Part shown: in pieces, positions 1-64,000 of the stretch | Position numbering within the stretch: the first letter of the stretch is position 1 | Layout of the letters: each line of letters begins with the position of its first letter | NCBI GenBank assembly: GCA_016288215.1 | Contig: JAEEYQ010000046.1 | Location: forward strand, 1-64,000 | DNA: 64,000 nt | Reading direction: 5' to 3' | Source: Lentisphaeria bacterium | GTDB taxonomy: Bacteria; Verrucomicrobiota; Lentisphaeria; Oligosphaerales; Oligosphaeraceae | Notes under the pieces: model-generated | What the model saw: only the letters and a program-made list of their open reading frames with translations | Told to the model about the DNA's origin: nothing | Database searches by the model: none | Translations under genes and position numbers: made by a program

Positions 1-128
1 AAAAGGAGTTAGTACCCGCGTTGAAAAAACGTTTTTTTGGAGAGGTTATCGCTTCTCTTGAGAGCGGGGAGAGAATGGATGGAGAAGCCGCTAACTCTGC
101 TTGTTTGAGGGAGTTAAGGAAAAACAAT

Positions 129-163
129 CAGGCCCGCGGAGTTACCTGTACCCCACGGGCCTG
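129..163 (-). terminator. Intrinsic terminator of tmRNA gene
   Basis: On the minus strand CAGGCCCG (163 to 156) pairs with CGGGCCTG (136 to 129), an 8-bp perfect GC-rich stem. It is followed by ATTGTTTTTCC, a T-rich tract. It begins about 13 bases after the encoded CCA of the tmRNA, so it is the expected Rho-independent stop for that gene. Confidence 0.85.
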
Positions 164-175
164 GATGTGTCTGAA

Positions 176-529
176 TGGTGGAGGCGCGGGGAGTTGAACC
201 CTGTTCCTGAGAAGATATCCCGCAGGCGTCTACATGCTTAGCACGCGATTTTGTCTTAGTCCTTCGGATTGGTGGCGTACCCACACGCCGAAAGAAGCAG
301 TCCACTGTTTGCTCTCGTTATGCAGCCCGCAGACACGGTTTCATAACCAACCTGATGCGTACGCCTTTATCCCTTATCAGGTGTCCAGGTAAAGACGTGG
401 CTGGACTTAAGCAGCCAGAGCGAGTTCTTCGTTCGCAGTTACTTTTTTGACCGATGATTTAGGAGGCCAACGATCATCCTCCGCATGCGACCCACATTCA
501 ACCTTGGCAGTCGAAACCATTTCGCCCCC
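176..529 (-). ncRNA. ssrA: tmRNA (transfer-messenger RNA)
   Basis: tmRNA rescues ribosomes stalled on broken messages and tags the nascent peptide for proteolysis. The 5' end reads GGGGGCGAAATGGTTTCGAC, a typical one-piece tmRNA start. The 3' end (minus strand) is GGGTTCAACTCCCCGCGCCTCCACCA, with a T-loop and an encoded CCA. The 5' GGGGGCG pairs with 3' CGCCTCC to close the acceptor stem. The tag frame lies at 436 to 407 on the minus strand and reads A-N-E-E-L-A-L-A-A-stop, with the usual ALAA degron. The length of about 354 nt is normal. A promoter-like element lies just upstream and an intrinsic terminator just downstream, so it is probably its own transcription unit behind the rsmB-glycosyltransferase pair. 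Confidence 0.96.
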
Positions 530-544
530 AATTCAAATGCATGT

Positions 545-574
545 ATAATATATATCTAAATATATAAAAATCAA
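545..574 (-). promoter_or_regulatory. Putative sigma70-type promoter of ssrA
   Basis: On the minus strand TTGATT (574 to 569) is followed after 18 bases by TATTAT (550 to 545), about 15 bases before the mature tmRNA 5' end. The surroundings are strongly AT-rich. This suits a short precursor trimmed by RNase P. It is inferred from resemblance to the consensus only. Confidence 0.45.
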
Positions 575-614
575 ATTGAAGTCATGAAAATGATGTTGGC
601 GGTGGTGCATCTTG

Positions 615-1766
615 TCACGTTGCTGTATTCCTAAGATACTCCTGCTCAAGGATATCTGACATGTGTCGCCAATCAAAGCGCTTCAAAACCAATGCCTGGC
701 CGGTGGCTCCGCATTTTCTTCTCAAGTCCTCATCCTTCAGAAGACGGATTAAGGCGCTAGCCACGGCAGGGATGTCATGAACGGGGCACAGGAAGCCGGT
801 CTCTCCGTTTGTGATGACTTCAGGGGTGCCGTCCAGAGGATAAGCGACAGCCGGCACACCGGAGGCCAATGCCTGTACAACAGCCCTTGGAAGTCCTTCT
901 CGCAGAGAGAGATGCGCAAGAACATCCATTAAGGCCGTATAACGGCACACCTCGGTTGGAGGGATGAGACCGGCGAAAATAAGATGGTCTTGGATTCCAA
1001 GACGTTGCGCCTGTTCCTCCAGACTTTTTCTCAATATGCCATTTCCCACGATAAGCACCTTGACATCAGGGATTTCCTTTATCACATATGGAATGGCCTC
1101 CAGTAAATCTTCGTAACCTTTAAGGGGAAAGAGACGAGCCACCGTGCCGATGACCGGCGTACTTTCCGATAGACCGAGAGAAATACGTAACTCATTGTCG
1201 GGCAATGCATTGGAAAATGATTCAAGGTCCATGCCGCTATAGACGACCTGATATTTGTCCCGTGGGGCGATGTGGGCGGCGACGCATTGGTCGACCATGG
1301 CTTGGGCGACGGCGTAGATGCGGTCACAGTATTTGGCCGCAAGTCTTTCAGATGCAATATAGAGCCGATTTTTCCATGAACTTTGGTAGGGGTGGAAGGC
1401 CTGGCCATGGACGGTGTGGCACACGAAGGGAACGCCCGATTTTTTCGCCGCTATTCGGCCAAGAATCCCTGCTTTAGAGGCATGTGTATGAACGACATCC
1501 ATGGGATTTTCCTTCAGATAGGCTTGCAAGGCGCAATAGGCCCGCCAGTCATGAAGAGGGGACAGTTCGCGAATCAAGTCAGGAATCTCCACGACCTTCA
1601 GCCCTTTGGGACAGCTGCGCTCCAGCAGTTTTCCCTCCGGTCCCGTGGTGGGGCCAGTCAGCAGAGTCACCTCATGACCCTTTTCCAAATGCCCTTGGCA
1701 GGTGTACAGAGTGTTCTCTTGGGCACCGCCGATGATCATGCGGGTTATGATATGGCAGATACGCAT
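615..1766 (-). CDS. Family 4 glycosyltransferase (GT-B fold)
   Basis: A cytoplasmic or membrane-associated glycosyltransferase of 383 residues, likely adding a sugar from a nucleotide-sugar donor to a cell-surface glycan; donor and acceptor cannot be read from sequence. The N-terminal Rossmann domain has the glycine turn IIGGAQ (residues 11-16) and VVHTHASKAG (91-100). The C-terminal donor domain starts near residue 205 (IGTVARLFPLKG). The family EGLPRAxxEA signature appears as REGLPRAVVQALASG (289-303). The second glutamate of the usual E-x7-E pair is a glutamine here, which could alter donor handling. It starts 2 bases after the rsmB stop, so the two are probably co-transcribed. The neighbourhood gives no capsule or LPS context beyond this one gene. 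Confidence 0.88.
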   Translation of the reverse strand: MRICHIITRMIIGGAQENTLYTCQGHLEKGHEVTLLTGPTTGPEGKLLERSCPKGLKVVEIPDLIRELSPLHDWRAYCALQAYLKENPMDVVHTHASKAGILGRIAAKKSGVPFVCHTVHGQAFHPYQSSWKNRLYIASERLAAKYCDRIYAVAQAMVDQCVAAHIAPRDKYQVVYSGMDLESFSNALPDNELRISLGLSESTPVIGTVARLFPLKGYEDLLEAIPYVIKEIPDVKVLIVGNGILRKSLEEQAQRLGIQDHLIFAGLIPPTEVCRYTALMDVLAHLSLREGLPRAVVQALASGVPAVAYPLDGTPEVITNGETGFLCPVHDIPAVASALIRLLKDEDLRRKCGATGQALVLKRFDWRHMSDILEQEYLRNTAT

Positions 1767-1768
1767 GT

Positions 1769-3106
1769 TCAGTTTCCTTTGGAAGACGTGTCCGTGTCAG
1801 TTCGAAGCAGGCAGGCTGCATAGGCCCCATCGTGTTCTGCGGAGGGAAGCAGTTGCCTTTCCGCAGTCATGGAAAATTCAGAATGCCGTTTCAAGAAAAG
1901 AGCAATCTGTTCAATGTTCTCCTCCGGTTCCACGCTGCATGTGCTATAGACCAAACGGCCGCCGGGGCGGAGCAGGGGGGCGCAAGCGGAGAGAATATCC
2001 TGTTGCAGGACAACAAGTTCCTGAAGTTTCTGTTTGGTGAAGGACCAACGGGCCTCGGGTTTGCGCCGAAGGACTCCTGTGTTGGTGCAGGGGACATCCA
2101 GCAGCAGGGCGTCCAGGCTACCAGCGGGAAGGATGGGGTGACGCGCGTCAGCGATGGCGAAGGAGACATTGGAGAATCCGCTCAAATTTTGCCGAAGCCG
2201 CCCTAGCTTGGAGTCTGCGCAGTCCGCGCAAATCAGAGTTCCCTTTCCCTCAAGCATTTCAGCCAGACGAACCGCTTTTCCACCAGGGGCGCTGCACAAG
2301 TCCGCGACAATTTCTCCTGGCCTTGGGGAAAGCATTTCAGGGGCCAACAGCGTGGCGGGGTCTTGAATGTAAAATGCTGGAGAAGAAGATGTTCCATCAG
2401 AATGATCCGCTATGGCATTGCCATCCAGAAGAGCTTTCAACGAGGCATCCGGCTTCCCTTTCAACGCAAAGAAGGACAAGTGCGGAGCCCACTCCGGGGA
2501 GGGCAGGGGGGAGAGAAAGTCCTTTCCTTCAGCGATTTGCCGTGGAAAGCCTGCGCGAAGCCGCAGCACGATTGCAGTGGGCTTTCGACATGCTTCGGCC
2601 ATTTGGACGACACCAGCTTTGCCATAGAGAGACCGCCAGCGTGAAAAGAGTATTTCTGGAAGTCCAAGTCTTACGGATTCAGGGGCTTCCGATGTCAAGT
2701 CATCCCATTTTTGTGTTTCCAAGGCGGCAGTTAGTCGATGGAGAAAGGCATTGACGAAACCTGCTTCTGCGGGATTGCGTCTCCGTCGAATGAAATCAAC
2801 CGTCGTGTTGACCACTGCGGGGGGCTGGATGCCGTCCAAAAAAAGGATTTCCGTCATTGCCCACCACAGCGCATGGCGGACGATTGGGCGGACGCGGGAT
2901 TTAGCGAAGCGTTCGATGAGCCAATCCATGGCGGCGCGGTTGCGATGGAGACTCCATAGAATGTTTCGGGTCAGCCGTGGAAAATCCAACGTTTCGTCCT
3001 CCAGTTGGACGGGGCGGTTTTCCTGTTCGGTCAGAACCCGCACGGTTTCCTCAATGGAGCGTGTGGGAAGATTGCTTTTGGGGTTTGGAGAAATATATTT
3101 AGTCAT
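1769..3106 (-). CDS. rsmB: 16S rRNA (cytosine-C5)-methyltransferase RsmB
   Basis: Predicted to make 5-methylcytosine at position 967 (E. coli numbering) of 16S rRNA using S-adenosylmethionine. The 445-residue length is normal for RsmB. Residues about 15-135 form the all-helical NusB-like RNA-binding domain. The methyltransferase domain has the AdoMet loop ADLCSAPGGKAVRL (268-281), the PC motif LLLDVPCTNTG (Cys340) and the catalytic VYSTCSVEPEEN (Cys390). PCTNTG replaces the commoner PCSGTG, but both cysteines of the two-cysteine mechanism are kept. It is the first gene of a minus-strand pair with the glycosyltransferase. The region from 3107 to 3212 separates it from a divergent LysM gene and presumably holds both promoters. 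Confidence 0.93.
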   Translation of the reverse strand: MTKYISPNPKSNLPTRSIEETVRVLTEQENRPVQLEDETLDFPRLTRNILWSLHRNRAAMDWLIERFAKSRVRPIVRHALWWAMTEILFLDGIQPPAVVNTTVDFIRRRRNPAEAGFVNAFLHRLTAALETQKWDDLTSEAPESVRLGLPEILFSRWRSLYGKAGVVQMAEACRKPTAIVLRLRAGFPRQIAEGKDFLSPLPSPEWAPHLSFFALKGKPDASLKALLDGNAIADHSDGTSSSPAFYIQDPATLLAPEMLSPRPGEIVADLCSAPGGKAVRLAEMLEGKGTLICADCADSKLGRLRQNLSGFSNVSFAIADARHPILPAGSLDALLLDVPCTNTGVLRRKPEARWSFTKQKLQELVVLQQDILSACAPLLRPGGRLVYSTCSVEPEENIEQIALFLKRHSEFSMTAERQLLPSAEHDGAYAACLLRTDTDTSSKGN

Positions 3107-3212
3107 TGGTAGTTGCTGATGGAATCACGATGGGGTCTTTTCATCACGCAGGATACTATACAGCGATTCAGGAGTTTTTCTTATTCACAGAAGGAAATAT
3201 GGAGGTGAGAGG

Positions 3213-3821
3213 ATGAAATTTCCAGCATTTTTCTGCATGGGATGTGTCATGGTGCTGTTTGCGGGAGGCAGGCTGTGTCAGGCCCAGAACGGTCCGCAGC
3301 GGCTTGATGAAACCCGCATTTTGAGGGAAATGGCCGCGTTGCGGGCGGACATGAGAGTCCTTCAGGAGGATCAGAAGTATCTTTTGGCGAGAATCAGCAG
3401 CCTGGAGGAGGCCAATCGTGCTAAAGAAGCCCAGGTCAAGGAGTTGCAGACGCTGTTGGCGGCAATGGACAACCGCTTTGAGGCGGTGGACAAGGACTGG
3501 CGTGCCCGCATGGACATGTTGAGCTCATCCATGGATGCGGATCGCCTGCAGCGTCGCAAAGAACTGGAGAATGTCAGCAATGCCATGGCTCAGGAGATCA
3601 TTCGAGTGGAACGGACTGCCGCCAGCAACAGGCGTGTGGCGCCGCCGGCGCCGCCCATGCCGACAGGCCCCGTGGTGGAGATCACGGTTCAGCGGGGGGA
3701 CACCTTAAGCCAGATTGCGCAGGTGGCCGGGGTGTCTGTTCAGAGCATCAAGAAGCTGAACGGCATGCAGAATGACACACTGTTCGTGGGCCAGAAGCTG
3801 AAGGTTCCAACGAAGCAATAA
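3213..3821 (+). CDS. Secreted coiled-coil LysM-domain protein
   Basis: A 202-residue exported protein. Residues 1-24 are a signal peptide (basic start, hydrophobic core, LCQA before the likely cut). Residues about 30-125 are a heptad-rich coiled coil with many E, K, R, L and M. A proline-rich hinge (PPAPPMPTGP) follows, then one C-terminal LysM domain (about 153-200: VQRGDTLSQIAQVAG ... LNGMQNDTLFVGQKLKVP). LysM binds peptidoglycan N-acetylglucosamine, so this is probably a periplasmic or outer-membrane-linked wall-binding protein. The start is supported by GGAGGTGAGAGG directly upstream. The layout resembles small polar-localisation or division-associated LysM proteins, but the partner is unknown. 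Confidence 0.8.
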   Translation: MKFPAFFCMGCVMVLFAGGRLCQAQNGPQRLDETRILREMAALRADMRVLQEDQKYLLARISSLEEANRAKEAQVKELQTLLAAMDNRFEAVDKDWRARMDMLSSSMDADRLQRRKELENVSNAMAQEIIRVERTAASNRRVAPPAPPMPTGPVVEITVQRGDTLSQIAQVAGVSVQSIKKLNGMQNDTLFVGQKLKVPTKQ

Positions 3822-3836
3822 CATAAATGTAATCAT

Positions 3837-3861
3837 AACTTATTGATAATAAATAAGTTGT
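3837..3861 (+). terminator. Possible weak AT-rich terminator
   Basis: AACTTATT and AATAAGTT can pair around a GATAAT loop just after the LysM gene. T-rich sequence (GTATTATTTTATG) follows. The stem is AT-only apart from its ends, so termination is uncertain. The same DNA may instead serve the promoter of the Lrp operon. Confidence 0.35.
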
Positions 3862-3922
3862 ATTATTTTATGTTGGTGGGGACGATCATTTTTCGGATGA
3901 AGAGAAAGACAGGAGCCATTTC

Positions 3923-4417
3923 ATGGACAACGCGTCATTGAAGAAGAGCATTGTGGCGATTCTGCGCAAAAATGCGCGGACTCCCGTCAAGGAGATCGCG
4001 GAACGCCTTTCCATAACAGAGGATAGGGCGGCTGAGCTTATAAAAGCCCTTGAGGCGGAGCAAGTTATCATGGGCTATACGGCGATTGTCAGCGATGCCG
4101 CCTATGAAGGGGAAGTTCGGGCAATCATTGAAGTTGCCGTTCAGCCGGAGAGGGACACGGGCTTTGACACCATCGCTGAAAAACTCAGCAAGTTTCCTGA
4201 GGTTCAGTCCATGTATCTTGTGTCTGGCCAATATGACCTTCGACTGGAGATTGTGGGGCATTCCCTTCAGGAGGTGGCGTCCTTTGTGGCGGCGAAACTG
4301 GCGTGTCAGGACGGTGTCAAAGCGACGGCGACCTATTTTCTTCTGAAGAAATACAAGGAAGCCGGAGTGCAACTGAATAAGGATGAGAAGTATGAGCGCC
4401 TCAAAATCGTGCCCTAA
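3923..4417 (+). CDS. Lrp/AsnC-family transcriptional regulator
   Basis: A 164-residue regulator of the leucine-responsive family. Residues about 5-60 form the winged helix-turn-helix (LRKNARTPVKEIAERLSI, then the recognition helix). Residues about 68-145 form the ligand-binding RAM/ACT-like domain (IIEVAVQPER ... MYLVSGQYDLRLEIVG). The start follows a GGAG site 7 bases upstream. Its 3' end overlaps the following aminotransferase gene, which implies coupled translation and suggests it senses an amino acid handled by that enzyme. The family often regulates its own operon. The effector is not predictable. Confidence 0.88.
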   Translation: MDNASLKKSIVAILRKNARTPVKEIAERLSITEDRAAELIKALEAEQVIMGYTAIVSDAAYEGEVRAIIEVAVQPERDTGFDTIAEKLSKFPEVQSMYLVSGQYDLRLEIVGHSLQEVASFVAAKLACQDGVKATATYFLLKKYKEAGVQLNKDEKYERLKIVP

Positions 4418-5588
4418 ATCGTGGGTGGCCCGTCATATCGCCCCACTGCCCAAAAGTGGGATACGGGATTTCTTCGAGCTGGTCAACACCATGGACGACG
4501 TCATTTCCCTTGGCATTGGCGAGCCGGACTTTGTCACGCCATGGCATATTCGGGAGGCGACGATGTACGCCCTGAACCGTGGCTTCACCAGCTATACGTC
4601 CAATTTGGGGGACATTCGGCTGCGCAAGGCGATCTGCCGTGTGGCGGAGGAGAAGTTCGGGGTGACCTATCATCCTGAGAATGAGTGCATTGTGACGGTC
4701 GGCGTCAGCGAGGCGCTGGACATCGTCATGCGGGCGGTGCTCAATCCGGGGGACGAAGTGTTATATCACGAGCCCTGCTATGTGTCCTATGCACCCACCA
4801 TCGCCATGTGCCATGCCGTCCCTGTGGTGGTCCAGACCCATGCTGAATATGCTTTTGTCCTTCAGGATGAGGATCTTGAGAAGGCGGTGACTCCCCGAAC
4901 CCGCGTTCTGTTGCTAAATTATCCCAACAATCCCACTGGGGCAGGGCTTTCTCTGGAAGACAAGCGGCGGCTGGCGGATTTTGCGGTGCGCCATGACCTT
5001 CTGGTCATCAGCGATGAAATCTACGAAGAGCTCACTTATGGGGAGCGTTCTGTTTCCATCGCCGCGCTGCCGGGCATGAAGGAGCGCACTGTGCTGCTTA
5101 ACGGATTCAGCAAGTCCTATGCCATGACCGGCTATCGGATTGGCTATGCGCTGGCGGAGCCGCCCATCATTGATGCCATGATGAAAATCCACCAATACTC
5201 CATGCTATGCGCTTCCAGCATTGCTCAAGCGGCTGCGTTAGAGGCACTTCAGAATGGAGAGCCCCCTCGGTGCGAGATGTTGGCGGAATACAAGCAGCGT
5301 CGGAACGTGATCGTCAAGCGTTTCAATGACGTTGGGTTGACCTGCTTTATGCCACGAGGGGCATTCTATGTGTTCCCCAGCATCCAATGCATGGGCATGG
5401 ACAGCATGGCCTTTGCCAAGTCCCTGCTGCAAGAGCAGCATGTGGCCGTTGTTCCGGGTAGCGCCTTTGGCCGTTGCGGCGAGGGCCATGTCCGCTGTTC
5501 CTATGCCGCATCCATGGAGGAAATAGAGGAGGCAATGCGGCGCATCAGCAGCTTTGTCCAGTACCACATGGCCATCGGGAAGCTATGA
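4383..5588 (+). CDS. PLP-dependent class I/II aminotransferase
   Basis: A fold-type I aminotransferase (about 398-401 residues) of the aspartate/aromatic group, moving an amino group between an amino acid and a 2-oxoacid. Seen: the LGIGEPDF substrate loop (about 40-47), YPNNPTGAGLS (about 180-190), the ISDEIYEEL aspartate region, and LLNGFSKSYAMTGYRIGY holding the PLP lysine (FSKSYAMTG). The conserved C-terminal arginine region is VRCSYA. ATG at 4383 lacks a good ribosome site. ATG at 4392 sits behind AAGGATGAG and may be the true start. The gene overlaps the Lrp-like regulator upstream and, through ATGA, trmB downstream. Exact substrate is unknown. Confidence 0.88.
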   Translation: MRSMSASKSCPKSWVARHIAPLPKSGIRDFFELVNTMDDVISLGIGEPDFVTPWHIREATMYALNRGFTSYTSNLGDIRLRKAICRVAEEKFGVTYHPENECIVTVGVSEALDIVMRAVLNPGDEVLYHEPCYVSYAPTIAMCHAVPVVVQTHAEYAFVLQDEDLEKAVTPRTRVLLLNYPNNPTGAGLSLEDKRRLADFAVRHDLLVISDEIYEELTYGERSVSIAALPGMKERTVLLNGFSKSYAMTGYRIGYALAEPPIIDAMMKIHQYSMLCASSIAQAAALEALQNGEPPRCEMLAEYKQRRNVIVKRFNDVGLTCFMPRGAFYVFPSIQCMGMDSMAFAKSLLQEQHVAVVPGSAFGRCGEGHVRCSYAASMEEIEEAMRRISSFVQYHMAIGKL

Positions 5589-6163
5589 TTTACATGATGA
5601 CCAATGACTATGAGGCCCTTGCGCTTCCCGAAACCGTTCCGGTGGAACTGGATATGGGATGTGGGAAAGGGCGGATGGCGCTGGAGCTGGCAAAACGGTA
5701 TCCAGGGCGGCTGGTTTTGGCCAGCGATGTGATGTTGGGGCGCCTGCGCAAGGTGGAGGCCAGACGGGAACGGCTGGGGCTGAAGAATTTATGGCTTCTG
5801 CGGGCGGACAATGCGAAACTGGCCGCCTATCAGCTGCCCCCACAGCGCATCGCGCGAATTCATCTGCTTTGTCCCGACGCATGGGACAAGGATCGTCCCA
5901 AGGACAGAGGGCGACGGCTAATCTGCACTGCGTTTCTCTGCAAAATCCGCCGCCTGTTGACGAAAGGAGGAATACTCCATCTTTCCACGGACCATCCCAC
6001 TTACTTCAACGATTGGCTGGACATGTTCGCCGCCATGCCGTTCTACAGGCCTTTGCCAGAGGCGCTTGACGATATTCGGGACATCAAGACCGATTTTGAG
6101 CTGCAGTGGCTTGCCATGGGGAAGCAGGTGCGGCATCTTTCATTTCAAGTTGTTGATTCATAA
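5585..6163 (+). CDS. trmB: tRNA (guanine-N7-)-methyltransferase TrmB
   Basis: A class I AdoMet methyltransferase of 192 residues expected to make m7G46 in the tRNA variable loop. Seen: the AdoMet motif VELDMGCGKGRMALELAK near the N-terminus, LLRADNAK, then IHLLCPDAWDKDRPKDRGRR (family form is I...FPDPWPKKRHxKRR) and LSTDHPTYFNDWLDMF. The start is the ATG in the ATGA overlap with the aminotransferase stop (5585-5588); an open frame extends further upstream but only inside that gene. It is shorter at the N-terminus than E. coli TrmB, as in many bacteria. The third motif has CPDAW in place of the usual FPDPW. Confidence 0.88.
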   Translation: MIYMMTNDYEALALPETVPVELDMGCGKGRMALELAKRYPGRLVLASDVMLGRLRKVEARRERLGLKNLWLLRADNAKLAAYQLPPQRIARIHLLCPDAWDKDRPKDRGRRLICTAFLCKIRRLLTKGGILHLSTDHPTYFNDWLDMFAAMPFYRPLPEALDDIRDIKTDFELQWLAMGKQVRHLSFQVVDS

Positions 6164-6417
6164 GATGTTAAAGAAATTTTTGAGCTGCTGGCTGCAACCC
6201 AAGGGGGGCCAATGCCATGGGAGGGGCGATGGGCACTTTCGTCGTGACAATCTTCATTGATTTCAACCTGCTGATTTGATTATTTCAAAAGGACAGAGTA
6301 ACTTTTTGAAATGGACTGAAGACGATGGGCGCCCTTTTCCGGCGGAGGGGGTGGCTGAAAACCCACCGGACCATCCAGACCGAAACAATCCATCTTATTT
6401 CAGCAGAAGAAGTTCTG

Positions 6418-7272
6418 ATGCAAATCCAAGGTAGTCAAATGACAGATCAACCACAAGGCAAAGGGAAAGGCCAATTATTCTGGCGGCTGGAGCGCATGGC
6501 GCGTCCCCCCATGTATTTCCTTGGGGCGCTGCATTTTGGCTCTGCGGAGATGTATCCGCTCTCCGAATCTGTGCTTGCGGCCTATCGCAACTGTGATACG
6601 TTGGTCTTTGAGACCGACCTTGCCAAAGTAGCCTCAGCGGAATTCCACAACCGCATGGACAAAGACGGACATCTGGAGGAGAATGACCATCTCCGCAACC
6701 ACGTCAAGGCAGAGACATGGCAGGCTTTGGTCTCCCACGCCGTCCGTTTGGGATACACCGCAGAGTACATTGACCGTCTGCGCAGCTGGTACTGCGGGAC
6801 GCTTTTGACATCCGCCGCCCTGCGGGAGACAGGCCTGAGCTCCCATTTGGGGGTGGATGGCTTCATCTTTCAGCAGGCCTACTACAGCGGACGTCGCCTT
6901 TTCTTTTTGGAGACCCCGGAGCACCAGCTGGAGCTGTTGGAGACCATCAATGCCAATGAAGATGAATCGTTCATCCAGAACATCATCGCCGAATTGGATA
7001 ACATGCCGGTCTTCACCCGCCAGATGTTGGAACTGTGGCTTTCCGGAGACGCGGAGGCGTTAGGCGAGCTAATTTCCAAAGGCTTTTCGGAATGCCAACC
7101 GTTGCAGGAACGTATCTTGCGTGAACGCAATAGGTTATGGCTTGAGAAGTTCAAGCAGCTTAACGAGGCCGGCAACAGCATTTTGGCTGTTGTGGGCACG
7201 GGGCATCTTGTCGGCCACGGCAATGTGATTTCCATGTTGGCCACTCACGGCTATATTGTCACGAGGCTTTAG
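6418..7272 (+). CDS. TraB/GumN-family protein
   Basis: Member of the TraB/GumN/Tiki fold, whose best studied members are membrane metalloproteases or pheromone-shutdown factors. The family's GxxH motif is FLGALHFGS near the N-terminus, followed by LVFETDLAK, a central helical part, and the C-terminal LAVVGTGHLVGHGNVISML (GxxHLxGxxG). No signal peptide or membrane segment is visible, unlike most GumN proteins, so it is probably cytosolic. The frame is open from 6325. I place the start at ATG 6418, with ATG 6439 also possible, because the conserved part begins only at about 6481. It lies 65 bases before two SPFH genes on the same strand and may work with them. Confidence 0.75.
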   Translation: MQIQGSQMTDQPQGKGKGQLFWRLERMARPPMYFLGALHFGSAEMYPLSESVLAAYRNCDTLVFETDLAKVASAEFHNRMDKDGHLEENDHLRNHVKAETWQALVSHAVRLGYTAEYIDRLRSWYCGTLLTSAALRETGLSSHLGVDGFIFQQAYYSGRRLFFLETPEHQLELLETINANEDESFIQNIIAELDNMPVFTRQMLELWLSGDAEALGELISKGFSECQPLQERILRERNRLWLEKFKQLNEAGNSILAVVGTGHLVGHGNVISMLATHGYIVTRL

Positions 7273-7337
7273 AGGCATGGCCAACGTTCCATGCAACAAA
7301 TGGTTTTCTATACCAATATATATAATAGGAGGTTGAC

Positions 7338-8930
7338 ATGACTGAGTACACCAATACGCCACCGCCCGTGCCGCCCGCATATCGGCGGTCATCGGTTGCA
7401 AGAAAGCCGCACGGCACCGTGCCGAAAGTCGCGTTGTGGTCCACCGGCGTCTTTCTGCTTCTTGTGCTGCTTTTGGTCATCGTTCCTTTTTACGTGTGGT
7501 TTGGCTGTCGTATCGAGCCACGCAACGGAACAATTGCGGTGTTAATCCGAAAGACGGGCAAGCCCTTGCCTCCAGGGGAAATCATCGCCCAGGACAAATC
7601 GCAGCAAGGCATTCAGTTGGAAGTACTTGGAGAAGGACGGTATTTCCGCAACCCCTATGTGTGGGATTGGGAGATCGTACCCGTGACCGAAGTTCCGGCG
7701 GGACAGTTCGCCGTGTTGGTGCGGAAATTTGGCCGCAATCTGGAGGCGGGCCGCATCATAGCGCAGGATAAGGACTGCAAGGGCATCATGCCGGAAGTGT
7801 TGGGAACCGGACGGCATCGCATCAATCCGTATGCCTATGAAATCCACTTGTTTGACGACATTCGCATCCTGCCCGGAAACATCGGCGTCGTCACCAATCT
7901 AACAGGAGACGACATCTTCACGGGGAAGCCCAATGACCTTGACATGCAGAGCGGCTTTTTGGTCTCTTCGGAGCGCAAGGGCGTTGTCTCGGAAGTGCTC
8001 AAGGAAGGGACTCATCGTCTTAACCCGTTCATATACAATATCGTATCCGTCAATATCCAAAGTCAGAGACATGAATTCTCAGGGGCGGACGCCATCACCT
8101 TCCTGACCATGGACGGCTTTCCCATCTCCCTTGAAGGAACGGTGGAGTTCAACATCGATCCAGATCAGGCGCCGCGGCTGGTTCAGGTCGTGGGAGACAT
8201 GGAAGATATCCTGAAGAAGATCATACTGCCGTCGGTGCATGGCTTTGCGCGAATTGAGGGAAGCAAGAAAGGGGCGACGGAGTTCATCGTTGGCGAGAGC
8301 CGTCGGCTGTTCCAAAGCGAGCTGGAGAAGTTTCTGCAGGAGAACTGCAGCAAATGGGGCATTGAGATCAATTCGGTGCTGATACGGGATATCATTGTCC
8401 CGCAAGAAATTGCGGCAATCATACGAGAGCGGGAGCTGGCGCAGCAAGAGGCCAAGAAGTACACGCAGGAAATTCAGAGGTCCCGTTCCGAGGCGGAGCT
8501 GGAGAAGCAGAAGATGCTTGCGGAGCAGAATCAGAAGAAGACGAAAGCGGAAACGGAGAAGGTGACGGCCACCATCCAGGCCAAGCAGCGTGGACAGGAG
8601 GCGGAGATCAAGGCGCAGACGGAGCTGCAGGTGGCGGAGCTGGAGTACAAGACCACAGAGGCTTCCGCAAAGGCGAAGTTGAATGAGGCGGAGGCGCAGC
8701 GACAGGTCATTGCGGAAAAGAACGCGCGGGAGGCGGAAGTGCTGGAGCGCTCCGTCATGGCGTATGGCGGCGGCAGGGCCTATTTGCAGTCGCGGCTTTA
8801 TGAAAAACTGATGCCGAAAGTGCGTTCCATTGTCTTCAACGGTGCGAGCCATGAAAATTTCGGCTTGCCGTTAGGCTCTGGCATGGAAGGGGTTAACTCA
8901 GCCACTAAAGAGAATGGAGGGGAAAAATGA
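7338..8930 (+). CDS. Membrane-anchored SPFH (band 7) protein with tandem repeats
   Basis: A 530-residue flotillin/stomatin-like scaffold. A proline-rich N-terminus is followed by one membrane helix (about 31-54). Then come three tandem repeats of about 58 residues (about 64-121, 122-179 and 180-245), each of the form GxxAVLxRKxGxxLxxGxIIAQDK ... EVLGxGRYxxNPYxYxI. The SPFH domain follows (about 250-380, ITFLTMDGFPISLEGTVEF). A long charged helix or coiled coil (about 380-480) is rich in E, K, A and Q, and a small C-terminal cap ends the protein. ATG at 7338 has a perfect AGGAGG site. The last 4 bases (ATGA) overlap a paralogue, so the two are translated together and probably co-assemble. No NfeD partner is visible. 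Confidence 0.85.
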   Translation: MTEYTNTPPPVPPAYRRSSVARKPHGTVPKVALWSTGVFLLLVLLLVIVPFYVWFGCRIEPRNGTIAVLIRKTGKPLPPGEIIAQDKSQQGIQLEVLGEGRYFRNPYVWDWEIVPVTEVPAGQFAVLVRKFGRNLEAGRIIAQDKDCKGIMPEVLGTGRHRINPYAYEIHLFDDIRILPGNIGVVTNLTGDDIFTGKPNDLDMQSGFLVSSERKGVVSEVLKEGTHRLNPFIYNIVSVNIQSQRHEFSGADAITFLTMDGFPISLEGTVEFNIDPDQAPRLVQVVGDMEDILKKIILPSVHGFARIEGSKKGATEFIVGESRRLFQSELEKFLQENCSKWGIEINSVLIRDIIVPQEIAAIIRERELAQQEAKKYTQEIQRSRSEAELEKQKMLAEQNQKKTKAETEKVTATIQAKQRGQEAEIKAQTELQVAELEYKTTEASAKAKLNEAEAQRQVIAEKNAREAEVLERSVMAYGGGRAYLQSRLYEKLMPKVRSIVFNGASHENFGLPLGSGMEGVNSATKENGGEK

Positions 8931-10708
8931 GCACCACGGCAACAACAACGCAAAGTTCCCGTTCCGGTGTCATCACGGGACTCATTCTGCTTTTGGGCAT
9001 CCTGTTGATCGGGTGGCTGGGGTTCCAATGGCTCTTCTGCCGCTTTTATGTCCCTGCCGGAAAGATGGCCATTGTCACGGCCAAGAGCGGCAAACAGCCG
9101 GCTCCAGGCGCGATTTTGGTGGAAAGAGGGGAGAAAGGCATCTGGAAGGACGTGCTTCCGGAAGGGCGGTATTTCCTCAATCCCGTCCGCTATGACGTTC
9201 GGATTGTGCCGTCCTTCAATATTCCGTTGGGCAAGGTCGGCATTGTCATCTCCAAGATAGGCAAAGAGTTAGCTCCAGGCGAGATTATCGCTCCAGACCA
9301 TGACAGCAAAGGGGTGTGGCACGATGTCTTGGGGCCGGGCCGCTATCGTTTCAATCCAGAAGGCTATGACATTGAGATCATTGACGCCATCAACATTCCG
9401 GCGGGATATGTGGGCGTTGTGACGAGCCAGACGGGCAAGTTGCCGCAGACGGGTTCCTTTGCCGACATCGGCGAGAAGGGGGTGCTCAAGGACATTCTTC
9501 AGCCGGGGCTGTACTACATCAACCGCTATGCCTATCAGGTCAATGTGATTGAGATTGGCATGAACCAGGTGACGATGACCTCCGGAAACAACGGAGAGAG
9601 CATCTTCAACACGAAGACGCAGCTGGAGACCAATGACGCGTTGCAGACCCTCCAGATGAACACCATGCGCACGCAGCAGACGGCTCGGCTGTTGCAGAAC
9701 AGCACCCGAAACCAAAGCATGGACAAGGTCGCCAAAGCAGTGGAGTCCAAGTCAAGGGCGGAGTCAAAGGAGGGCGCCAAGGCCAAGCCACAAAACCGCA
9801 AACCCGCCCCGCGGGAAGATGTTTTGGCCAACGCCCTCAGCGATGACGCGCAGATTTTCGGCGTGAGCAAATCCGTGGAGTTTCCCTCTCGAGACGGCTT
9901 CAAAGTCTCTTTGGAGATGACGGTGGAGTTCGAGCTTCTTCCCGAACACATCGCGAAAATCTATCTTTTGTATGGTGATATGCCACAAGTGGTTGAGAAA
10001 ATCATCCTGCCTCAGGTCCTTTCCGTTTCCCGCCTAAAGGGTTCCAGCTACGGGGCGCAGGATTTCATCATGGGAGAGGGGCGCGAAAAGTTTCAGCAGG
10101 ATCTGCGGGAGGAGCTGGAGGCGACATTGGCGACGAAGAACATCATTGTCCACAACGCCATCATCCGTTCCGTCGAGATTCCAGATGACATTCTGAAGCC
10201 CATTCGTGATGTCAGCCTTGCCAAAGAGCAGGAGCGGACAAATGAGGCCAAACAGGAGACGGCCAAAAAACGCGGTGAACTGAACACGGAGACCGAGTTG
10301 ATTGAGCAGCGCAAACGGGAGACGCAGCAGGAAACGGAACGGCTGATCGCCATGATCGCGGCGGAAAGTCGACGTGAAGTGGCGGCCATTGAGGCAGAAG
10401 CGGCACTGAAGGTTGCTGAAATCAATGTGGAGAAGTCCACGCTGAAGGCGAAAACCGTGAAGCTGCAAGGGGAGACGGAAGTCAAGGCCAAGTTTGTCAC
10501 GGACAATGAAAAGGCCTTGGGAGAAGGCATGCGGGCGAAGGCCGTTGGCTCAGGAGATGTGCTCTGCGGTTTGAAGGCCGTTGAGGCGCTTAACCCTGAT
10601 GTGGAGACGCGGGTCATCTATGCCGGACAGGGAACCTTGTGGACGGATTTGGAAAAGGCTTCGTTTGCCCTGCCGGTTCCAGAGAAAGTTGATGAAGAGC
10701 GTAAGTAA
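8927..10708 (+). CDS. SPFH (band 7) protein, paralogue of upstream gene
   Basis: A 593-residue paralogue of the preceding protein. It has an N-terminal membrane helix (about 15-38), then three repeats: GKMAIVTAKSGKQPAPGAIL..., GKVGIVISKIGKELAPGEII... and GYVGVVTSQTGK... . A polar insert of about 100 residues with QNRKPAPRED follows. The SPFH domain is at about 310-420 (VEFPSRDGFKVSLEMTVEF) and a long alanine/glutamate-rich helix at about 425-530. The C-terminal part LCGLKAVEALNPDVETRVIYAGQGTLWTDL resembles the cap of large SPFH proteins. Start and overlap (ATGA at 8927) tie it to the upstream gene. Likely a hetero-oligomer at the inner membrane. The substrate or role (membrane domain organisation, protease control) is inference. 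Confidence 0.85.
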   Translation: MSTTATTTQSSRSGVITGLILLLGILLIGWLGFQWLFCRFYVPAGKMAIVTAKSGKQPAPGAILVERGEKGIWKDVLPEGRYFLNPVRYDVRIVPSFNIPLGKVGIVISKIGKELAPGEIIAPDHDSKGVWHDVLGPGRYRFNPEGYDIEIIDAINIPAGYVGVVTSQTGKLPQTGSFADIGEKGVLKDILQPGLYYINRYAYQVNVIEIGMNQVTMTSGNNGESIFNTKTQLETNDALQTLQMNTMRTQQTARLLQNSTRNQSMDKVAKAVESKSRAESKEGAKAKPQNRKPAPREDVLANALSDDAQIFGVSKSVEFPSRDGFKVSLEMTVEFELLPEHIAKIYLLYGDMPQVVEKIILPQVLSVSRLKGSSYGAQDFIMGEGREKFQQDLREELEATLATKNIIVHNAIIRSVEIPDDILKPIRDVSLAKEQERTNEAKQETAKKRGELNTETELIEQRKRETQQETERLIAMIAAESRREVAAIEAEAALKVAEINVEKSTLKAKTVKLQGETEVKAKFVTDNEKALGEGMRAKAVGSGDVLCGLKAVEALNPDVETRVIYAGQGTLWTDLEKASFALPVPEKVDEERK

Positions 10709-11001
10709 TTGCAAATTAGTATATTATATTTATAAATTGACTATTTGGAAGGTGGATTGCAAAGGACTTGCCATGAGAAGAAAGGGGCAAGAAATGGATT
10801 GGCGCAATTGTCTCATTTGTCGCATTTGTTGCATCCGTCCTGCTCATCGCATTTGAGGCGAATTGCGCCGCGGAGTTGGCATATTATATTTATAGGTTGG
10901 TGATGTGGCTGGCTCGCCTGTCGAGGGGGCTAGTCCATGTCACGTCAGATTGGGGAGGCGATGCCGTCGCGGCGTTGCCCTTGGTTATGGAGAGTGCATG
11001 G
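10709..11001 (+). other. Non-coding gap with paired AT-rich elements and inverted repeat
   Basis: No convincing gene. Two similar AT-rich elements occur: TATATTATATTTATAAATTG near 10719 and CATATTATATTTATAGGTTG near 10880. Between them GGCGCAATT (10801-10809) and AATTGCGCC (10861-10869) form a perfect 9-bp inverted repeat, and CGCATTTG occurs twice inside it. The second AT element could be a promoter -10 region for the 100-residue gene at 11002. Confidence 0.5.
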
Positions 11002-11304
11002 ATGAGTAGTGCTCTGGACAGGATAGAGGGACGCAAGTTCTGCGTGGTGTTCATGAAGGTCTTGGACCTTGCCACGGAGAAAGTGCAGCTTCAGTGTCTG
11101 CATGGCCGTGCGAGCATTGAGAACCGCAAGGTTGTCGTGTATGGAGAAGGAGGTGCATCCTTCACATTACCAAGTACTTGCCTGAACAAGATTCTGCCCA
11201 GCGACGGTTCGCCCATGCTGAAGGACGCGGAGTACTATTGCATTGTCCGGCTGGACGACGGCATTGATTTGGTGTCTCCGCAAGGGGAGGATTTCTTCCA
11301 ATAG
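11002..11304 (+). CDS. Hypothetical protein, 100 residues
   Basis: Not recognised. A small soluble protein with alternating hydrophobic residues suggesting a beta-rich domain (KFCVVFMKVLDL, KVVVYGEGGASFTLP, YYCIVRLDDGIDLVSPQG). No signal peptide or membrane segment. The frame opens upstream at 10876 in AT-rich DNA, but ATG 11002 has GGAGAG 7 bases before it and is the best start. It lies 18 bases before hisD, so it may be co-transcribed with it. It also follows the SPFH pair on the same strand. No function is proposed. Confidence 0.6.
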   Translation: MSSALDRIEGRKFCVVFMKVLDLATEKVQLQCLHGRASIENRKVVVYGEGGASFTLPSTCLNKILPSDGSPMLKDAEYYCIVRLDDGIDLVSPQGEDFFQ

Positions 11305-11322
11305 AGTATCAGGAAGCATGAA

Positions 11323-12621
11323 ATGAAGACAATACGATTGAATGAGGCGGGATATGAGCTGGCTTTGGCCTCTTTGATGAACCGCAGCGCCTTTTCCGCG
11401 GAGATAGACAGGGGGGTGCGGGAGATTCTGGAAGGAGTCCGCACCCGTGGTGATGAAGCCGTCATGGAATATGCGGAGAAGTTCGACCATGTGACCTTGA
11501 CGCCGGACATGTTTCAAGTTCCGCAGGAGGAGATCGCCGCGGCGGCCGCTCAGGTGGACGAAGAGACCAAAGCCGCGATTCGGGTGGCGCGGGAGCATGT
11601 AGCCGCATTTTCATCCCATTGCATCCCAAAGGCTTGGAACTTTTCTCCACGGCCAGGAGTGGTGTTAGGAGAGCAGTTTGCGCCCATGGAGCGGATTGCA
11701 TGCTATGTCCCTGGAGGGACGGCACCTTTGATATCCACCGTCGTCCACACGGTGACATTGGCGGCTACGGCGGGAGTCCGCGAGATTGCCGTCATCACGC
11801 CAGCGGGGCAGGGGGGCCGAATCAATCCGGCGCTTCTGTATGCCTGCCAGGTTGCCGGCGCGACGGAAGTCTATCGGCTTGGAGGCGTTTACGGCGTGGC
11901 GGCCATGGCATATGGCACGCGCACCATTCGGAAGGTGGAGAAGATAGTGGGGCCGGGCAATGCCTATGTCACGGCGGCGAAGCGTCAGCTGTATGGCGAA
12001 GTCGCGTTGGACTTGGTGGCGGGTCCCTCTGAAGTGATGATTGTGGCGGATGCCACGGCGGATCCGCGCTTTGTGGCGGCGGACATGCTTGCGCAGGCGG
12101 AGCATGGCTCCGGTCACGAGCAGGCGGTTTTGGTCACCACCGATCCCTCGCTTTTGGAGAAGGTGGAGGCGGAGCTGAACCGCCAGAGCGCCAGTCTGTC
12201 CCGTCTGGCCTGCGTCAGTAAAGTGTTGAGCCGCGGCGTCTTCCTTATCGAGACCACCGATTTGGATGCGGCGGCCGCCCTTGTGAACCGCTATGCGCCA
12301 GAACATTTGGAACTCCTTGTGGCAGAGCCCAATGCGTTGGCCGCGAAGATCAAGGCCGCTGGAGCAATCTTCATGGGGGCATGGACCCCAGAGCCTGTCG
12401 GCGATTTTGTGGCCGGACCCAGCCATGTGCTTCCCACCGGCGGCGCCGCCCGCTATTTCACGGGCTTGACGGTGGAGATGTTCTTCCGACGCTCCAGTCT
12501 TGTCCATTACGAAAAGGATGCCCTGATGGCGGAACTTCCTTATATCGAGAAGTTTGCGGCAAACGAGGGGTTGGACGCCCATGGACACAGCGCGACCATT
12601 CGGGCCGAAGTAATGCAATAA
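11323..12621 (+). CDS. hisD: Histidinol dehydrogenase
   Basis: Catalyses the last two steps of histidine synthesis, L-histidinol to L-histidine, with NAD+ and zinc. The 432-residue length is typical. Visible motifs are CYVPGGTAPLISTVVHTV (about 126-143), the NAD-binding part with KIVGPGNAYVTAAKRQ, the signature DLVAGPSEVMIVAD, and MLAQAEHGSGHEQAVL carrying the zinc ligands Gln and His. The C-terminal part ends GLDAHGHSATIR, with further metal/substrate histidines. Other his genes are absent from the window, so the pathway is scattered. It stands between the 100-residue unknown and argS on the same strand. Confidence 0.95.
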   Translation: MKTIRLNEAGYELALASLMNRSAFSAEIDRGVREILEGVRTRGDEAVMEYAEKFDHVTLTPDMFQVPQEEIAAAAAQVDEETKAAIRVAREHVAAFSSHCIPKAWNFSPRPGVVLGEQFAPMERIACYVPGGTAPLISTVVHTVTLAATAGVREIAVITPAGQGGRINPALLYACQVAGATEVYRLGGVYGVAAMAYGTRTIRKVEKIVGPGNAYVTAAKRQLYGEVALDLVAGPSEVMIVADATADPRFVAADMLAQAEHGSGHEQAVLVTTDPSLLEKVEAELNRQSASLSRLACVSKVLSRGVFLIETTDLDAAAALVNRYAPEHLELLVAEPNALAAKIKAAGAIFMGAWTPEPVGDFVAGPSHVLPTGGAARYFTGLTVEMFFRRSSLVHYEKDALMAELPYIEKFAANEGLDAHGHSATIRAEVMQ

Positions 12622-12653
12622 AAGTTATCAAAACGGAAATAAACTGAAATATT

Positions 12654-14441
12654 ATGCATTTCACGATTTTAGACGACATTAAGACGTTTTTGGAGGGCGA
12701 ATTCCAGACCACCCTTCCGGCCGTTGCGGCGGAGTTGTGTCCGCCGAATTTCAAAGGGGACATCACCGTGTCCTGCTTCCCCTTGGCTAAGTTGTTGCGC
12801 AAGAACCCGATGGAGCTTGCCGGAAAGGTCTGCGACTATCTTCGGCAGCATGAGGATGTGGAGAGCGTGGAGGCCGTCAAGGCCTTTGTGAACATCCGGC
12901 TGAAGGCGGCGGCGCTGATGCGGGACACCGTCAGCGATGAAAAAGGGCTGATGGACGCCGTGGCGTTGCCCGAGGCAGAGCGGCACAAGATTCTCATTGA
13001 GTTCTCCGCGCCGAACACCAACAAGCCGCAGCATCTGGGCCATGTGCGCAACAACACCATTGGCATGGCCACAGCCACCATTTTGGAACGTGCCGGCCAC
13101 AACGTCGTTCGCGTTAACTTGGTGAATGACAGAGGGATCCACATCTGCAAATCCATGTTGGCCTATCAGCGTTTCGGCAATGGGGCCACGCCGGAGAGCA
13201 CTGGAAAGAAGGGCGACCATCTGGTCGGCGACTTCTATGTGGCCTTTGACAAAGAGTATCACCGCCAGCTGGATGAGCTGCGGGCGGCTCAGCCCGAATT
13301 GGCCGACAAAGACTCCGACGAGCTGTTTCTGCAGACGGAGGCAGGGCGGACCGCCCAGGCCATGCTCGTGGCGTGGGAGCAGGGGGATCCGTCCGTCCGC
13401 GCCCTTTGGAAGCAGATGAACCAGTGGGTGTTCGACGGCTTTGCTCAGACCTATCGGCGCATGGGCGTCCGTTTCGACCATACCTATTTGGAGAGCGAGA
13501 CCTACAAGCTGGGGAAGGACATCATACAGGACGGACTCGCCAGAGGAGTCTTCAAAAAGCGGGAGGACGGCGCGGTCATCATCGAGTTTGCGGACAAGAA
13601 TCTGGGCACGAAAGTGGTGCTGCGCAGCGATGGCACCAGCGTGTATGTGACCCAAGACATTGGCACGACCTTACTTAAGCAGAAGGACTTTGCTCCGGAC
13701 CAGCAGATTTGGGTGGTCGCCGATGAACAGATTCGCCATTTCAAAGTGCTCTTCGCCATTTTGAAGGCCCTCGGCTACACGTGGGCCGACCAGCTGACGC
13801 ACATGGCCTATGGCATGGTCAACCTGCCCAGCGGCCGCATGAAGAGCCGCGAGGGAACGGTGGTGGACGCGGACGACCTGTTCGACGAGATGGCCTCCCT
13901 TGCCAGAGAGGCGACGTTGGAGAAAGCGAACGGGGTGGCGCCGGACAATTTGGAGGAGCGGGCGCAGGTCATCAGCATGGCCGCCCTGAAGTTCATGCTG
14001 TTGAAGGTCAACCCGAAGACGACTATTCTGTTCGACCCCAACGCCTCCATCAAATTCGAAGGCGACACGGGGCCCTATGTGCTGTATGCTTACGCTCGCA
14101 TCAGTTCCATGCTGCGCAAGGCCGATTCGGAAGTCTCTGAAAATCAAAGAGATGTGAATTTGTCGCTTTTGGATGCGGATGCGGAGCGGCAGTTGGCCCT
14201 GCGCTGCTCCCTCTATCCGGAGGCGATGCATAAAGCCGCCAGAGAGTTGGACAGCTCCGTGCTGGCCGCCTATCTGCTGGAACTCGCGAAGGATTTCAGC
14301 GCCTTCTACCGCAACTGTCCTGTCCTTGCGGCGGAAGACGCTGCGTTGAAGGCCGCCCGCCTGCGGCTTTGCCAACTGGTCCGCGGCATTTTGAAGGATG
14401 GTCTCCATACGTTGACCATTGACACGTTGGAGAGCATGTGA
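12654..14441 (+). CDS. argS: Arginyl-tRNA synthetase
   Basis: Charges tRNA-Arg with arginine; class Ia synthetase of 595 residues. Seen in order: the N-terminal Arg-tRNA additional domain (about 1-105), EFSAPNTNKPQHLGHVRNN with the HIGH motif as HLGH (127-130), catalytic Rossmann fold, MVNLPSGRMKSREGTVV where MKSRE stands for KMSKS (about 395), then the helical DALR anticodon-binding domain near the C-terminus (YARISSMLRKA ... LELAKDFSAFYRNCPVL). The start has only a weak ribosome site but matches the family N-terminus. It follows hisD by 32 bases. Confidence 0.95.
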   Translation: MHFTILDDIKTFLEGEFQTTLPAVAAELCPPNFKGDITVSCFPLAKLLRKNPMELAGKVCDYLRQHEDVESVEAVKAFVNIRLKAAALMRDTVSDEKGLMDAVALPEAERHKILIEFSAPNTNKPQHLGHVRNNTIGMATATILERAGHNVVRVNLVNDRGIHICKSMLAYQRFGNGATPESTGKKGDHLVGDFYVAFDKEYHRQLDELRAAQPELADKDSDELFLQTEAGRTAQAMLVAWEQGDPSVRALWKQMNQWVFDGFAQTYRRMGVRFDHTYLESETYKLGKDIIQDGLARGVFKKREDGAVIIEFADKNLGTKVVLRSDGTSVYVTQDIGTTLLKQKDFAPDQQIWVVADEQIRHFKVLFAILKALGYTWADQLTHMAYGMVNLPSGRMKSREGTVVDADDLFDEMASLAREATLEKANGVAPDNLEERAQVISMAALKFMLLKVNPKTTILFDPNASIKFEGDTGPYVLYAYARISSMLRKADSEVSENQRDVNLSLLDADAERQLALRCSLYPEAMHKAARELDSSVLAAYLLELAKDFSAFYRNCPVLAAEDAALKAARLRLCQLVRGILKDGLHTLTIDTLESM

Positions 14442-14502
14442 GTTTTCCCAATGCCATATTCCATGACATAACAAAGCAACCCTCAGAAGAAAGGAATTAT
14501 CC

Positions 14503-15768
14503 ATGAAAACGACAGCGTTGCGCATTTACGGAAAGATGGACCTGCGGTTGGAGAGCTTTGAGCTGCCTCCCTGCGGGGATGACGGCATCATCGCCGAAAT
14601 CGTCAGCGACTCCATCTGCATGTCCAGCTACAAGGCGTCCAAGCAAGGTGCGGACCACAAGCGGGTTCCCAACGACTGCGCCACCAATCCGCCCATCATC
14701 GGCCATGAGTTCTCCGGCCGCATTCTTGAAGTGGGGTCAAAGTGGGCTGACCAGTTCAAGCCCGGCGAGAACTTCGGCATCCAGCCGGCTCTGATGTACA
14801 AGGGAAGCCTAGACTCCCCCGGCTATTCCTTCCCCACCATCGGCGGCGACGCCACCTACATCCGCATTCCGTCCTGCGTAATGGAGATGAACTGCCTGCT
14901 GCATTACTCCGGCGAGGCCTATTACATGGCGTCCTTGAGCGAGCCCATGAGCTGCCTCATCGGCGCGTGCCATGCCCATTACCACATTCCGCCAGCCACT
15001 TACAACCATGTGATGGGAATCGTGGAAGGCGGCAAGGTCGCCTGTCTGGCCAGCGCCGGCCCCATGGGCCTCGGCCTGATTGACTATCTGGTCCATGGCC
15101 CGCGCCGCCCTGGTCTCATTGTGGTCACGGACATCGATGACGCAAGACTGGCCCGCGCCGCCTCCATTCTGACCCCGGAGAACGCAAAGGAAAACGGCGT
15201 GGAGCTGATTTACCTCAACACCAAATGCCCCGACGCCGTGGACAAACTGATGAACATCAGCGGCGGCACGGGCTTCAACGACGTGTTCGTCCTGGCTCCT
15301 GTGGCCCCTGTGGTCGAGCAGGGCGACGCCATTCTCGGCCGTGACGGTTGCCTGGACTTCTTCGCCGGCCCCACGGACACGGCCTTCTCCGCCAAATTCA
15401 ATTTCTACAACGTCCACTACAACGGCACCCACATCGTGGGCACCAGCGGTGGCACCACGGACGACATCAAGGAAGCGTTGGATCTGGCTGGCAGGGGCAA
15501 GCTGAACCCCTCCATGATGATCACCCATGTGGGCGGGTTGACGGCCGCGCGGGAGACCACGCTGCATCTGCCTGAAATCCCCGGTGGCAAGAAGCTGATC
15601 TACACCCACTGTGACTTCCCGCTGACCGCCATCAGCGATTTTGCGGAGCTGGGCAAGACCAACCCCGTGTTTGCCGAACTGGCGGATGCCTGCGCACGGC
15701 ACAACGGCCTCTGGAATCCGGAAGCCGAAAAGATTGTGCTGAACAAGATGCCAAAACTGAGTCTGTAG
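14503..15768 (+). CDS. Zinc-type dehydrogenase, sorbose-1-phosphate reductase-like
   Basis: Medium-chain dehydrogenase/reductase (421 residues) most like L-sorbose 1-phosphate reductase (SorE), which interconverts a keto-sugar phosphate and a polyol phosphate using NAD(P)H. Seen: an N-terminal GroES-like domain with CMSSYKASKQG (zinc-region cysteine) and PPIIGHEFSGRI (GHE motif), then a Rossmann domain (ASAGPMGLGLIDYLVHG, VVTDIDDARLARA). The C-terminus has THVGGLTAARETTLHLPEIPGGKKLIYTHC. The start follows AAAGGAATTATCC. Exact sugar is uncertain. It probably joins the sugar-alcohol catabolism suggested by the transketolase-SDR operon elsewhere in the window. Confidence 0.75.
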   Translation: MKTTALRIYGKMDLRLESFELPPCGDDGIIAEIVSDSICMSSYKASKQGADHKRVPNDCATNPPIIGHEFSGRILEVGSKWADQFKPGENFGIQPALMYKGSLDSPGYSFPTIGGDATYIRIPSCVMEMNCLLHYSGEAYYMASLSEPMSCLIGACHAHYHIPPATYNHVMGIVEGGKVACLASAGPMGLGLIDYLVHGPRRPGLIVVTDIDDARLARAASILTPENAKENGVELIYLNTKCPDAVDKLMNISGGTGFNDVFVLAPVAPVVEQGDAILGRDGCLDFFAGPTDTAFSAKFNFYNVHYNGTHIVGTSGGTTDDIKEALDLAGRGKLNPSMMITHVGGLTAARETTLHLPEIPGGKKLIYTHCDFPLTAISDFAELGKTNPVFAELADACARHNGLWNPEAEKIVLNKMPKLSL

Positions 15769-15819
15769 GAGAAACTTAACGCCTTCGAAGGCTCAATGGC
15801 CTTTGGGGGGCTTCATCAT

Positions 15820-15860
15820 CCTCAGCCCGAAATGGGATGACCACCGATTTCGGGCTGAGG
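15820..15860. other. Strong 14-bp hairpin without T-tract
   Basis: CCTCAGCCCGAAAT (15820-15833) and ATTTCGGGCTGAGG (15847-15860) are perfectly complementary around a 13-base loop. Neither side has a run of T, so it does not look like a standard intrinsic terminator. A 12-base palindrome GCCTTCGAAGGC (15781-15792) precedes it. Possibly an RNA-stability or Rho-independent variant element between the dehydrogenase and the next gene. Confidence 0.6.
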
Positions 15861-15900
15861 AGACATGGTTTGTCGATTGTCGAATTGAAGAGTGAAGACG

Positions 15901-16713
15901 ATGGACGCATATACGGAAGAGCATGGCTATTTTCAGGTTGACGGACGCCACCTTTACGGGACGTGGTACAAGCCGGCGGAGGTCGCGCCGCGCCGCAGCG
16001 TGGTCGTCTGCGAGCCGTTTGGCGAGGAAAAGCGCTGTGCCTTTCGCATGTTGGTTCGATTGGCGCGGCGCCTGGCCAGCGGGGGGACGGCGGTGTTGCG
16101 TTTTGACGTAAGTGGCACGGGGGACAGTTCTTGCGCCCATGGGGAGGTGGACTGGAAGGCATGGAGTCAGGAAACCGTGGAGGCGGTTCGACTGGCGCGG
16201 GAATGGTCGGAAACCCCCCGCTGTGTCATGTTGGGGGCCCGAGCAGGGGCTTTGCTGGCCGCGCAGATGGCTGATGCGGAGAGCGTGATTGTGGTGGAGC
16301 CCGTCCTCAGCGGCGATGAGCTGCTGCGGGATTTGGAGCGTCGCCAGAAGATCAAGGACGTGATGGGAGGCATTGCGGAGAGTGCCAGCGCGGACGAACG
16401 TTGGAGTAGGGGGGAGGCCGTGGACTTTGGCGGCTTCGAGGTGGGTGCCGAAATGGCGACCCAACTGAAGGCCGTCTCTCTTGAACAGGAATTGGAAAGA
16501 CTTTCAGAAGTATCTGCATTGCAAGTACTTAGAGTATCTGGAAGCAAAAAGTGGCCCCCCGCCTGGAGCAATATCGTCGCCAAGGCGGAAGGCCGTGCGC
16601 ATTCATCGGCCGCCATCATACAGGACAAGCCCTTCTGGGGGCAGCTGGACTATTATGAGTCGGATTTGGTCAATGACGCCATTGTGGCCCATCTGGAGGG
16701 GCTGCCAATATAG
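15901..16713 (+). CDS. Alpha/beta-hydrolase-fold protein lacking the nucleophile
   Basis: A 270-residue protein of the alpha/beta-hydrolase fold, most like the exosortase-associated hydrolase 2 type. Seen: VVCEPFGEEKRCAFRMLVRLARRLAS, then FDVSGTGDS (strand and oxyanion region), then VMLGARAGALLAAQMAD where the nucleophile elbow GxSxG should be. The elbow reads G-A-R-A-G, so no catalytic serine is present; the protein is probably non-catalytic or uses another mechanism. No signal peptide. A GTG 9 bases upstream (15892) is an alternative start. It precedes a genuine secreted hydrolase by 18 bases, forming a pair. Exosortase genes are not in the window, so the link to that system is family knowledge only. 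Confidence 0.65.
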   Translation: MDAYTEEHGYFQVDGRHLYGTWYKPAEVAPRRSVVVCEPFGEEKRCAFRMLVRLARRLASGGTAVLRFDVSGTGDSSCAHGEVDWKAWSQETVEAVRLAREWSETPRCVMLGARAGALLAAQMADAESVIVVEPVLSGDELLRDLERRQKIKDVMGGIAESASADERWSRGEAVDFGGFEVGAEMATQLKAVSLEQELERLSEVSALQVLRVSGSKKWPPAWSNIVAKAEGRAHSSAAIIQDKPFWGQLDYYESDLVNDAIVAHLEGLPI

Positions 16714-16731
16714 ACAGACAAGGAAACCGCG

Positions 16732-18015
16732 ATGAAGGCATGCAGGACATGGTGGGGGATTCTTTGGGGGCTTGCCCTGATGACGGCAGCGTTGGCAGGA
16801 GACAGCGTGCGGCCCGGATTGGAGCCGCTGGAAAAATACTCCTATGGCTATGGCCTGATTGAGAACGCCGATGAGCAAGCTCTGGTTCGGGCTCTGAAGG
16901 AGCCATTTCTGAAGGGTTTGAATGTGCAGGCGGCCATGCAGGCCTGGTTTGACGGTCGTCTGCAGAGTTCGCAGGGCAAAGAAGAGGCGGCGACGGCGAC
17001 GTGGAAGCGCGGCCTGACGCTGCTGGACAACCTGGAGGAGCTGCCGCCCACGGCATGGGGGCCGATTCCAGACGGAAGCTTCCGCGTCCGCGCGTCCTTC
17101 ACCCTTTCGGAGAAGCCGGATGTGGCGTTGGATGTCGTGGAATGGACAGTGGATGGCCTGAAGCAATACGGTGTCCTGCTCTATCCAGTCAAACGGAAGC
17201 CAGAGGTGCGCTATCCGCTGATTCTGTACTGCCATGGGGCGGCCTTCGGGTTGTCTCTTGGCTTCATGCCATGGCTGGCGGACGTGGTTCGCATGGGCTA
17301 TGTGGTCATTGGTCCGGCCATGCGGGGAGAGGAGCTTTTCACGCCAAAAGTGCTCATTGACGGCAAGGCCCTGACCTGCGAAGGGGAGATAGAGAATCTG
17401 GAAGGCGAAGTCAACGACTGCCTTTCCATGGTGAAGGCGGCGTGGAAGCTGCCCTATGTTCGGCCGGACGAGTTCGCCATGGTGGGACACAGCTTCGGAG
17501 CCGGTGTGGGGCTGCTGACGGCCGCCCGCTTTGGCGCAAAGGCGAAGGCGGTGGTCAGCTACGACGCCTGGCTGGTCAATCCGCAGCGCTATTATTGGGA
17601 CCGCATGAACCGTGGAGCCAATAACTGGTTGAGTTGGGCGGACTTCTGCAATCAGGACGTGGCCAGCCAATTGGCGGGACTGAAGAAACGCAGCATCATT
17701 CTCAACGCGAACATGCTGCAGTGCCCCATGCTCCTGTTCATGGGCGGCGCCTACGAGGGAAGCGTCTTCCATCTCAGCCATGACGATTTCCGCAAGGTTC
17801 TGGACAAGTTGGGAAAGAGCTATGTCTACGACCTGATTCCCAATGGCGTCCATAACACCGTTCTGTATACGGAAAGCGAGCCGGCTCGCTATGCGCTGAA
17901 GAAACAGCAGGCGTTTCTGAAGAGGCATTTCCCGCCGCTGGCGTCGGAGGAGCCGAAAGCGGAAGGCAACACGGCACCGCTGAAAGTGGATGCCCAAAAT
18001 GCGGCGCAGCCGTGA
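16732..18015 (+). CDS. Secreted alpha/beta hydrolase
   Basis: A 427-residue exported hydrolase, likely an esterase or peptidase of the dienelactone-hydrolase/prolyl-oligopeptidase type. Residues about 1-22 are a signal peptide (basic residue, hydrophobic core, ALAG). The fold core starts near 160 (YPLILYCHGAAFGLSLGF, an HG oxyanion motif). The nucleophile elbow is AMVGHSFGAGVGLL with Ser in GHSFG. A candidate acid is in LLFMGGAYEGSVF, and a candidate histidine in DLIPNGVHNTVLY. The start is well supported by AAGGAAACCGCG. It probably acts in the periplasm on an ester of a carbohydrate or peptide; substrate unknown. Confidence 0.75.
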   Translation: MKACRTWWGILWGLALMTAALAGDSVRPGLEPLEKYSYGYGLIENADEQALVRALKEPFLKGLNVQAAMQAWFDGRLQSSQGKEEAATATWKRGLTLLDNLEELPPTAWGPIPDGSFRVRASFTLSEKPDVALDVVEWTVDGLKQYGVLLYPVKRKPEVRYPLILYCHGAAFGLSLGFMPWLADVVRMGYVVIGPAMRGEELFTPKVLIDGKALTCEGEIENLEGEVNDCLSMVKAAWKLPYVRPDEFAMVGHSFGAGVGLLTAARFGAKAKAVVSYDAWLVNPQRYYWDRMNRGANNWLSWADFCNQDVASQLAGLKKRSIILNANMLQCPMLLFMGGAYEGSVFHLSHDDFRKVLDKLGKSYVYDLIPNGVHNTVLYTESEPARYALKKQQAFLKRHFPPLASEEPKAEGNTAPLKVDAQNAAQP

Positions 18016-18082
18016 ATGGAACCGATGGCGGTGGCCGTTGTCCAATGCCATGTATTTCCATATATAATAAGGTATAGAGGAA

Positions 18083-19579
18083 ATGGGAAGCTCTCACCGA
18101 TTGATGTTGCATGTTGTAACCTGTCTTTCCGTTTTGATGAAAGGGCGGACGATGGCGGCGGTCTGCATGACCGTGGCACTGTTGTTGCTGTCTTCTGGCT
18201 GCGCTTCGGAGCCCATGGGGGTGGGACGCCAGCCGGCGAAGGCGGATCCCATCAAAACCCAAGTGGAACAGCGGATTGCAGGCTTTTTGGGCATGAGCTC
18301 CACCGTTGTGCCCCAACGACAGGTTCGCGCTGTCATGTTGCCATGCTGGAAGGCTGGAGAAGAGAATCAGGGCCCGTCGTGGGGAACCATGCTGAATACG
18401 TTGCCGACGGACTGTTCTGTTGTCTATGTTCTTCTGCCGGATGAGAATGCATCACGTGGAGACAATCTAGTCCCGCCGCCGGAGACGGCTTACCGCACGA
18501 CATTGGGAACGGTTCGTGTCAATGACGCGGGCATCCGTCAGATGGTGCAGGATGGAGTCGCGAAGGTCAGCTCTGCGTTGGCGGAAGCCAATGCGGGGAT
18601 TCGCGAGCTGTTGCTGTTTCTGCAGGTTCGCCTCCGCTATGTCAGCGTGATTCCGGTTCGCGTGGGCGGCCCCGCAGCCATGGAGAAGCTGACACGGCAT
18701 TTGGCGGTGGCCATGGATTATCGCCAAAATGCCTGTGTGGCCATGATTGCCCGTTCGTTTGTGGAACAGCATCCCTCTTGGCATCAACAACTTGGCGAGG
18801 GAACAGCGGTGGAAGGGTTGCCATCTGGCGGAACGGTGGTGATGGAGCTGGCTCGCCATTGCGGTTATGAATGCCTGAATCTCGTGCCGCTAAAAGGACG
18901 GAGACACAACGAGAGCGCCCCGTCGCCCGTCACGGACGCAGGAGGCATTGTCTATCAGGAGACGGATGTCCGCCGTCCTCAAATTGCCGGCGTGGACGCC
19001 GATCAACGGGATTTGCTGCTGAAGACCTTGAACCGGACGGAGCAGAATCTGCTTCTGGATTTGGCTAGACGAGTCATGTACAGCAAGATAGAAGGTTCCG
19101 AGCCGCCGGCGTTCCCCAGTTATTCGCCGAAATTGATGGAGAAATTTGGCTGCATTTTGAAATTCACGGTGGGAGAGCGGATCTATGGGCCTTTGACGAC
19201 CATGCCTGATCAGCAGCCGTTGGCCGTGTCTGTGGTGGTGGATGCCGCCAAATTGGCCGCTGGAAAGGACGGTCATTCCATGACGGCGGAGGAATTGGCC
19301 GCCGGCAAACTGGAAATCAGTCTTTTGACAATACCTAATCCATTGGTATACAATGATTTACAAGATTTGTACAAAAAACTCCGCCCAGGCAGGGACGGCG
19401 TGATTGTCCGCGTGGGAGAAAAACAGGCGGGTTTCATTCCAGTTGTCTGGACCCAAGTGAAGACGCCGCAGAATTTCATTCAGGCGCTGATGAATCGGCT
19501 GAAGGAGAAACCGGAGGCACTGTTGCAGGAGGACGCTGAGCTGAAGGTGTTTGAAGTGCTTTCCTTTGCGGACAAGTGA
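18083..19579 (+). CDS. Putative lipoprotein of unknown function
   Basis: Not recognised. A large (up to 498 residues) exported protein. The N-terminus has a hydrophobic stretch ending VALLLLSSGCASE, a plausible though imperfect lipobox with Cys as the first mature residue. True starts could be ATG 18083, 18137 or 18152; the last two give a conventional short signal peptide. The rest is soluble, with no repeats or known motif. It ends just before the 327-base leader of the secretin gene and runs in the same direction, so it may belong to the envelope module. An AT-rich CATATATAATA element lies 12 bases before ATG 18083. Confidence 0.6.
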   Translation: MGSSHRLMLHVVTCLSVLMKGRTMAAVCMTVALLLLSSGCASEPMGVGRQPAKADPIKTQVEQRIAGFLGMSSTVVPQRQVRAVMLPCWKAGEENQGPSWGTMLNTLPTDCSVVYVLLPDENASRGDNLVPPPETAYRTTLGTVRVNDAGIRQMVQDGVAKVSSALAEANAGIRELLLFLQVRLRYVSVIPVRVGGPAAMEKLTRHLAVAMDYRQNACVAMIARSFVEQHPSWHQQLGEGTAVEGLPSGGTVVMELARHCGYECLNLVPLKGRRHNESAPSPVTDAGGIVYQETDVRRPQIAGVDADQRDLLLKTLNRTEQNLLLDLARRVMYSKIEGSEPPAFPSYSPKLMEKFGCILKFTVGERIYGPLTTMPDQQPLAVSVVVDAAKLAAGKDGHSMTAEELAAGKLEISLLTIPNPLVYNDLQDLYKKLRPGRDGVIVRVGEKQAGFIPVVWTQVKTPQNFIQALMNRLKEKPEALLQEDAELKVFEVLSFADK

Positions 19580-19906
19580 GTTTGGTGACTGGTGGACTCG
19601 AAGGGGTGTCCATGGGAAAGGCTCCCTTCATGGATCGGCAAAAAGGCGTTGTCTCCAATAAAACCTGTCATTCAAGCGTTAACCGTAAGTCGAAAGAGAA
19701 TTTGGCGAAGGCGGCTATTGCGAAGCCGAAACTTTGCCGTGAGTTTCGAAGGACTGGATGGCCGCAGGGCCCTGATGAATTAAGGAATGCGCAAATGGCG
19801 TGTTCTGAGAGACATGACGGCGACTGTCAGGCATCGGCGAATGAGAGTGAAGACAAGTCAATTTGCGAATATCAAGGCGATGAATACCACAGTTAGGATG
19901 AATCGG
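19580..19906 (+). other. 327-base leader before the secretin gene
   Basis: An open frame of about 106 codons starts at GTG 19576 overlapping the lipoprotein stop, but it has no recognisable domain, a weak start and mixed codon use. I therefore treat the region as probably non-coding. It contains several short potential stems (CGGCT/AGCCG near 19710-19730, GGCCGCAGGGCC near 19761-19770) and no match to a riboswitch that I can name. Confidence 0.35.
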
Positions 19907-21724
19907 ATGAAAAAGCAGCTTCTGCTGAGCTTTGTTGGATTGGCGCTGATCGTCGGTTCCTGCACGCATTTCCCCAAAGATCCTTTGCAGCCAACGGAGG
20001 AGGAGCGTGCGGAGATTGCGCGGGAAGAGGAGGAGCGCGAGTTGCGAAAGGCCATTCGCAAACGTTTGGATTTAGTTCATGACCTGTTGTACAAGAACAA
20101 GATAGAAGATGCGGACCGGGCGTTGCGGGCATTGGAGAACCAGCCCAGCTGCGCCGATGAAGTGGCCCTGCTGAAGGAGTCCATCGTAAACGCCCGCCGC
20201 CGGATTCGGATGAAAGGGGAGTCTGGCGTCAGCAAACAGGACATGATGAATGAGACGGAAGTGGTTTCCGTGCTGCCTTCCACTTACGGCAAGACCGTGG
20301 TGATCGACTCTTCGCTGAAGCCCATCGAACTGCCGGAAGGCCCCATGGAGGAGCTGGTCAACAAGCGGATTACCGTTCATCTGGAAAATGCCAGCATTGC
20401 GGAGTTGGTAAGCGTGTTGAACGAAGAGGGCATGAACGTGCTGGCGGACGATGCGCTGCAGGGTGACAAGACTCTGACCATTCATGTGCAGGATTTGCCG
20501 GTGAAGGAGCTTTTCTCCTACATTGCGCGCAACATGGGAGTCGCCTTCCATTTGGGCGAGAATCTGGTGTGGGTGACCCAGTCGGACGAGACCAACGGCG
20601 GCCCGCAGATGATTAGCCGCATCATTCGCCTTCCGCAGGGCTTTGTGCCCATCGTGCCCGGCGGCGATACGGAGACGGACAATGAGCTGGAGGAGGTCCT
20701 CAACAGCGTGCTGGAGGCTGGTCCAGCTGGGGCTTCCTTCCATATCTTCCGTGACCGCAATATCTTAGTGGTTCGCAGTTCCACGGAGCACATCCGCCAG
20801 ATTGAGGAGTTCGTGAGAGAATTTGACAAGCCGCCGCTGCAGGTGGCCATTGAGGCGCGCTTCGTCACCATCGCCCAGTCCGATCTGCGGGATTTGGGGG
20901 CGCAGCTCAAGCAGAGCAATTTTGTCGATGGAAAGAAACCCACGGACAAAGAAGGTGCCAAGGAGACGAACTTCCTGACGGAACTGGGTGCTCTGACCGC
21001 TGGCGCGGAAAAGGGCGTGGGCGTCCTCAATCTGAGTGGCGTCATCGCGGACCGCACCTTTGACGTGCTCATCAGCGCCATTGATGAAAAGAGCTCCAGC
21101 ACCACGCTGAGCGTGCCCCGCATCACCGTCATGAACAATCGGACGGCGCGGATCCGCAAGGGCGAAAACGTCTATTATTTCGAAGAATACGATGTGGAGT
21201 CCATTGACCGCGGCGACCGTGGCACGGAAGAGGTTCTGGTGCCCTCCGGCTCTCCGACGGAACTGCCGTTGGGCATCACCTTCAGCGTCCGCGTCAACAT
21301 CGGCAACGATGGGAAGACGGTCATGTTGGGGTTGAATCCACAGGTTCTTGAACTGCTCAAATGGGAGGACTACACCACATCCGGAAGCAGTAGCAGCGGC
21401 AATAACAACAACTCGTCATCTTCTTCCTCCACGTCGCTGACCCAGATCAAGTTGCCGCGCACGAAAGAGCAGTCCGTCACGACGACGGTGACGGTCGCCA
21501 GCGGGCAGACGGTGGTCATGGGCGGCATGATTGATCGAACGGATTCCACGACGGTCAAGAAGATTCCGCTTTTGGGGGATTTGCCGCTTCTGGGGGTGTT
21601 TTTCCGCCATACCGAAGTGACCTCCGAACCGAAGAATCTGCTGATTTTCGTCACGGCCACCATCATCAACGACCACGGCGAATTTGTGCAGACGGTCGAT
21701 GCGGAGGCAGAAGCCGCCGAATAG
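19907..21724 (+). CDS. Outer-membrane secretin (GspD/PilQ family) lipoprotein
   Basis: Forms the outer-membrane ring through which a type IV pilus or secreted pseudopilus passes. With ATG 19907 (AGGA 8 bases upstream) the 605-residue protein begins with a lipoprotein signal ending ALIVGSC (Cys19), as in some secretins that do not need a pilotin. Residues about 20-100 are charged and helical. Two secretin/N0-N1-type modules lie at about 140-330 (ITVHLENASIAELVSVLN; SIEFV-like IRQIEEFVREFDKPP). The C-terminal secretin core spans about 330-590, with VPRITVMNNRTARI and SVTTTVTVASGQTVVMGGMI, then LGDLPLLGVFFRHTEV. A Ser/Asn-rich loop (SSSSGNNNNSSSSSS) interrupts the core at about 490-505. It is the first gene of a five-gene module. 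Confidence 0.88.
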   Translation: MKKQLLLSFVGLALIVGSCTHFPKDPLQPTEEERAEIAREEEERELRKAIRKRLDLVHDLLYKNKIEDADRALRALENQPSCADEVALLKESIVNARRRIRMKGESGVSKQDMMNETEVVSVLPSTYGKTVVIDSSLKPIELPEGPMEELVNKRITVHLENASIAELVSVLNEEGMNVLADDALQGDKTLTIHVQDLPVKELFSYIARNMGVAFHLGENLVWVTQSDETNGGPQMISRIIRLPQGFVPIVPGGDTETDNELEEVLNSVLEAGPAGASFHIFRDRNILVVRSSTEHIRQIEEFVREFDKPPLQVAIEARFVTIAQSDLRDLGAQLKQSNFVDGKKPTDKEGAKETNFLTELGALTAGAEKGVGVLNLSGVIADRTFDVLISAIDEKSSSTTLSVPRITVMNNRTARIRKGENVYYFEEYDVESIDRGDRGTEEVLVPSGSPTELPLGITFSVRVNIGNDGKTVMLGLNPQVLELLKWEDYTTSGSSSSGNNNNSSSSSSTSLTQIKLPRTKEQSVTTTVTVASGQTVVMGGMIDRTDSTTVKKIPLLGDLPLLGVFFRHTEVTSEPKNLLIFVTATIINDHGEFVQTVDAEAEAAE

Positions 21725-21776
21725 GCCGTAGAGGCGTAGAGGCATAGAGGCATTGAAGCGTTGAAGCGTTGAAGAA
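21725..21776 (+). repeat. Degenerate 8-base tandem repeat after the secretin stop
   Basis: Directly after the stop, GTAGAGGC occurs twice, then ATAGAGGC, ATTGAAGC, GTTGAAGC and GTTGAAGA. These are six 8-base units that drift in sequence. A small hairpin AATCCC-CTTT-GGGATT follows just before the next gene. It separates the secretin and the PilM-like gene. Confidence 0.7.
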
Positions 21777-21808
21777 TCCCCTTTGGGATTGCAGAACATA
21801 AGAAGTCC

Positions 21809-23704
21809 ATGAAAAAGAAGACGCTCAAATCAGGTTTGGGGCTGGACATCGGCCAGACTTCCGTGAAGCTGCTCGAGCTGGAGCAGAGCCGCGGAAGCGT
21901 GCACATCCGGGACTGCAGGGTGCTGGACATCCAGTCGGAGGGCATTCTGGACGATGAGGAGATGTACGGCAGCATCGCCGCCATGGTGAAGGACGCCAAA
22001 TGGAACGACACGCCCTTGTGCCTTGGCCTGCCGCAGTTTATGGCCACGACGCAGGTTTGCGACTTCGCCCCTGGCGTGAAGGGCGAGGAGCTGGACAAGA
22101 TGGTCCATTATGAGACCGTCCAGCTTGCCGGTTTGTCCGAAGACACCTTTTTGCATGGCTATCAGCCGATGCAGCCTGCCTATGGGCGGGTGAATCCGGT
22201 CCTGTTGGGAATCAGCCGCGAGCTGTCCGTCAATGAATATTGCGACAAGCTCAAAGGCGCCAAGGTGAATCTTCGAGACGTCGCCATGGCGGGTCTCGGC
22301 GTGGCCAATACCTTCTATTATCTTCATCCGGAACAACTTGAGGAACAGACTCCCCAACTGCTGATGGACGTGGGCTGCGAAAATTCCACGGTTCTTGTCG
22401 TGGCCGGCGGCGAAGTGCTGTACGTGGGCAGCATGATGTTCGGTTCGCAGAATTTCACGCGTGTCCTTGCCAATCAGATGGGATGCTCCCAAGAGGAGGC
22501 GGAGAAGGTGAAGCGGGGCATGGACCCGGACTGGGAAAGCGCCACCGATCCCATGGTGATTGCCTCTCGCCAGCTGGACAATGAGCTGAAATCCACGATG
22601 GAACAATGGCGTGGCGGCGAGAAGGAGGAACTGGCCAACGAGATGATCGCCAAAGTCTGGATCAGTGGAGGTGGCGCGGCGTTGAAGGGCTTTACGGAGC
22701 ACATCAGCCGCAATTACGGCTGCCCCGTGGAGCTGTTGGCTCCCAAATGGAAGGAAGGGCCGGCTCCGGAGCTGTGCATCGCCTTTGGTCTGGCTCTGCA
22801 GGCCATGGGAATGAGCGTCTACGATTTGTCCCTTGCCCCTGCGTCTGTCCGCTGGAAGATCAAGAAGGAGGATCGTTTCCCCTGTTTGGTGATTGCCGCG
22901 GCGTTGTTCTTTGCGACAACCATTGCGGGCATGGTCTATTTACGGATATGGTGTAAGGAACAATGTGAGCGCTATGACGAGAAGATGATTGAGCTCAACA
23001 AATGCAAGAATCTGATTCCCGAGCTGGATGAGGCGCAGGGAAAACTGGCCTATTTTCAGCGGATGCTGATTCCCATTGTGGAGAACGGGCGCCGTGGTGG
23101 GCGGATTCTGGAGGGCATGGAGGAGCTTCGGCGGGCCATGCAGCCAGGGGAATGGTGCATCTATGTGGGGGATGAGTTCAGCTATAAGGGCCATGAGGTG
23201 AAGAAGGAGGAGATCAAGACAGAGGAGCCGCGGCGCCATGCACGGGAGAGCCGGATGTTCATGCCGCAGGCGGAGGCATCGGAGAAGAAGAACGACTCGT
23301 CGGAGGCGGAGCTGAAGACCGTTCTGGTGGACGAAATGCCGTTGCTTAAAGCGTTGGTGGTCGGCGGATACACGCCCCGTCAGCAGAAGACGACCCGTTT
23401 CGCCGCCGTGCTGAACATTCAGAACACCTTGAAGGCGGGAGAGGTGTTCAGCGACCAGGTGGACTGGCTGGCCGACACGGACAAGAATGGCTACGAGCTG
23501 ATTGTGCAGGAGCCGTGGAAGCGCTTCTTGGCCAACAACAAGGCGACATTGGGGGAATTCAACGACTTCTGGCTGAAGATTCCCTACAAGAAGACGGATG
23601 TGACTTTGCCGATGAAATCCGAGCTGGACAAAGGCGGAAAACGGCGGGGCAAAGGCGCGGACAAGGCGGAGCAGGACGGAAAAGGCAAGCCATCGGGAGT
23701 CTGA
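21809..23704 (+). CDS. pilM: PilM/GspL-like pilus assembly protein with periplasmic extension
   Basis: Actin-like inner-membrane platform protein. Residues about 5-345 form the PilM ATPase fold: GLGLDIGQTSVKLLELEQ (phosphate 1), LLMDVGCENSTVLVVAGGE (phosphate 2) and VWISGGGAALKGFTEHI (adenosine site). A membrane helix follows at about 359-381 (CLVIAAALFFATTIAGMVYL). A 250-residue periplasmic part has a coiled coil and a charged region ending in a Lys-rich tail. Separate PilM (cytosolic) and PilN (one TM) are fused here, as in GspL. Length 631 is much more than PilM alone (about 350). It lies second in the module, after the secretin. Confidence 0.82.
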   Translation: MKKKTLKSGLGLDIGQTSVKLLELEQSRGSVHIRDCRVLDIQSEGILDDEEMYGSIAAMVKDAKWNDTPLCLGLPQFMATTQVCDFAPGVKGEELDKMVHYETVQLAGLSEDTFLHGYQPMQPAYGRVNPVLLGISRELSVNEYCDKLKGAKVNLRDVAMAGLGVANTFYYLHPEQLEEQTPQLLMDVGCENSTVLVVAGGEVLYVGSMMFGSQNFTRVLANQMGCSQEEAEKVKRGMDPDWESATDPMVIASRQLDNELKSTMEQWRGGEKEELANEMIAKVWISGGGAALKGFTEHISRNYGCPVELLAPKWKEGPAPELCIAFGLALQAMGMSVYDLSLAPASVRWKIKKEDRFPCLVIAAALFFATTIAGMVYLRIWCKEQCERYDEKMIELNKCKNLIPELDEAQGKLAYFQRMLIPIVENGRRGGRILEGMEELRRAMQPGEWCIYVGDEFSYKGHEVKKEEIKTEEPRRHARESRMFMPQAEASEKKNDSSEAELKTVLVDEMPLLKALVVGGYTPRQQKTTRFAAVLNIQNTLKAGEVFSDQVDWLADTDKNGYELIVQEPWKRFLANNKATLGEFNDFWLKIPYKKTDVTLPMKSELDKGGKRRGKGADKAEQDGKGKPSGV

Positions 23705-23770
23705 GCTCGACATTCAGTGGAATGGCAGCGGTTGGACTGAACCGAATGGCCTTGCATAAAGGAGACACAT

Positions 23771-24844
23771 ATGTCATTGGATGAAAGACTGGCAAAATGG
23801 CCGAAAGGGCATCGCCGCCTTCTGGTGGTGTGTGTCGTCTTGCTCATTGTCTGCGCCATTTATGGGTTTGTGTTCCTGTATCCGGCGTGGCGTGACTATG
23901 ACGAGGCCAATTCCGAATACAACAGCGTGTTGGGCACGATTCAGAAGTCCCAATGGCCCGGAGATTCGGAACGCATGCGGAAGATTCTTGAGGAATATCA
24001 GCAGATTTTGAGCGACAAGCGGACCGGCGGCTTCAAAAAGCGGGCGGAGACGGTGCTGTCGCAGGCCACGGGCATGTTCGACACCCGTATCCGCAACGAT
24101 TACGGCAGCGTGGAGAATTTCGTCACAAAGGCCTCTCAGACCGAATACAAGGATCAGTTCGACCGTCTGGATGCGCTCTGCCAGGGGCTTGGCGTGGTGT
24201 TGGACCCCGCTGTCTATGGCATGGACGAGACGACGGCGGAGCCCAATAAGTATCAGATGATCTTGAAGTTATGGATGACGGAGGAGTTTGTCAGCCTGGC
24301 TCGGGAGCATAAGCTGTTCGTGGCCAGAAACCCCAGACCCCAAAGTGGCGGCCGGGGGCAGGGCGGTTCATTGATCACCGTCCTTCCCGTGACCACATAC
24401 AAGATGGATGAAAAGGACAAGGACCCCTATCTTCTGGAATTCTCCGTGAAGGCGGAGCTGTTAGGTAGCCTGGAAAATGTGCTGTCGTTCATCAGCAGTC
24501 TGCAGACGGGGTATCGGGAGCCGCCGATGCCGGAGCAGAAGGGCGGCAAGAAGAATGCGGAGTCGCCGGAGAAGAAGGAAGAGGAGCCTCCGCCGGCGGA
24601 GCTTGCGTCCGTCGATGATGTCATGCGGTTCATGCCCGTGGTGCAGATGGAGTTGAGAAGTCTGTTCCCCTCCCGCGACCCCATGAAACCCAATGCGAAG
24701 GGCGAACTGATTTATGAGAATGTGCGGGCGGTCATCGTCTGTTCCACGTTCTTCCGGCCTACTGCGGAATCTGTGAAAGTGAAAGTCAGCCCGTCGTCCT
24801 CTGGCAAATCCGCGGGGACGGCCGCCAAGCCCATCGGAATTTAG
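23771..24844 (+). CDS. PilO/GspM-like inner-membrane pilus protein
   Basis: A 357-residue bitopic protein. A short basic cytosolic start (LAKWPKGHRR) is followed by one membrane helix (about 17-38, LLVVCVVLLIVCAIYGFVFLY). A periplasmic coiled coil (about 42-110) comes next, and then a mixed alpha/beta region. A Pro/Glu-rich segment (KKEEEPPPAE) splits the C-terminal part. The layout matches PilO/GspM and also Amuc_1100 of Akkermansia, which sits in a comparable cluster, though I cannot see clear sequence identity. ATG 23771 has AAAGGAG upstream. It lies between the PilM/GspL fusion and the PilP-like gene, which supports the assignment. Confidence 0.65.
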   Translation: MSLDERLAKWPKGHRRLLVVCVVLLIVCAIYGFVFLYPAWRDYDEANSEYNSVLGTIQKSQWPGDSERMRKILEEYQQILSDKRTGGFKKRAETVLSQATGMFDTRIRNDYGSVENFVTKASQTEYKDQFDRLDALCQGLGVVLDPAVYGMDETTAEPNKYQMILKLWMTEEFVSLAREHKLFVARNPRPQSGGRGQGGSLITVLPVTTYKMDEKDKDPYLLEFSVKAELLGSLENVLSFISSLQTGYREPPMPEQKGGKKNAESPEKKEEEPPPAELASVDDVMRFMPVVQMELRSLFPSRDPMKPNAKGELIYENVRAVIVCSTFFRPTAESVKVKVSPSSSGKSAGTAAKPIGI

Positions 24845-24862
24845 TTGAGGGAGGCTCACGGG

Positions 24863-25531
24863 ATGCAGGAACTATTGCACAAACTGATGAATGAATGGGA
24901 GCGGGTTCTTTTGACCGTGGTCGGAATCATCTGGCTCATCGCGGTCTCCCTGTTCTTTGTGAATCTGTTTGCGGAGCACGATGGCAAGATGTCCACCAAC
25001 ACGGCATTGCCGGCGAAGCCCGCCTTCATCAATATGAATTCGTTGGCCTACATGGACGCCGCCAAAATGGATCCGCAGCTGAGTCCGCTGCGTTTCTTCA
25101 AGCAGCTGCCGGTGACGCCTGGCCAGAACACGCCGCCGCCGAAGAAGCAGGAGGCGAAGAAGGAGGAGCCCAAGAAGGATCCGCCGAAGCAGGAGTCCAA
25201 GAAGGAACCGCCAAAGAAGGAGGAGCCCAAGAAGGAGCCGCCGAAGAAGGAGGAGGAGCCTCAGAAGCCGGCGCCGCCACCGCCGCCGCCCCGCGTCATC
25301 AAAGTCCTCTATCGGGGCATGATGAAAGGGACGACGGACACGGAATATGCGTTCATCGTCGCGCAGGACAGCAAGACGAAGAAGACGGTTCGTGCACGCT
25401 TTTCGCCTGGAACCAAGCTGTTTGATGTGCTGGAGGTGTCGGAGTGCGACAAGGACAAGCTGGTGGTGAAGCCCCAGGGGAAAGAGGTCACGGTTGTCAA
25501 AGGCGTTGAGCAGGAAGTCGTTGTGGAATGA
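24863..25531 (+). CDS. PilP/GspC-like protein with Lys/Pro/Glu repeat linker
   Basis: A 222-residue inner-membrane protein. A short cytosolic start is followed by a membrane helix (about 12-35, VLLTVVGIIWLIAVSLFFVNLF). A low-complexity linker of repeating KKEEPKK/PPKKEEP units (about 92-135) should span the periplasm. A small C-terminal beta domain follows (about 145-222, VIKVLYRGMMKGT ... VVVE). This layout fits PilP or GspC, which connect the inner platform to the secretin. The frame is open from TTG 24845, but ATG 24863 behind GGGAGG is the better start. It overlaps the ATPase gene by 4 bases. Confidence 0.6.
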   Translation: MQELLHKLMNEWERVLLTVVGIIWLIAVSLFFVNLFAEHDGKMSTNTALPAKPAFINMNSLAYMDAAKMDPQLSPLRFFKQLPVTPGQNTPPPKKQEAKKEEPKKDPPKQESKKEPPKKEEPKKEPPKKEEEPQKPAPPPPPPRVIKVLYRGMMKGTTDTEYAFIVAQDSKTKKTVRARFSPGTKLFDVLEVSECDKDKLVVKPQGKEVTVVKGVEQEVVVE

Positions 25532-27321
25532 GTGAGAATGTGCAGGGCATGGAGAATGCCGGCGAGTTGTTGGGAAGCGATCTGCTGACGGTGCTTCAGC
25601 AGCGCGGGGTTTTGACGGAGGAGCAGGTTGAACAGGTTCGCCGACGCATGCGTCGTGCCCAAATCCCTGCCTATCAAGCAGCTCTGGAACTGGGGTTCGG
25701 CACCCAGACGGAAATCTACAAGGCGTTGAGCGCCACCACAGGCGTGCCGTTTTTGGAGCTGACTCAAATGGAGATGGCGGAGGACGCCGTCAAGAAGGTG
25801 TCTCCAAAAGTCGCTCTGCATTACCAGTTTGTGCCAATTTCTCTGGAACGGGGCACCATGAAGGCGGCGTTTGCCAACCCGCCAAACATCCGTGATCGGG
25901 AGAATCTGCGGCTGCTATTGGGCGTCCGGCTGGATCCGGTTCTGGCCACGCCAAACGACGTCAATGCCCAGCTGAAGAAAATCTATGGTTTGGGCGCCGG
26001 CAAGGTGTTGCAAATCACTCAGGAGCGCAAAGGCCTTCAGGGTGAGGTGGAGGGTGCCTTCGATGACAAGGAAGAGCAGAACTTGGACACCGTGGGCGCC
26101 GATGACGACGCCTCCATCATTCAGCTGGTCAATGAAATCATCGCGGAGGCCATTCGGCAGCACACAACGGATATCCACATCGAGCCGTTTCGTGGCCGTA
26201 TCCGTTTGCGTTACCGCATTGACGGCATGCTGCGGGAGATTCCCACGCCGCCCCAGATGGTGACGCTGCATGACGCCATCATCTCCCGCCTCAAAATCAT
26301 GGCCCGCCTGAACATCGCGGAGAAACGGCTGCCCCACGATGGTCGTATCCGTTTGGTCCTCAACGGCGAAACCTCCGACTTGCGTGTGTCCATCATGCCG
26401 ACGCGATTCGGCGAGACGGTGTGTCTCCGTGTCTTGAACAGCAGTGCTATCTTCTTGGAAATGAGCCAGTTAGGTCTGAGTCGCTATCAGTTGGCCCTTT
26501 TGACCAAGCTGGTCTCGTTGCCCCACGGCATTGTCCTCGTCACCGGCCCTACCGGCAGTGGTAAAACCACAACCCTTTACGCCGCATTGGCTTACGTTCG
26601 CGATAAGAATCCGGAGCGCAAGATCATCACCGTTGAAAACCCGGTTGAATATGAATTGCAGGGAACCAGTCAGATTCAGATGCATGCTGAAATCGGCCTG
26701 ACCTTCGCCAGCGCCCTCCGCGCCATTCTGCGTCATGACCCAGACATCATTCTAGTCGGCGAAATCCGTGACAATGAAACGGCGGACATTGCCATCCAAT
26801 CCGCCTTGACGGGACATCTTGTTCTTTCAACATTGCATACCAACGACTCCGTGGGCGCCGTCAACCGACTGGTGAACATGGGCATTGAGCCATATCTAGT
26901 TGCAGCATCGTTAGTTGCAGCGTTGGCACAGCGCCTTGTCCGCAGAATCTGCAAGCACTGCAAAGTGGAGGATGAGATGATTCCCCGCCGCATCCGTGCG
27001 GAAATGGCGGATGTCTTGGGGATTCCGGCGGAGGATGTGCATGCCTGGAAGGGCAAGGGCTGCCCCGAATGCGAATACCGCGGCTATCGAGGCCGCGTGG
27101 CCATCTATGAGTTCTTCCTGCTGGATGAGGAGATTCAGGACATGGTGTCCGTCCACGCCGGTACCAGCGAATTGCGCAAAACCGCCATTGAAAGAGGGAT
27201 GCGGACATTGCGTCAGGACGGATGGGCCAAAGTGAACGATGGTGCGACGACCATCGAGGAGGTTCAGCGCATCACGAGCACCTTCCAGATCAGCTATGAC
27301 ATGGATGACCTGGAGGAATAG
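25528..27321 (+). CDS. GspE/PilB-type secretion or pilus assembly ATPase
   Basis: A hexameric cytosolic ATPase that powers pseudopilus or pilus assembly; 597 residues, normal for the family. Seen: the N-terminal GspE_N/MshEN-type domain (about 15-160), QHTTDIHIEPFRGRIRLRYRIDG (about 212-235), Walker A VTGPTGSGKTTTLY (about 337-350), Asp box, Walker B DPDIILVGEIRDNET (about 407-421), and the His box LSTLHTNDSVGAVNRL. The C-terminal zinc-binding cysteines are CKHC ... CPEC, as in GspE and PilB. It starts inside the previous stop (ATGA at 25528). No GspF/PilC, prepilin or prepilin peptidase gene is present nearby. Confidence 0.92.
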   Translation: MSENVQGMENAGELLGSDLLTVLQQRGVLTEEQVEQVRRRMRRAQIPAYQAALELGFGTQTEIYKALSATTGVPFLELTQMEMAEDAVKKVSPKVALHYQFVPISLERGTMKAAFANPPNIRDRENLRLLLGVRLDPVLATPNDVNAQLKKIYGLGAGKVLQITQERKGLQGEVEGAFDDKEEQNLDTVGADDDASIIQLVNEIIAEAIRQHTTDIHIEPFRGRIRLRYRIDGMLREIPTPPQMVTLHDAIISRLKIMARLNIAEKRLPHDGRIRLVLNGETSDLRVSIMPTRFGETVCLRVLNSSAIFLEMSQLGLSRYQLALLTKLVSLPHGIVLVTGPTGSGKTTTLYAALAYVRDKNPERKIITVENPVEYELQGTSQIQMHAEIGLTFASALRAILRHDPDIILVGEIRDNETADIAIQSALTGHLVLSTLHTNDSVGAVNRLVNMGIEPYLVAASLVAALAQRLVRRICKHCKVEDEMIPRRIRAEMADVLGIPAEDVHAWKGKGCPECEYRGYRGRVAIYEFFLLDEEIQDMVSVHAGTSELRKTAIERGMRTLRQDGWAKVNDGATTIEEVQRITSTFQISYDMDDLEE

Positions 27322-27365
27322 GCCGTCCGTCGCGGCCGCCTCCTTCTCACAAGGGGTATCTTTCC

Positions 27366-28892
27366 ATGACAGACCACCCCATATTCCGCTCTCAAAATGT
27401 CCCTCGGACTCCTGGCGTCTACGTGTATCGAAATGCCCTTGGGGAGGTCATTTACGTAGGGAAGGCCCGCAATCTGCGCTCCCGCATGTGCTCCTATTTC
27501 CGCCCTTCGGGAGCCCAGCAGAGCGATCCGCGCCGCCGTGCGCTGATCCACAGCATCGCCTCCTACGAAATCTTTCCAGTGGCCACGGAACAGGAGGCCC
27601 TGCTGCTGGAGTCCCAATTCATCAAACAATATAACCCACGCTACAATGTGGACTTACGGGACGACAAACGCTTCCTCCACATCTGCATTGATTTGGCGGA
27701 GTCTTTCCCTCGGCTGACGTTGGTGCGCCTTCGCCGCGATGACAACCGCCTCTATTTCGGCCCCTTTCCCCAAGCCAATGCCCTCCGGGACACCGTGGAT
27801 TTTCTTGCAACCCATTTCCGTCTCCGAACCTGCTCCACCCATTCCCCCACGGAACAGGATCATGTCCATTGTCTGGAACACGTGGTGCGAAACTGCAGCT
27901 GTCCCTGCCTTGGCAACCTGTCTAAGGAAACCTATCGGAAACAGCTGGACGATGTGATTAGCATCCTGCGGGGTGAAGAGGCCGCCCATGCGCTTATGGA
28001 AGAGCTGAACAGTCGAATGCAGCAGCAGGCGGCCCAGATGCGCTTTGAGGAGGCCGCCGCCACACGGGACATCCTCAATAACCTCAAAACCGTGGTGGAA
28101 CCGACGCGGCGCTTCCGCAACCAAACCATCAGCCGCCGTCAATCCAAAACGGACATGCCTTCCCTTGAGGCGCTTCAGCAGGCGTTGGGACTGGAAAAGC
28201 CGCCCTTGACCATGGAGTGCTTTGACATGGCCAACATCTCAGGCATCTTGGCCGTGGGCAGCATGGTGTGCTTCGTCAACGGCCGCCCCTGCACCTCCAA
28301 TTACCGCCACTACCGCATCCGTTCCGAAGACGCGCGGGACGACACCGCGTTCATGCGGGAGGTGCTGACCCGACGCTACACACGGCTTCTGGCGGAGAAG
28401 CTTCCCCTGCCGGATTTGATTATTGTCGATGGAGGGCAGACGCAGCTGGCCACGGCTCTGCAGGTCTTCTACGAAATTGACATGCCTCCCGTGCCTGTGC
28501 TTGGCCTTGCCAAAAAGGAGGAACTGATCATTCTGCCTGGTCGGGAGGAACCCTTGCGACTGCCGAGGGAACATGCTGGCCTGCGGCTGCTTCAGGCCAT
28601 TCGCGACGAGGCCCACCGCTTCGCCAACACCTACCATCGACAGCTCCGCAACCGCCGCATCTACGACTCCATCCTCACGGACATCCCGGGCATCGGCCCC
28701 ACTCGACGCAAACAGCTGCTCACCGCGTTGGGCTCCGTCAAGGCCATTGTCCAGAAGACGCCAGAGGAAATTGCCGCTGCCGTCCCTGGCATTGGCATGG
28801 AGATGGCCACCGCCATCTCCGACTTCCTCCATAAGCGGCTGGACAGCACGGACAGTGCGGAGGACTCAAGCCAAGGACAGCAGACGGAATAA
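27366..28892 (+). CDS. uvrC: UvrC excinuclease subunit, shortened
   Basis: Makes the two incisions in nucleotide excision repair. Seen: GIY-YIG nuclease (PGVYVYRNALGEVIYVGKARNLRSR, about 16-40), cysteine cluster (Cys156, 169, 177, 179 and 181), UVR motif for UvrB binding (about 207-241), RNase H-like nuclease (ECFDMANISG 284-293, LIIVDGGQTQL, IRDEAHRFANTYHR), and C-terminal helix-hairpin-helix pairs (DIPGIGPTRRKQLL, VPGIGMEMA). The 508-residue length is about 90-100 short. Only about 43 residues separate the UVR motif from ECFD, where typical UvrC has a beta-rich segment of well over 100 residues. All known catalytic residues seem present. It begins 44 bases after the ATPase gene. Confidence 0.92.
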   Translation: MTDHPIFRSQNVPRTPGVYVYRNALGEVIYVGKARNLRSRMCSYFRPSGAQQSDPRRRALIHSIASYEIFPVATEQEALLLESQFIKQYNPRYNVDLRDDKRFLHICIDLAESFPRLTLVRLRRDDNRLYFGPFPQANALRDTVDFLATHFRLRTCSTHSPTEQDHVHCLEHVVRNCSCPCLGNLSKETYRKQLDDVISILRGEEAAHALMEELNSRMQQQAAQMRFEEAAATRDILNNLKTVVEPTRRFRNQTISRRQSKTDMPSLEALQQALGLEKPPLTMECFDMANISGILAVGSMVCFVNGRPCTSNYRHYRIRSEDARDDTAFMREVLTRRYTRLLAEKLPLPDLIIVDGGQTQLATALQVFYEIDMPPVPVLGLAKKEELIILPGREEPLRLPREHAGLRLLQAIRDEAHRFANTYHRQLRNRRIYDSILTDIPGIGPTRRKQLLTALGSVKAIVQKTPEEIAAAVPGIGMEMATAISDFLHKRLDSTDSAEDSSQGQQTE

Positions 28893-29047
28893 TCCTCTTC
28901 GATAGTCTGTGGATGGAACAAATATTAAATTTGTAACATCTTGAATATGAAATGATTATGCAATAAGAACATAAAACGCACAACCGCCAATGGGAATGAG
29001 ATGCTCTGTGGCGACGGTGTGGAAACATGGGTGTATCGGATGTAAAT

Positions 29048-29764
29048 ATGAAAGAGAGAACGAAATTCACGCAGATATCGTTATTCAGTGTTCTGCTCAG
29101 CGGACGCTATGGCGGAGTCATCACCGTTGCCGAACTGAAGAAGATGGGCAGCATGTCAATCGCCACCATGGATCGGCTGGACGGTGAAATGCAGATGATC
29201 GATGGAGTCGTCTATCAGGCGTGCGCCGATGGTCATGTCTATCTGCCAGAGGATGATGCGACTATCCCCTTCGGCACGGTCGCCCAATTTCATGCTGCGC
29301 GCAGTGTCCAGCTTGCGGACATCCCAAGCTACGAACTCTTCGAAGAGTATATGGCGGAGTGCTGTCCGCTGAAAAATGTGCCTTTGGCAATCCACTTCAC
29401 AGGGGAATTCCGTCATATGAAAGTCCGTGCGGTCGTTCGTCAGGAGAGGGATGGAATTGGATTGGCGGAGGCGGCGAAAAACGAAGCAATTTTCAATTTG
29501 ACCGACTGTTCCGGCGATTTGGTGGGATTTCGGCTTCCAGAATACGTCAACGGGGTCAATGCGCCTGGATGGCATCTCCACTTCGTGGATACGGCGCGAC
29601 AGCACGGCGGCCATGTGGTCAATTTTTCACTGCGCAATGGAGAGTTGCGCTACTGCCATGCGGATGATTTTCAGATTCATCTCCCCGCTCCCGAAGTGCT
29701 TTCCGGACTTGATGTTAGCCGAGACTGGAGCAAAGAGTTGAAACGGGCCGAGGCAGAACGTTGA
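29048..29764 (+). CDS. budA: Alpha-acetolactate decarboxylase
   Basis: Decarboxylates 2-acetolactate to acetoin, either to dispose of pyruvate or to balance branched-chain amino acid precursors. The zinc ligands are visible as GWHLHF and GGHV (His183, His185 and His196 in the numbering from an upstream ATG at 29027). The family core FxGEFRHMKVRAVVRQ, DLVGFRLPEYVNGVNAPG and the conserved C-terminal beta region agree. About 238 residues, the usual size. No signal peptide. ATG 29048 or 29027 may be the start; neither has a strong ribosome site. A palindrome ACAAAT-ATTAA-ATTTGT (28918-28934) lies upstream and could be an operator. No acetolactate synthase is adjacent. Confidence 0.85.
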   Translation: MKERTKFTQISLFSVLLSGRYGGVITVAELKKMGSMSIATMDRLDGEMQMIDGVVYQACADGHVYLPEDDATIPFGTVAQFHAARSVQLADIPSYELFEEYMAECCPLKNVPLAIHFTGEFRHMKVRAVVRQERDGIGLAEAAKNEAIFNLTDCSGDLVGFRLPEYVNGVNAPGWHLHFVDTARQHGGHVVNFSLRNGELRYCHADDFQIHLPAPEVLSGLDVSRDWSKELKRAEAER

Positions 29765-29827
29765 CATGGCAATGCGGTTTCCTTTCCATTTTGCATTTTG
29801 CCGCACGATATTGAGGAGATGATGACC

Positions 29828-30838
29828 ATGAAGCTTGCACCTGCCATTGAACAAGCCTATAAAGTCTTGGATGGATTACCCCTTTCCTTTGAAGAAGCCA
29901 TGGCGTTGACCCGAATTGACGGCAATGACATTCTGGATCTTGTCTCCTTGGCCAACAAAGTCCGTGACAAGTATGCTCCCGACTTTTGGGCATGCTCCAT
30001 CATCAACGCCAAATCGGGCGTCTGCTCCCAAAACTGCAAGTTTTGCGCTCAGTCGGGGCATCATCATACGGACATAAAGGCATATGGGCTGCTCTCTCCA
30101 GACGAACTCGTCAAAGATGCCCAAGCCGTCTTTGAGAGCGGGGTCAGAACCTATGGCATCGTCACCAGCGGTGTGGGTTACCGTGATGCCAGTGCTCCTG
30201 AATTTCGACAAATCCTCCTCGCCATGGACAAAATCAGGGCGGCGCTTCCCGAGATGCGCCTCTGCCTTTCCCTTGGCATTCTTTCGGAGGAGACAGCAAA
30301 GGCGCTGGCCGACCATGGAGCTTATCGTTACAACATGAATCTTCAGACCAACCCCGAACGTTATGCCGAACTCATCTCCGACACCCATTCCATAGATGAT
30401 AAGATTCTGACCATCAAATATTTACAGAAATACGACGTAACCATCTGCTGTGGGGGCATCTTCGGACTTGGCGAGACGTGGGAGGATCGTGTGAAAATGG
30501 CCTTCGCCTGTCATGACCTGAATGTCGATGGCTGTCCGCTTAACGTGCTTCTTCCCATTCCAGGCACGCCTTTGGAGAAAAACTCCATCATGGCACCCGC
30601 CGACGTCGCCAAAGCCTTCGCCGTTTTTCGTCTCATCAACCCCACGAAAATGCTTAAGTTCGCGGCGGGGCGTGAGACGACCATGAAGGATTTCCAAGGC
30701 CTTCTGATGCTTGCAGGAATGAACTCCTTCATCACAGGCGGGTACCTTACCACGCGGGGGCGTTCTCGCGAAGACGATCTTCGCTTTATGAACCAGCTGG
30801 AGCGGTTTACCTCCACGAATCGTGAAACGGCACCATGA
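29828..30838 (+). CDS. bioB: Biotin synthase
   Basis: Radical-SAM enzyme that inserts sulfur into dethiobiotin to make biotin. About 336 residues. The 4Fe-4S radical-SAM motif C-x3-C-x2-C is GVCSQNCKFCAQSG (Cys66, Cys70 and Cys73). Further family blocks include YRYNMNLQTNPERY, TICCGGIFGLGETWEDR and RETTMKDFQGLLMLAGMNSFITGGYLTT, which carries the second-cluster arginine region. ATG 29828 is chosen because GAGGAG lies 9 bases upstream; earlier ATGs in frame are too close to that site. Other bio genes are not nearby, so it stands alone with its own terminator downstream. Confidence 0.95.
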   Translation: MKLAPAIEQAYKVLDGLPLSFEEAMALTRIDGNDILDLVSLANKVRDKYAPDFWACSIINAKSGVCSQNCKFCAQSGHHHTDIKAYGLLSPDELVKDAQAVFESGVRTYGIVTSGVGYRDASAPEFRQILLAMDKIRAALPEMRLCLSLGILSEETAKALADHGAYRYNMNLQTNPERYAELISDTHSIDDKILTIKYLQKYDVTICCGGIFGLGETWEDRVKMAFACHDLNVDGCPLNVLLPIPGTPLEKNSIMAPADVAKAFAVFRLINPTKMLKFAAGRETTMKDFQGLLMLAGMNSFITGGYLTTRGRSREDDLRFMNQLERFTSTNRETAP

Positions 30839-30963
30839 CAATCTGTCTTGATGCCATGCTGCTGCCAAGCCATCCATGACGCACCGCCAAATCTGACTCT
30901 TGCAATTTGGGTGACTTGAGGCTTTTATTATCCACAGAATACACGGAATATACAGAAGCGTTC

Positions 30964-30995
30964 AGCCGCATTCCGCAACTGAATGCGGCTTTTTT
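30964..30995 (+). terminator. Intrinsic terminator of bioB
   Basis: AGCCGCATT (30964-30972) pairs perfectly with AATGCGGCT (30982-30990) around a 9-base loop and is followed by a run of six T. It lies inside repeat copy A. Confidence 0.9.
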
Positions 30996-31005
30996 ACAAA
31001 TGACA

Positions 31006-31046
31006 TAAAAGAACCGCGAGCCGCCGCTCTTGAGCGGTTGTTCGCA
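31006..31046 (-). terminator. Minus-strand terminator after the ROK gene
   Basis: On the minus strand CCGCT-CAAG-AGCGG (within 31024-31037) forms a hairpin, followed by GCGGTTCTTTTATG. An alternative AACCGC/GCGGTT pairing is also possible. It matches the stronger hairpin in copy B, which supports a real role as terminator. Confidence 0.65.
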
Positions 31047-31082
31047 TCTTTTTATTCCGTGTATTCTGTGGATAAAAAACTG

Positions 31083-32291
31083 TTACTTTCCTATCCTTTT
31101 GGGAGACAAAGCCTTAGCGAAAAACACGGGGTCGGAGAACAGCCGCTCTCGCACTAGAGAAGCGGCGCCAAGGGCCAGTCCATCGTCATCCATATGACGG
31201 AAATGAATTTGCAGTCCATGGGCAGCGATGGGGAAAAGCAGCCGACGGATTTCCGTTTCAAGGTCGTCACGGAAGCGGTCTCCCAACTGGAGCAATTCAC
31301 CGTCAAGCACTAAATTATTGACATTCAGATTGTTAAGCTGATTTGCCAAGGCAATGCCCAGGCGCTGGGCCACTTCATGGACAAGAGCCACTGCCTCCGG
31401 CTGGTCCGCTTCAACCAAAGCCCCTAGCTGAGAAATGTTCAAATCATTGATTTGCAATATCATACGAGCAAACATCAAAACGGCGCCTGTGGAGCACCGC
31501 GTCTCCAGACAACCCCGTCGGCCACAGGCACAGGGGAGCCCATCTGGCTCGCAGACATTGTGACCCAATTCACCGCCGTGGTTTCGATGGCCAGGGACGG
31601 GCTGTCCATCTACTGTTATGTTCATGCCGATGCCGCCGCCCAGCCAGACCAACAATGCCATGCCCTTCCGCAACTCCGGCTCCCGCGCCAGTTCCACCTG
31701 CATCCGACAGCGCATCATGTCCGCCACTTCCGGCTCCACACCAAAGTTCCGACGGCATGTCTCAAGTAGGTCAACTTCCTGCAAATCAGGGAAATGGACA
31801 CTGAAATCCAAATGAGATGCATCCATGCCGGCGCCAAATGTAGACACGCCCATGCCTAGACACCGCCCTTTCACCGCCTTCAACAGCGTGGACACCGTCT
31901 CCCGAAAGGCATCCATGTAGCATGCCCCTGAGGACATCGCGGCAATGGGCGTGTCGAGCCGCTGGCGGATTCTGCCGCTCAAATCCACCAATACCCCGTC
32001 TATCCTATTGGGTTCCAACGAGATGCCAATAATCTGAGGCCCTTTTGGATTCAGAATCAGTGCCTCTCGTGGCCGTCCCTTCATCGACTCGCTCTTGCCG
32101 GAGGCGACAATCAGCTTCCCGTTCATCAGAAGCCGCACTGAACGAGTCACCGTGGTGTTGTCACATCCGGCGGATTTGGCCAGCTCGCTTCGGGACATCC
32201 CCTCGTTTCGTCGCAGGGCATCCAGCACCATGAGGGTGTGGCGAATCTTTAAATCACTTAATGTCAATATCTTAGATGATTCTTCATCCAT
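31083..32291 (-). CDS. ROK-family transcriptional regulator
   Basis: A 402-residue sugar-responsive repressor of the NagC/Mlc/XylR type. The N-terminal winged helix-turn-helix (about 15-75: LRRNEGMSRSELAKSAGC DNTTVTRSV) is followed by the ROK sugar-kinase-like fold. It has the zinc-binding CACGRRGCLE (about 239-248) and GGELGH, with the aspartate/asparagine pocket region. It lies directly downstream of the split transketolase and SDR genes on the same strand, so it most likely controls them. A sigma70-like promoter within the 3' end of the SDR gene may give it separate expression. The effector sugar is unknown. Confidence 0.9.
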   Translation of the reverse strand: MDEESSKILTLSDLKIRHTLMVLDALRRNEGMSRSELAKSAGCDNTTVTRSVRLLMNGKLIVASGKSESMKGRPREALILNPKGPQIIGISLEPNRIDGVLVDLSGRIRQRLDTPIAAMSSGACYMDAFRETVSTLLKAVKGRCLGMGVSTFGAGMDASHLDFSVHFPDLQEVDLLETCRRNFGVEPEVADMMRCRMQVELAREPELRKGMALLVWLGGGIGMNITVDGQPVPGHRNHGGELGHNVCEPDGLPCACGRRGCLETRCSTGAVLMFARMILQINDLNISQLGALVEADQPEAVALVHEVAQRLGIALANQLNNLNVNNLVLDGELLQLGDRFRDDLETEIRRLLFPIAAHGLQIHFRHMDDDGLALGAASLVRERLFSDPVFFAKALSPKRIGK

Positions 32292-32320
32292 AGGGTTCTA
32301 TTGCCGTGCACATTGACACT

Positions 32321-32348
32321 ATATAATTTGTAACTTACTTTATTTCAA
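32321..32348 (-). promoter_or_regulatory. Putative promoter of the ROK gene
   Basis: On the minus strand TTGAAA (32348 to 32343) and TATATA (32326 to 32321) are 16-17 bases apart, close to sigma70 consensus. The elements overlap the SDR stop codon (32340-32342) and lie about 30 bases before the ROK start. Confidence 0.55.
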
Positions 32349-33134
32349 TATTTTAGAGCGATTGTCCGGATAGGAGAGGTCTCCATTGATGGTAATGCCG
32401 CCATCCGCCACCACAATGGAACCGTTGAGATAGCTTGACTCGTCACTGGCGAGGAAAAGCGCCACGTTGGCAATCTCTTCCGGGGTGCCATAGCGGCGAA
32501 GGGGCGTCCGCAGATTGAGGAAGCTGTTTTCATCGAAGGTGGAATTCTCCGGGTTGCTCTGCCGCATCATGGGAGTCATGATGGCCGCCGGCGCGATGCA
32601 GTTGACCCGAATGCCAAAGCGTCCATACTCCGCTGCCATGGATTTAGTGAGCTGCACGGTGGCGCCTTTGGTGGCGGTGTAGGCATCGCAGTCTGGAATG
32701 CCAATGACTCCGGCGCTGCTGGCGGTGTTGATGATGCTGCCGCTCTTTTGCTCTAACATCTTCGGAATCCCATATTTACAGAACAAGAAAATGCTGCGCA
32801 GATTGACGGCGATGATGCGATCCCAATCCACTTCAGAGATTTCCGTGACCCGTCCATCGTGTCCGCTCCAATAGATGGAGGCGTTGTTGTAGAGGACATC
32901 CAGCCGGGGCAAGGCAGCGATGACCGCCTGAACCTCCGGCCCCTTGGCCACGTCGCAGCGGACAAAATGGCCGCCGATTTCCGCCGCCGCAGCCTGCCCC
33001 CGCTCCGCATTCAAGTCCGCAATCCAGACCTCGGCCCCTTCCTGCGCGAAACGCTCCGCGCCGGCGCGGCCAATCCCCTGGGCGCCTCCCGTGACGAGGG
33101 CGCATTTTCCCTGAAGCCGTCCTGTGCTCATCAT
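32340..33134 (-). CDS. Short-chain dehydrogenase/reductase
   Basis: A 264-residue classical SDR oxidoreductase, probably acting on a sugar, sugar acid or polyol with NAD(P)H. Seen: the cofactor motif ALVTGGAQGIGRAGAERF (about 14-30), LYNNASIYW (NNAG-type), SIINTASSAGVIG (active-site serine) and YTATKGATVQL (YxxxK). The C-terminal DGGITINGDLSYP closes the fold. It overlaps the second transketolase subunit gene by 4 bases and belongs to the same operon. Similar transketolase-SDR pairs occur in pathways for unusual sugars or polyols, but the substrate is not clear. Confidence 0.88.
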   Translation of the reverse strand: MMSTGRLQGKCALVTGGAQGIGRAGAERFAQEGAEVWIADLNAERGQAAAAEIGGHFVRCDVAKGPEVQAVIAALPRLDVLYNNASIYWSGHDGRVTEISEVDWDRIIAVNLRSIFLFCKYGIPKMLEQKSGSIINTASSAGVIGIPDCDAYTATKGATVQLTKSMAAEYGRFGIRVNCIAPAAIMTPMMRQSNPENSTFDENSFLNLRTPLRRYGTPEEIANVALFLASDESSYLNGSIVVADGGITINGDLSYPDNRSKILK

Positions 33135-34057
33135 GACCTCCCCAACATTGACTTGACGGCCGCCATGACGCCGGCCTTGCCCAATCCATACTGTTCCTGA
33201 AGCCAGCCTTGGCTTCCCACTTTGGTCACATAGAGGTCCGGCAGAGCCAGACGGCGGAACGGCACATTGCCGCAGCCCTCATCCATCAGAACCTCCGCCA
33301 CGGCGCCGCCGACGCCGCCGCAGATATTGTGCTCCTCCAGCACCACAATGCCGCCAGTTTCCCGTGCGGCACGAACAATGGCCTCCTTGTCAATGGGTTT
33401 GATGGAATGCAGGCTCACCAGCCGACAGCGAATTCCCTCGGCGACCAAGGCATCCACCGCCTCTTTGGCATGGATGCCCACGGGCCCCGCAAAGAAAACG
33501 GTGGCGTCATGCCCCTCGCGGACTTGGATGGAGCCGCCGATGCGGAAGTCGATGTCCTCTTCATGGATGTCCGGCTCGTTCTTGTAGCCGCAGCGGAAAT
33601 AAACCGGCCCCTCGTAAGCCATCATGGCGCGGGTGGCCGCCCGTGTCTCCTTGCAGTCGCAGGGCACCAGCACCACCATGTTGGGCAGAGCCCGCATGAT
33701 GGCGATGTCCTCCGTGGAGTGATGGGAGACCCCAAGCTCGCCGTAGGAGACGCCGCCGCCAATGATCACGATCTTCACGTTGGCGTTGTGGTAGCAGACA
33801 TCGTTGCGGACTTGCTCCAAACAACGGATAGTCGGGAAGTTAGCGATGGAATAGGTGATGGCGATGTTGCCTTCCATGGCCACGCCGCAGGCCACGCCAG
33901 TCATTTCCTGCTCCGCCACGCCACAGTTGATGAAGCGGTCTGGAAAGCGGTTGGCGAAGGGCTCAATCTCCCCATAGCCGATGTCCGCCAAAATCATGAA
34001 CACCCGCGGATCCTTTTCCGCGATTTGCAACAGTTCCTGATTGAATGCCTTTCTCAT
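33131..34057 (-). CDS. Transketolase, C-terminal subunit
   Basis: The second half of a split transketolase (308 residues). It carries the pyrimidine-binding domain of thiamine diphosphate enzymes (about 5-170: NCGVAEQEMTGVACGVAMEG with the catalytic glutamate, ITYSIANFP) and the C-terminal Transketolase_C domain (about 190-300: VVLEEHNICGGVGGAVAEVLMD). It moves two-carbon units between sugar phosphates. It is translated from an ATG overlapping the N-terminal subunit by 4 bases. Split transketolases of this kind often serve specialised sugar pathways rather than the main pentose phosphate route. Confidence 0.9.
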   Translation of the reverse strand: MRKAFNQELLQIAEKDPRVFMILADIGYGEIEPFANRFPDRFINCGVAEQEMTGVACGVAMEGNIAITYSIANFPTIRCLEQVRNDVCYHNANVKIVIIGGGVSYGELGVSHHSTEDIAIMRALPNMVVLVPCDCKETRAATRAMMAYEGPVYFRCGYKNEPDIHEEDIDFRIGGSIQVREGHDATVFFAGPVGIHAKEAVDALVAEGIRCRLVSLHSIKPIDKEAIVRAARETGGIVVLEEHNICGGVGGAVAEVLMDEGCGNVPFRRLALPDLYVTKVGSQGWLQEQYGLGKAGVMAAVKSMLGRS

Positions 34058-34878
34058 TGTGCCGCCTCCACTTCCCGCAACGCCTGTTCCAGCAGTTCAG
34101 CGGTCAGCCCGCCATAGTGCCATTTGTAGTCATTCTCCATAAAGCTCACGCCCTTGCCCTTCACGGTGCGGAAGATGACGGCGCTGGGCCGCCCCGCCTC
34201 CAGCGGCAACGTGGACAGCGCCGCCTCGATGGCCTGCGGGTCATGGCCGTCCGCCTCCATCGCCCGCCAGCCGAACATCTCCAGTTTGGGGCAAAGCGGC
34301 TCCAGATCAATGATGTCTTTGGAGGAACCCAAGGCCTGCAAGCGGTTGTAGTCCACCAACATAGTCAAATTGTCCCAATGGTGCTGACCGGCCAGCATGA
34401 TGGCCTCCCATGTGCTGCCCTCGTTCAAATCGCCGTCGCTGGACATGCAGAAGATGCGTTGCGTGCCGCCGCTCTGTTTTGCCGCCATCGCCATGCCGCA
34501 GGCCACGGGCAGCCCATGTCCCAACGACCCGCTGGAGAACTCCACGCCAGGCACATGGTGGGAGATGTGGCCGCTGAGCTTGCCGTTATCGCAGTAGTAC
34601 TGATCCAGCCATTCCTTTGGGAAGTAGCCCAACTCCGCCAGACAGGCCAGCAACGCCGCGCCTCCATGCCCCTTGCTCAAGAGAAAACGGTCCCGCGCAG
34701 GATCCTTCATCCGCTCCGGAGAGACGTTCAGAATCCGTGTGTAAAGCACGGGATAGATGTCCGCCGTGGATAGCATGCTGCCGATGTGGCCGCTTTTTCC
34801 CTTGTATACCATCTGAAGGCAATGCCGTCGTATCGTCTTCGCCAACTCACGGCATCGTTTCAACGCATTCGCATCCAT
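34054..34878 (-). CDS. Transketolase, N-terminal subunit
   Basis: The first half of a split transketolase (274 residues), with the thiamine-diphosphate binding domain. Seen: GKSGHIGSMLSTADIYPVLY (about 27-46), SKGHGGAALLACLAELGY, GSLGHGLPVACGMAMAAK, and the GDGNxN-type motif as SSDGDLNEGSTWEAIMLAGQH (about 147-167). The start follows AAGGAGCAGTTTCGAAA. It heads an operon with the C-terminal subunit, the SDR and possibly the ROK regulator. It needs the next gene product to be active. Confidence 0.92.
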   Translation of the reverse strand: MDANALKRCRELAKTIRRHCLQMVYKGKSGHIGSMLSTADIYPVLYTRILNVSPERMKDPARDRFLLSKGHGGAALLACLAELGYFPKEWLDQYYCDNGKLSGHISHHVPGVEFSSGSLGHGLPVACGMAMAAKQSGGTQRIFCMSSDGDLNEGSTWEAIMLAGQHHWDNLTMLVDYNRLQALGSSKDIIDLEPLCPKLEMFGWRAMEADGHDPQAIEAALSTLPLEAGRPSAVIFRTVKGKGVSFMENDYKWHYGGLTAELLEQALREVEAAQ

Positions 34879-35050
34879 TTTCGAAACTGCTCCTTATTGC
34901 ATAACTTATTACAATAGAATAAAATAACTTTATTTATTTTCATTCGTCTAAAAATATAGCCGATTTTTACCAAATCGCAAATCGACAGAGTGGATTTTTC
35001 TCTGATGCTCTGTTCCCCACCAGGGAAGTTTACTATCCACAGAACACTAG

Positions 35051-35276
35051 TGTCCGGTTAAGTTGAGTATGAAATCCTTTTTTATGAAAAAAGAGCCTAT
35101 GAAAATAGATTCCAATTCGTGTTTTGGTTCAAATCTTGTCTTTAATTCAATCTGTTTATTCAGTGAAAGCATGTCTTTTGGAGACAACAATTTCAAATCA
35201 TCGCGTTTTGAATAGCACCATTAACATATTGATTTCCAGCAAAATACAAACAACACATTCTCAATTTAACCGGACA
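35051..35276. mobile_element. MITE-like element, 226 bp
   Basis: The left end TGTCCGGTTAAGTTGAG (35051-35067) and right end CTCAATTTAACCGGACA (35260-35276) are inverted repeats matching at 16 of 17 positions. Each is flanked by CTAG (35047-35050 and 35277-35280), a probable target duplication, though CTAG is itself palindromic. The interior is AT-rich and has no coding potential, with a CTTTTTT-ATG-AAAAAAG hairpin near the left end. The parent transposase is not in the window and I cannot assign a family. Confidence 0.75.
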
Positions 35277-35284
35277 CTAGTGTC

Positions 35285-35393
35285 CACAGAACACAAATTT
35301 ATTCTTTTCAAATCACATAAAAAACCGCGAAGCGCCGCTCTTGAGCGGCACTTCACTTCTGTATATTCTGTGTATTCAGTGGATAATAACTTA
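35285..35393. repeat. Palindromic intergenic element, copy B
   Basis: Right part of the same family as copy A: ACATAAAA-ACCGCGA, CGCCGCTCTTGAGCGGC and TGTGTATTC-GTGGATAA agree in order and spacing. The left arm (TATCCACAGAACAC at about 35033-35047) lies on the far side of the MITE, so the MITE probably inserted into it. As in copy A it sits just after a minus-strand stop codon. Confidence 0.75.
35319..35353 (-). terminator. Intrinsic terminator of GH78 gene
   Basis: On the minus strand AAGTGCCGCT (35353 to 35344) pairs with AGCGGCGCTT (35339 to 35330) around CAAG, a 10-bp stem with one G-U pair. CGCGGTTTTTTATG follows. Confidence 0.85.
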
Positions 35394-35410
35394 TGATTTT
35401 ACATATCAAC

Positions 35411-37810
35411 TTAGCAATTCTTTATTGCCAAGTCCATGTACATTCCTTCGCCTAAGCGAGTGCCATCGGGAAGGACGGCGGTAGTCCCTTTGGGAATCTG
35501 GAGGAAGACGCGGAGGCCTTCCGTGGTTTTTTCCCATGCGATGTGGATGTTGCCATGGGGAGTGGGAACCTGCCCTTTGGCGAACTGCAAGTCGGCAGGC
35601 GTGGGGGCGCAGCGGAATTCGGCGAAGCCGGGGGCCAGCGGCTCGATGCCTAAAATGGCGGCCTGCAGGAACTCCAGCGGGGTGGTGCCGAAGCCGTGGC
35701 AAAGGCTGCCGTTGCTCCCATATTCTCCCAAATCATATCCAAACTTGGCTATCCCGTTCTCATACAGGGTCTTGGCATCATCTGCCAAGATGCGGCCCCA
35801 ATAGGTGCGGATTCGACGAAGCGCCTGTGGCACCATGCCATGCCGCCGCATTTGACGAAGCACATAACAGTGCAGATAAAGGTCTGGCATACGGTAAGAT
35901 GGATTGTCCAACGCCTCCGCGAAGCGCGGTTCGGCGCCTTCAGGGAAGGTCTTGGCCTGCAGGGCGATGGCGGTGCCCAGCTGGGTGATCATCCTGCCGA
36001 CCGTGGCGGGCGCGTTCTCATGGGGTAGATGATAGCGGTAGGGGTCGGCGAACAGGCCGGTTGTCGCGTCGGTGAAACGGCGTCGCAGGGCGTTGGCGAC
36101 CTGCTGTCGGCGCTGCAGGAAGGGAGTGGTGTCCGTTTGCGGCTCCAGAAGAGCCAGCAAGTCCGCGTAAATCGTGAGGGCCTGGCAGTAAAGGGAATTG
36201 AACATGGATTCCCGCTGGCCTCTGAAGTCCACGTCGGAGAAGCAATAACCCCAGTCGTAGAAATTCCATGTGTCCATGGGGGCGCCCACCAAGCCGTCTT
36301 CATCCCGTTCTGCCTCAACGGCTTCCAGAATTCGCCTCAGGGCGTCCATGTGGCGTTGGACGGTGCTCAGGTCGCCGGAGCACATGTAATAATCCCACAG
36401 CATTTCGAAAAGGAACAGGTTGGTCGCGGGCAGGACCAGATGTCGGTCTGGCGTTTGGGGGGCGGGGCAGACGCCGGGGACCCAACCATCCTTCCGCTGT
36501 TCGGAAAACGCCATTTCAAAGGCGCGCCGATGGATTTCCAGCGGGCCGAAGGCGGCCAGACTGGTGCGGTTCTCCACAACCAGGTCGTTGACCCAGAAGG
36601 CATGCTCCCGCCACGGACAGTCCGTGAAGATGTCCGTCATGTTGACGTGCAGCGTCTCGACACATATTCTCCAGATGTCGTTGAGTACAGGGTCGCTGCA
36701 GTGGAACTGGCCGCGGTCAGCCATGTTGTAGCGGTGTTCCCGCCACAGAACCTTGCGGATGGTGACGGGCGCCATGTTGTTCCAGATGACGATTTGGAGA
36801 TAGCGGCCGCCTCGCTCCATGAGGGCCGAACCGATGGCATTGCGCCCCGCCCGCAAGGTATATATATCTGTAAATGTATAAATATTAACAGTTTGCATAT
36901 TAAAGACAAGCCGATTGTCCTTGCGCAGAGCTTCTCCATAGGTCAAGGCCACTTGAACGCCTGCCGCCTCCGAGTCCAACTCCAGTTCCGGATAGAAGGT
37001 GTAGTCCTGTCCAAAGTCCAGCAGGATGGCCACGGGGGAGCCTGGGCGGATGACGCCGCAGGGGGTGGCGGTCATTAGGGAGGCCAGATTATCCACGGCG
37101 GCGGCGGAAGGCGTCCATTCTGCGTCTTCCATCCATGGATTCAGAACCTCTTCGGGCTGAGGCCCTTTGAAGTTCAGCGTGGCGCAGAGCGGCACGTCCA
37201 TCGGAAGGACCACGCGTTCTAAGAGCGGGGGAATGGAACAGAGTCGTAACTGCTTGGGACGGAATGGGTTAATGGAAACTGCAGGAGACCAGTCCGAATC
37301 GTCCCTGCCCATGGTCCATTCCATGCCCTTCGGTGCCAGCCGCAGATCCCGTTCCTCCCGAAAGCCAATCTGCAGGGTGAAGAAGATTTCGGAATTCTTC
37401 CAGTCGCGGGCGATTTGGGTTTCCCATGTGGTGTCGCTGACCCAATCGCCGCATTTCAGCAGCAGGGCGGGAGTCGCCGTGCCGGGGGAGGCGTTGAAGG
37501 TGTCCTTTCCGTCGGAATGGACCACCACGGCCAACCAATTTTCCCCTGAATGAAGCCAGGGGGCGATGTCAATTTCATGGACATATTGGAGGGAACAGGT
37601 GCCGCGGATTGGCCCATGATGAACAGATAACCCGTTGACATACAAGAGATAGTGACATTCCGCCGTGATGAGCAGCTTTTGGCTCTTCGGCGCTTGGTCC
37701 ACCATGAAGCGCTTCCGCAGCCGGATGACGCTGTTCCTCGCTGGAGCATTTTGGGCTGTAATCCATTGTGCATCAGGGAGTTGGATAAGAAAATCCGGTA
37801 TGTCGTTCAT
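35411..37810 (-). CDS. GH78-like alpha-L-rhamnosidase
   Basis: Predicted to release terminal L-rhamnose from plant polysaccharides or glycosides. 799 residues. The N-terminal beta-sandwich (about 20-330) has LLYVNGLSVHHGPIRG and FGQDYTFYPELEL, typical carbohydrate-binding or concanavalin-like parts. The (alpha/alpha)6 catalytic barrel (about 340-700) has FTDCPWREHAFWVNDLVVENR, which matches the family DCPxREExxWxGD motif in outline, and VGAPMDTWNFYDWGYCFSD. The C-terminal beta domain follows (GFAEFRCAPTPADLQFAKG). No signal peptide is visible, so it appears cytosolic, acting on imported rhamnosides. A TATAAT box is 20 bases upstream of the ATG. Some reduced identity at catalytic sites leaves the exact specificity open. 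Confidence 0.8.
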   Translation of the reverse strand: MNDIPDFLIQLPDAQWITAQNAPARNSVIRLRKRFMVDQAPKSQKLLITAECHYLLYVNGLSVHHGPIRGTCSLQYVHEIDIAPWLHSGENWLAVVVHSDGKDTFNASPGTATPALLLKCGDWVSDTTWETQIARDWKNSEIFFTLQIGFREERDLRLAPKGMEWTMGRDDSDWSPAVSINPFRPKQLRLCSIPPLLERVVLPMDVPLCATLNFKGPQPEEVLNPWMEDAEWTPSAAAVDNLASLMTATPCGVIRPGSPVAILLDFGQDYTFYPELELDSEAAGVQVALTYGEALRKDNRLVFNMQTVNIYTFTDIYTLRAGRNAIGSALMERGGRYLQIVIWNNMAPVTIRKVLWREHRYNMADRGQFHCSDPVLNDIWRICVETLHVNMTDIFTDCPWREHAFWVNDLVVENRTSLAAFGPLEIHRRAFEMAFSEQRKDGWVPGVCPAPQTPDRHLVLPATNLFLFEMLWDYYMCSGDLSTVQRHMDALRRILEAVEAERDEDGLVGAPMDTWNFYDWGYCFSDVDFRGQRESMFNSLYCQALTIYADLLALLEPQTDTTPFLQRRQQVANALRRRFTDATTGLFADPYRYHLPHENAPATVGRMITQLGTAIALQAKTFPEGAEPRFAEALDNPSYRMPDLYLHCYVLRQMRRHGMVPQALRRIRTYWGRILADDAKTLYENGIAKFGYDLGEYGSNGSLCHGFGTTPLEFLQAAILGIEPLAPGFAEFRCAPTPADLQFAKGQVPTPHGNIHIAWEKTTEGLRVFLQIPKGTTAVLPDGTRLGEGMYMDLAIKNC

Positions 37811-37829
37811 AAAAAGCCTTTTGAGATGT

Positions 37830-37858
37830 ATTATATATGGTATGGGAGAGGGTCAGTT
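37830..37858 (-). promoter_or_regulatory. Candidate promoter of GH78 gene
   Basis: On the minus strand CATACCATATATAATAC holds a perfect TATAAT (37835 to 37830), 20 bases before the start codon. The -35 region is poor (AACTGA). It overlaps the 3' end of the upstream esterase gene. The surrounding AT-rich word recurs at several other places in the window. Confidence 0.45.
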
Positions 37859-39370
37859 TTGAGGCAGATGGGGACGACTGTAGTCGCCGCCATCTCCATA
37901 GGCCGGCGTGGCGGGAGGCTTGATTTCGCCTTCCTTCTGCTGCGTGACCTTGACGGGACGGCGGAAGATGCGGTTGCCGGAGGCGGCGTAAAGCATGTTG
38001 TCCACCAATGCGACGCGGTCGGCGGGAAGGTCTTGAGGCAGGGGGAGGATCAGGTCGGTCAGTCCGAAGGAGACAATGCCTTGAATGCCCAGCTCCGTGG
38101 CGGCGAAAGCGCGGTCCTGCGCGGAGCAGCAGATGTCCTTGGCGCCGATGAAGCGGCAGTCGTGGGCCAGATGGAGGGACGCCAGCTTGTATTGGCTGCC
38201 GAGGGAGCCATCGGGGTTGATGGCATAGGCGAAGACGAAGCGGCGGCGGCTGTCGCCCACATAGAGGCGCCATCCATCAGAGGAGAGGGCCAGGCTTGAG
38301 ATTTCGTCCAGACCTTCCGCCACGGGGCTGATGCTTCCATCGCCCTTCTTCAGCAGGATGCGAGTGCCGTCGTGGGTGTATTCGCCGACGGAAGTCTTTA
38401 TTGCCGTGGGTTTTGCGGGCATGGGGCCGGGGCATTCCTCCCAGACGGAGCCTTCCGTCAGCAGGTTTTGGATTCGAATCTGATTGCCGAGAGGACGGAC
38501 GGGCAGGTCGGTCTTCCAGTTTTTCCAGAGGAATTCCATAATGCGGTATATCACCTTGCCGTCACGATAGTAAGGGGAATGTCCCATGCCGGGGAAGTTC
38601 TCGAATTTCGCGTCGTATTTGGCGAATTCGAAGGCAATGTGGGCGTTGCAGGCGGCGTAGAAGGAATTGCCGAAGAAATAGTCCGGCTCCTTTGTGCCGC
38701 AGGTCACATACATGCGGATGGGGCGGGTTTCCGTCTTGCGGACCAGCACCATGGGCTCTTCACCGCCCCGCATGGCGCTGAAGGTGGGGCTGCACAGATA
38801 GGCGCGGCGGAACACGTCGTTGCGGTACCACACGCCGTTCCAGGCCAGCATGCCGCCGGAGGAGCCGCCGCCGATCATGCCCATGTCCGGCGAACGGGAC
38901 AGCGTCACGCCCGCAATCTGCTCCGCTTCCGGCCGCAGCTCGTCGGCGATCAGGTTGACGAACTCCGGACCGTTGTGGTCCAGTTCCTCCGCCCGCATGT
39001 AGCGAGACGCACCGCCAGGCAGGGTGGGGTGCAAGGTGCCCGGATGGACGATGATCAGCAGACCTGGCGGGACGATTTCATCATGGATGTACTGCTCAAA
39101 GGGCTCCACAATGTCCTCCGGATTGAATTCCGTCAGGACGTAGAAGGCACCGCCTTCCTTCGGCATGTTGCCTGGCACGTAGAGATGATAGGGTACGGCG
39201 GTGCCAATCTCGTATTTCTGTCCCACATGGACACAGTTGCGGTAGAGGGTCCCTGGGCATTCTCTGAACTTCTCCGGCTGGGGGGCGGCAGTGCAGACAG
39301 TGTTCATCAGCAGACTGGTGATTCCAAAAAATCCGCCAATCCATGGAAATGAGGACGGTTTCATGTACAT
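37853..39370 (-). CDS. Secreted esterase fused to a beta-propeller domain
   Basis: A 505-residue exported protein with two parts. Residues about 1-28 are a signal peptide. Residues about 45-300 form an esterase D/enterochelin-esterase-like alpha/beta hydrolase with the nucleophile in MGMIGGGSSGGMLAW and a candidate histidine in FPGMGHSPYYRDGK. Residues about 330-490 resemble an SMP-30/gluconolactonase-type beta-propeller (ISSLALSSDGWRLYVGDSRRRFVFAYAINPDGSLG). It might remove acetyl or feruloyl groups from plant polysaccharides, in line with the rhamnosidase next to it. A good ribosome site (AGGAGAA, 7 bases) precedes ATG 39370; ATG 39364 is also possible. Confidence 0.72.
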   Translation of the reverse strand: MYMKPSSFPWIGGFFGITSLLMNTVCTAAPQPEKFRECPGTLYRNCVHVGQKYEIGTAVPYHLYVPGNMPKEGGAFYVLTEFNPEDIVEPFEQYIHDEIVPPGLLIIVHPGTLHPTLPGGASRYMRAEELDHNGPEFVNLIADELRPEAEQIAGVTLSRSPDMGMIGGGSSGGMLAWNGVWYRNDVFRRAYLCSPTFSAMRGGEEPMVLVRKTETRPIRMYVTCGTKEPDYFFGNSFYAACNAHIAFEFAKYDAKFENFPGMGHSPYYRDGKVIYRIMEFLWKNWKTDLPVRPLGNQIRIQNLLTEGSVWEECPGPMPAKPTAIKTSVGEYTHDGTRILLKKGDGSISPVAEGLDEISSLALSSDGWRLYVGDSRRRFVFAYAINPDGSLGSQYKLASLHLAHDCRFIGAKDICCSAQDRAFAATELGIQGIVSFGLTDLILPLPQDLPADRVALVDNMLYAASGNRIFRRPVKVTQQKEGEIKPPATPAYGDGGDYSRPHLPQN

Positions 39371-39633
39371 GATTCTTCTCCTGAATTAGCTATTGGTGAA
39401 TGAATGCATAATGATGACGGCAAATGGGATAAAATGCGATTTCATGATATCATAAAAGAAACCTCGTGGGTAACCAAAGGAGAACCATGGAATTCGCAAA
39501 AGAGTACTATGGCAGTTTTTGCCCAAATTTCAAGGTGAATTCGGGCAGAATCATGGAAAAGCTTGCCAGACAGTCCAGACATGGTCGTACAGGGCCACAA
39601 GCCACGTCATTTCCATGGCATATGTATTGTTCT

Positions 39634-41025
39634 CTAACCTCTTGGAAGAATGGCATTTGGAGCATAATATCCGCCGTTGACGTGGAGCTTCCACACAAAG
39701 TCGAAATAGGCGGCGTAGCGGGGAGCGACGGCATCGATGGTGAAGGTGTTCAGGGCATGGCGGCGGATTTCCTCTCGGTTGAGGGTGGGTGCCAACTGGA
39801 TGGCCTGGGCAAATTCGGCGGCGGTGCGGCAGCGGAAGCCGTCTACGCCGTGGCGGACTGTTTCCGTGAAGGCGCCCCAATCGGTGCAGATGACGGGAGT
39901 GCCGCAGAGCTGCGCCTCCGCCGCCACGTAGCCGAAGGGTTCCACATAAAGGGTGGGCATGAGCACGGCGCGAGCTTTGGCCAGCAGGACGGCCTTTTCC
40001 GGCAGACGGCAGCCATGGTGGATGCAGCGCAGGGGGATGTGGGCGGCTTCGGCGCATTCTTTGGCGATGTCCACCCCTTTGCCGTGGTCATCGCGGCCAA
40101 TGTACAGGAGATAGTCGTCCTCCCGTTCAAGGGGGCGATAGGGGGCGGGGTCAAGAAAGTGGGGGATGACAGTGTCGAAGAACCGGGTTGTGGCGGTCTG
40201 TTCCACGCAGCGGGAGTAGATGGCGTGCTGATGGGCATAGGAGGGAAAGACCCGATAGGGCGCCCAGCAATGGTCATAGCCAACCATGGGCTCCACGACG
40301 GGCAGACCGAAGGCCGAGATGTCCGATTGGGCGGCGCCGTACATGGACATGATCAGCTCGGGCCGGCCATCACAATGCATGTTTTTCTTTAAAGCATTGG
40401 TAATACGTGAGTTATATATTTTGTGCCAGCGGTTGCCGTAGACCCATTTGCCCACGGGCTTGCCTGTGCTGACAAAGGTGCCGCCATCGGGAAGGATGGA
40501 GTTCTGGCATCCATAATATATATATGGTATGGAAAGGCGGGAGAGAAGTTGGCAGAAATTGGCGCAGTTGAGAACGAATGAGTCTTCCGGATGGGCCTGG
40601 ATGTCCATGGCAAGGGCAGGGTGGCCGAGAACATGGATGAGACCGATGGAGCAGGGCGGCGGTTGGTTGTCAACGCCTTCGTCCTGCGTCGTCGGTTGCG
40701 GTGTTGACTGTTTTTGCAGGCCTTTGCATTGGCGGCGATAGCGGGGCGACACCTCCCATTTCATGGGGAAGGTCTTGCATTGCAGCGGTTTGTCAGGATG
40801 AAGCCGACAGCGGTTCTCTGGGGTGAGAAAGATGCAGGCGCCATCGGGCTGTTCCGTGAGGATGAGGGAACGGCGGTCTGGAGCGAGACGAGTGTAGGTG
40901 TCCAGAAACTCCTGTTCACTCATGTGGAGGCGCTTGGCGGCGGGAGCCAGTTCGCTGACATCGATGCGGACGATGCCTGGCCAGCGGCAGCAGGCCCCAC
41001 AGCATTGGCATTGGAAATCATTCAT
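39634..41025 (-). CDS. YkgJ-type cysteine-cluster domain fused to glycosyltransferase
   Basis: A 463-residue fusion. Residues about 1-120 form a UPF0153/YkgJ-type metal-binding domain with FQCQCCGACCRWPG (Cys6, 8, 9, 12 and 13), then CIFLTPENRCRLHPDKPLQCKTFPMKW. A low-complexity linker (about 122-138, STPQPTTQDEG) joins it to a GT-B glycosyltransferase (about 143-463) with YLLYIGRDDHGKG and the donor-binding EPFGYVAAEAQLCGTPVICTDWGAFTE, which has both E-x7-E glutamates. The frame is open up to 41283 but that part lies inside the SNF2 gene; ATG 41025 has AAAGGA upstream and gives the family N-terminus. It begins 10 bases after the SNF2 stop, in the same operon. Cytosolic; acceptor unknown. Confidence 0.85.
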   Translation of the reverse strand: MNDFQCQCCGACCRWPGIVRIDVSELAPAAKRLHMSEQEFLDTYTRLAPDRRSLILTEQPDGACIFLTPENRCRLHPDKPLQCKTFPMKWEVSPRYRRQCKGLQKQSTPQPTTQDEGVDNQPPPCSIGLIHVLGHPALAMDIQAHPEDSFVLNCANFCQLLSRLSIPYIYYGCQNSILPDGGTFVSTGKPVGKWVYGNRWHKIYNSRITNALKKNMHCDGRPELIMSMYGAAQSDISAFGLPVVEPMVGYDHCWAPYRVFPSYAHQHAIYSRCVEQTATTRFFDTVIPHFLDPAPYRPLEREDDYLLYIGRDDHGKGVDIAKECAEAAHIPLRCIHHGCRLPEKAVLLAKARAVLMPTLYVEPFGYVAAEAQLCGTPVICTDWGAFTETVRHGVDGFRCRTAAEFAQAIQLAPTLNREEIRRHALNTFTIDAVAPRYAAYFDFVWKLHVNGGYYAPNAILPRG

Positions 41026-41035
41026 GACCAATCCT

Positions 41036-44000
41036 TTAGAGCAGAAGTTCCTGGATTTCGGCCAGGCTGAACGCCAAGTTCTGAGCCTGGGCGGTGGCGG
41101 AATCGACGACGGTTCGGAACAGCTCCTGCTTTTGGGCCAGAAGCTCCAGAACCTTCTCTTCGATGCTGTCTTCCATGATGAGACGATAGGCGAAGACGGC
41201 CTTGTTCTGTCCAATGCGGTGGGTTCGGTCGATGGCCTGATTCTCCACGGCGGGGTTCCACCATGGATCATAGAGGAAGACATAGTCGGCTTTGGTGAGA
41301 GTCAAGCCTGTGCCCGCCGCCTTAAGGCTAAGCAGAAAGACAGCGGGAGCGGGACAATTATTGAAAGCGGAAATGATGGCGGGGCGGGAGGCGACAGGGG
41401 TGTCTCCCGTGATGGTGAAGGTTTGGATATTACGTTGGAAGAGAGACTTAGCGATAATGTCCAGCATGGAGGCAAATTGGCTGAAGACCAACACGGAGTG
41501 TCCGGCGGCGGTGAGTTCGTCCAGATGTTCCAGCAGCGTTTCCAGTTTGGCGGAAGGGGCGTCGACATCCTCTCCAAAGACCAGAGCGGGGTCGCAGCAG
41601 ATTTGGCGGAGGCGGAGCAGGGCGGTCAGAATCTGAGTCTGCCCATGACCGTCTCCTTGGGATTGGATGGTGACGCGGGCGGCGGCCAGAGCATGGTCAT
41701 AGAGTTGGCGTTGCTTTTCGTTCATGGCGATGCGGATGCATGCCTCCGTGCGCGGCGGCAGCTCGGGGGCGACGACCTCTTTGGTGCGTCTCAGCAGAAC
41801 GGGGGCCAGTTTGCGGCTCAGGTCGGCGAGAGACTCCGGCGTGTTGGTGTAGGTGGCCGCGAAGGTCTCCCTTGTGCCCAAATAGCCGGGGTTCAGAAAA
41901 TCCATGATGGACCACAAGTCCATCAGATGGTTTTCGATGGGCGTGCCGGTCATGGCCAGACGGTGCTCCGCCTTCAAGGTCTTGACGGCGCGGGTGATTT
42001 GGGCGTCTGGATTTTTGATGGACTGCGCTTCGTCCAAAATGACAAAATCGAAAGGGATGGCGGCAAGGGCGGCGATGTCCTGCCGCGCCAAACTGTAGTG
42101 GGTGACGAAAATCGCCTGTCCTGACTGCTGCAAAAGGGCGGCGCGGGTTTGTGGCGTCCCTTTGACCAAGATGATGTTCAACGGGATGCGAAACTGCTGC
42201 GCCTGCCGTTGCCACACGTCCATGACGGAGGCGGGGCAGATGACCAGGACCCGCCATGGTTCATTTTCTCTAAGTTGTTGTTTCCAAGTATATAAGAGAG
42301 ACAAAAGCTGCAGGGTTTTGCCTAAACCCATGTCATCGGCGAGAATGGCCCCCGCACCGCAAAGACAGCGGTCCGCAAGATAATCGACGCCGACCTTCTG
42401 ATAGGGGCGCAGGACCTCCAGCAGGCTTTGGGGCAGTGGCGGCTTTTGGGGGACGGTGTCCAGAGAGAGCATCTCGCGAAACTGCCGTCGGTTTCCCATC
42501 AGCTCCGGCTCCAAAGCCTCAATGGCCTTGAATTTGGCCTTTGCCTCGGAAGACAGAACCGTTTGGGCCACGTCCGTCAAATTCTGCTCCTCCATGGTTT
42601 TGAGCAGAGCTTCCGCCTTGGGCAGGTCCATGGAGAGCCATTGACCAGTGGAGAGGCGGAACAAGGGCATCTTGGCACGAACATTGCGGCGAAAGTCCTC
42701 GCAGGAGATGGTCTGTTTTCCCAAAAGGACGGAGTGGGCGAAGGTCACCAGACCGCCATGGGTCTCAACATTGATTAACATTTTGGGGTACAATGAGTTC
42801 TGACTTACAACGGCATCCACGTCTGGCGTGCAGAGTTTGTCCACGTTTTGGGGCAGGCTTGACCAAAATTCACGAAGCGGCTCCGTGTTGGCCAATTTGG
42901 CGGGAAGGGTGACCCCGTCCTGCTCCCGATTGCCGCGGTCGCCCAGCTGCAGCAACAGATCCCGAAGTTGAGCGCCTTCCTTTCCGCTGTTGTCATGGAT
43001 GATGAAAAGACCGTTCTCCTCGGTGACCGTCATGTCTTTGGCTGGCACGAAGGTGGAGTCCAGCCGGATGGGACTGCCGTTTTGATAGCCCATGAGGCGG
43101 AATTCGTTATTGTCTTGACTCAACGTGACTTGGAGCTTTTCTGAAAGGTCGTGGACATGGCGGACGCAGGAGCCTGTGACCAAATCCAACCGGTTGTTGA
43201 CCAGCTTCTTCAGATGTGCGCAAATCGCCCGCCTCTGCATTCGAGGGGACTTTTTCTTGAAGAACTCATTGAGCAGACTCCAGGGGACGGGCGGAGTGTA
43301 GTTGTCCAAAAGGTGTCGGGTGGCGAGGGGGGCGTTTCCTGTGAAGATTTCGTAAATTTCGTGATACAGCTTTTTTAGACCATTGGTGAGAGTGAATTGG
43401 GCGTCAACCCGAATCCATTCGCCTTCGTCGTGCAGGACGAACTGGAGACTGGCGGGGACGGTGACGCCGTCCGGACGGATGAATTCTTGGCTGTCTTTGT
43501 CAATGAAGCGGGGCGGGTCGCTGCGCTGCCAATGGCGTTGCCAATCCTGAAACTCCGCAAGGGAGAGTTTTAGCATCTTCATGGAGAGCAGGCGCAAGGG
43601 CACCTCGCGCAGCCGTGGGAGAAGCCATTGCAGGAAGAGTGCATCGGCCTCCGACCATTTCAGCCGAGTCTCCTGACCTTGCTTCACTTGATAGGCATTG
43701 TTGCGTAACTGCATGAGGGTAAACAAGTTACGTATAGAGTCAAGGGTATAGTAGAAGCGAATGCCCACCATACCGGCCTCATGTTTGAAGTCCGCTTCCA
43801 CCTCTAGTTTTGCCGCTTGTGAAGGGCGACGCACGGCGTCGGAGAGAAAATCCGACTGGCTGTACCGTGACGTGGGGCCCGAGGAGGAGGACGGTGCGGT
43901 GGCGGCAGGCCGCTTTGGCGTGAAGACGTTTCCGGGCATGTTCCAGCCATTCATTCGGCAGACCAGGGCCAGCAGATAGTCGGCGCCGCAGGCGTGCACG

Positions 44001-44251
44001 CAATGGGGGTTGGGAAAGCTGCAGGTGCATTCCACGCTCCATGTGCCATTTTCGCCCATAGTCCAGGTGGCGGTGTGTCGCCCAATATGGGCTAGTAGCT
44101 GGTTCTGCGTCCAGTTCAAAGACAATGACGATTCCGCAGTGATCAGATGTTGGCAGCCACTGACCATCATCTGGCTGAAACGGCTTTTGAAGTCCTCGCG
44201 GGACAGCCATTGGCCAAGCCATGGTGGAGGAGTTGGAGGGTATTTGATCAT
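41036..44251 (-). CDS. SWIM-domain SNF2-family helicase
   Basis: A 1071-residue SF2 DNA translocase of the SNF2/Rad54 type. The N-terminal SWIM zinc finger (about 65-90) reads [17 protein letters not shown], the CxC-xn-CxH form. The middle region is a long family-specific helical part. The ATPase core (about 625-1070) has [18 protein letters not shown] (Walker A), [13 protein letters not shown] (DEAQ box), the Helicase_C part with [15 protein letters not shown], and the conserved [38 protein letters not shown] type (seen here as [10 protein letters not shown]). Such proteins remodel protein-DNA complexes or help repair and transcription recycling. It follows the DUF362 gene by 9 bases. Confidence 0.92.
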   Translation of the reverse strand: [1071 protein letters not shown]

Positions 44252-44260
44252 AGGGGCTCG

Positions 44261-45490
44261 TCAGGGTCTACGCATGAGACGCCGCGGGTCAAAGGCGCGC
44301 ATGACGCTTCCAAGGGCCCGAGTCGACAGATTCGCCAACGCCGTCAGGTGGAGCATGCGGTCCAACAGACTCCGCTTCAAGTCAATGGCTTTGACGGGAC
44401 AGAACTCATGGCAGCAGTAGCAGCGGATGCAGGTTTGGTCATTGAGGACGGGGCCGCCTTCCGCCGTCGGCTGGATGGCGGCGGGCTGGACAGGGCAGCC
44501 GTTCTGGCAGCGAAGACAGCGGATGCACTTTGCAGTGTCGATGACGGGGCGGGCGACCAGCTGACGGCGCAGCCAGCGGAGGGCCCAGATGGGCAGAGGC
44601 AGGATGCGCATGATGTTGCAGGGTGCCTTGACCAGTTCGAAATCGGCAATGCGCATGCGATCGATGGCGGCGCCATGGATGGCAATGCGGTTCAGGTCAG
44701 TTTCGCCGAAGCCGGCTCGTCGGGTGGCCATGGTGACGGGCACATCCTCTGGTTTCAGGCCGATGATGGCACAGGCCACGGTGTCCACCGCCGCCAAGTC
44801 GGTTCCCACAATGAGGGCTCCGATTTTGCGGGGTGTCCCGCCGCTTGGGCCGGGGCCTTCCATGCCGACGACCGCATCCATGACGGCCAAGGCGGGCTTG
44901 GCGATTCTATTTATGTCTATCATCAAGTCCGCCAAGCAGTTACGATCTTGGAAGCGAAAATGGAACTGGCCTTTGGCGGCCCCTGGAATCAGTCCATATT
45001 GGTTTTTCAAGGCGCCCGTGAAGGCCATTTGCGTGTGGGTTTTCAGCTTGGGCAGGGTGATGAGCACATCGTGGGTGGCCAGATGCTCCGTCAGGTCGAT
45101 GTGCTTCGCAATGCGGTTGTTCGGCTCCTCGTAGGTTCGGGTGCCCTTGAAATCCACCAACGTGGCGCCGTTCTCCTTGATGGGCTCCAGCAGACCGGAG
45201 ACGGCGGCGGCGGCGGCGGTGCTTCCCACGCCAGGTCCATCTCCTACGGAGACAATGGCTTCGGTCTCCTTCAGCAGCTCGAGGACACCGCGGAGAATGG
45301 CCGGATGGGTGGTGACGGCCATGTCCGGCTTGGAGGGCGCCACCAGATTGGGCTTCAGCAGAACTCGTTTTCCCTTTGGCACAATGGCACTGATGCCGCC
45401 AAAGGGGGCCAAGGCCTCCCGCAATGCCGAAAGGACAGCTTTCGGATCATCATAAGAGTCTAGAGGAATGACACTTACCGTTGCAGGCAT
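44261..45490 (-). CDS. DUF362 domain protein with two 4Fe-4S clusters
   Basis: A 409-residue iron-sulfur protein. Residues about 10-290 form DUF362 (KRVLLKPNLVAP, ITLPKLKTHTQMAFTGALKNQYG, DAVVGMEGPGPSGG). The C-terminal part (about 318-380) carries ferredoxin-type cysteines in KCIRCLRCQNGCPVQ and TCIRCYCCHEFCPVKAI. The family is often a redox partner protein of unclear specificity. It overlaps the tatD 3' end by 16 bases and is followed by the SNF2 gene. The start is supported by AAGGGAACCCACC. Confidence 0.88.
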   Translation of the reverse strand: MPATVSVIPLDSYDDPKAVLSALREALAPFGGISAIVPKGKRVLLKPNLVAPSKPDMAVTTHPAILRGVLELLKETEAIVSVGDGPGVGSTAAAAAVSGLLEPIKENGATLVDFKGTRTYEEPNNRIAKHIDLTEHLATHDVLITLPKLKTHTQMAFTGALKNQYGLIPGAAKGQFHFRFQDRNCLADLMIDINRIAKPALAVMDAVVGMEGPGPSGGTPRKIGALIVGTDLAAVDTVACAIIGLKPEDVPVTMATRRAGFGETDLNRIAIHGAAIDRMRIADFELVKAPCNIMRILPLPIWALRWLRRQLVARPVIDTAKCIRCLRCQNGCPVQPAAIQPTAEGGPVLNDQTCIRCYCCHEFCPVKAIDLKRSLLDRMLHLTALANLSTRALGSVMRAFDPRRLMRRP

Positions 45491-46272
45491 GGTGGGTTCC
45501 CTTGGACAGAATCCGGCCCTTGAAGGCGAAACAGGCGTTTGGCATTGGCCAATGTGATTGCCGCAATCTCCTCCGGCGTGCGCCCTTTTTCATCCGCCAC
45601 ACGCTGACCGATGAGCGGGATGTAGGATGGATTGTTCCGTTGTCCACGAAATGGCTTTGGGGCCAGATAGGGGGAATCCGTCTCCAGCAGCAGTCGATCC
45701 AACGGGACAACCGCCAGCGCCTCCCGAATGTTGTCCGCCTTGTTGAAGGTCACCATGCCGTTGACGGAGATCATGGCACCCAAATCCAGCCAGGCGCGTG
45801 CCTCGGGAACCGTGCCCGTGAAACTGTGGATCACGAAGCCGACATTCGGATCAAGGGCGGCGTTCTTCACGATGGCGTAGCAATCGTCGAAGGCCTCGCG
45901 GCAATGGATGACGGCAGGCATGGCAAGCTCCCGGGCAAGCTGGAGAAAGAGGGCGAAGACGTTCCGCTGGCTCTCCCGTGGGGATATGTCGTAATGGTAG
46001 TCCAGTCCAATCTCCCCCACGGCGACCACGCCAGGCTCCGCCAGAAGACGGCGAAATGGCTCCATGCCGTGGTAGGTGGAGGCCACGTGGGGATGCAGTC
46101 CAACGGTGGCATAGACCCCGCTGGCCGGATTCGCCACTGCGGCGGTGCGGTCAATGTCATCGTAACTCGTTCCCTGGACGATAAATAGCTCCACGCCTGC
46201 CTGTCGCCCCGCCGCGATGACATCGGTGGCAGTGTCCTCTTCTTCAATATGGAAATGGGTGTCTGACCACAT
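45475..46272 (-). CDS. tatD: TatD-family metal-dependent hydrolase (DNase)
   Basis: A 265-residue TIM-barrel amidohydrolase-like nuclease that degrades DNA ends and may act in quality control of exported proteins. Seen: DTHFH (first metal pair, near residue 4), GLHPH, VAVGEIGLDYHYD (glutamate ligand), VIHCREAFDD, FVIHSFTG and LLLETDSPYLAPKPF (aspartate ligand). All expected metal residues are present. It begins 3 bases after the surA-like stop, suggesting coupled translation, and ends inside the next gene. Confidence 0.9.
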   Translation of the reverse strand: MWSDTHFHIEEEDTATDVIAAGRQAGVELFIVQGTSYDDIDRTAAVANPASGVYATVGLHPHVASTYHGMEPFRRLLAEPGVVAVGEIGLDYHYDISPRESQRNVFALFLQLARELAMPAVIHCREAFDDCYAIVKNAALDPNVGFVIHSFTGTVPEARAWLDLGAMISVNGMVTFNKADNIREALAVVPLDRLLLETDSPYLAPKPFRGQRNNPSYIPLIGQRVADEKGRTPEEIAAITLANAKRLFRLQGPDSVQGNPPCLQR

Positions 46273-46275
46273 GGC

Positions 46276-47250
46276 TCATTTGGCATTGACGGGCTTCTTG
46301 TCCAGACGGCGCACGGGATATTTCATGGAAAGCTCCTTGATGAAGGCCTTGTAGCGTTGCTCTTGTTCCATGAGCTTCAGGCGGTTGCGGATATCCTTGC
46401 GCACTTCGGGAGTCAGCTGTTGAACGCCGCTGCCATCGATGTCCATGACTCGGACAATGTAGATGGAGTTGCCCAATTCCATGGGAGGAAGGATTTGGCC
46501 TGGCTGGGACTCTTTGAGCTTTTCGATGAGGCGGGGGTCCAGATCGGAGAGCCAGCCATGGTCACCGCCGTTTGCCGCCTGTTCGTCCTCTGAATAGCGT
46601 TGGGCCATTTCCGCGAAGTCCTGCCCTTGGGCGAGTCCGTTCACGATGATTTCCTCAATAATTTTCAGGCGGTCAGCGTGACGGCCGTCCTTTTTGAGCT
46701 GGATGATGCCCAAATGGTAGCTACGGGGTTTGGCGAAAAGCGCCGCGTTTTCCGCGTAGAAGGTCTCCACGTCGGATTCTGGAATGGTGATGCCCCTTTC
46801 GATGCGGTCACGGGTCAGCAGTTCCACGGCCACGTCTTTGTAGAGCTTCTCCTTGAATTCCTTTGCGGTCATGCCCTCTTTGAAGAGCATCTCCTCGAAT
46901 TTGATCCAATTTCCGCCGGCCACCCGCATGACCAGCTGATCCAGCCGCTCTTGGACCAGATCTTGGGGCAGTTTGGCTTTCATGGCCTCGAACTCCTTCC
47001 AAATCAGCTCTTTGGCGATGAGATTGTCCAGCGCGTTTCGCCGCATGGAAACCAGTCGCCGCGTCAGATCCTGTCCGCTGAATTCACGGGCCAAGGCGCC
47101 TTCCTCCTGAGTGGTGTATTTCTGCACGTCCGAGACAGTGATCACCTGATCTCCCACGACCGCCAACAGCGCATCCGTGGTGCCCAATGATTCCGAAATT
47201 GCGTAACTCGTTAATAATAAGTAGGTTATGAATAATATCAGCTTTTTCAT
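46276..47250 (-). CDS. SurA-like periplasmic peptidyl-prolyl isomerase
   Basis: A periplasmic parvulin-type folding factor of 324 residues that probably helps outer-membrane protein biogenesis. The signal peptide is MKKLILFITYLLLTSYA (1-17). SurA N-terminal helices follow (about 25-160: VVGDQVITVSDVQKY, LIAKELIWKEFEAMK). One PPIC domain (about 175-275) has YHLGIIQLKKDG, DFAEMAQRYSEDEQAANGGDHGWLS and LPPMELGNSIYIVRVMD. The open frame extends to 47325, but ATG 47250 with AAGGAAC upstream is the natural start. Gene order surA-tatD-DUF362-SNF2-fusion suggests one long minus-strand transcript. A palindrome ATGCA-AAAATA-TGCAT (47306-47321) lies upstream. Confidence 0.85.
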   Translation of the reverse strand: MKKLILFITYLLLTSYAISESLGTTDALLAVVGDQVITVSDVQKYTTQEEGALAREFSGQDLTRRLVSMRRNALDNLIAKELIWKEFEAMKAKLPQDLVQERLDQLVMRVAGGNWIKFEEMLFKEGMTAKEFKEKLYKDVAVELLTRDRIERGITIPESDVETFYAENAALFAKPRSYHLGIIQLKKDGRHADRLKIIEEIIVNGLAQGQDFAEMAQRYSEDEQAANGGDHGWLSDLDPRLIEKLKESQPGQILPPMELGNSIYIVRVMDIDGSGVQQLTPEVRKDIRNRLKLMEQEQRYKAFIKELSMKYPVRRLDKKPVNAK

Positions 47251-47305
47251 GTTCCTTATCCACCCCATTGATGGAAGCCATGGCCCGACTGCCGGGCCCC
47301 CTCGC

Positions 47306-47321
47306 ATGCAAAAATATGCAT
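47306..47321. promoter_or_regulatory. ATGCA palindrome in divergent promoter region
   Basis: ATGCA-AAAATA-TGCAT is a perfect 5-bp inverted repeat with a 6-base centre. It lies between the surA-like gene (minus) and tsaE (plus). Related TTGCAT/ATGCAA words cluster upstream of the sialidase and the oxidoreductase at 57.3-57.7 kb. It may be an operator, but the match is short. Confidence 0.3.
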
Positions 47322-47461
47322 ACATGACACCTATTTAATTTAATATGGAAACGGCCTTACGCAAAGAACCGATTATATTAATATGAAGGTAATTTGTGTG
47401 GGGCCATGGACGAGCCGGTCTGTGGCCCCCACGAACGGCAATTATGGAAAGGTGGTTTTTC

Positions 47462-47908
47462 ATGCGCGTCATCTCGTCAGGAGAGGCAAAGACGTTGGAA
47501 TTGGGGGCGAAATTGTCCCATGTCATTCCGAAGGGCACGGTTGTGGCCCTTCATGGGGACTTGGGGGCGGGGAAGACCGTCCTCAGCCGAGGTTTTGCAC
47601 GGGGGCTCGGCATCACCGAAGCGGTGACCAGTCCCACGTTCACGGTGGTGCAGGAATATGCAATTCCATCCGGCGGGTGGTTCTATCATCTTGACATGTA
47701 TAGAATTACAGACGAAGCTTCCGCTCTGGCCTTTGGCATTGATGAATATCTTTTCAATCCACAGGCCATCACGTTGGTGGAATGGCCGGAGCGCATCGAA
47801 AAGCTGCTGGACACTCCGCACACCATCCATATCACCCTGTCTCACGAAGGGGAGGAAACCCGCGCTCTCGAACTGCCGGAAGAATTAGCGGATAAAATTG
47901 GCCATTAG
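47462..47908 (+). CDS. tsaE: tRNA threonylcarbamoyladenosine biosynthesis protein TsaE
   Basis: Small P-loop ATPase that cycles the TsaB-TsaD complex during synthesis of t6A37 in tRNA. 148 residues, normal. Walker A is VALHGDLGAGKTVLSRGFA (about 26-44), followed by VTSPTFTVVQEY (switch region) and FYHLDMYRI, with the Walker B-like VEWPERIE. The frame is open from 47396; ATG 47462 with GGTGG 6 bases upstream gives the standard N-terminus. It stands alone on the plus strand and converges with uup, with only 6 bases between the stop codons. Confidence 0.92.
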   Translation: MRVISSGEAKTLELGAKLSHVIPKGTVVALHGDLGAGKTVLSRGFARGLGITEAVTSPTFTVVQEYAIPSGGWFYHLDMYRITDEASALAFGIDEYLFNPQAITLVEWPERIEKLLDTPHTIHITLSHEGEETRALELPEELADKIGH

Positions 47909-47914
47909 AAATCC

Positions 47915-49804
47915 CTAATTCCCCTCAATGGCTTCCAGTTCCGCCCAACGGTTGTAGAGGCGTTCCACCTCCTGTTTGGCCATGGCGAGCTTTTCCGTCA
48001 GTTCGGCTGTCTGTTTGCCATATTTGATGTGGAAATCCGGACGGGAGAAGATGGCCTCCAGTTCGGCGACGGCGTTCTCCGCCTGGGCGATGGCCTCTTC
48101 CATGCCCTCTAACTCCTTCTTCTCCGCCCACTTAAGCTTGCGTGGCCTGGAGGGCTCCTGGTGAGAACTGCGGGACGTGGAGGCGGGCTGTGCCGTTTGT
48201 GTGGACAGTTGCGCCGCCTGTCGCCGTTCCGCCAGCTTTTGGGCATAGTAGGTATAATTGCCCGGCTGATGGACGACTTTTGCATCTCCCTCGAAGGCAA
48301 GGATATCCGTACAGACTCGATTGAGAAAATAGCGGTCATGGCTGACGATGGCCATGCAGCCGTCAAATTCCATCAGAGCCTCTTCCAAAACCCGAAGCGT
48401 GGGCAGGTCCAGGTCGTTGGTCGGCTCGTCCATCAGCAGGAAATTGCCGCCTTCCTTCAAAATCTTGGCCAGAACGATGCGGTTGCGCTCACCGCCGGAG
48501 AGCTGGCCGATGAGGGAATTGATTTCGTCGTCCTGAAAGAGAAAGTTCTTTAAGTATGTCCACAGGTTGAGCTTCCGATTGTCGAAGATGACGAAGTCGT
48601 TGCCTTCGCCCACTTCTTCGAAGACGGTCTTTTCATTGTGGAGGATGACGCGATGCTGTTCCACATAGTTGAAGATGACCCGTTCGCCGATGCGGACCTG
48701 GCCGGCGTCCGGCTGAAGCTCCCCTAAAATCAGCCGCAGCAGACTGGTTTTGCCCATGCCGTTGCGCCCAATGACGCCCAGCCGCATGCCGGCCTCGAAA
48801 TGAAATGTAAAATGATTCAGAAGTTGCTTTCCACCAAGGGTTAAGGACACATCATTGAGTTCGGCTATGATGTTGCCCATCTGAGGGGCGGGCGGAAGCA
48901 GAAGCTCCACATTTTGCTCGCGTTTGAGGGCTTCCTGATTGACGGCGTTCTCGAATCGCTGAATGCGGCTTCGTGACTTGGTGCCCCGCGCCTGAGGGCC
49001 GCGGCGGATCCAGTCGATTTCGCGGCGGATGAAGGCCAGACGCTTCTGCTCCTGCAGCTCTGCTTCGCTGAGCCGTTCGGCCTTCTTGGCAAGGAAGCTG
49101 CTGTAGTTGCCGTCGTAGCTGTAAAGCTTTCCGTAGGAGAGCTCTAGGATACGAGTACTCAGACGGTCCAAAAAGAAGCGGTCGTGAGTGATGAAAAGGC
49201 ACGTGCAAGTGTGGTGGAGAATGAAATCTTCCAGCCAGGCGATGGTTTCCGTGTCCAGATGGTTGGTGGGTTCGTCCAGAAGCAGGATGTCCGGCAGGTC
49301 GATGAGGACTTTGCAGAGGCCGATGCGGCGCTTTTCACCGCCGGACAGGTTGCCCACGGGACGGTTCAGGCTGGGAGTCTCCAGCGAGGCTGCCAAGGTC
49401 TGGAGACGAGTGTCCAGGCTCCATCCGTCGCGGGCGGTGATGATGCCCTCCAGTTCTGAGAGGCGCTTCCCTGCCGCCTGATGTTCATATTCATGAAGGA
49501 GCTCCAGAAGGGCGGCGGCGCCGTCCATGATGTTCTCCCGCACGGTGCGGGTGGGGTCCAAATCCAGCTCCTGCGGAAGATAGGCGATGCGAAGCCCCCG
49601 CTTGACGGCCACGTCCCCCGTGTAGAAATGCTCCCGACCGGCAAGAATCTTCAGCAGAGTGGATTTGCCGGAGCCGTTTCTGCCAATCAGACCGACCCGT
49701 TCCCCTTCGTGGAGTATCAGGTTCTGGTTGTCCAAAAGCAGAGTGGTGCCAATGTGCGCATGAAGCTCGGTGGCGTTCAGCAGAATGGGATTCGTTTCGT
49801 ACAA
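47915..49804 (-). CDS. uup: ABC-F family ATPase (Uup-like)
   Basis: A cytosolic ABC-F protein with two nucleotide-binding domains and no membrane part; such proteins act at the ribosome or in DNA repair (Uup). Seen: Walker A GLIGRNGSGKSTLLK (first) and GVIGRNGMGKTSLLR (second), signatures NLSGGEKRRIGL and LSGGERNRIVL, and Walker B DILLLDEPTNHLD and FLLMDEPTNDLD. A C-terminal coiled coil (about 545-629) is typical of Uup. I choose a TTG start at 49804 because AAGGAA lies 7 bases upstream; an earlier TTG at 49822 is also in frame. It is probably the last gene of the hom-ftsK operon. Confidence 0.88.
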   Translation of the reverse strand: MYETNPILLNATELHAHIGTTLLLDNQNLILHEGERVGLIGRNGSGKSTLLKILAGREHFYTGDVAVKRGLRIAYLPQELDLDPTRTVRENIMDGAAALLELLHEYEHQAAGKRLSELEGIITARDGWSLDTRLQTLAASLETPSLNRPVGNLSGGEKRRIGLCKVLIDLPDILLLDEPTNHLDTETIAWLEDFILHHTCTCLFITHDRFFLDRLSTRILELSYGKLYSYDGNYSSFLAKKAERLSEAELQEQKRLAFIRREIDWIRRGPQARGTKSRSRIQRFENAVNQEALKREQNVELLLPPAPQMGNIIAELNDVSLTLGGKQLLNHFTFHFEAGMRLGVIGRNGMGKTSLLRLILGELQPDAGQVRIGERVIFNYVEQHRVILHNEKTVFEEVGEGNDFVIFDNRKLNLWTYLKNFLFQDDEINSLIGQLSGGERNRIVLAKILKEGGNFLLMDEPTNDLDLPTLRVLEEALMEFDGCMAIVSHDRYFLNRVCTDILAFEGDAKVVHQPGNYTYYAQKLAERRQAAQLSTQTAQPASTSRSSHQEPSRPRKLKWAEKKELEGMEEAIAQAENAVAELEAIFSRPDFHIKYGKQTAELTEKLAMAKQEVERLYNRWAELEAIEGN

Positions 49805-49852
49805 AAGGCGTTCCTTAAGCAAGGGAATGATGAGGCGGAAAAGGAAAGGCGG

Positions 49853-50464
49853 CTATGGCGTTCCGTTGAAGCGAATCTCCAGCGCACCGTCCTCAAAGCC
49901 GATGGACTGGAGCCGACGGGGCCAGACGTGCAGTGAATGCAGCTTCAGCGCTTTGTCGGAAAAGGTTCGGTTTAAGGACATTAGCCAGTTTTTAGGGAAG
50001 TTTCGGCCGTTGATTTGGACATCAAGGCATTCCGCCAATAACTCTTTCTCGCTCACTTTCGCTCTGACGGTTATTTTTCCATTGATGAAGCGCTTTCGGA
50101 AAAGAGGACAGGATTTCAAAGGCAGGCTTCCGGAGACGGTCACCACATTGTCTTCGATTTTGACCGCCACCATCTCAGATATGTACTGATAGTCTGTACT
50201 CATTGTCAGAAGCTGATTTAGCTCTCTATCGGTAAGCCGCAGGGTGTTGGCTTTGCCACGGTCATAGGCTTCAAAGGCTTCGCGCAAGGTGGTGTCCAGC
50301 TGAACGGTCTCCTGTTGGTTGGCGGTCTCAGGCCGAATGCCCAAAGACACAGGAGAGGTCAGCAGCTGTCTGATGGCGATATACGTGCCAATGACTGCCA
50401 CCAGAAACAGGACAAGCAGAATCAGGCAGATGTTGCGGAACCAATGGGAACGTTTTTTCGACAT
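49853..50464 (-). CDS. Membrane-anchored protein of unknown function
   Basis: Not recognised. 203 residues. A short basic start is followed by one membrane helix (about 10-30, FRNICLILLVLFLVAVIGTYI). A periplasmic domain of about 165 residues comes next, with a beta-rich region (VAVKIEDNVVTVSGSLPL; GKITVRAKVSEKELLAECLDVQINGR). The general layout resembles small lipid- or wall-associated accessory domains, but no family motif is clear. It sits between the RodZ-like gene (18 bases upstream) and uup (about 48 bases downstream) in an ftsK operon, so an envelope or division role is possible. Confidence 0.6.
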   Translation of the reverse strand: MSKKRSHWFRNICLILLVLFLVAVIGTYIAIRQLLTSPVSLGIRPETANQQETVQLDTTLREAFEAYDRGKANTLRLTDRELNQLLTMSTDYQYISEMVAVKIEDNVVTVSGSLPLKSCPLFRKRFINGKITVRAKVSEKELLAECLDVQINGRNFPKNWLMSLNRTFSDKALKLHSLHVWPRRLQSIGFEDGALEIRFNGTP

Positions 50465-50482
50465 GGTTTCAGGCAGGAGCTA

Positions 50483-51472
50483 TCATTTGTTGGGGATGCG
50501 GAGCAGATCCAGCGGCGGATTCTTCGGGACGGCAAAGCGAGTCAGATCCACTTCGGGCGTCAGATTGTCCGATGGCTGCGGTTTGTCATTTCCATGGGAA
50601 TAGCGGTAGAAGAGGGCGAAGAGGACGAGACAGAAGATGCCGAGAATCAGCACGCCAATCAGGATGCCGGGGATGCTGGTTCGCGGGGAGAGGCGGCGGG
50701 GCTGCTCCACATAGGAGGAGACTTTGTGCTTGTAGGGGGCGCTTTCCTGCTCGAAGAGTCGCTTGAGCAGATCGGCGTCCAGATCATATTCCACCGCAAG
50801 GAGTTCCAGGATTCGGAAGCAGGTTTGGTCGGGAGGCAGCCGCGTGTAATCCCCCTGTTCCAGATGGTCGATGAGCTCGCTGGAACAGCGGAGTTTCTGT
50901 GAGATGTCCAGAACGGAGATGCCGGCGGCCATGCGTTGGGAAAGCAGGAGCTTGCCCAGATTTGGCGAAAGGTCAACGCTGTCTTCAAGGGCCGATTCAT
51001 CCTCTTGCGGCGGGGCGGCAGAAGGCGGGGTGATGGGTTGCGGCGTCTCTTGGATGGAACGGCGGACAATCAGCTTGCGACGAAGCGGTGCGGACGCATG
51101 GTCAGGCGTGGACGCAGGAGCAGGGGAGGCTGGCGTGCCGTCGGCTGGCGCAAATTTTGTAAGTTCTTCTTGCGCAAATACTTCTGATTTTGAATCTGCC
51201 ATGGGGAAAGAAGGGGCAGAAGGGGCATATGCCGCAGCGGTCGTCGTTTCGGAGGGGGGGGGAGTCGTGGCTGTGGGCGATGGATTTTCCATGGACAGGG
51301 GACGGGGCGTCTCCGGCTCCGATGGAACCGACGGCGGCTCCGGCTTTGCGGGATCAGGCTCCTGAGGGGAGACGGACGCAGCAGACTGCTCTTCGGGCTC
51401 GGGAGTGTCCTCCCAAGACAGGGGCAGTCGGGGCGTCGCCCCGCTTTCCATTCTGTTGCGTAAACGAAGCAT
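50483..51472 (-). CDS. RodZ-like helix-turn-helix membrane protein
   Basis: A 329-residue protein. An N-terminal low-complexity part rich in Pro, Ser, Ala, Thr and Glu (about 1-175) precedes a RodZ/HTH_25-type helix-turn-helix (about 183-255: LGKLLLSQRMAAGISVLDISQKL RCSSELIDHLEQGDY). One membrane helix follows (about 274-296, IPGILIGVLILGIFCLVLFALFY), with a short periplasmic tail. RodZ anchors MreB to the membrane and sets cell shape. In classical RodZ the HTH is at the very N-terminus and a large periplasmic domain follows the helix; here the long extension is in front and the tail is short. It lies directly after ftsK. Confidence 0.75.
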   Translation of the reverse strand: MLRLRNRMESGATPRLPLSWEDTPEPEEQSAASVSPQEPDPAKPEPPSVPSEPETPRPLSMENPSPTATTPPPSETTTAAAYAPSAPSFPMADSKSEVFAQEELTKFAPADGTPASPAPASTPDHASAPLRRKLIVRRSIQETPQPITPPSAAPPQEDESALEDSVDLSPNLGKLLLSQRMAAGISVLDISQKLRCSSELIDHLEQGDYTRLPPDQTCFRILELLAVEYDLDADLLKRLFEQESAPYKHKVSSYVEQPRRLSPRTSIPGILIGVLILGIFCLVLFALFYRYSHGNDKPQPSDNLTPEVDLTRFAVPKNPPLDLLRIPNK

Positions 51473-51505
51473 TATATAAACCTGTGAAATTCCATGGTTT
51501 AGAGA

Positions 51506-53920
51506 TTATGGTTCATCGTCGTCCGACAAATCCGCGTCCTCGTTGTCCATGCCGTCGCCACCGTTGCCGCTTCCGCCAAGATGCAGCGCGAGAATTTCCC
51601 TCACATTGCCGACTTTGGGACCGAGAACCCCTCGCCGCTCCAGCTCTTCGGCGATGGAGGCCGCCTTGTTGTAACCTACGCCAAGGCAACGCTGTAGATT
51701 GCTGACCGATGTATTCTTCGTGCGACCGATGGCCTCGATGGCCTTGAGAAGCAGGGCCTCGGGGATGGAACTTTCGGGAAGGCTGCCGCCGTCGCTCTCT
51801 TCGGCGGTCTGCCCTTCGGGGCCGGCAAGAATGGAGTCATCAAACTCCTGCGGAGCTTGGTCGCTGACGAATTTGACCACGGCGTCCCGCTCTTTGTCGC
51901 TGGCCATGCCGCCCTGAACCCGCTTGAGTCCGTCCGTCCCTTTGGGGCGGTAGAGCATGTCGCCGTAGCCCATGAGGGATTCGGCGCCTTTGCCGTCCAA
52001 AATGGTGCGCGAGTCGATTTGGGAGGTGACGGCGAAGGCGATGCGGACAGGGAAATTGGCTTTGATGACGCCGGTGATGACCTTCACATCCGGCCGCTGG
52101 GTGGCGATGATGGTGTGGATGCCGATCGCGCGGGACTTGGCGGCGATACGGGCCAGGCCGGTTTCCACTTCGCTGCGGACGGTGGCCATGATGTCCGCCA
52201 ATTCGTCAATGATCAGCACGATGTAGGGCAGCTTGGCGGGGACTTCATTGCCGTCTTCATCGTAGATGGGCGGCGCGTTGGGATCTATCGTCCTGCTGTT
52301 GAACTTCTTAAGGTTGTTGACATTGACGAGCTTCAGCAGGCGGTAGCGGCGTTCCATCTCGTTGATGGCCCAGTTGATGGCCAATGCGACCTTCTTCACG
52401 TCGTTGACGACAGGCACAATCAGATGGGGCAGGGACTCGTAGGCGGCAAACTCCACCACTTTCGGGTCGACCATGATGAATTTAAGCTCGTCGGGCCGGA
52501 AGCGATACAGCATGGAGGTGATGAGCAGATTCATGCAGACGGATTTGCCGCTGCCCGTGGCACCCGCAATCAGCAAATGCGGTGCTTCGGCCAAATCCAA
52601 TATCTCATTGTTGCCGTTGATGTTACGGCCAAGAAGCAAGGGAATGCCCATCTTCCGCTTCGCCTCTTCCCACGACGGATCCTGTATCATTTCGCGGACG
52701 GTGACCACGGAACGGACCTTGTTGGGGACTTCGATGCCGACCAAAGGCTTGCCGGGGATAGGGGCCAGAATACGGACACTGGTCGCCCGCAATTCCATGC
52801 AGATGTTTTTGTCCAGCTTCTCGATGTTTTTGATGTTGATGCCGGGCGCGGGCTGAATCTCGAACAGGGTGACTTGGGGGGCGGGAACGGCGTTCATCAC
52901 CTGCGCCTCAAAGTGCAGATTGTCTAACGTGTTCTGCAGGATGTACTTATTTTCCTCAATTTCCCTCGCCTTCACGTTGATTTGGCCTTCGCGGGGCGGG
53001 TCAAGAATGTCGATGGGAGGTAGTTCATAATTGGAGAGTCCGTCGGTGGAAGCGGCTCCATGGGATGCGGTGGGGACAGTCGCCGTAGCCGTTGTCGCCG
53101 CAGGCTTTGCAGCGGCCTTTGGCGACTGGGACATGAAAGGCAGGGTAGGCTGTGCCGCTGGTCGCTCGGGCTCCGATTCCGGCTCCGACGGAGTGGAGGC
53201 GAAGACAGGGGCTTGGGTTGGGAGGGGCTCCTGCTGACGACGGCCGGAAGCCGGTTTGGGCGTCGGTTCCGCTTGGGCGAAAGGCGGCACGGAATTGGCG
53301 TTGTCCGCATCCATTTCGTCGTCTTTTGTCGATTTGTGGAAGAGACCGCCAATGGCGCGACCGACGCACTGCCAGTCAAAGACGCCGATGATTCCCAATG
53401 AGACGGCGATGAAGGCGCAGGAGATGATGGCGCCGCCCGTCGGATTGAACAGCAGTCGAATCCAACCGATTTCGGGGCTGCCCAGACGGTATCCCACCAA
53501 ACCGCCTGGCAGGGTTGCGATGTTGAGGCGCTGCAGGAAGGCATCGCAGAAATCCGGCCAGATGCCCAACAGCGAGGCGCTGCCAAGAGCGAAGAGAAGG
53601 AAGGCGGCGTAGTATTCCCACGTGACCGGCCGGAGGCCCCATGGACACAGCATGCGGCGAAGGGCGCATAGAAGCACAAGGGCCACCAGGGCATAGGCTC
53701 CCAAGCCGAAGGTGATGAGCAGGGCCCATGAGACGTGGGCGCCCACATAGCCAATCAGATTGCGCGGATAGGTGGGGTCCGTCATGCCGCCCGCAAAATA
53801 GTCCATGTCTTCCGGCGTATAGGAATAGCCGGGCCACAGGGCCATGCACAGCATGATGCAGGCAAGGACGACCAGGGCCCTTTTGCAGGAGAAGACAGGT
53901 TTGGCGGTCTCGGCGGTCAT
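51506..53920 (-). CDS. ftsK: FtsK/SpoIIIE DNA translocase
   Basis: Septal DNA pump that clears chromosomes during division; 804 residues. About four N-terminal membrane helices (about 12-200: ALVVLACIMLCMALW; SWALLITFGLGAYALVALVLL; YAAFLLFALGSASLLGI; IISCAFIAVSLGIIGVF). A Pro/Ala/Glu-rich linker (about 205-300) follows. The motor domain has Walker A LLIAGATGSGKSVCMNLL (about 450), Walker B YIVLIIDELADIM and the conserved ATQRPDVKVITGVIKANFP. A gamma winged-helix at the C-terminus (TSVSNLQRCLGVGYNKAASIAEELERRG) reads DNA orientation sequences. It is the second gene of a minus-strand unit starting with hom. Confidence 0.95.
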   Translation of the reverse strand: MTAETAKPVFSCKRALVVLACIMLCMALWPGYSYTPEDMDYFAGGMTDPTYPRNLIGYVGAHVSWALLITFGLGAYALVALVLLCALRRMLCPWGLRPVTWEYYAAFLLFALGSASLLGIWPDFCDAFLQRLNIATLPGGLVGYRLGSPEIGWIRLLFNPTGGAIISCAFIAVSLGIIGVFDWQCVGRAIGGLFHKSTKDDEMDADNANSVPPFAQAEPTPKPASGRRQQEPLPTQAPVFASTPSEPESEPERPAAQPTLPFMSQSPKAAAKPAATTATATVPTASHGAASTDGLSNYELPPIDILDPPREGQINVKAREIEENKYILQNTLDNLHFEAQVMNAVPAPQVTLFEIQPAPGINIKNIEKLDKNICMELRATSVRILAPIPGKPLVGIEVPNKVRSVVTVREMIQDPSWEEAKRKMGIPLLLGRNINGNNEILDLAEAPHLLIAGATGSGKSVCMNLLITSMLYRFRPDELKFIMVDPKVVEFAAYESLPHLIVPVVNDVKKVALAINWAINEMERRYRLLKLVNVNNLKKFNSRTIDPNAPPIYDEDGNEVPAKLPYIVLIIDELADIMATVRSEVETGLARIAAKSRAIGIHTIIATQRPDVKVITGVIKANFPVRIAFAVTSQIDSRTILDGKGAESLMGYGDMLYRPKGTDGLKRVQGGMASDKERDAVVKFVSDQAPQEFDDSILAGPEGQTAEESDGGSLPESSIPEALLLKAIEAIGRTKNTSVSNLQRCLGVGYNKAASIAEELERRGVLGPKVGNVREILALHLGGSGNGGDGMDNEDADLSDDDEP

Positions 53921-53932
53921 GGTTGGGTGCGG

Positions 53933-55225
53933 TTACTCCAAGGTCTCGATGCAGAACACAACCGGCTTCTCGTGGACTTCCGGCAGGGTGTCCAGAATCT
54001 CCATGGCTTTGCGGACGGCGGACTCACGGGCCTGATGGGTGATGAGAATCATCTGGGTGTAGGCCGCCTGAGCCTCCTTCTGGGTTGCCGTGGAGATGCT
54101 GATGCCGCAGTCTCCCAAAACGCCGCTGACCTTCGCCAGCACGCCGGGGCGGTCCGCGATCTGCAGACGGATGTAATGGCGGGAGTAGGACTCGTCGGGG
54201 GATACTGTTTCCATGGCGTCGTCGTCGTCAATGCCGAGGGGGCGGGCAGGGGAGTGGTCAAGAATGTGGAAGCCCGCGTCCAAAATGTCCGCCACAACGG
54301 CGCTTGCGGTGGCCTGTCGGCCGGCGCCGCGGCCATAGTACATGGTGTTGCCCACCACGTCGCCCTGAATCCAGACGGCATTGAAGACGCCGTTGACGTT
54401 GCCCAAAAGGGAGGTGACGGGAACCAGAGAGGGGCGAACCTGCAGCTGAACCCGGCCGTTGAGCTCTTTGATGACCGCCAGCAGTTTGATGCGGAAGCCC
54501 ATGTCGGCGGCGAACTGAATATCGTCAAGTGTCACATTCCGAATGCCTTGCGTTAGCACGTCCGAAGCCGTGAACCAATGGCCATAGGCGAGGGAGGCGA
54601 GAATGGCGGCCTTGTGGGCGGTGTCAAAGCCGTCCACATCCAACGAGGGATTGGCTTCGGCATAGCCGGCCTCTTGGGCGGCCTTCAGAATGACCTCGAA
54701 GTCCGTCCGTTCGCTTTCCATGCGGGTCAGAATGTAGTTGCAGGTTCCGTTCAGGATGCCGAGAATGCATTTGATGCGATTGGCGGCGAGGCCTTCCCGC
54801 AGGGCCTTGAGGCAGGGGATGCCGCCGCCCACGCTGGCCTCGAAGGCGATGTCCACATGGTGTTCTCTGGCAATGGCGAAGAGCTTCTTGCCTTGGGTGG
54901 CCAGCAGTGCCTTGTTGGCGGTGACCACGTGTTTTCCACGCTCCAGGGCCTTCTGGATGAACGTGGCCGCGATGGTCGTGCCGCCGATGAGCTCCACGAC
55001 CACGTCAATCTCCGGATCGTCGATGATTTGCATGGCGTCGGAAACCAACATGCCCTCCGGAAGCTTGACGCCGCGGTCCGTGACCGTGTCTAAATCTGCA
55101 ATGCGTTTAAGGACAGCATGATAGCCTGTACGTTTGGCGATAATGTCCCCATTGTTGAGCAGGGTCTCCGCCACGCCGGCGCCGACCGTTCCAAAACCGA
55201 TGATGCCGATGTGAATCGATTTCAT
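53933..55225 (-). CDS. hom: Homoserine dehydrogenase
   Basis: Reduces aspartate semialdehyde to homoserine for threonine and methionine synthesis. 430 residues. NAD(P)-binding GIIGFGTVGAGVAETLL (about 7-23), VVVELIGGTTIAATFI, VVTANKALLA and the catalytic region GGGIPCLKALREGLAANRI ... GILNGTCNYILTRM, then ANPSLDVDGFDTAHKAAILASLAYG. A C-terminal ACT domain (about 345-420, YIRLQIADRPGVLAKVSGVLG) should give feedback control by threonine. It is the first gene of the ftsK operon, with 12 bases to ftsK. Confidence 0.95.
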   Translation of the reverse strand: MKSIHIGIIGFGTVGAGVAETLLNNGDIIAKRTGYHAVLKRIADLDTVTDRGVKLPEGMLVSDAMQIIDDPEIDVVVELIGGTTIAATFIQKALERGKHVVTANKALLATQGKKLFAIAREHHVDIAFEASVGGGIPCLKALREGLAANRIKCILGILNGTCNYILTRMESERTDFEVILKAAQEAGYAEANPSLDVDGFDTAHKAAILASLAYGHWFTASDVLTQGIRNVTLDDIQFAADMGFRIKLLAVIKELNGRVQLQVRPSLVPVTSLLGNVNGVFNAVWIQGDVVGNTMYYGRGAGRQATASAVVADILDAGFHILDHSPARPLGIDDDDAMETVSPDESYSRHYIRLQIADRPGVLAKVSGVLGDCGISISTATQKEAQAAYTQMILITHQARESAVRKAMEILDTLPEVHEKPVVFCIETLE

Positions 55226-55335
55226 ATGTCCGTCTTTCCATTATTATTATAAAGAACAAGAGAGGATGCTGCCAACGGTGGCTGGCGGCACCCGTTTCGG
55301 GCGATGACTAAACTATATAGGAAAATTCCCCGAAT

Positions 55336-56202
55336 TCAAGAAAGTATCAGACGTTGAAGATACTGTCCGTACTCAGTCTTCATCAATCCTTTGATGCTTT
55401 TTAGCACATCGTCGCCAGTCATCCAGCCATTTTGAAGGGCGATTTCCTGCAGACAGGCGATTTGAAGGCCCTGCCGCGTCTCAATGGTGCGGATGAAATT
55501 CGCCGCGTCCAGCATGGCGTCGTGGGTGCCTGTGTCCAGCCATGCATAACCGCGGCCAAGCCGCTCCACCCGAAGGGTGCCCCGCTCCAGATAGGTGCGG
55601 TTCACGTCAGTGATCTCCAGCTCTCCTCTGGCGGAGGGGCGGAGGGATTTGGCGATATCCACCACTTCATTGTCGTAGAAATACAGTCCCGTGACCGCAT
55701 AATTGGATTTGGGATGGGCAGGTTTCTCCTCAATGGAGAGGGCTTTGAAGTCCTTGTCAAACTCCACCACGCCAAAGCGTTCCGGATCTTTGACATAATA
55801 TCCGAAGACGGTGGCGCCGTGGGTCCGTGCCGCCGCCTGCCGACAGATCTCGCCTAGTCTGGAACCGTGGAAGATGTTGTCTCCCAAGACTAAAGACACG
55901 GTGTCACCGCCGATGAAGTCCTTGCCGATGAGGAAGGCCTGGGCCAACCCGTCGGGGCTGGGCTGCACGGCGTAGGAGAAGGCAACGCCGAAATTCGAGC
56001 CATCGCCAAGGAGTCGCTGGAAGGCGGGCTGGTCCTCCGGTGTCGTGATGATGAGAATGTCCTGTATTCCCGCCAGCATCAGCATGGAGATGGGATAGTA
56101 GATCATGGGCTTGTCGTAGACGCAAAGAAGCTGTTTGGACACCCCAAGGGTGACCGGATGCAGGCGTGTGCCCGCGCCGCCGGCTAGTACAATGCCTTTC
56201 AT
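55336..56202 (-). CDS. rfbA: Glucose-1-phosphate thymidylyltransferase
   Basis: Makes dTDP-glucose from glucose 1-phosphate and dTTP, the first step to dTDP-L-rhamnose and related sugars. 288 residues, standard. Seen: [16 protein letters not shown] (nucleotide loop), [33 protein letters not shown] (metal aspartate), [10 protein letters not shown] and [20 protein letters not shown], and [13 protein letters not shown]. An open frame continues upstream to 56361, but ATG 56202 has GGAGAC 7 bases before it and matches the family start. rfbB, rfbC and rfbD are not present. It follows the sialidase gene by 13 bases, an unusual pairing. Confidence 0.92.
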
Positions 56203-56215
56203 GAATCGTCTCCTG

Positions 56216-57319
56216 TTATGATTCCGTCTTGATGTCCGTTTCCCTCGCCGCCATGGCAGGGGCCGCGAAGGCCACGTGCACGTTTGTCTGAAGTGGAGTT
56301 CCTGAATAGAAGGCGCAGGCGTGGAGGCCGCCCCATGCACAGGTGTTGACATTGCCCGCATGATGGGCGTCTGCGCTGCCGTGGCAGAGAATCTCCGGGT
56401 CAGGCCAGGCGGACGGGGTGTCCCATAGCCGTTCTGCCAACGCCACGCGGCGTTTCAGAAGCCCCGCCCCACGATGATAATAATAGTTGTATAGCAGTCC
56501 GCCTTTGCCATCCAACAGCAGGCTTGGGGTGGATTCGCAGACATCGCCAATGTTTGTGGCAAATTTCCGCCAGGTTTTGCCGCCGTCTTCGGACTGCAGC
56601 TGGAACTGGCGGCTGCCACCGCCGTCGTCTCGTCGTTCGGAGCGGGCCACTGCAAGAAGCCGCCCTTCGCCCAAATGGACGCAGGACGGCTCCGTGGGCC
56701 AATCCTGCTTCCACAGCCCATCCTCCACGACGGTCTGAAGCCATGTCCGCCCGTTGTCATGGCTGATCAGTGTGCCCCACGAATTCTCTGGCTGATTATG
56801 ATAATTCCCTGAAAACCAAAGAGATAGGAGACCAATTCCGGGCAGGGGCAGGATGTCCGTGATTTGCATGGGCATGGGGGACGGCCTCAAGGTGGCGATG
56901 CGTTCGAAGGCAACGCCGTCCCGTGAGCGGTACAGGTCATGGTGCCATGAGGCGCCGATGCAACGTACCCATAGCAGCATGGCGCCGTTGTCGTCCAGCC
57001 CTTTGCCGATGGCGCTTTCGGCGGCCTCCGCCGTGTTGACCACCGCCGTCTCCGGCTGCCAATGGCGGCCTTCGTCCCATGACACGCGGGCATAGACGCC
57101 GCGGCAGGTCTCCGTGATGCTGTGTTCACGCCCGCGGCTGTAGGCGCAGACAAGAGCCCCGCCGAGCCCTTGGACAAAGGGCCATGAATTGTAGCCGGGG
57201 GCATCCTGAACGATCACGGTCAACGGCTGTCCATCGCCGTCATGAGGCGGACCGTTGGGTGTCCCGTCCACTGCTCTCTTGGGTGCTGCTAGGGTCAACT
57301 TCCCCTGTCCCTTCTTCAT
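56216..57319 (-). CDS. Sialidase-like (BNR/Asp-box) protein
   Basis: A 367-residue six-bladed beta-propeller of the exo-sialidase superfamily. Four Asp-box motifs (S/T-x-D-x-G-x-x-W type) can be seen: [11 protein letters not shown] (about 74), [10 protein letters not shown] (about 130), [11 protein letters not shown] (about 187) and [11 protein letters not shown] (about 245). No signal peptide is seen, so it is probably cytosolic, as for some bacterial enzymes of this fold. The arginine triad and nucleophilic tyrosine of true sialidases cannot be confirmed by eye, so the activity may differ. Three ATGCAA half-sites lie in its promoter region. It is upstream of rfbA in the same unit. Confidence 0.7.
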
Positions 57320-57335
57320 GGTCTATATTAAAATG

Positions 57336-57364
57336 AATGCAAAACATTGCATTTTTATGCAAAT
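57336..57364. promoter_or_regulatory. Overlapping AATGCAA palindromes (candidate operator)
   Basis: AATGCAA (57336-57342) and TTGCATT (57347-57353) form a perfect 7-bp inverted repeat with a 4-base centre. The second half-site also pairs with ATGCAA (57357-57362) as TTGCAT-TTTT-ATGCAA. Half-site starts are spaced 10-11 bases, one helical turn. It lies about 17-45 bases before the sialidase start on the minus strand. Confidence 0.5.
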
Positions 57365-57679
57365 GCGCCGTCTTGCTGAATCCAGTTCCGTTTCATCCAG
57401 CTATTGGACGTTGCTTTAGTCTAGCGTGCCAATGGCGACTTGTCAAGACGCAGGTTGAAAACGACTGGCCAAATCCATTGAATTGCCCTGGAGGACTGGA
57501 GCTGCCATAATCCGCAAAGCAGGTTTTGTGGCTTTATTGAACAATCAAGGTTCTGATTTACATTCCACCTTCATTTGCTCAAAAAAGAGTCAAGAACGCA
57601 TGACTATTGTTTTAAGAGAGCTATATTAGCTTCATGAATCACCTGCAAGAGGAGATTGATATTTCATCTGTATATCATA

Positions 57680-57696
57680 AATGCAAATTTATGCAA
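57680..57696. promoter_or_regulatory. AATGCAA direct half-sites before the oxidoreductase
   Basis: AATGCAA (57680-57686) and ATGCAA (57691-57696) are spaced 10 bases. They lie 13-29 bases before ATG 57709 and share the word with the cluster at 57336, so one regulator could control both directions. Confidence 0.4.
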
Positions 57697-57708
57697 GGAG
57701 AAAAGGCG

Positions 57709-59217
57709 ATGAATTGCTTCAATACGGACAAACGCATCAAGCTCGGCATTTGGGGTTTAGGGCGCGGCAGTAGCTTCATTGAAAGTGCAAAGGCGCTAAA
57801 TATTGATGTGGTAGCCGGTTGCGACTATAATGCCCATATGCGGGACCGTTTCAAGAAAACCTGTCCGGACGCTTTGGTGACGGCGGACGAAGACGAGTTC
57901 CTCGCCGCCGACTTTGACGCGGTTTTGGTGGCCACTTGGTTTCCCGCCCATGCGAAGGACTGCATCAAGGCGATGAACGCGGGCAAGCATGTGATGTGCG
58001 AGGTCACTTCCTTCTTCACGCCGGCGGAGGGCGTTCAGTTGGTTGAGGCGGTGGAGAGGACGGGCAAGGTCTACCATCTTTTGGAGAACTATCCGTTCAT
58101 GAAGGTCAATCAATATGCCAAAAAGCTCTGGAGCCAAGGGATTTTTGGTGATTTCGCCTATGCAGAATACGATTACAACCATGATTGCCGTTCGTTGAGC
58201 TTCACCTACATTGACGGCGTGCCCGTCATGCCTGGCTATGAGGCCCACAACTGGCGGTCATGGCTGCATTCCCACTATTACAACACGCACTCCCTCGGCC
58301 CCGTCATGCAAATCACGGGATTGAGGCCGGAGCAAGTCACCGCATTTCACATAACTCCTTCTCTTCCAGGCTTTTTAAAGACCCCTGGCAATGGCCGGAT
58401 GGCACCGTCGCTCATCCAGATGAGCAATGGCGGCGTGGTTCGAAACCTCATTGGCAGCAGCACATGCGACACTCATTCCAAGCGGATTTGGGGCACGCGG
58501 GCCTATTTGGACTTCACAGGCAACTGCTACGTCCGCATCGGCAGCTCCGGTCATGGCCGCATTCTCAACGTCAAGCCCGAATGGCCCGAATTGGGAGAAC
58601 TGGCGGATTCGGCCGGCCATGGCGGCGGCGATTTCTGGGAGCTCTATTACTTTGCAAGAGAGATTCTTACAGGCGAAAAGGGGCCATGGGACGTCTATTC
58701 ATCCTGCGATGTGACGTTGGTCGGCATCATGGCGGCCCGCAGTTCGTTGGCAGGCGGCATACCTCAGCGGATTCCTGATTTCCGCAAGGCGGAGGATCGT
58801 GATAAGTTCCGTAATGACAATGACGTAGCCAATCTCACAGACCCCAAGCGCATCTTCCCGGAAGGACATGATCAGAGAATCACAGAGAAGTTCGCCACCG
58901 TCATGAGCAAGTTCTCCAATTATAGCGGAGACATGGGCATGATTCTTCTGCGCAACGCACGGGATGGCATGAAGTTGTATAAGGAACTGGCCGGAGACGC
59001 CGACCGCTACGCCGTCATTGAAGATGTGAGGCTCCTCATCAAGGCGTTGCCTGAGCTGGCGGAGAACTGCCGAGAGGCGAAGACCATTTTGGACGCCTAT
59101 CCGGATTGTCTGGCGGCCACTGCCATCCGCAGCTCCCTGGAGCTCTGCGACTGTGAATGGGTCATGGACACGGATAACGCCATCGCCGAACTGAAGGCCT
59201 GGCTCGCCGACGCCTAA
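57709..59217 (+). CDS. Gfo/Idh/MocA-family oxidoreductase
   Basis: A 502-residue NAD(P)-dependent sugar or inositol dehydrogenase-like enzyme, possibly a glycosidase of the GH109 type. The Rossmann domain (about 8-130) has LGIWGLGRGSSFIESA, VVAGCDYNAHMRDRF and HVMCEVTSFFTPAEG, where the usual EKP is replaced by EVT. The second alpha/beta domain follows (NYPFMKVNQYAKKLWSQG, HNWRSWLHSHYYNTHSLGPVMQITG). The extra C-terminal part of about 150 residues (CDVTLVGIMAARSSLAGG) is longer than the family average. ATG 57709 has AAGGCG directly upstream. It is divergent from the sialidase-rfbA unit, which suggests a shared glycan (for example sialic acid or amino-sugar) pathway. Confidence 0.82.
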   Translation: MNCFNTDKRIKLGIWGLGRGSSFIESAKALNIDVVAGCDYNAHMRDRFKKTCPDALVTADEDEFLAADFDAVLVATWFPAHAKDCIKAMNAGKHVMCEVTSFFTPAEGVQLVEAVERTGKVYHLLENYPFMKVNQYAKKLWSQGIFGDFAYAEYDYNHDCRSLSFTYIDGVPVMPGYEAHNWRSWLHSHYYNTHSLGPVMQITGLRPEQVTAFHITPSLPGFLKTPGNGRMAPSLIQMSNGGVVRNLIGSSTCDTHSKRIWGTRAYLDFTGNCYVRIGSSGHGRILNVKPEWPELGELADSAGHGGGDFWELYYFAREILTGEKGPWDVYSSCDVTLVGIMAARSSLAGGIPQRIPDFRKAEDRDKFRNDNDVANLTDPKRIFPEGHDQRITEKFATVMSKFSNYSGDMGMILLRNARDGMKLYKELAGDADRYAVIEDVRLLIKALPELAENCREAKTILDAYPDCLAATAIRSSLELCDCEWVMDTDNAIAELKAWLADA

Positions 59218-59235
59218 AAGGCGGCCGTCGGCTTC

Positions 59236-59274
59236 ACGCATTCGGTCCGCGTTTCGTTGGCCGAATGCGTTTTC
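59236..59274 (+). terminator. Intrinsic terminator after the oxidoreductase gene
   Basis: ACGCATTCGG (59236-59245) pairs perfectly with CCGAATGCGT (59261-59270) and is followed by TTTTC. Confidence 0.8.
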
Positions 59275-59424
59275 ATGCAAGAAATGCGTTCACAGGGGAC
59301 ATGCCGATTGGCAAAGTGGAAAATCCCCTATATAGTAATAGGGTTGCATTTGGAACGGTCATCAGGATTGATGATGGCAAGGACAAGGAAATCCGTTGTC
59401 CATTCGGTTCCAACGGCTTTAGGC

Positions 59425-59498
59425 GACCTTGTGGTGTAATGGTAGCACAACTGGTTTTGGTCCAGTTAGTCTAGGTTCGAATCCTGGCAGGGTTGCCA
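59425..59498 (+). tRNA. tRNA-Gln (anticodon TTG)
   Basis: A 74-base tRNA with encoded CCA. Acceptor stem GACCTTG/CAGGGTT (with G-U pairs, including a weak 1-72 pair, as is common in bacterial tRNA-Gln) and discriminator G. D-arm GTGT-AATGGTA-GCAC. Anticodon arm ACTGG-TTTTGGT-CCAGT with anticodon TTG, which reads CAA (Gln). T-arm CTAGG-TTCGAAT-CCTGG. The variable loop is short. It stands alone after an intrinsic terminator; CTATATAGTAATAGG upstream may hold its -10 region. TGGCAAC (59510-59516) can pair with the tRNA end GTTGCCA (59492-59498). Confidence 0.93.
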
Positions 59499-59548
59499 TT
59501 TTTATATTTTGGCAACTGGCTATTTTATAATTTCCCATAGTACCAAAC

Positions 59549-60271
59549 ATGAAGACTGCGGCATTTGTCATCAGTATTGTTGGGTTTGTTTTATCCCTTA
59601 TTCCAATATTGGGATTATTTTCATTATTTTTGCTCGTCCCTGCTTTTTTGTTGGCAATAGCAGGGATTATTGTATCACATGTGCAGAAGAAGGGTAAAAA
59701 TGGTTTAGGATATTCTGCCATCATTCTCTGTATCTTTGCTTTCGGTATAGTTGGTTTCCAAATGTTGGCTCTTAAAGCAACAGCTGAAGGAATAAAAGAA
59801 GTTGAAAAGCAAGAAGATGTTAAAATCCATGGTGAGCAAGTTCAAGTCCCAATCATTGGATTAGGAGGATTTGAACTTGGAGCCAGTCTGGATTCCAAAA
59901 AACTGAGCAAAGATGACTACCAATATGGTTATAAAACAGTCAAAATTAAAACTCCCGTCAGAAAAATTGAATACGTCAATCTGTATTTCACTCCAAAAAC
60001 TAACCTTGTCTATAAGATTTCAGCTTCTGAACCGGGAACCGATTCGGATTTGAATGCAATAAAGGCTGTACTTGAAGAAAAATACAAAGCAAAAATGGGA
60101 GACCCAAATTATGGGAAAGTGAATTTAACAGGAAATAAAGAATATGTTTTCTCAGGAAATGGTAGAAGCATCTTCCTGAAGTATGAAAATTCACAAAATA
60201 TAATTACCTATATTGACAATAATCTATACAAGCAGTACAAAGAGGAAACGACCGATTCAAGCGGTCTATAA
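59549..60271 (+). CDS. AT-rich two-helix membrane protein, unknown
   Basis: Not recognised. 240 residues. Two N-terminal membrane helices (about 1-25 and 28-48, then another at about 55-75: FVISIVGFVLSLIPILGLFSLF; LLVPAFLLAIAGIIVSHV; GYSAIILCIFAFGIVGF) are followed by a soluble region of about 165 residues (VPIIGLGGFELGASLDSKKLSKDDYQYGYKTV ... KNVYFSGN-type). The DNA is far more AT-rich than neighbours (20 G+C in a counted stretch of 60 bases at 59581-59640), with A/T-ending codons. No ribosome site is evident. It sits 50 bases after tRNA-Gln, a typical integration site, so it was probably acquired by transfer. The small C-terminal domain may be extracytoplasmic. Confidence 0.7.
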   Translation: MKTAAFVISIVGFVLSLIPILGLFSLFLLVPAFLLAIAGIIVSHVQKKGKNGLGYSAIILCIFAFGIVGFQMLALKATAEGIKEVEKQEDVKIHGEQVQVPIIGLGGFELGASLDSKKLSKDDYQYGYKTVKIKTPVRKIEYVNLYFTPKTNLVYKISASEPGTDSDLNAIKAVLEEKYKAKMGDPNYGKVNLTGNKEYVFSGNGRSIFLKYENSQNIITYIDNNLYKQYKEETTDSSGL

Positions 60272-60284
60272 CTGCCACTACTTG

Positions 60285-60340
60285 TTTCTAGCTTCTAGAT
60301 TTCTAGAAATCTAAAGCCTTTAGCCTTAATGCCTTAGCCG
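60285..60340. repeat. Degenerate heptamer/octamer repeats with palindrome
   Basis: Read on the minus strand the sequence runs CTAAGGC, ATTAAGGC, TAAAGGC, then TTTAGATTTCTAGAAATCTAGAAGC and TAGAAAC: short repeats drifting in sequence. AGATTTCTAGAAATCT (60297-60312) is a perfect 16-base palindrome. The repeats begin within the last codons of the downstream minus-strand gene. The style resembles the 8-base units after the secretin at 21725. Confidence 0.6.
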
Positions 60341-63034
60341 CTTGATTTCCTGAATAAGGGCGCGGCGCAGTTCACGGAGTTGGCCGTTAGTGACTTGCCC
60401 GTCCAGGCAGGTCCAGGGGATGGTGCCCATGATGGCGTTGATTTTCTCGCGGCTGTCCTGAACGCGGGCCGCCTTGGCGGGCAGGGTTTCGCCAATAGTG
60501 CAAAGTTCCTTCCAATACGCAAGATAGCGATAATCGTAGGCCCCTTCGCGAAGCGCTTCCCATTGCAGGGTCGGAATGACTTCGTGGCGGGGGCGTGGGG
60601 GCGTTGTGGAGGTGTCGGGAGGCATGGGATAGCAGATGCAGGCATCCTTGGATTCATATAATGCATTGCCGTCCATATCGTTATAGGGATCATCATGGGC
60701 GCGCAGGAAGGTCCATGTCCAGGCGCCGGTGGCTTGGGTCCGCCAGTTGAAGAGACCCAACATGAAGCGGTTGGAATAGAGGTTGCCGTCCTGCTGGAGG
60801 CCGCCGTTGGTGTAGCAGCCGGTGCCGTACCACCAGAAGGTCTTGCCCGCGTCCAGAGTCTCCTGTCGGATTTCAGCGTTCCGTTTCCATGTGTTGGAGG
60901 TCACAAAACCGATGTTGGCGTAGCAGCGGAAGTCAAGCCATGGGGCCAGGTGGGAGCGCACAAAATTCACTTCACAGGTGTTGAAGGTGTCCATGCCGGC
61001 TTCCTTGATCCAGCGGAGAGTCCGAACCGCATCTTCGCTGTTTTCGCTGTAGGCGTTGGGCTCGTCCACGGTGTGGATGCAATAGGGCGGCCAGCTGTCC
61101 TCTTCAGCCATATGGCGGATTTCCTCCAGAAGGGCGTCAAAGGCGGCGCGGTATAGTGGCGATTTCTTGTCTAACTCTTTTATTTTCAATGAGTTAATGA
61201 AACTGTCAAAGGCTTGGAAAGAGATGACGGCCACGCCGGGGAACCCGACTTGGGTGTAGAGCTTCATCTCATGGCGGAAGGACGACAAATCAATGTCAAA
61301 GTGGCCGTTGCGGTATTGTATCTTGCCGTCTGTGAAGGGGTAAAGCATCAGGGCGTTCATCCCATGGGCACGGAAGTCCCGCATTTCACGTAGAATCTCC
61401 TCGTCAGAGAAGCGTTGTCTGGTCCACCGTTCACCGTCCGCATAGAGTCCGAAGGTCACGGAAGGGACTTCCGGTGGTGTAAATTCATCCACCACAAGCT
61501 GATAGGTGGCGAATGGAACGCCGTCCATCAACAACGGTGCCGTATAGCGTCCCGGCTTGGTGTCTGGAGGAACATCGACTTGGATGGCGAAAAGGGCTGG
61601 GGATTTTTCTCTAAGCTCAATCGTATCAGGATGTTCCAGAAGTTCTGGAATGACGACGAAGGTGTCGGCGTTCCAATCGGTCCGCTGTGGCCACATGCGT
61701 GCTTGAACGATTGTAACTTGTTGTGGCGCAATACGTTGATGCTTGAATAGAAAAGCTCTGGGTCCAGTCAGGGGGCCAAGGGTGATGGCGTTAACGGAAC
61801 GGTCACGGAGGGGATAGATGGCAAAGAATTCGGTGGCTGTCATGCCCGGAGAGGTCTCTGCGGCAATGGTTTCCGTGATTTCCTCCGAATGGGGGACGGC
61901 GTTTGGGCGCACCTCGCCGGGTTCGGCCCGTTGGAAGAGCTGAAAACCGCGGGCGGCCTCCAGCTCGGTGATCGTCGCCGGCTCTCCAGATTCCACCCAT
62001 GGGATTTCCGTGAACTGTTTCCCCTGGCAGATGGCGATGGAGCGTTCCATGCGGAACGGCTGGGCATCCTTCTCCAAAGGGATTAGCAGAAGGGTGAAGG
62101 TTCCCATGTACAGGTCGTTGGGCTCTAAGTCAACGCTGATGGACATCAGCACCGTCGGAGCATCCGCTGTCCCGTCCGTTTGTTCTTCAGAGGCCTCCGC
62201 CGTTTTTCCGGAGGACGTGGCAAGGGAAATTGCAACTTGTTGCCTTGCATTGGGTTGTGATGGAACTTGGAGGAACAGCCTCCATTTGCCGTCATCCAGT
62301 TTTTTGCAGAAGAAAGAGTAGGGTGGACGGGTTAGCTCCTCTGGCGAGAGGGCGACGGTGGGGGAGGCGCCTTCTTCAAACTGCAGATGAACGTCTTCAA
62401 AGCCTTGGTCGGGTACGTCAGTGATTTCAGCCGACCAGATGCGGCCCCGTTCCGCTTCGGGAATCGGCACCTGAAAGGGCAAGCTGTGTTTGGGTTTGCC
62501 TATGGTGTTGTCGGAGAAGACGATATGCCCTTGACTGTTTCGCAGGGTCAGTGCCGCATGTTCCGCAGGGGCATCCCCGCGGAAGAGTCCCGTCAGCTGG
62601 TCGGCCTGTGCGTCAAGCTGAAAATAGAGTGTGGGGCGGTCGTTGATGGGATGCAGGGGCTGATCACGGGTGGCGGGGACGGAGAATTTGCCCTCTCTAG
62701 TCCGAAAACGTCCCGCATTGGGGCCCGCATCATACTCCAAGGTGTAGATGCCTTGTGTAAGTCCTTCTAAATCAAATGGTTGTGTTTGTCTTAGGTCAAT
62801 TTTGCCGTCCGGGACAATGGATTGGCCATCAGGATTGGTCAGACGATAATGCAGCGGCGTGAGATATTTGCCGATCTGGACGCAGCGTAAGTCAAACATC
62901 AAGCGTCCGGAGGGCGTTGGCGCGAGATAGGCCACTGTGCGGCCGCGGGTTTGCAGTTCGCCGGCGGAAAGCAGGCAGGGGAGGAGACAGAGAAGCGCAA
63001 AAAGGGATGTTTTGCGTTTCTCTGTCGGCCCCAT
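60326..63034 (-). CDS. Secreted glycoside-hydrolase-like protein (DUF4091/GH123-like)
   Basis: A large exported protein (about 902 residues). The signal peptide is MGPTEKRKTSLFALLCLLPCLLSAG (1-25). The N-terminal half (about 30-480) is beta-rich and probably holds immunoglobulin-like or carbohydrate-binding domains. A TIM-barrel-like part (about 500-800) follows, with FGLYADGERWTRQRF, GMNALMLYPFTDG, CIHTVDEPNAYSENSED (adjacent Asp-Glu as in GH123 N-acetylgalactosaminidases) and FWWYGTGCYTNGG. The C-terminus (about 800-890) fits DUF4091 (WEALREGAYDYRYLAYWKELC). An upstream open frame to 63178 crosses an AT-rich promoter-like region; ATG 63034 gives a good signal peptide but has a weak ribosome site. 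Confidence 0.68.
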   Translation of the reverse strand: MGPTEKRKTSLFALLCLLPCLLSAGELQTRGRTVAYLAPTPSGRLMFDLRCVQIGKYLTPLHYRLTNPDGQSIVPDGKIDLRQTQPFDLEGLTQGIYTLEYDAGPNAGRFRTREGKFSVPATRDQPLHPINDRPTLYFQLDAQADQLTGLFRGDAPAEHAALTLRNSQGHIVFSDNTIGKPKHSLPFQVPIPEAERGRIWSAEITDVPDQGFEDVHLQFEEGASPTVALSPEELTRPPYSFFCKKLDDGKWRLFLQVPSQPNARQQVAISLATSSGKTAEASEEQTDGTADAPTVLMSISVDLEPNDLYMGTFTLLLIPLEKDAQPFRMERSIAICQGKQFTEIPWVESGEPATITELEAARGFQLFQRAEPGEVRPNAVPHSEEITETIAAETSPGMTATEFFAIYPLRDRSVNAITLGPLTGPRAFLFKHQRIAPQQVTIVQARMWPQRTDWNADTFVVIPELLEHPDTIELREKSPALFAIQVDVPPDTKPGRYTAPLLMDGVPFATYQLVVDEFTPPEVPSVTFGLYADGERWTRQRFSDEEILREMRDFRAHGMNALMLYPFTDGKIQYRNGHFDIDLSSFRHEMKLYTQVGFPGVAVISFQAFDSFINSLKIKELDKKSPLYRAAFDALLEEIRHMAEEDSWPPYCIHTVDEPNAYSENSEDAVRTLRWIKEAGMDTFNTCEVNFVRSHLAPWLDFRCYANIGFVTSNTWKRNAEIRQETLDAGKTFWWYGTGCYTNGGLQQDGNLYSNRFMLGLFNWRTQATGAWTWTFLRAHDDPYNDMDGNALYESKDACICYPMPPDTSTTPPRPRHEVIPTLQWEALREGAYDYRYLAYWKELCTIGETLPAKAARVQDSREKINAIMGTIPWTCLDGQVTNGQLRELRRALIQEIKRLRH

Positions 63035-63159
63035 GGCGAGAATTCGTCGTGGGATGGCCTTCAACTGTCTATACCATATATTATATATATTGTATAAAGC
63101 CATAGTGACACCTAGAAGTCGGCTACAGAACACACAGAAAGCCACTGAATATGAGACGT

Positions 63160-63187
63160 TTGGCCCCGTTTTTTGCAAACGGGGCCA
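63160..63187 (-). terminator. Hairpin after the SDR gene
   Basis: GGCCCCGTTTGC and its complement CAAACGGGGCC-type arms form a GC stem with an A/T-rich loop on the minus strand, 27 bases after the SDR stop. No clear T-run follows, so it may be a terminator of modest strength. Confidence 0.5.
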
Positions 63188-63213
63188 TGGGGCTTGAGCG
63201 GATTGCTTTGCGG

Positions 63214-64000
63214 CTATTTTGCCGTGTAGCCCCCATCCACAGGAATGTTCGTTCCCGTGATATAGCCGGACGCATCGGAGGCCAGAAAGACGATGATGCC
63301 CTTAAGATCCTCTTGTCCAGCGAGATGCCCAAGCTGCGTCCGTTCGCTGTATTGCTTCACGAACCGTTCCGGCAGATGCGGCTCCATCAGGCCGCCCGGA
63401 TGAATGGCGTTGATGCGGATGCCGTCCTTGCCCAGGACGCTTGCCGCCCACCGCGTGAAATTCACCATGCCGCCCTTTTCATAGAAGTAGATGGGGTTGG
63501 GGTCGTCGTCTCCCATGTTGGTTCCCGCATAGTTGGCGAACTCCGGTCCCACCAGACCCATGAACGAGCCGATGTTCACGATGGAGCCTTTGCCGCTCTT
63601 CTTCATGACATCTGCAACCGCTTTCGTGATATAGAACAGGGCGGAGGCATTGACGTGTAAACTTGCGTCGTAGCTTTCCAGCGCCTTCTTCCAGCCGCCG
63701 CCGCAGGCGCAGCGTGTCACGGCATTATTGATCAGGACGTCAATCCGTCCGGTTTGGGCGACAATATCCGCCACCATCTTGTCGATGGACTCTGTGGATT
63801 CGAGGTCAAGATAGATGGCGTGGGCTTTTAGGCCTCTGGCGACCAACGAGTCTGCAAATGCCTGTGACGCATCAACATGCCGTGCGGCGATGAACACTTC
63901 GGCTCCCGCTTCCGCCAATGCCTCTGAAATTTGCTTTCCATACCGGCCCGCTCCGCCCGTCACAATCGCCGTGCGTCCATCAAGCCTGAATGATTGGATG
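63214..64000 (-). CDS. Short-chain dehydrogenase/reductase, 5' end outside window
   Basis: The C-terminal 260 or so residues of a classical SDR. Reading continues in frame to the window edge (…SFRLDGRTAIVTGGAGRYG), so the true start is beyond 64000. Seen: the cofactor motif AIVTGGAGRYGKQI, VLINNAVTR, VNIGSFMGLVGPEF (catalytic serine), and a substrate segment that ends in FYEKGGMVNFTRWAAS. The usual YxxxK pair appears as YFYEKGG, where spacing from the tyrosine should be checked. The C-terminus DASGYITGTNIPVDGGYTAK is typical. It may act on sugars such as 2-deoxy-gluconate. Confidence 0.85.
   Translation of the reverse strand, partial: IQSFRLDGRTAIVTGGAGRYGKQISEALAEAGAEVFIAARHVDASQAFADSLVARGLKAHAIYLDLESTESIDKMVADIVAQTGRIDVLINNAVTRCACGGGWKKALESYDASLHVNASALFYITKAVADVMKKSGKGSIVNIGSFMGLVGPEFANYAGTNMGDDDPNPIYFYEKGGMVNFTRWAASVLGKDGIRINAIHPGGLMEPHLPERFVKQYSERTQLGHLAGQEDLKGIIVFLASDASGYITGTNIPVDGGYTAK

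What the first reader, a model, noticed from the sequence alone, without database searches (positions are those of the whole stretch)
7338..10708. SPFH pair with vault-like tandem repeats
Each protein has one membrane helix, three tandem repeats of about 57-58 residues, an SPFH domain, a long helix and a small cap. The repeats carry a GxGRYxxNPYxY-type turn and a starting GxxAVLxxKxG strand. Repeat arrays of this length leading to an SPFH shoulder, a long helix and a cap are also the layout of the eukaryotic major vault protein. This bacterial version is membrane-anchored and occurs as an overlapping gene pair. A shared ancestry with vaults is a hypothesis; the repeats themselves are visible.
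Basis: partly seen in the sequence, partly recalled or inferred. Interest (0 to 1): 0.6.

Follow-up and report, generated by a model that had tools for sequence, protein, structure and literature searches.

The report
Membrane SPFH pair with vault-like repeats
Two neighbouring bacterial genes encode membrane-anchored scaffold proteins whose outer wall is built from three copies of a small module that, in predicted shape, matches the wall repeats of the eukaryotic vault particle; this matters because vault repeats have been described as unique to vaults, but common ancestry is not shown.

Summary
At 7338-10708 lie two SPFH (Band_7) genes, A and B, overlapping by 4 bp. Each has one N-terminal membrane helix, three homologous ~60-residue modules, an SPFH2 domain and a long helix. 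One correction: the third module is the SPFH1 half of the SPFH domain itself, so the novelty is two extra SPFH1-type modules. All 148 relatives checked have exactly three, and 49 of 70 gene pairs keep the exact 4-bp overlap. The family occurs in 80 of 388 sampled genomes of the phylum, plus a few MAGs labelled Desulfobacterota or Planctomycetota. AlphaFold models are confident over the modules. Foldseek against the PDB returns SPFH proteins only; major vault protein (MVP) is the one match spanning nearly the whole chain, is the top hit for B, and a crystal structure of MVP repeats R1-R7 alone also matches B. No sequence link to MVP was found, so shared ancestry is open. Beyond the finding: four-module relatives, annotated 'flotillin family' or 'SPFH domain-containing', occur in Rhizobium, Paraburkholderia, Streptomyces and Verrucomicrobiota. 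Most likely function: a heteromeric, membrane-seated SPFH cage with a lengthened wall, probably periplasmic. I found no prior description in the held papers.

The parts
7338..8930 (+). gene A, 530 aa membrane-anchored three-module SPFH protein
   Evidence: ORF; Band_7 7.5e-31; conserved family
7434..7505 (+). A membrane helix (residues 33-56)
   Evidence: AF2/DSSP helix; hydropathy
7506..7688 (+). A module 1 (R1, residues 57-117), extra SPFH1-like unit
   Evidence: hhalign; model pLDDT mostly >90
7689..7865 (+). A module 2 (R2, residues 118-176), extra SPFH1-like unit
7866..8060 (+). A module 3 (R3, residues 177-241) = SPFH1 half of the SPFH domain, with an A-specific loop
8061..8396 (+). A SPFH2 domain (residues 242-353)
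   Evidence: Band_7 212-386; model
8403..8762 (+). A long helix (residues 356-475; low-confidence break near 405-412)
8772..8810 (+). A short C-terminal cap helix (residues 479-491)
8927..8930 (+). ATGA start/stop overlap of A and B
   Evidence: same overlap in 49 of 70 family pairs
8927..10708 (+). gene B, 593 aa membrane-anchored three-module SPFH protein
   Evidence: ORF; Band_7 5.2e-17; family
8960..9037 (+). B membrane helix (residues 12-37)
9038..9217 (+). B module 1 (R1, residues 38-97), extra SPFH1-like unit
9218..9391 (+). B module 2 (R2, residues 98-155), extra SPFH1-like unit
9392..9562 (+). B module 3 (R3, residues 156-212) = SPFH1 half of the SPFH domain
   Evidence: Band_7 match starts at residue 156
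9563..9871 (+). B-specific insert between SPFH1 and SPFH2 with a helix at residues 237-278
   Evidence: family length 76-134 residues, median 105.5, against 10-11 in A
9872..10177 (+). B SPFH2 domain (residues 316-417)
10184..10546 (+). B long helix (residues 420-540)
10553..10705 (+). B C-terminal cap region, with GxGTLWTDL-type motif at 10625-10651
   Evidence: motif in 62 of 68 B proteins, none of 66 A

Best explanation
A and B are the two subunits of a heteromeric SPFH cage anchored in the membrane by one N-terminal helix per subunit (inferred from the HflK/HflC, prohibitin and flotillin precedents). Compared with HflK/HflC, two extra SPFH1-type modules lie between the membrane and the SPFH2 ring, so each subunit is a longer stave and the chamber wall is taller (inferred from the model). 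The long helices form the upper wall and the C-terminal segments the lid, as in other SPFH cages (inferred). The genes overlap, which would favour equal amounts of both subunits. The cage probably sits on the outer face of the inner membrane and encloses or segregates membrane proteins or a membrane patch, as proposed for other SPFH complexes. Its client is unknown. Shown: gene layout, module homology, family conservation, predicted module fold. Inferred: assembly, orientation, function.
For: Both proteins are SPFH. Confident module models: pLDDT mostly above 90 across the arrays. Foldseek: all 50 listed matches for A and for B are SPFH proteins or MVP. A and B are homologous over 455 aligned columns (E 2e-92), like the alternating paralogues of HflK/HflC, PHB1/2 and flotillin (PMC12624060; PMC11260169). 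B lies beside A in 77 of 80 loci, the other three ending at the contig edge, with the exact 4-bp overlap in 49 of 70 measured pairs. No other gene is conserved around the pair, pointing to a self-sufficient two-component unit. A1/B1 modules group together (95/88) and A2/B2 likewise (90/83, just under the cut), so the array probably existed before A and B split. Net charge before the membrane helix exceeds that after it in A (2.55 against 0.68), fitting N-in, C-out.
Against: No oligomer was modelled; assembly is by analogy. Orientation rests on a weak charge bias and B is ambiguous (1.63 against 1.30, and more K/R after the helix than before). The long-helix regions are only moderately confident. 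No client, protease or phenotype is known.
Confidence: 0.65

Rival explanations
1. The modules are real tandem SPFH1 copies, but the likeness to vault repeats is convergent: small antiparallel beta modules stacked in a stave look alike, and MVP's repeats have a different origin. (This rival concerns ancestry and is compatible with the best explanation of function.)
For: No sequence signal between the modules and MVP: no Vault Pfam model among the listed families of 134 A/B proteins at E up to 10; module HMM against MVP gives nothing while shuffled MVP gives chance hits; hhalign probability below 10%. TM-scores to MVP are low.
Against: The same comparison also finds no sequence signal for the SPFH2/shoulder pair, which is accepted as homologous by structure, so missing sequence signal says little. 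The order array, SPFH2, helix, cap is the same, and MVP R1-R7 alone matches B.
Confidence: 0.35
2. The pair is simply a local variant of HflK/HflC that regulates FtsH, and the extra modules only lengthen the periplasmic cage without new function.
For: Two-gene SPFH operon; weak HflK/HflC model hits (4.4e-6 and 6e-4); closest PDB sequence QmcA 8e-8.
Against: Scores are far below the HflK/HflC cut-offs (26 against 159 bits). The same genome has a separate run of three HflK/HflC-like SPFH genes on contig C29. No conserved protease neighbour.
Confidence: 0.25
3. A and B form separate homomeric cages or flat scaffolds rather than one mixed cage.
For: Stomatin and vault show that one SPFH protein can suffice (PMC12624060). 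B carries an insert of about 105 residues that A lacks.
Against: Strict co-occurrence and overlap and precedent of paired paralogues in HflK/HflC, prohibitin and flotillin.
Confidence: 0.12

Closest known systems
HflK/HflC (bacterial periplasmic SPFH cage)
   Same: two SPFH paralogues in one operon, N-terminal membrane helix, SPFH1-SPFH2-long helix-cap
   Different: one SPFH1 module instead of three; sequence far below the HflK/HflC model cut-offs; separate HflK/C-like genes exist in this genome
Major vault protein (MVP)
   Same: array of small beta modules, then SPFH (shoulder), long helix, cap; predicted module fold matches MVP repeats by Foldseek
   Different: 9 repeats, no membrane helix, 39-fold half cages joined at the N-termini (PMC13347060; PMC13100048); no sequence similarity found
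'Flotillin family' / 'SPFH domain-containing' proteins of Rhizobium, Paraburkholderia, Streptomyces and some Verrucomicrobiota
   Same: same module type in tandem, hit by the module HMM
   Different: four modules, single gene rather than a pair in the annotated examples, about 600-740 aa
SPFH11a/b subfamily of the 2009 classification (PMC2636767)
   Same: two SPFH genes always adjacent in one operon; reported in Chloroflexi, Acidobacteria, Planctomycetes, Deltaproteobacteria
   Different: SPFH11b lacks the coiled coil, whereas both A and B have a long helix; identity could not be tested because sequences are in supplements

Membership tests
SPFH / Band 7 superfamily (PF01145) | Band_7 profile match above cut-off | tested here: met
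   108 and 62.9 bits against cut-off 23.6; all 134 relatives match
SPFH / Band 7 superfamily (PF01145) | fold match to solved SPFH structures | tested here: met
   PHB, Erlin, HflK/C, stomatin, flotillin, QmcA among top matches
SPFH / Band 7 superfamily (PF01145) | ring or cage assembly | not testable with these tools
   no oligomer prediction or experiment
Major vault protein | Vault repeat or MVP shoulder Pfam match | tested here: not met
   no Vault/MVP model at E <= 1 for A and B, nor among the listed families for 134 relatives
Major vault protein | repeat fold | tested here: met
   MVP R1-R7 fragment (3gng, 3gnf) matches B at 7e-5 to 8e-5, 194 columns; whole MVP 1e-9 to 1e-10; TM-scores low
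Major vault protein | nine repeats and no membrane anchor | tested here: not met
   three modules and an N-terminal membrane helix
HflK/HflC | HflK or HflC equivalog score above cut-off | tested here: not met
   26.3 against 159.4 bits (A) and no hit (B)
HflK/HflC | single SPFH1 module | tested here: not met
   three modules
Flotillin (FloT/reggie) | Flotillin family model match | tested here: not met
   Flot PF15975 only in 2 of 66 A relatives, best E 2.5
SPFH11a/b | membership of the published 2009 subfamily | not tested
   accessions only in supplementary files, which could not be read

The most novel reading that the evidence does not exclude
Vault repeats are duplicated SPFH1 modules, and bacterial membrane-anchored SPFH proteins with three or four tandem modules are a surviving intermediate between ordinary SPFH cages and vaults.
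Probability: 0.3. Interest if true: 0.85.

Novelty: new variant of a known kind. Interest (0 to 1): 0.52.

Why it matters
[quoted passage not shown] Here are widespread bacterial SPFH proteins with both a membrane helix and a vault-like module array. That makes the origin of vaults, and how SPFH cages change height, directly testable in bacteria, including cultured genera such as Victivallis and Rhizobium.

Tried and rejected
TRF at DNA level found nothing, so the repeats are old protein duplications. Sequence-only search of the PDB with the module profile found no relative. MVP_shoulder search over 388 genomes found nothing but rang in no control either, so it is uninformative. MVP against plasmids: no match. 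Conserved partner genes (TraB-like upstream, HisD downstream): not conserved. The module profile does not recognise the SPFH1 part of ordinary HflK/C-like proteins in the same genome. Paper searches for tandem SPFH1 or vault-like bacterial SPFH proteins found no description; only open-licence papers are held.

Full report
What is there. The window lies in a 3.7-Mb genome of the same class as Victivallis vadensis (Lentisphaeria, phylum Verrucomicrobiota; class kinship of G009, whose contig has the same length and match position as the Victivallis vadensis contig L041). Two genes on the + strand, A 7338-8930 (530 aa) and B 8927-10708 (593 aa), overlap by the four bases ATGA. Both match Pfam Band_7 (7.5e-31 and 5.2e-17). 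Neither reaches the cut-off of any HflK, HflC or flotillin model.

The repeats. From family alignments of 66 A and 68 B proteins I cut three segments per protein. All 15 pairwise profile comparisons are significant (E 6e-8 to 4e-31). Column-shuffled controls on five pairs never score above about 20, against 39-90 for the real pairs. Every one of 78 A and 70 B relatives has exactly three modules.

A correction. The third module is the SPFH1 half of the SPFH domain. In B the Band_7 match begins at residue 156, profile position 2; in the A-family profile, positions 173-225 match residues 11-63 of a prohibitin (E 0.011, weak). So the proteins are ordinary SPFH proteins with two additional SPFH1-type modules inserted after the membrane helix.

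Order of events. In a tree of single modules (58 columns, so coarse) A1 groups with B1 (95/88) and A2 with B2 (90/83, just under the cut); A3 and B3 do not group. The likely reading is that the array came first and the gene then duplicated. A and B align over 455 columns.

Distribution. The A family is found at E <= 1e-60 in 80 of 388 sampled genomes of the phylum. A scan of genome contigs confirmed 255 stretches, 80 kept, including MAGs labelled Desulfobacterales, Desulfobulbaceae, Desulfobacteraceae, Syntrophobacteraceae and Planctomycetota; MAG labels can be wrong. B is found beside A in 77 of the 80 kept loci; in the other three the contig ends. Of 70 measured pairs 49 have the exact 4-bp overlap. 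No other gene recurs around the pair.

Structure. AlphaFold2 gives mean pLDDT 82 (A) and 79 (B), with the module arrays mostly above 90. Each module has three long strands and short ones; MVP repeats are described as three-stranded antiparallel sheets (PMC13347060). Foldseek against the PDB lists only SPFH proteins and MVP in the top 50 for both. For A the ranking is prohibitin 1.0e-11, Erlin, HflC, then MVP 1.3e-10. MVP alignments cover 519-586 columns, the others at most about 440. For B the best match is MVP (1.1e-9, 612 columns). Most telling, the MVP R1-R7 crystal fragment, which contains no SPFH domain, matches B at 7e-5 over 194 columns, about three modules. TM-scores are low (0.14-0.29) and rmsd is large, as expected for long bent chains, and the tool gives no residue mapping, so the module-by-module superposition remains to be done.

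Sequence link to MVP. None. Pfam Vault models do not appear for A or B at E <= 1 nor among the listed families of 134 relatives. A human MVP sequence, checked identical to the PDB chain, gives no signal with the module HMM or with full family profiles. The best B-MVP local match aligns the GPG-Y turn of module 2 with GPGTY of MVP (probability 0.7%), which is a curiosity and not evidence. The accepted SPFH2/shoulder homology gives no sequence signal either, so the negative says little.

Four-module relatives. Searching with A also drew in proteins of 600-740 aa. The module HMM finds four modules in several Verrucomicrobiota proteins, in a Rhizobium 'flotillin family protein' and a Paraburkholderia SPFH protein and in a Streptomyces clavuligerus SPFH protein; one further protein (L128) shows three. 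Tandem SPFH1-type arrays are therefore a broad bacterial feature, and Pfam and NCBIfam give no model for the extra modules.

Mechanism. By analogy with HflK/HflC, prohibitin, Erlin and flotillin (PMC12624060; PMC11260169), A and B most likely alternate in a membrane-seated cage whose wall is raised by two extra module rings. The side of the membrane is inferred from a charge bias that is clear for A only. The genome has separate HflK/C-like genes, so this is an additional cage. Function (segregating membrane proteins or lipids) is inference from the superfamily.

Novelty. The held literature treats MVP domains as unique to the vault (PMC13100048) and I found no description of tandem SPFH1 modules in bacteria. 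The 2009 classification names an operon pair, SPFH11a/b, which I could not compare. I rate this a new variant of the SPFH kind; the deeper claim, that vault repeats are duplicated SPFH1 modules, is left open.

Noticed in passing
L119:1884-3770, L120:1656-3653, L125:1178-3028, L126:1109-3106, L131:3327-5366, L132:3336-5318, L163:2279-4228: SPFH proteins with FOUR tandem modules of the same type in Verrucomicrobiota, Rhizobium, Paraburkholderia and Streptomyces, annotated (where annotated) as flotillin family or SPFH domain-containing proteins.
   Followed up: partly
window 9563-9871: B alone has a conserved insert of about 105 residues with a helix between SPFH1 and SPFH2; role unknown.
   Followed up: partly
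window 10625-10651: Near-invariant GxGTLWTDL motif near the C-terminus of B (62 of 68 proteins), absent from A.
   Followed up: partly
L129 (G000:C29:5000-14500): The same genome has three adjacent HflK/HflC-like SPFH genes beside a gene resembling a P-type metal ATPase (named from sequence by eye, not searched).
   Followed up: no
L006:1333-2421, L007:1198-2244: Two further SPFH proteins in the genome end in what looks like a SHOCT-type tail (judged by eye).
   Followed up: no
window 6325-7272: TraB/PrgY/GumN-family gene (1e-52) about 65 bp upstream of A on the same strand; the neighbourhood is not conserved in relatives.
   Followed up: yes
L163:226-2246: Two TIR-domain genes lie directly upstream of the four-module SPFH gene on a Streptomyces clavuligerus plasmid.
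   Followed up: no
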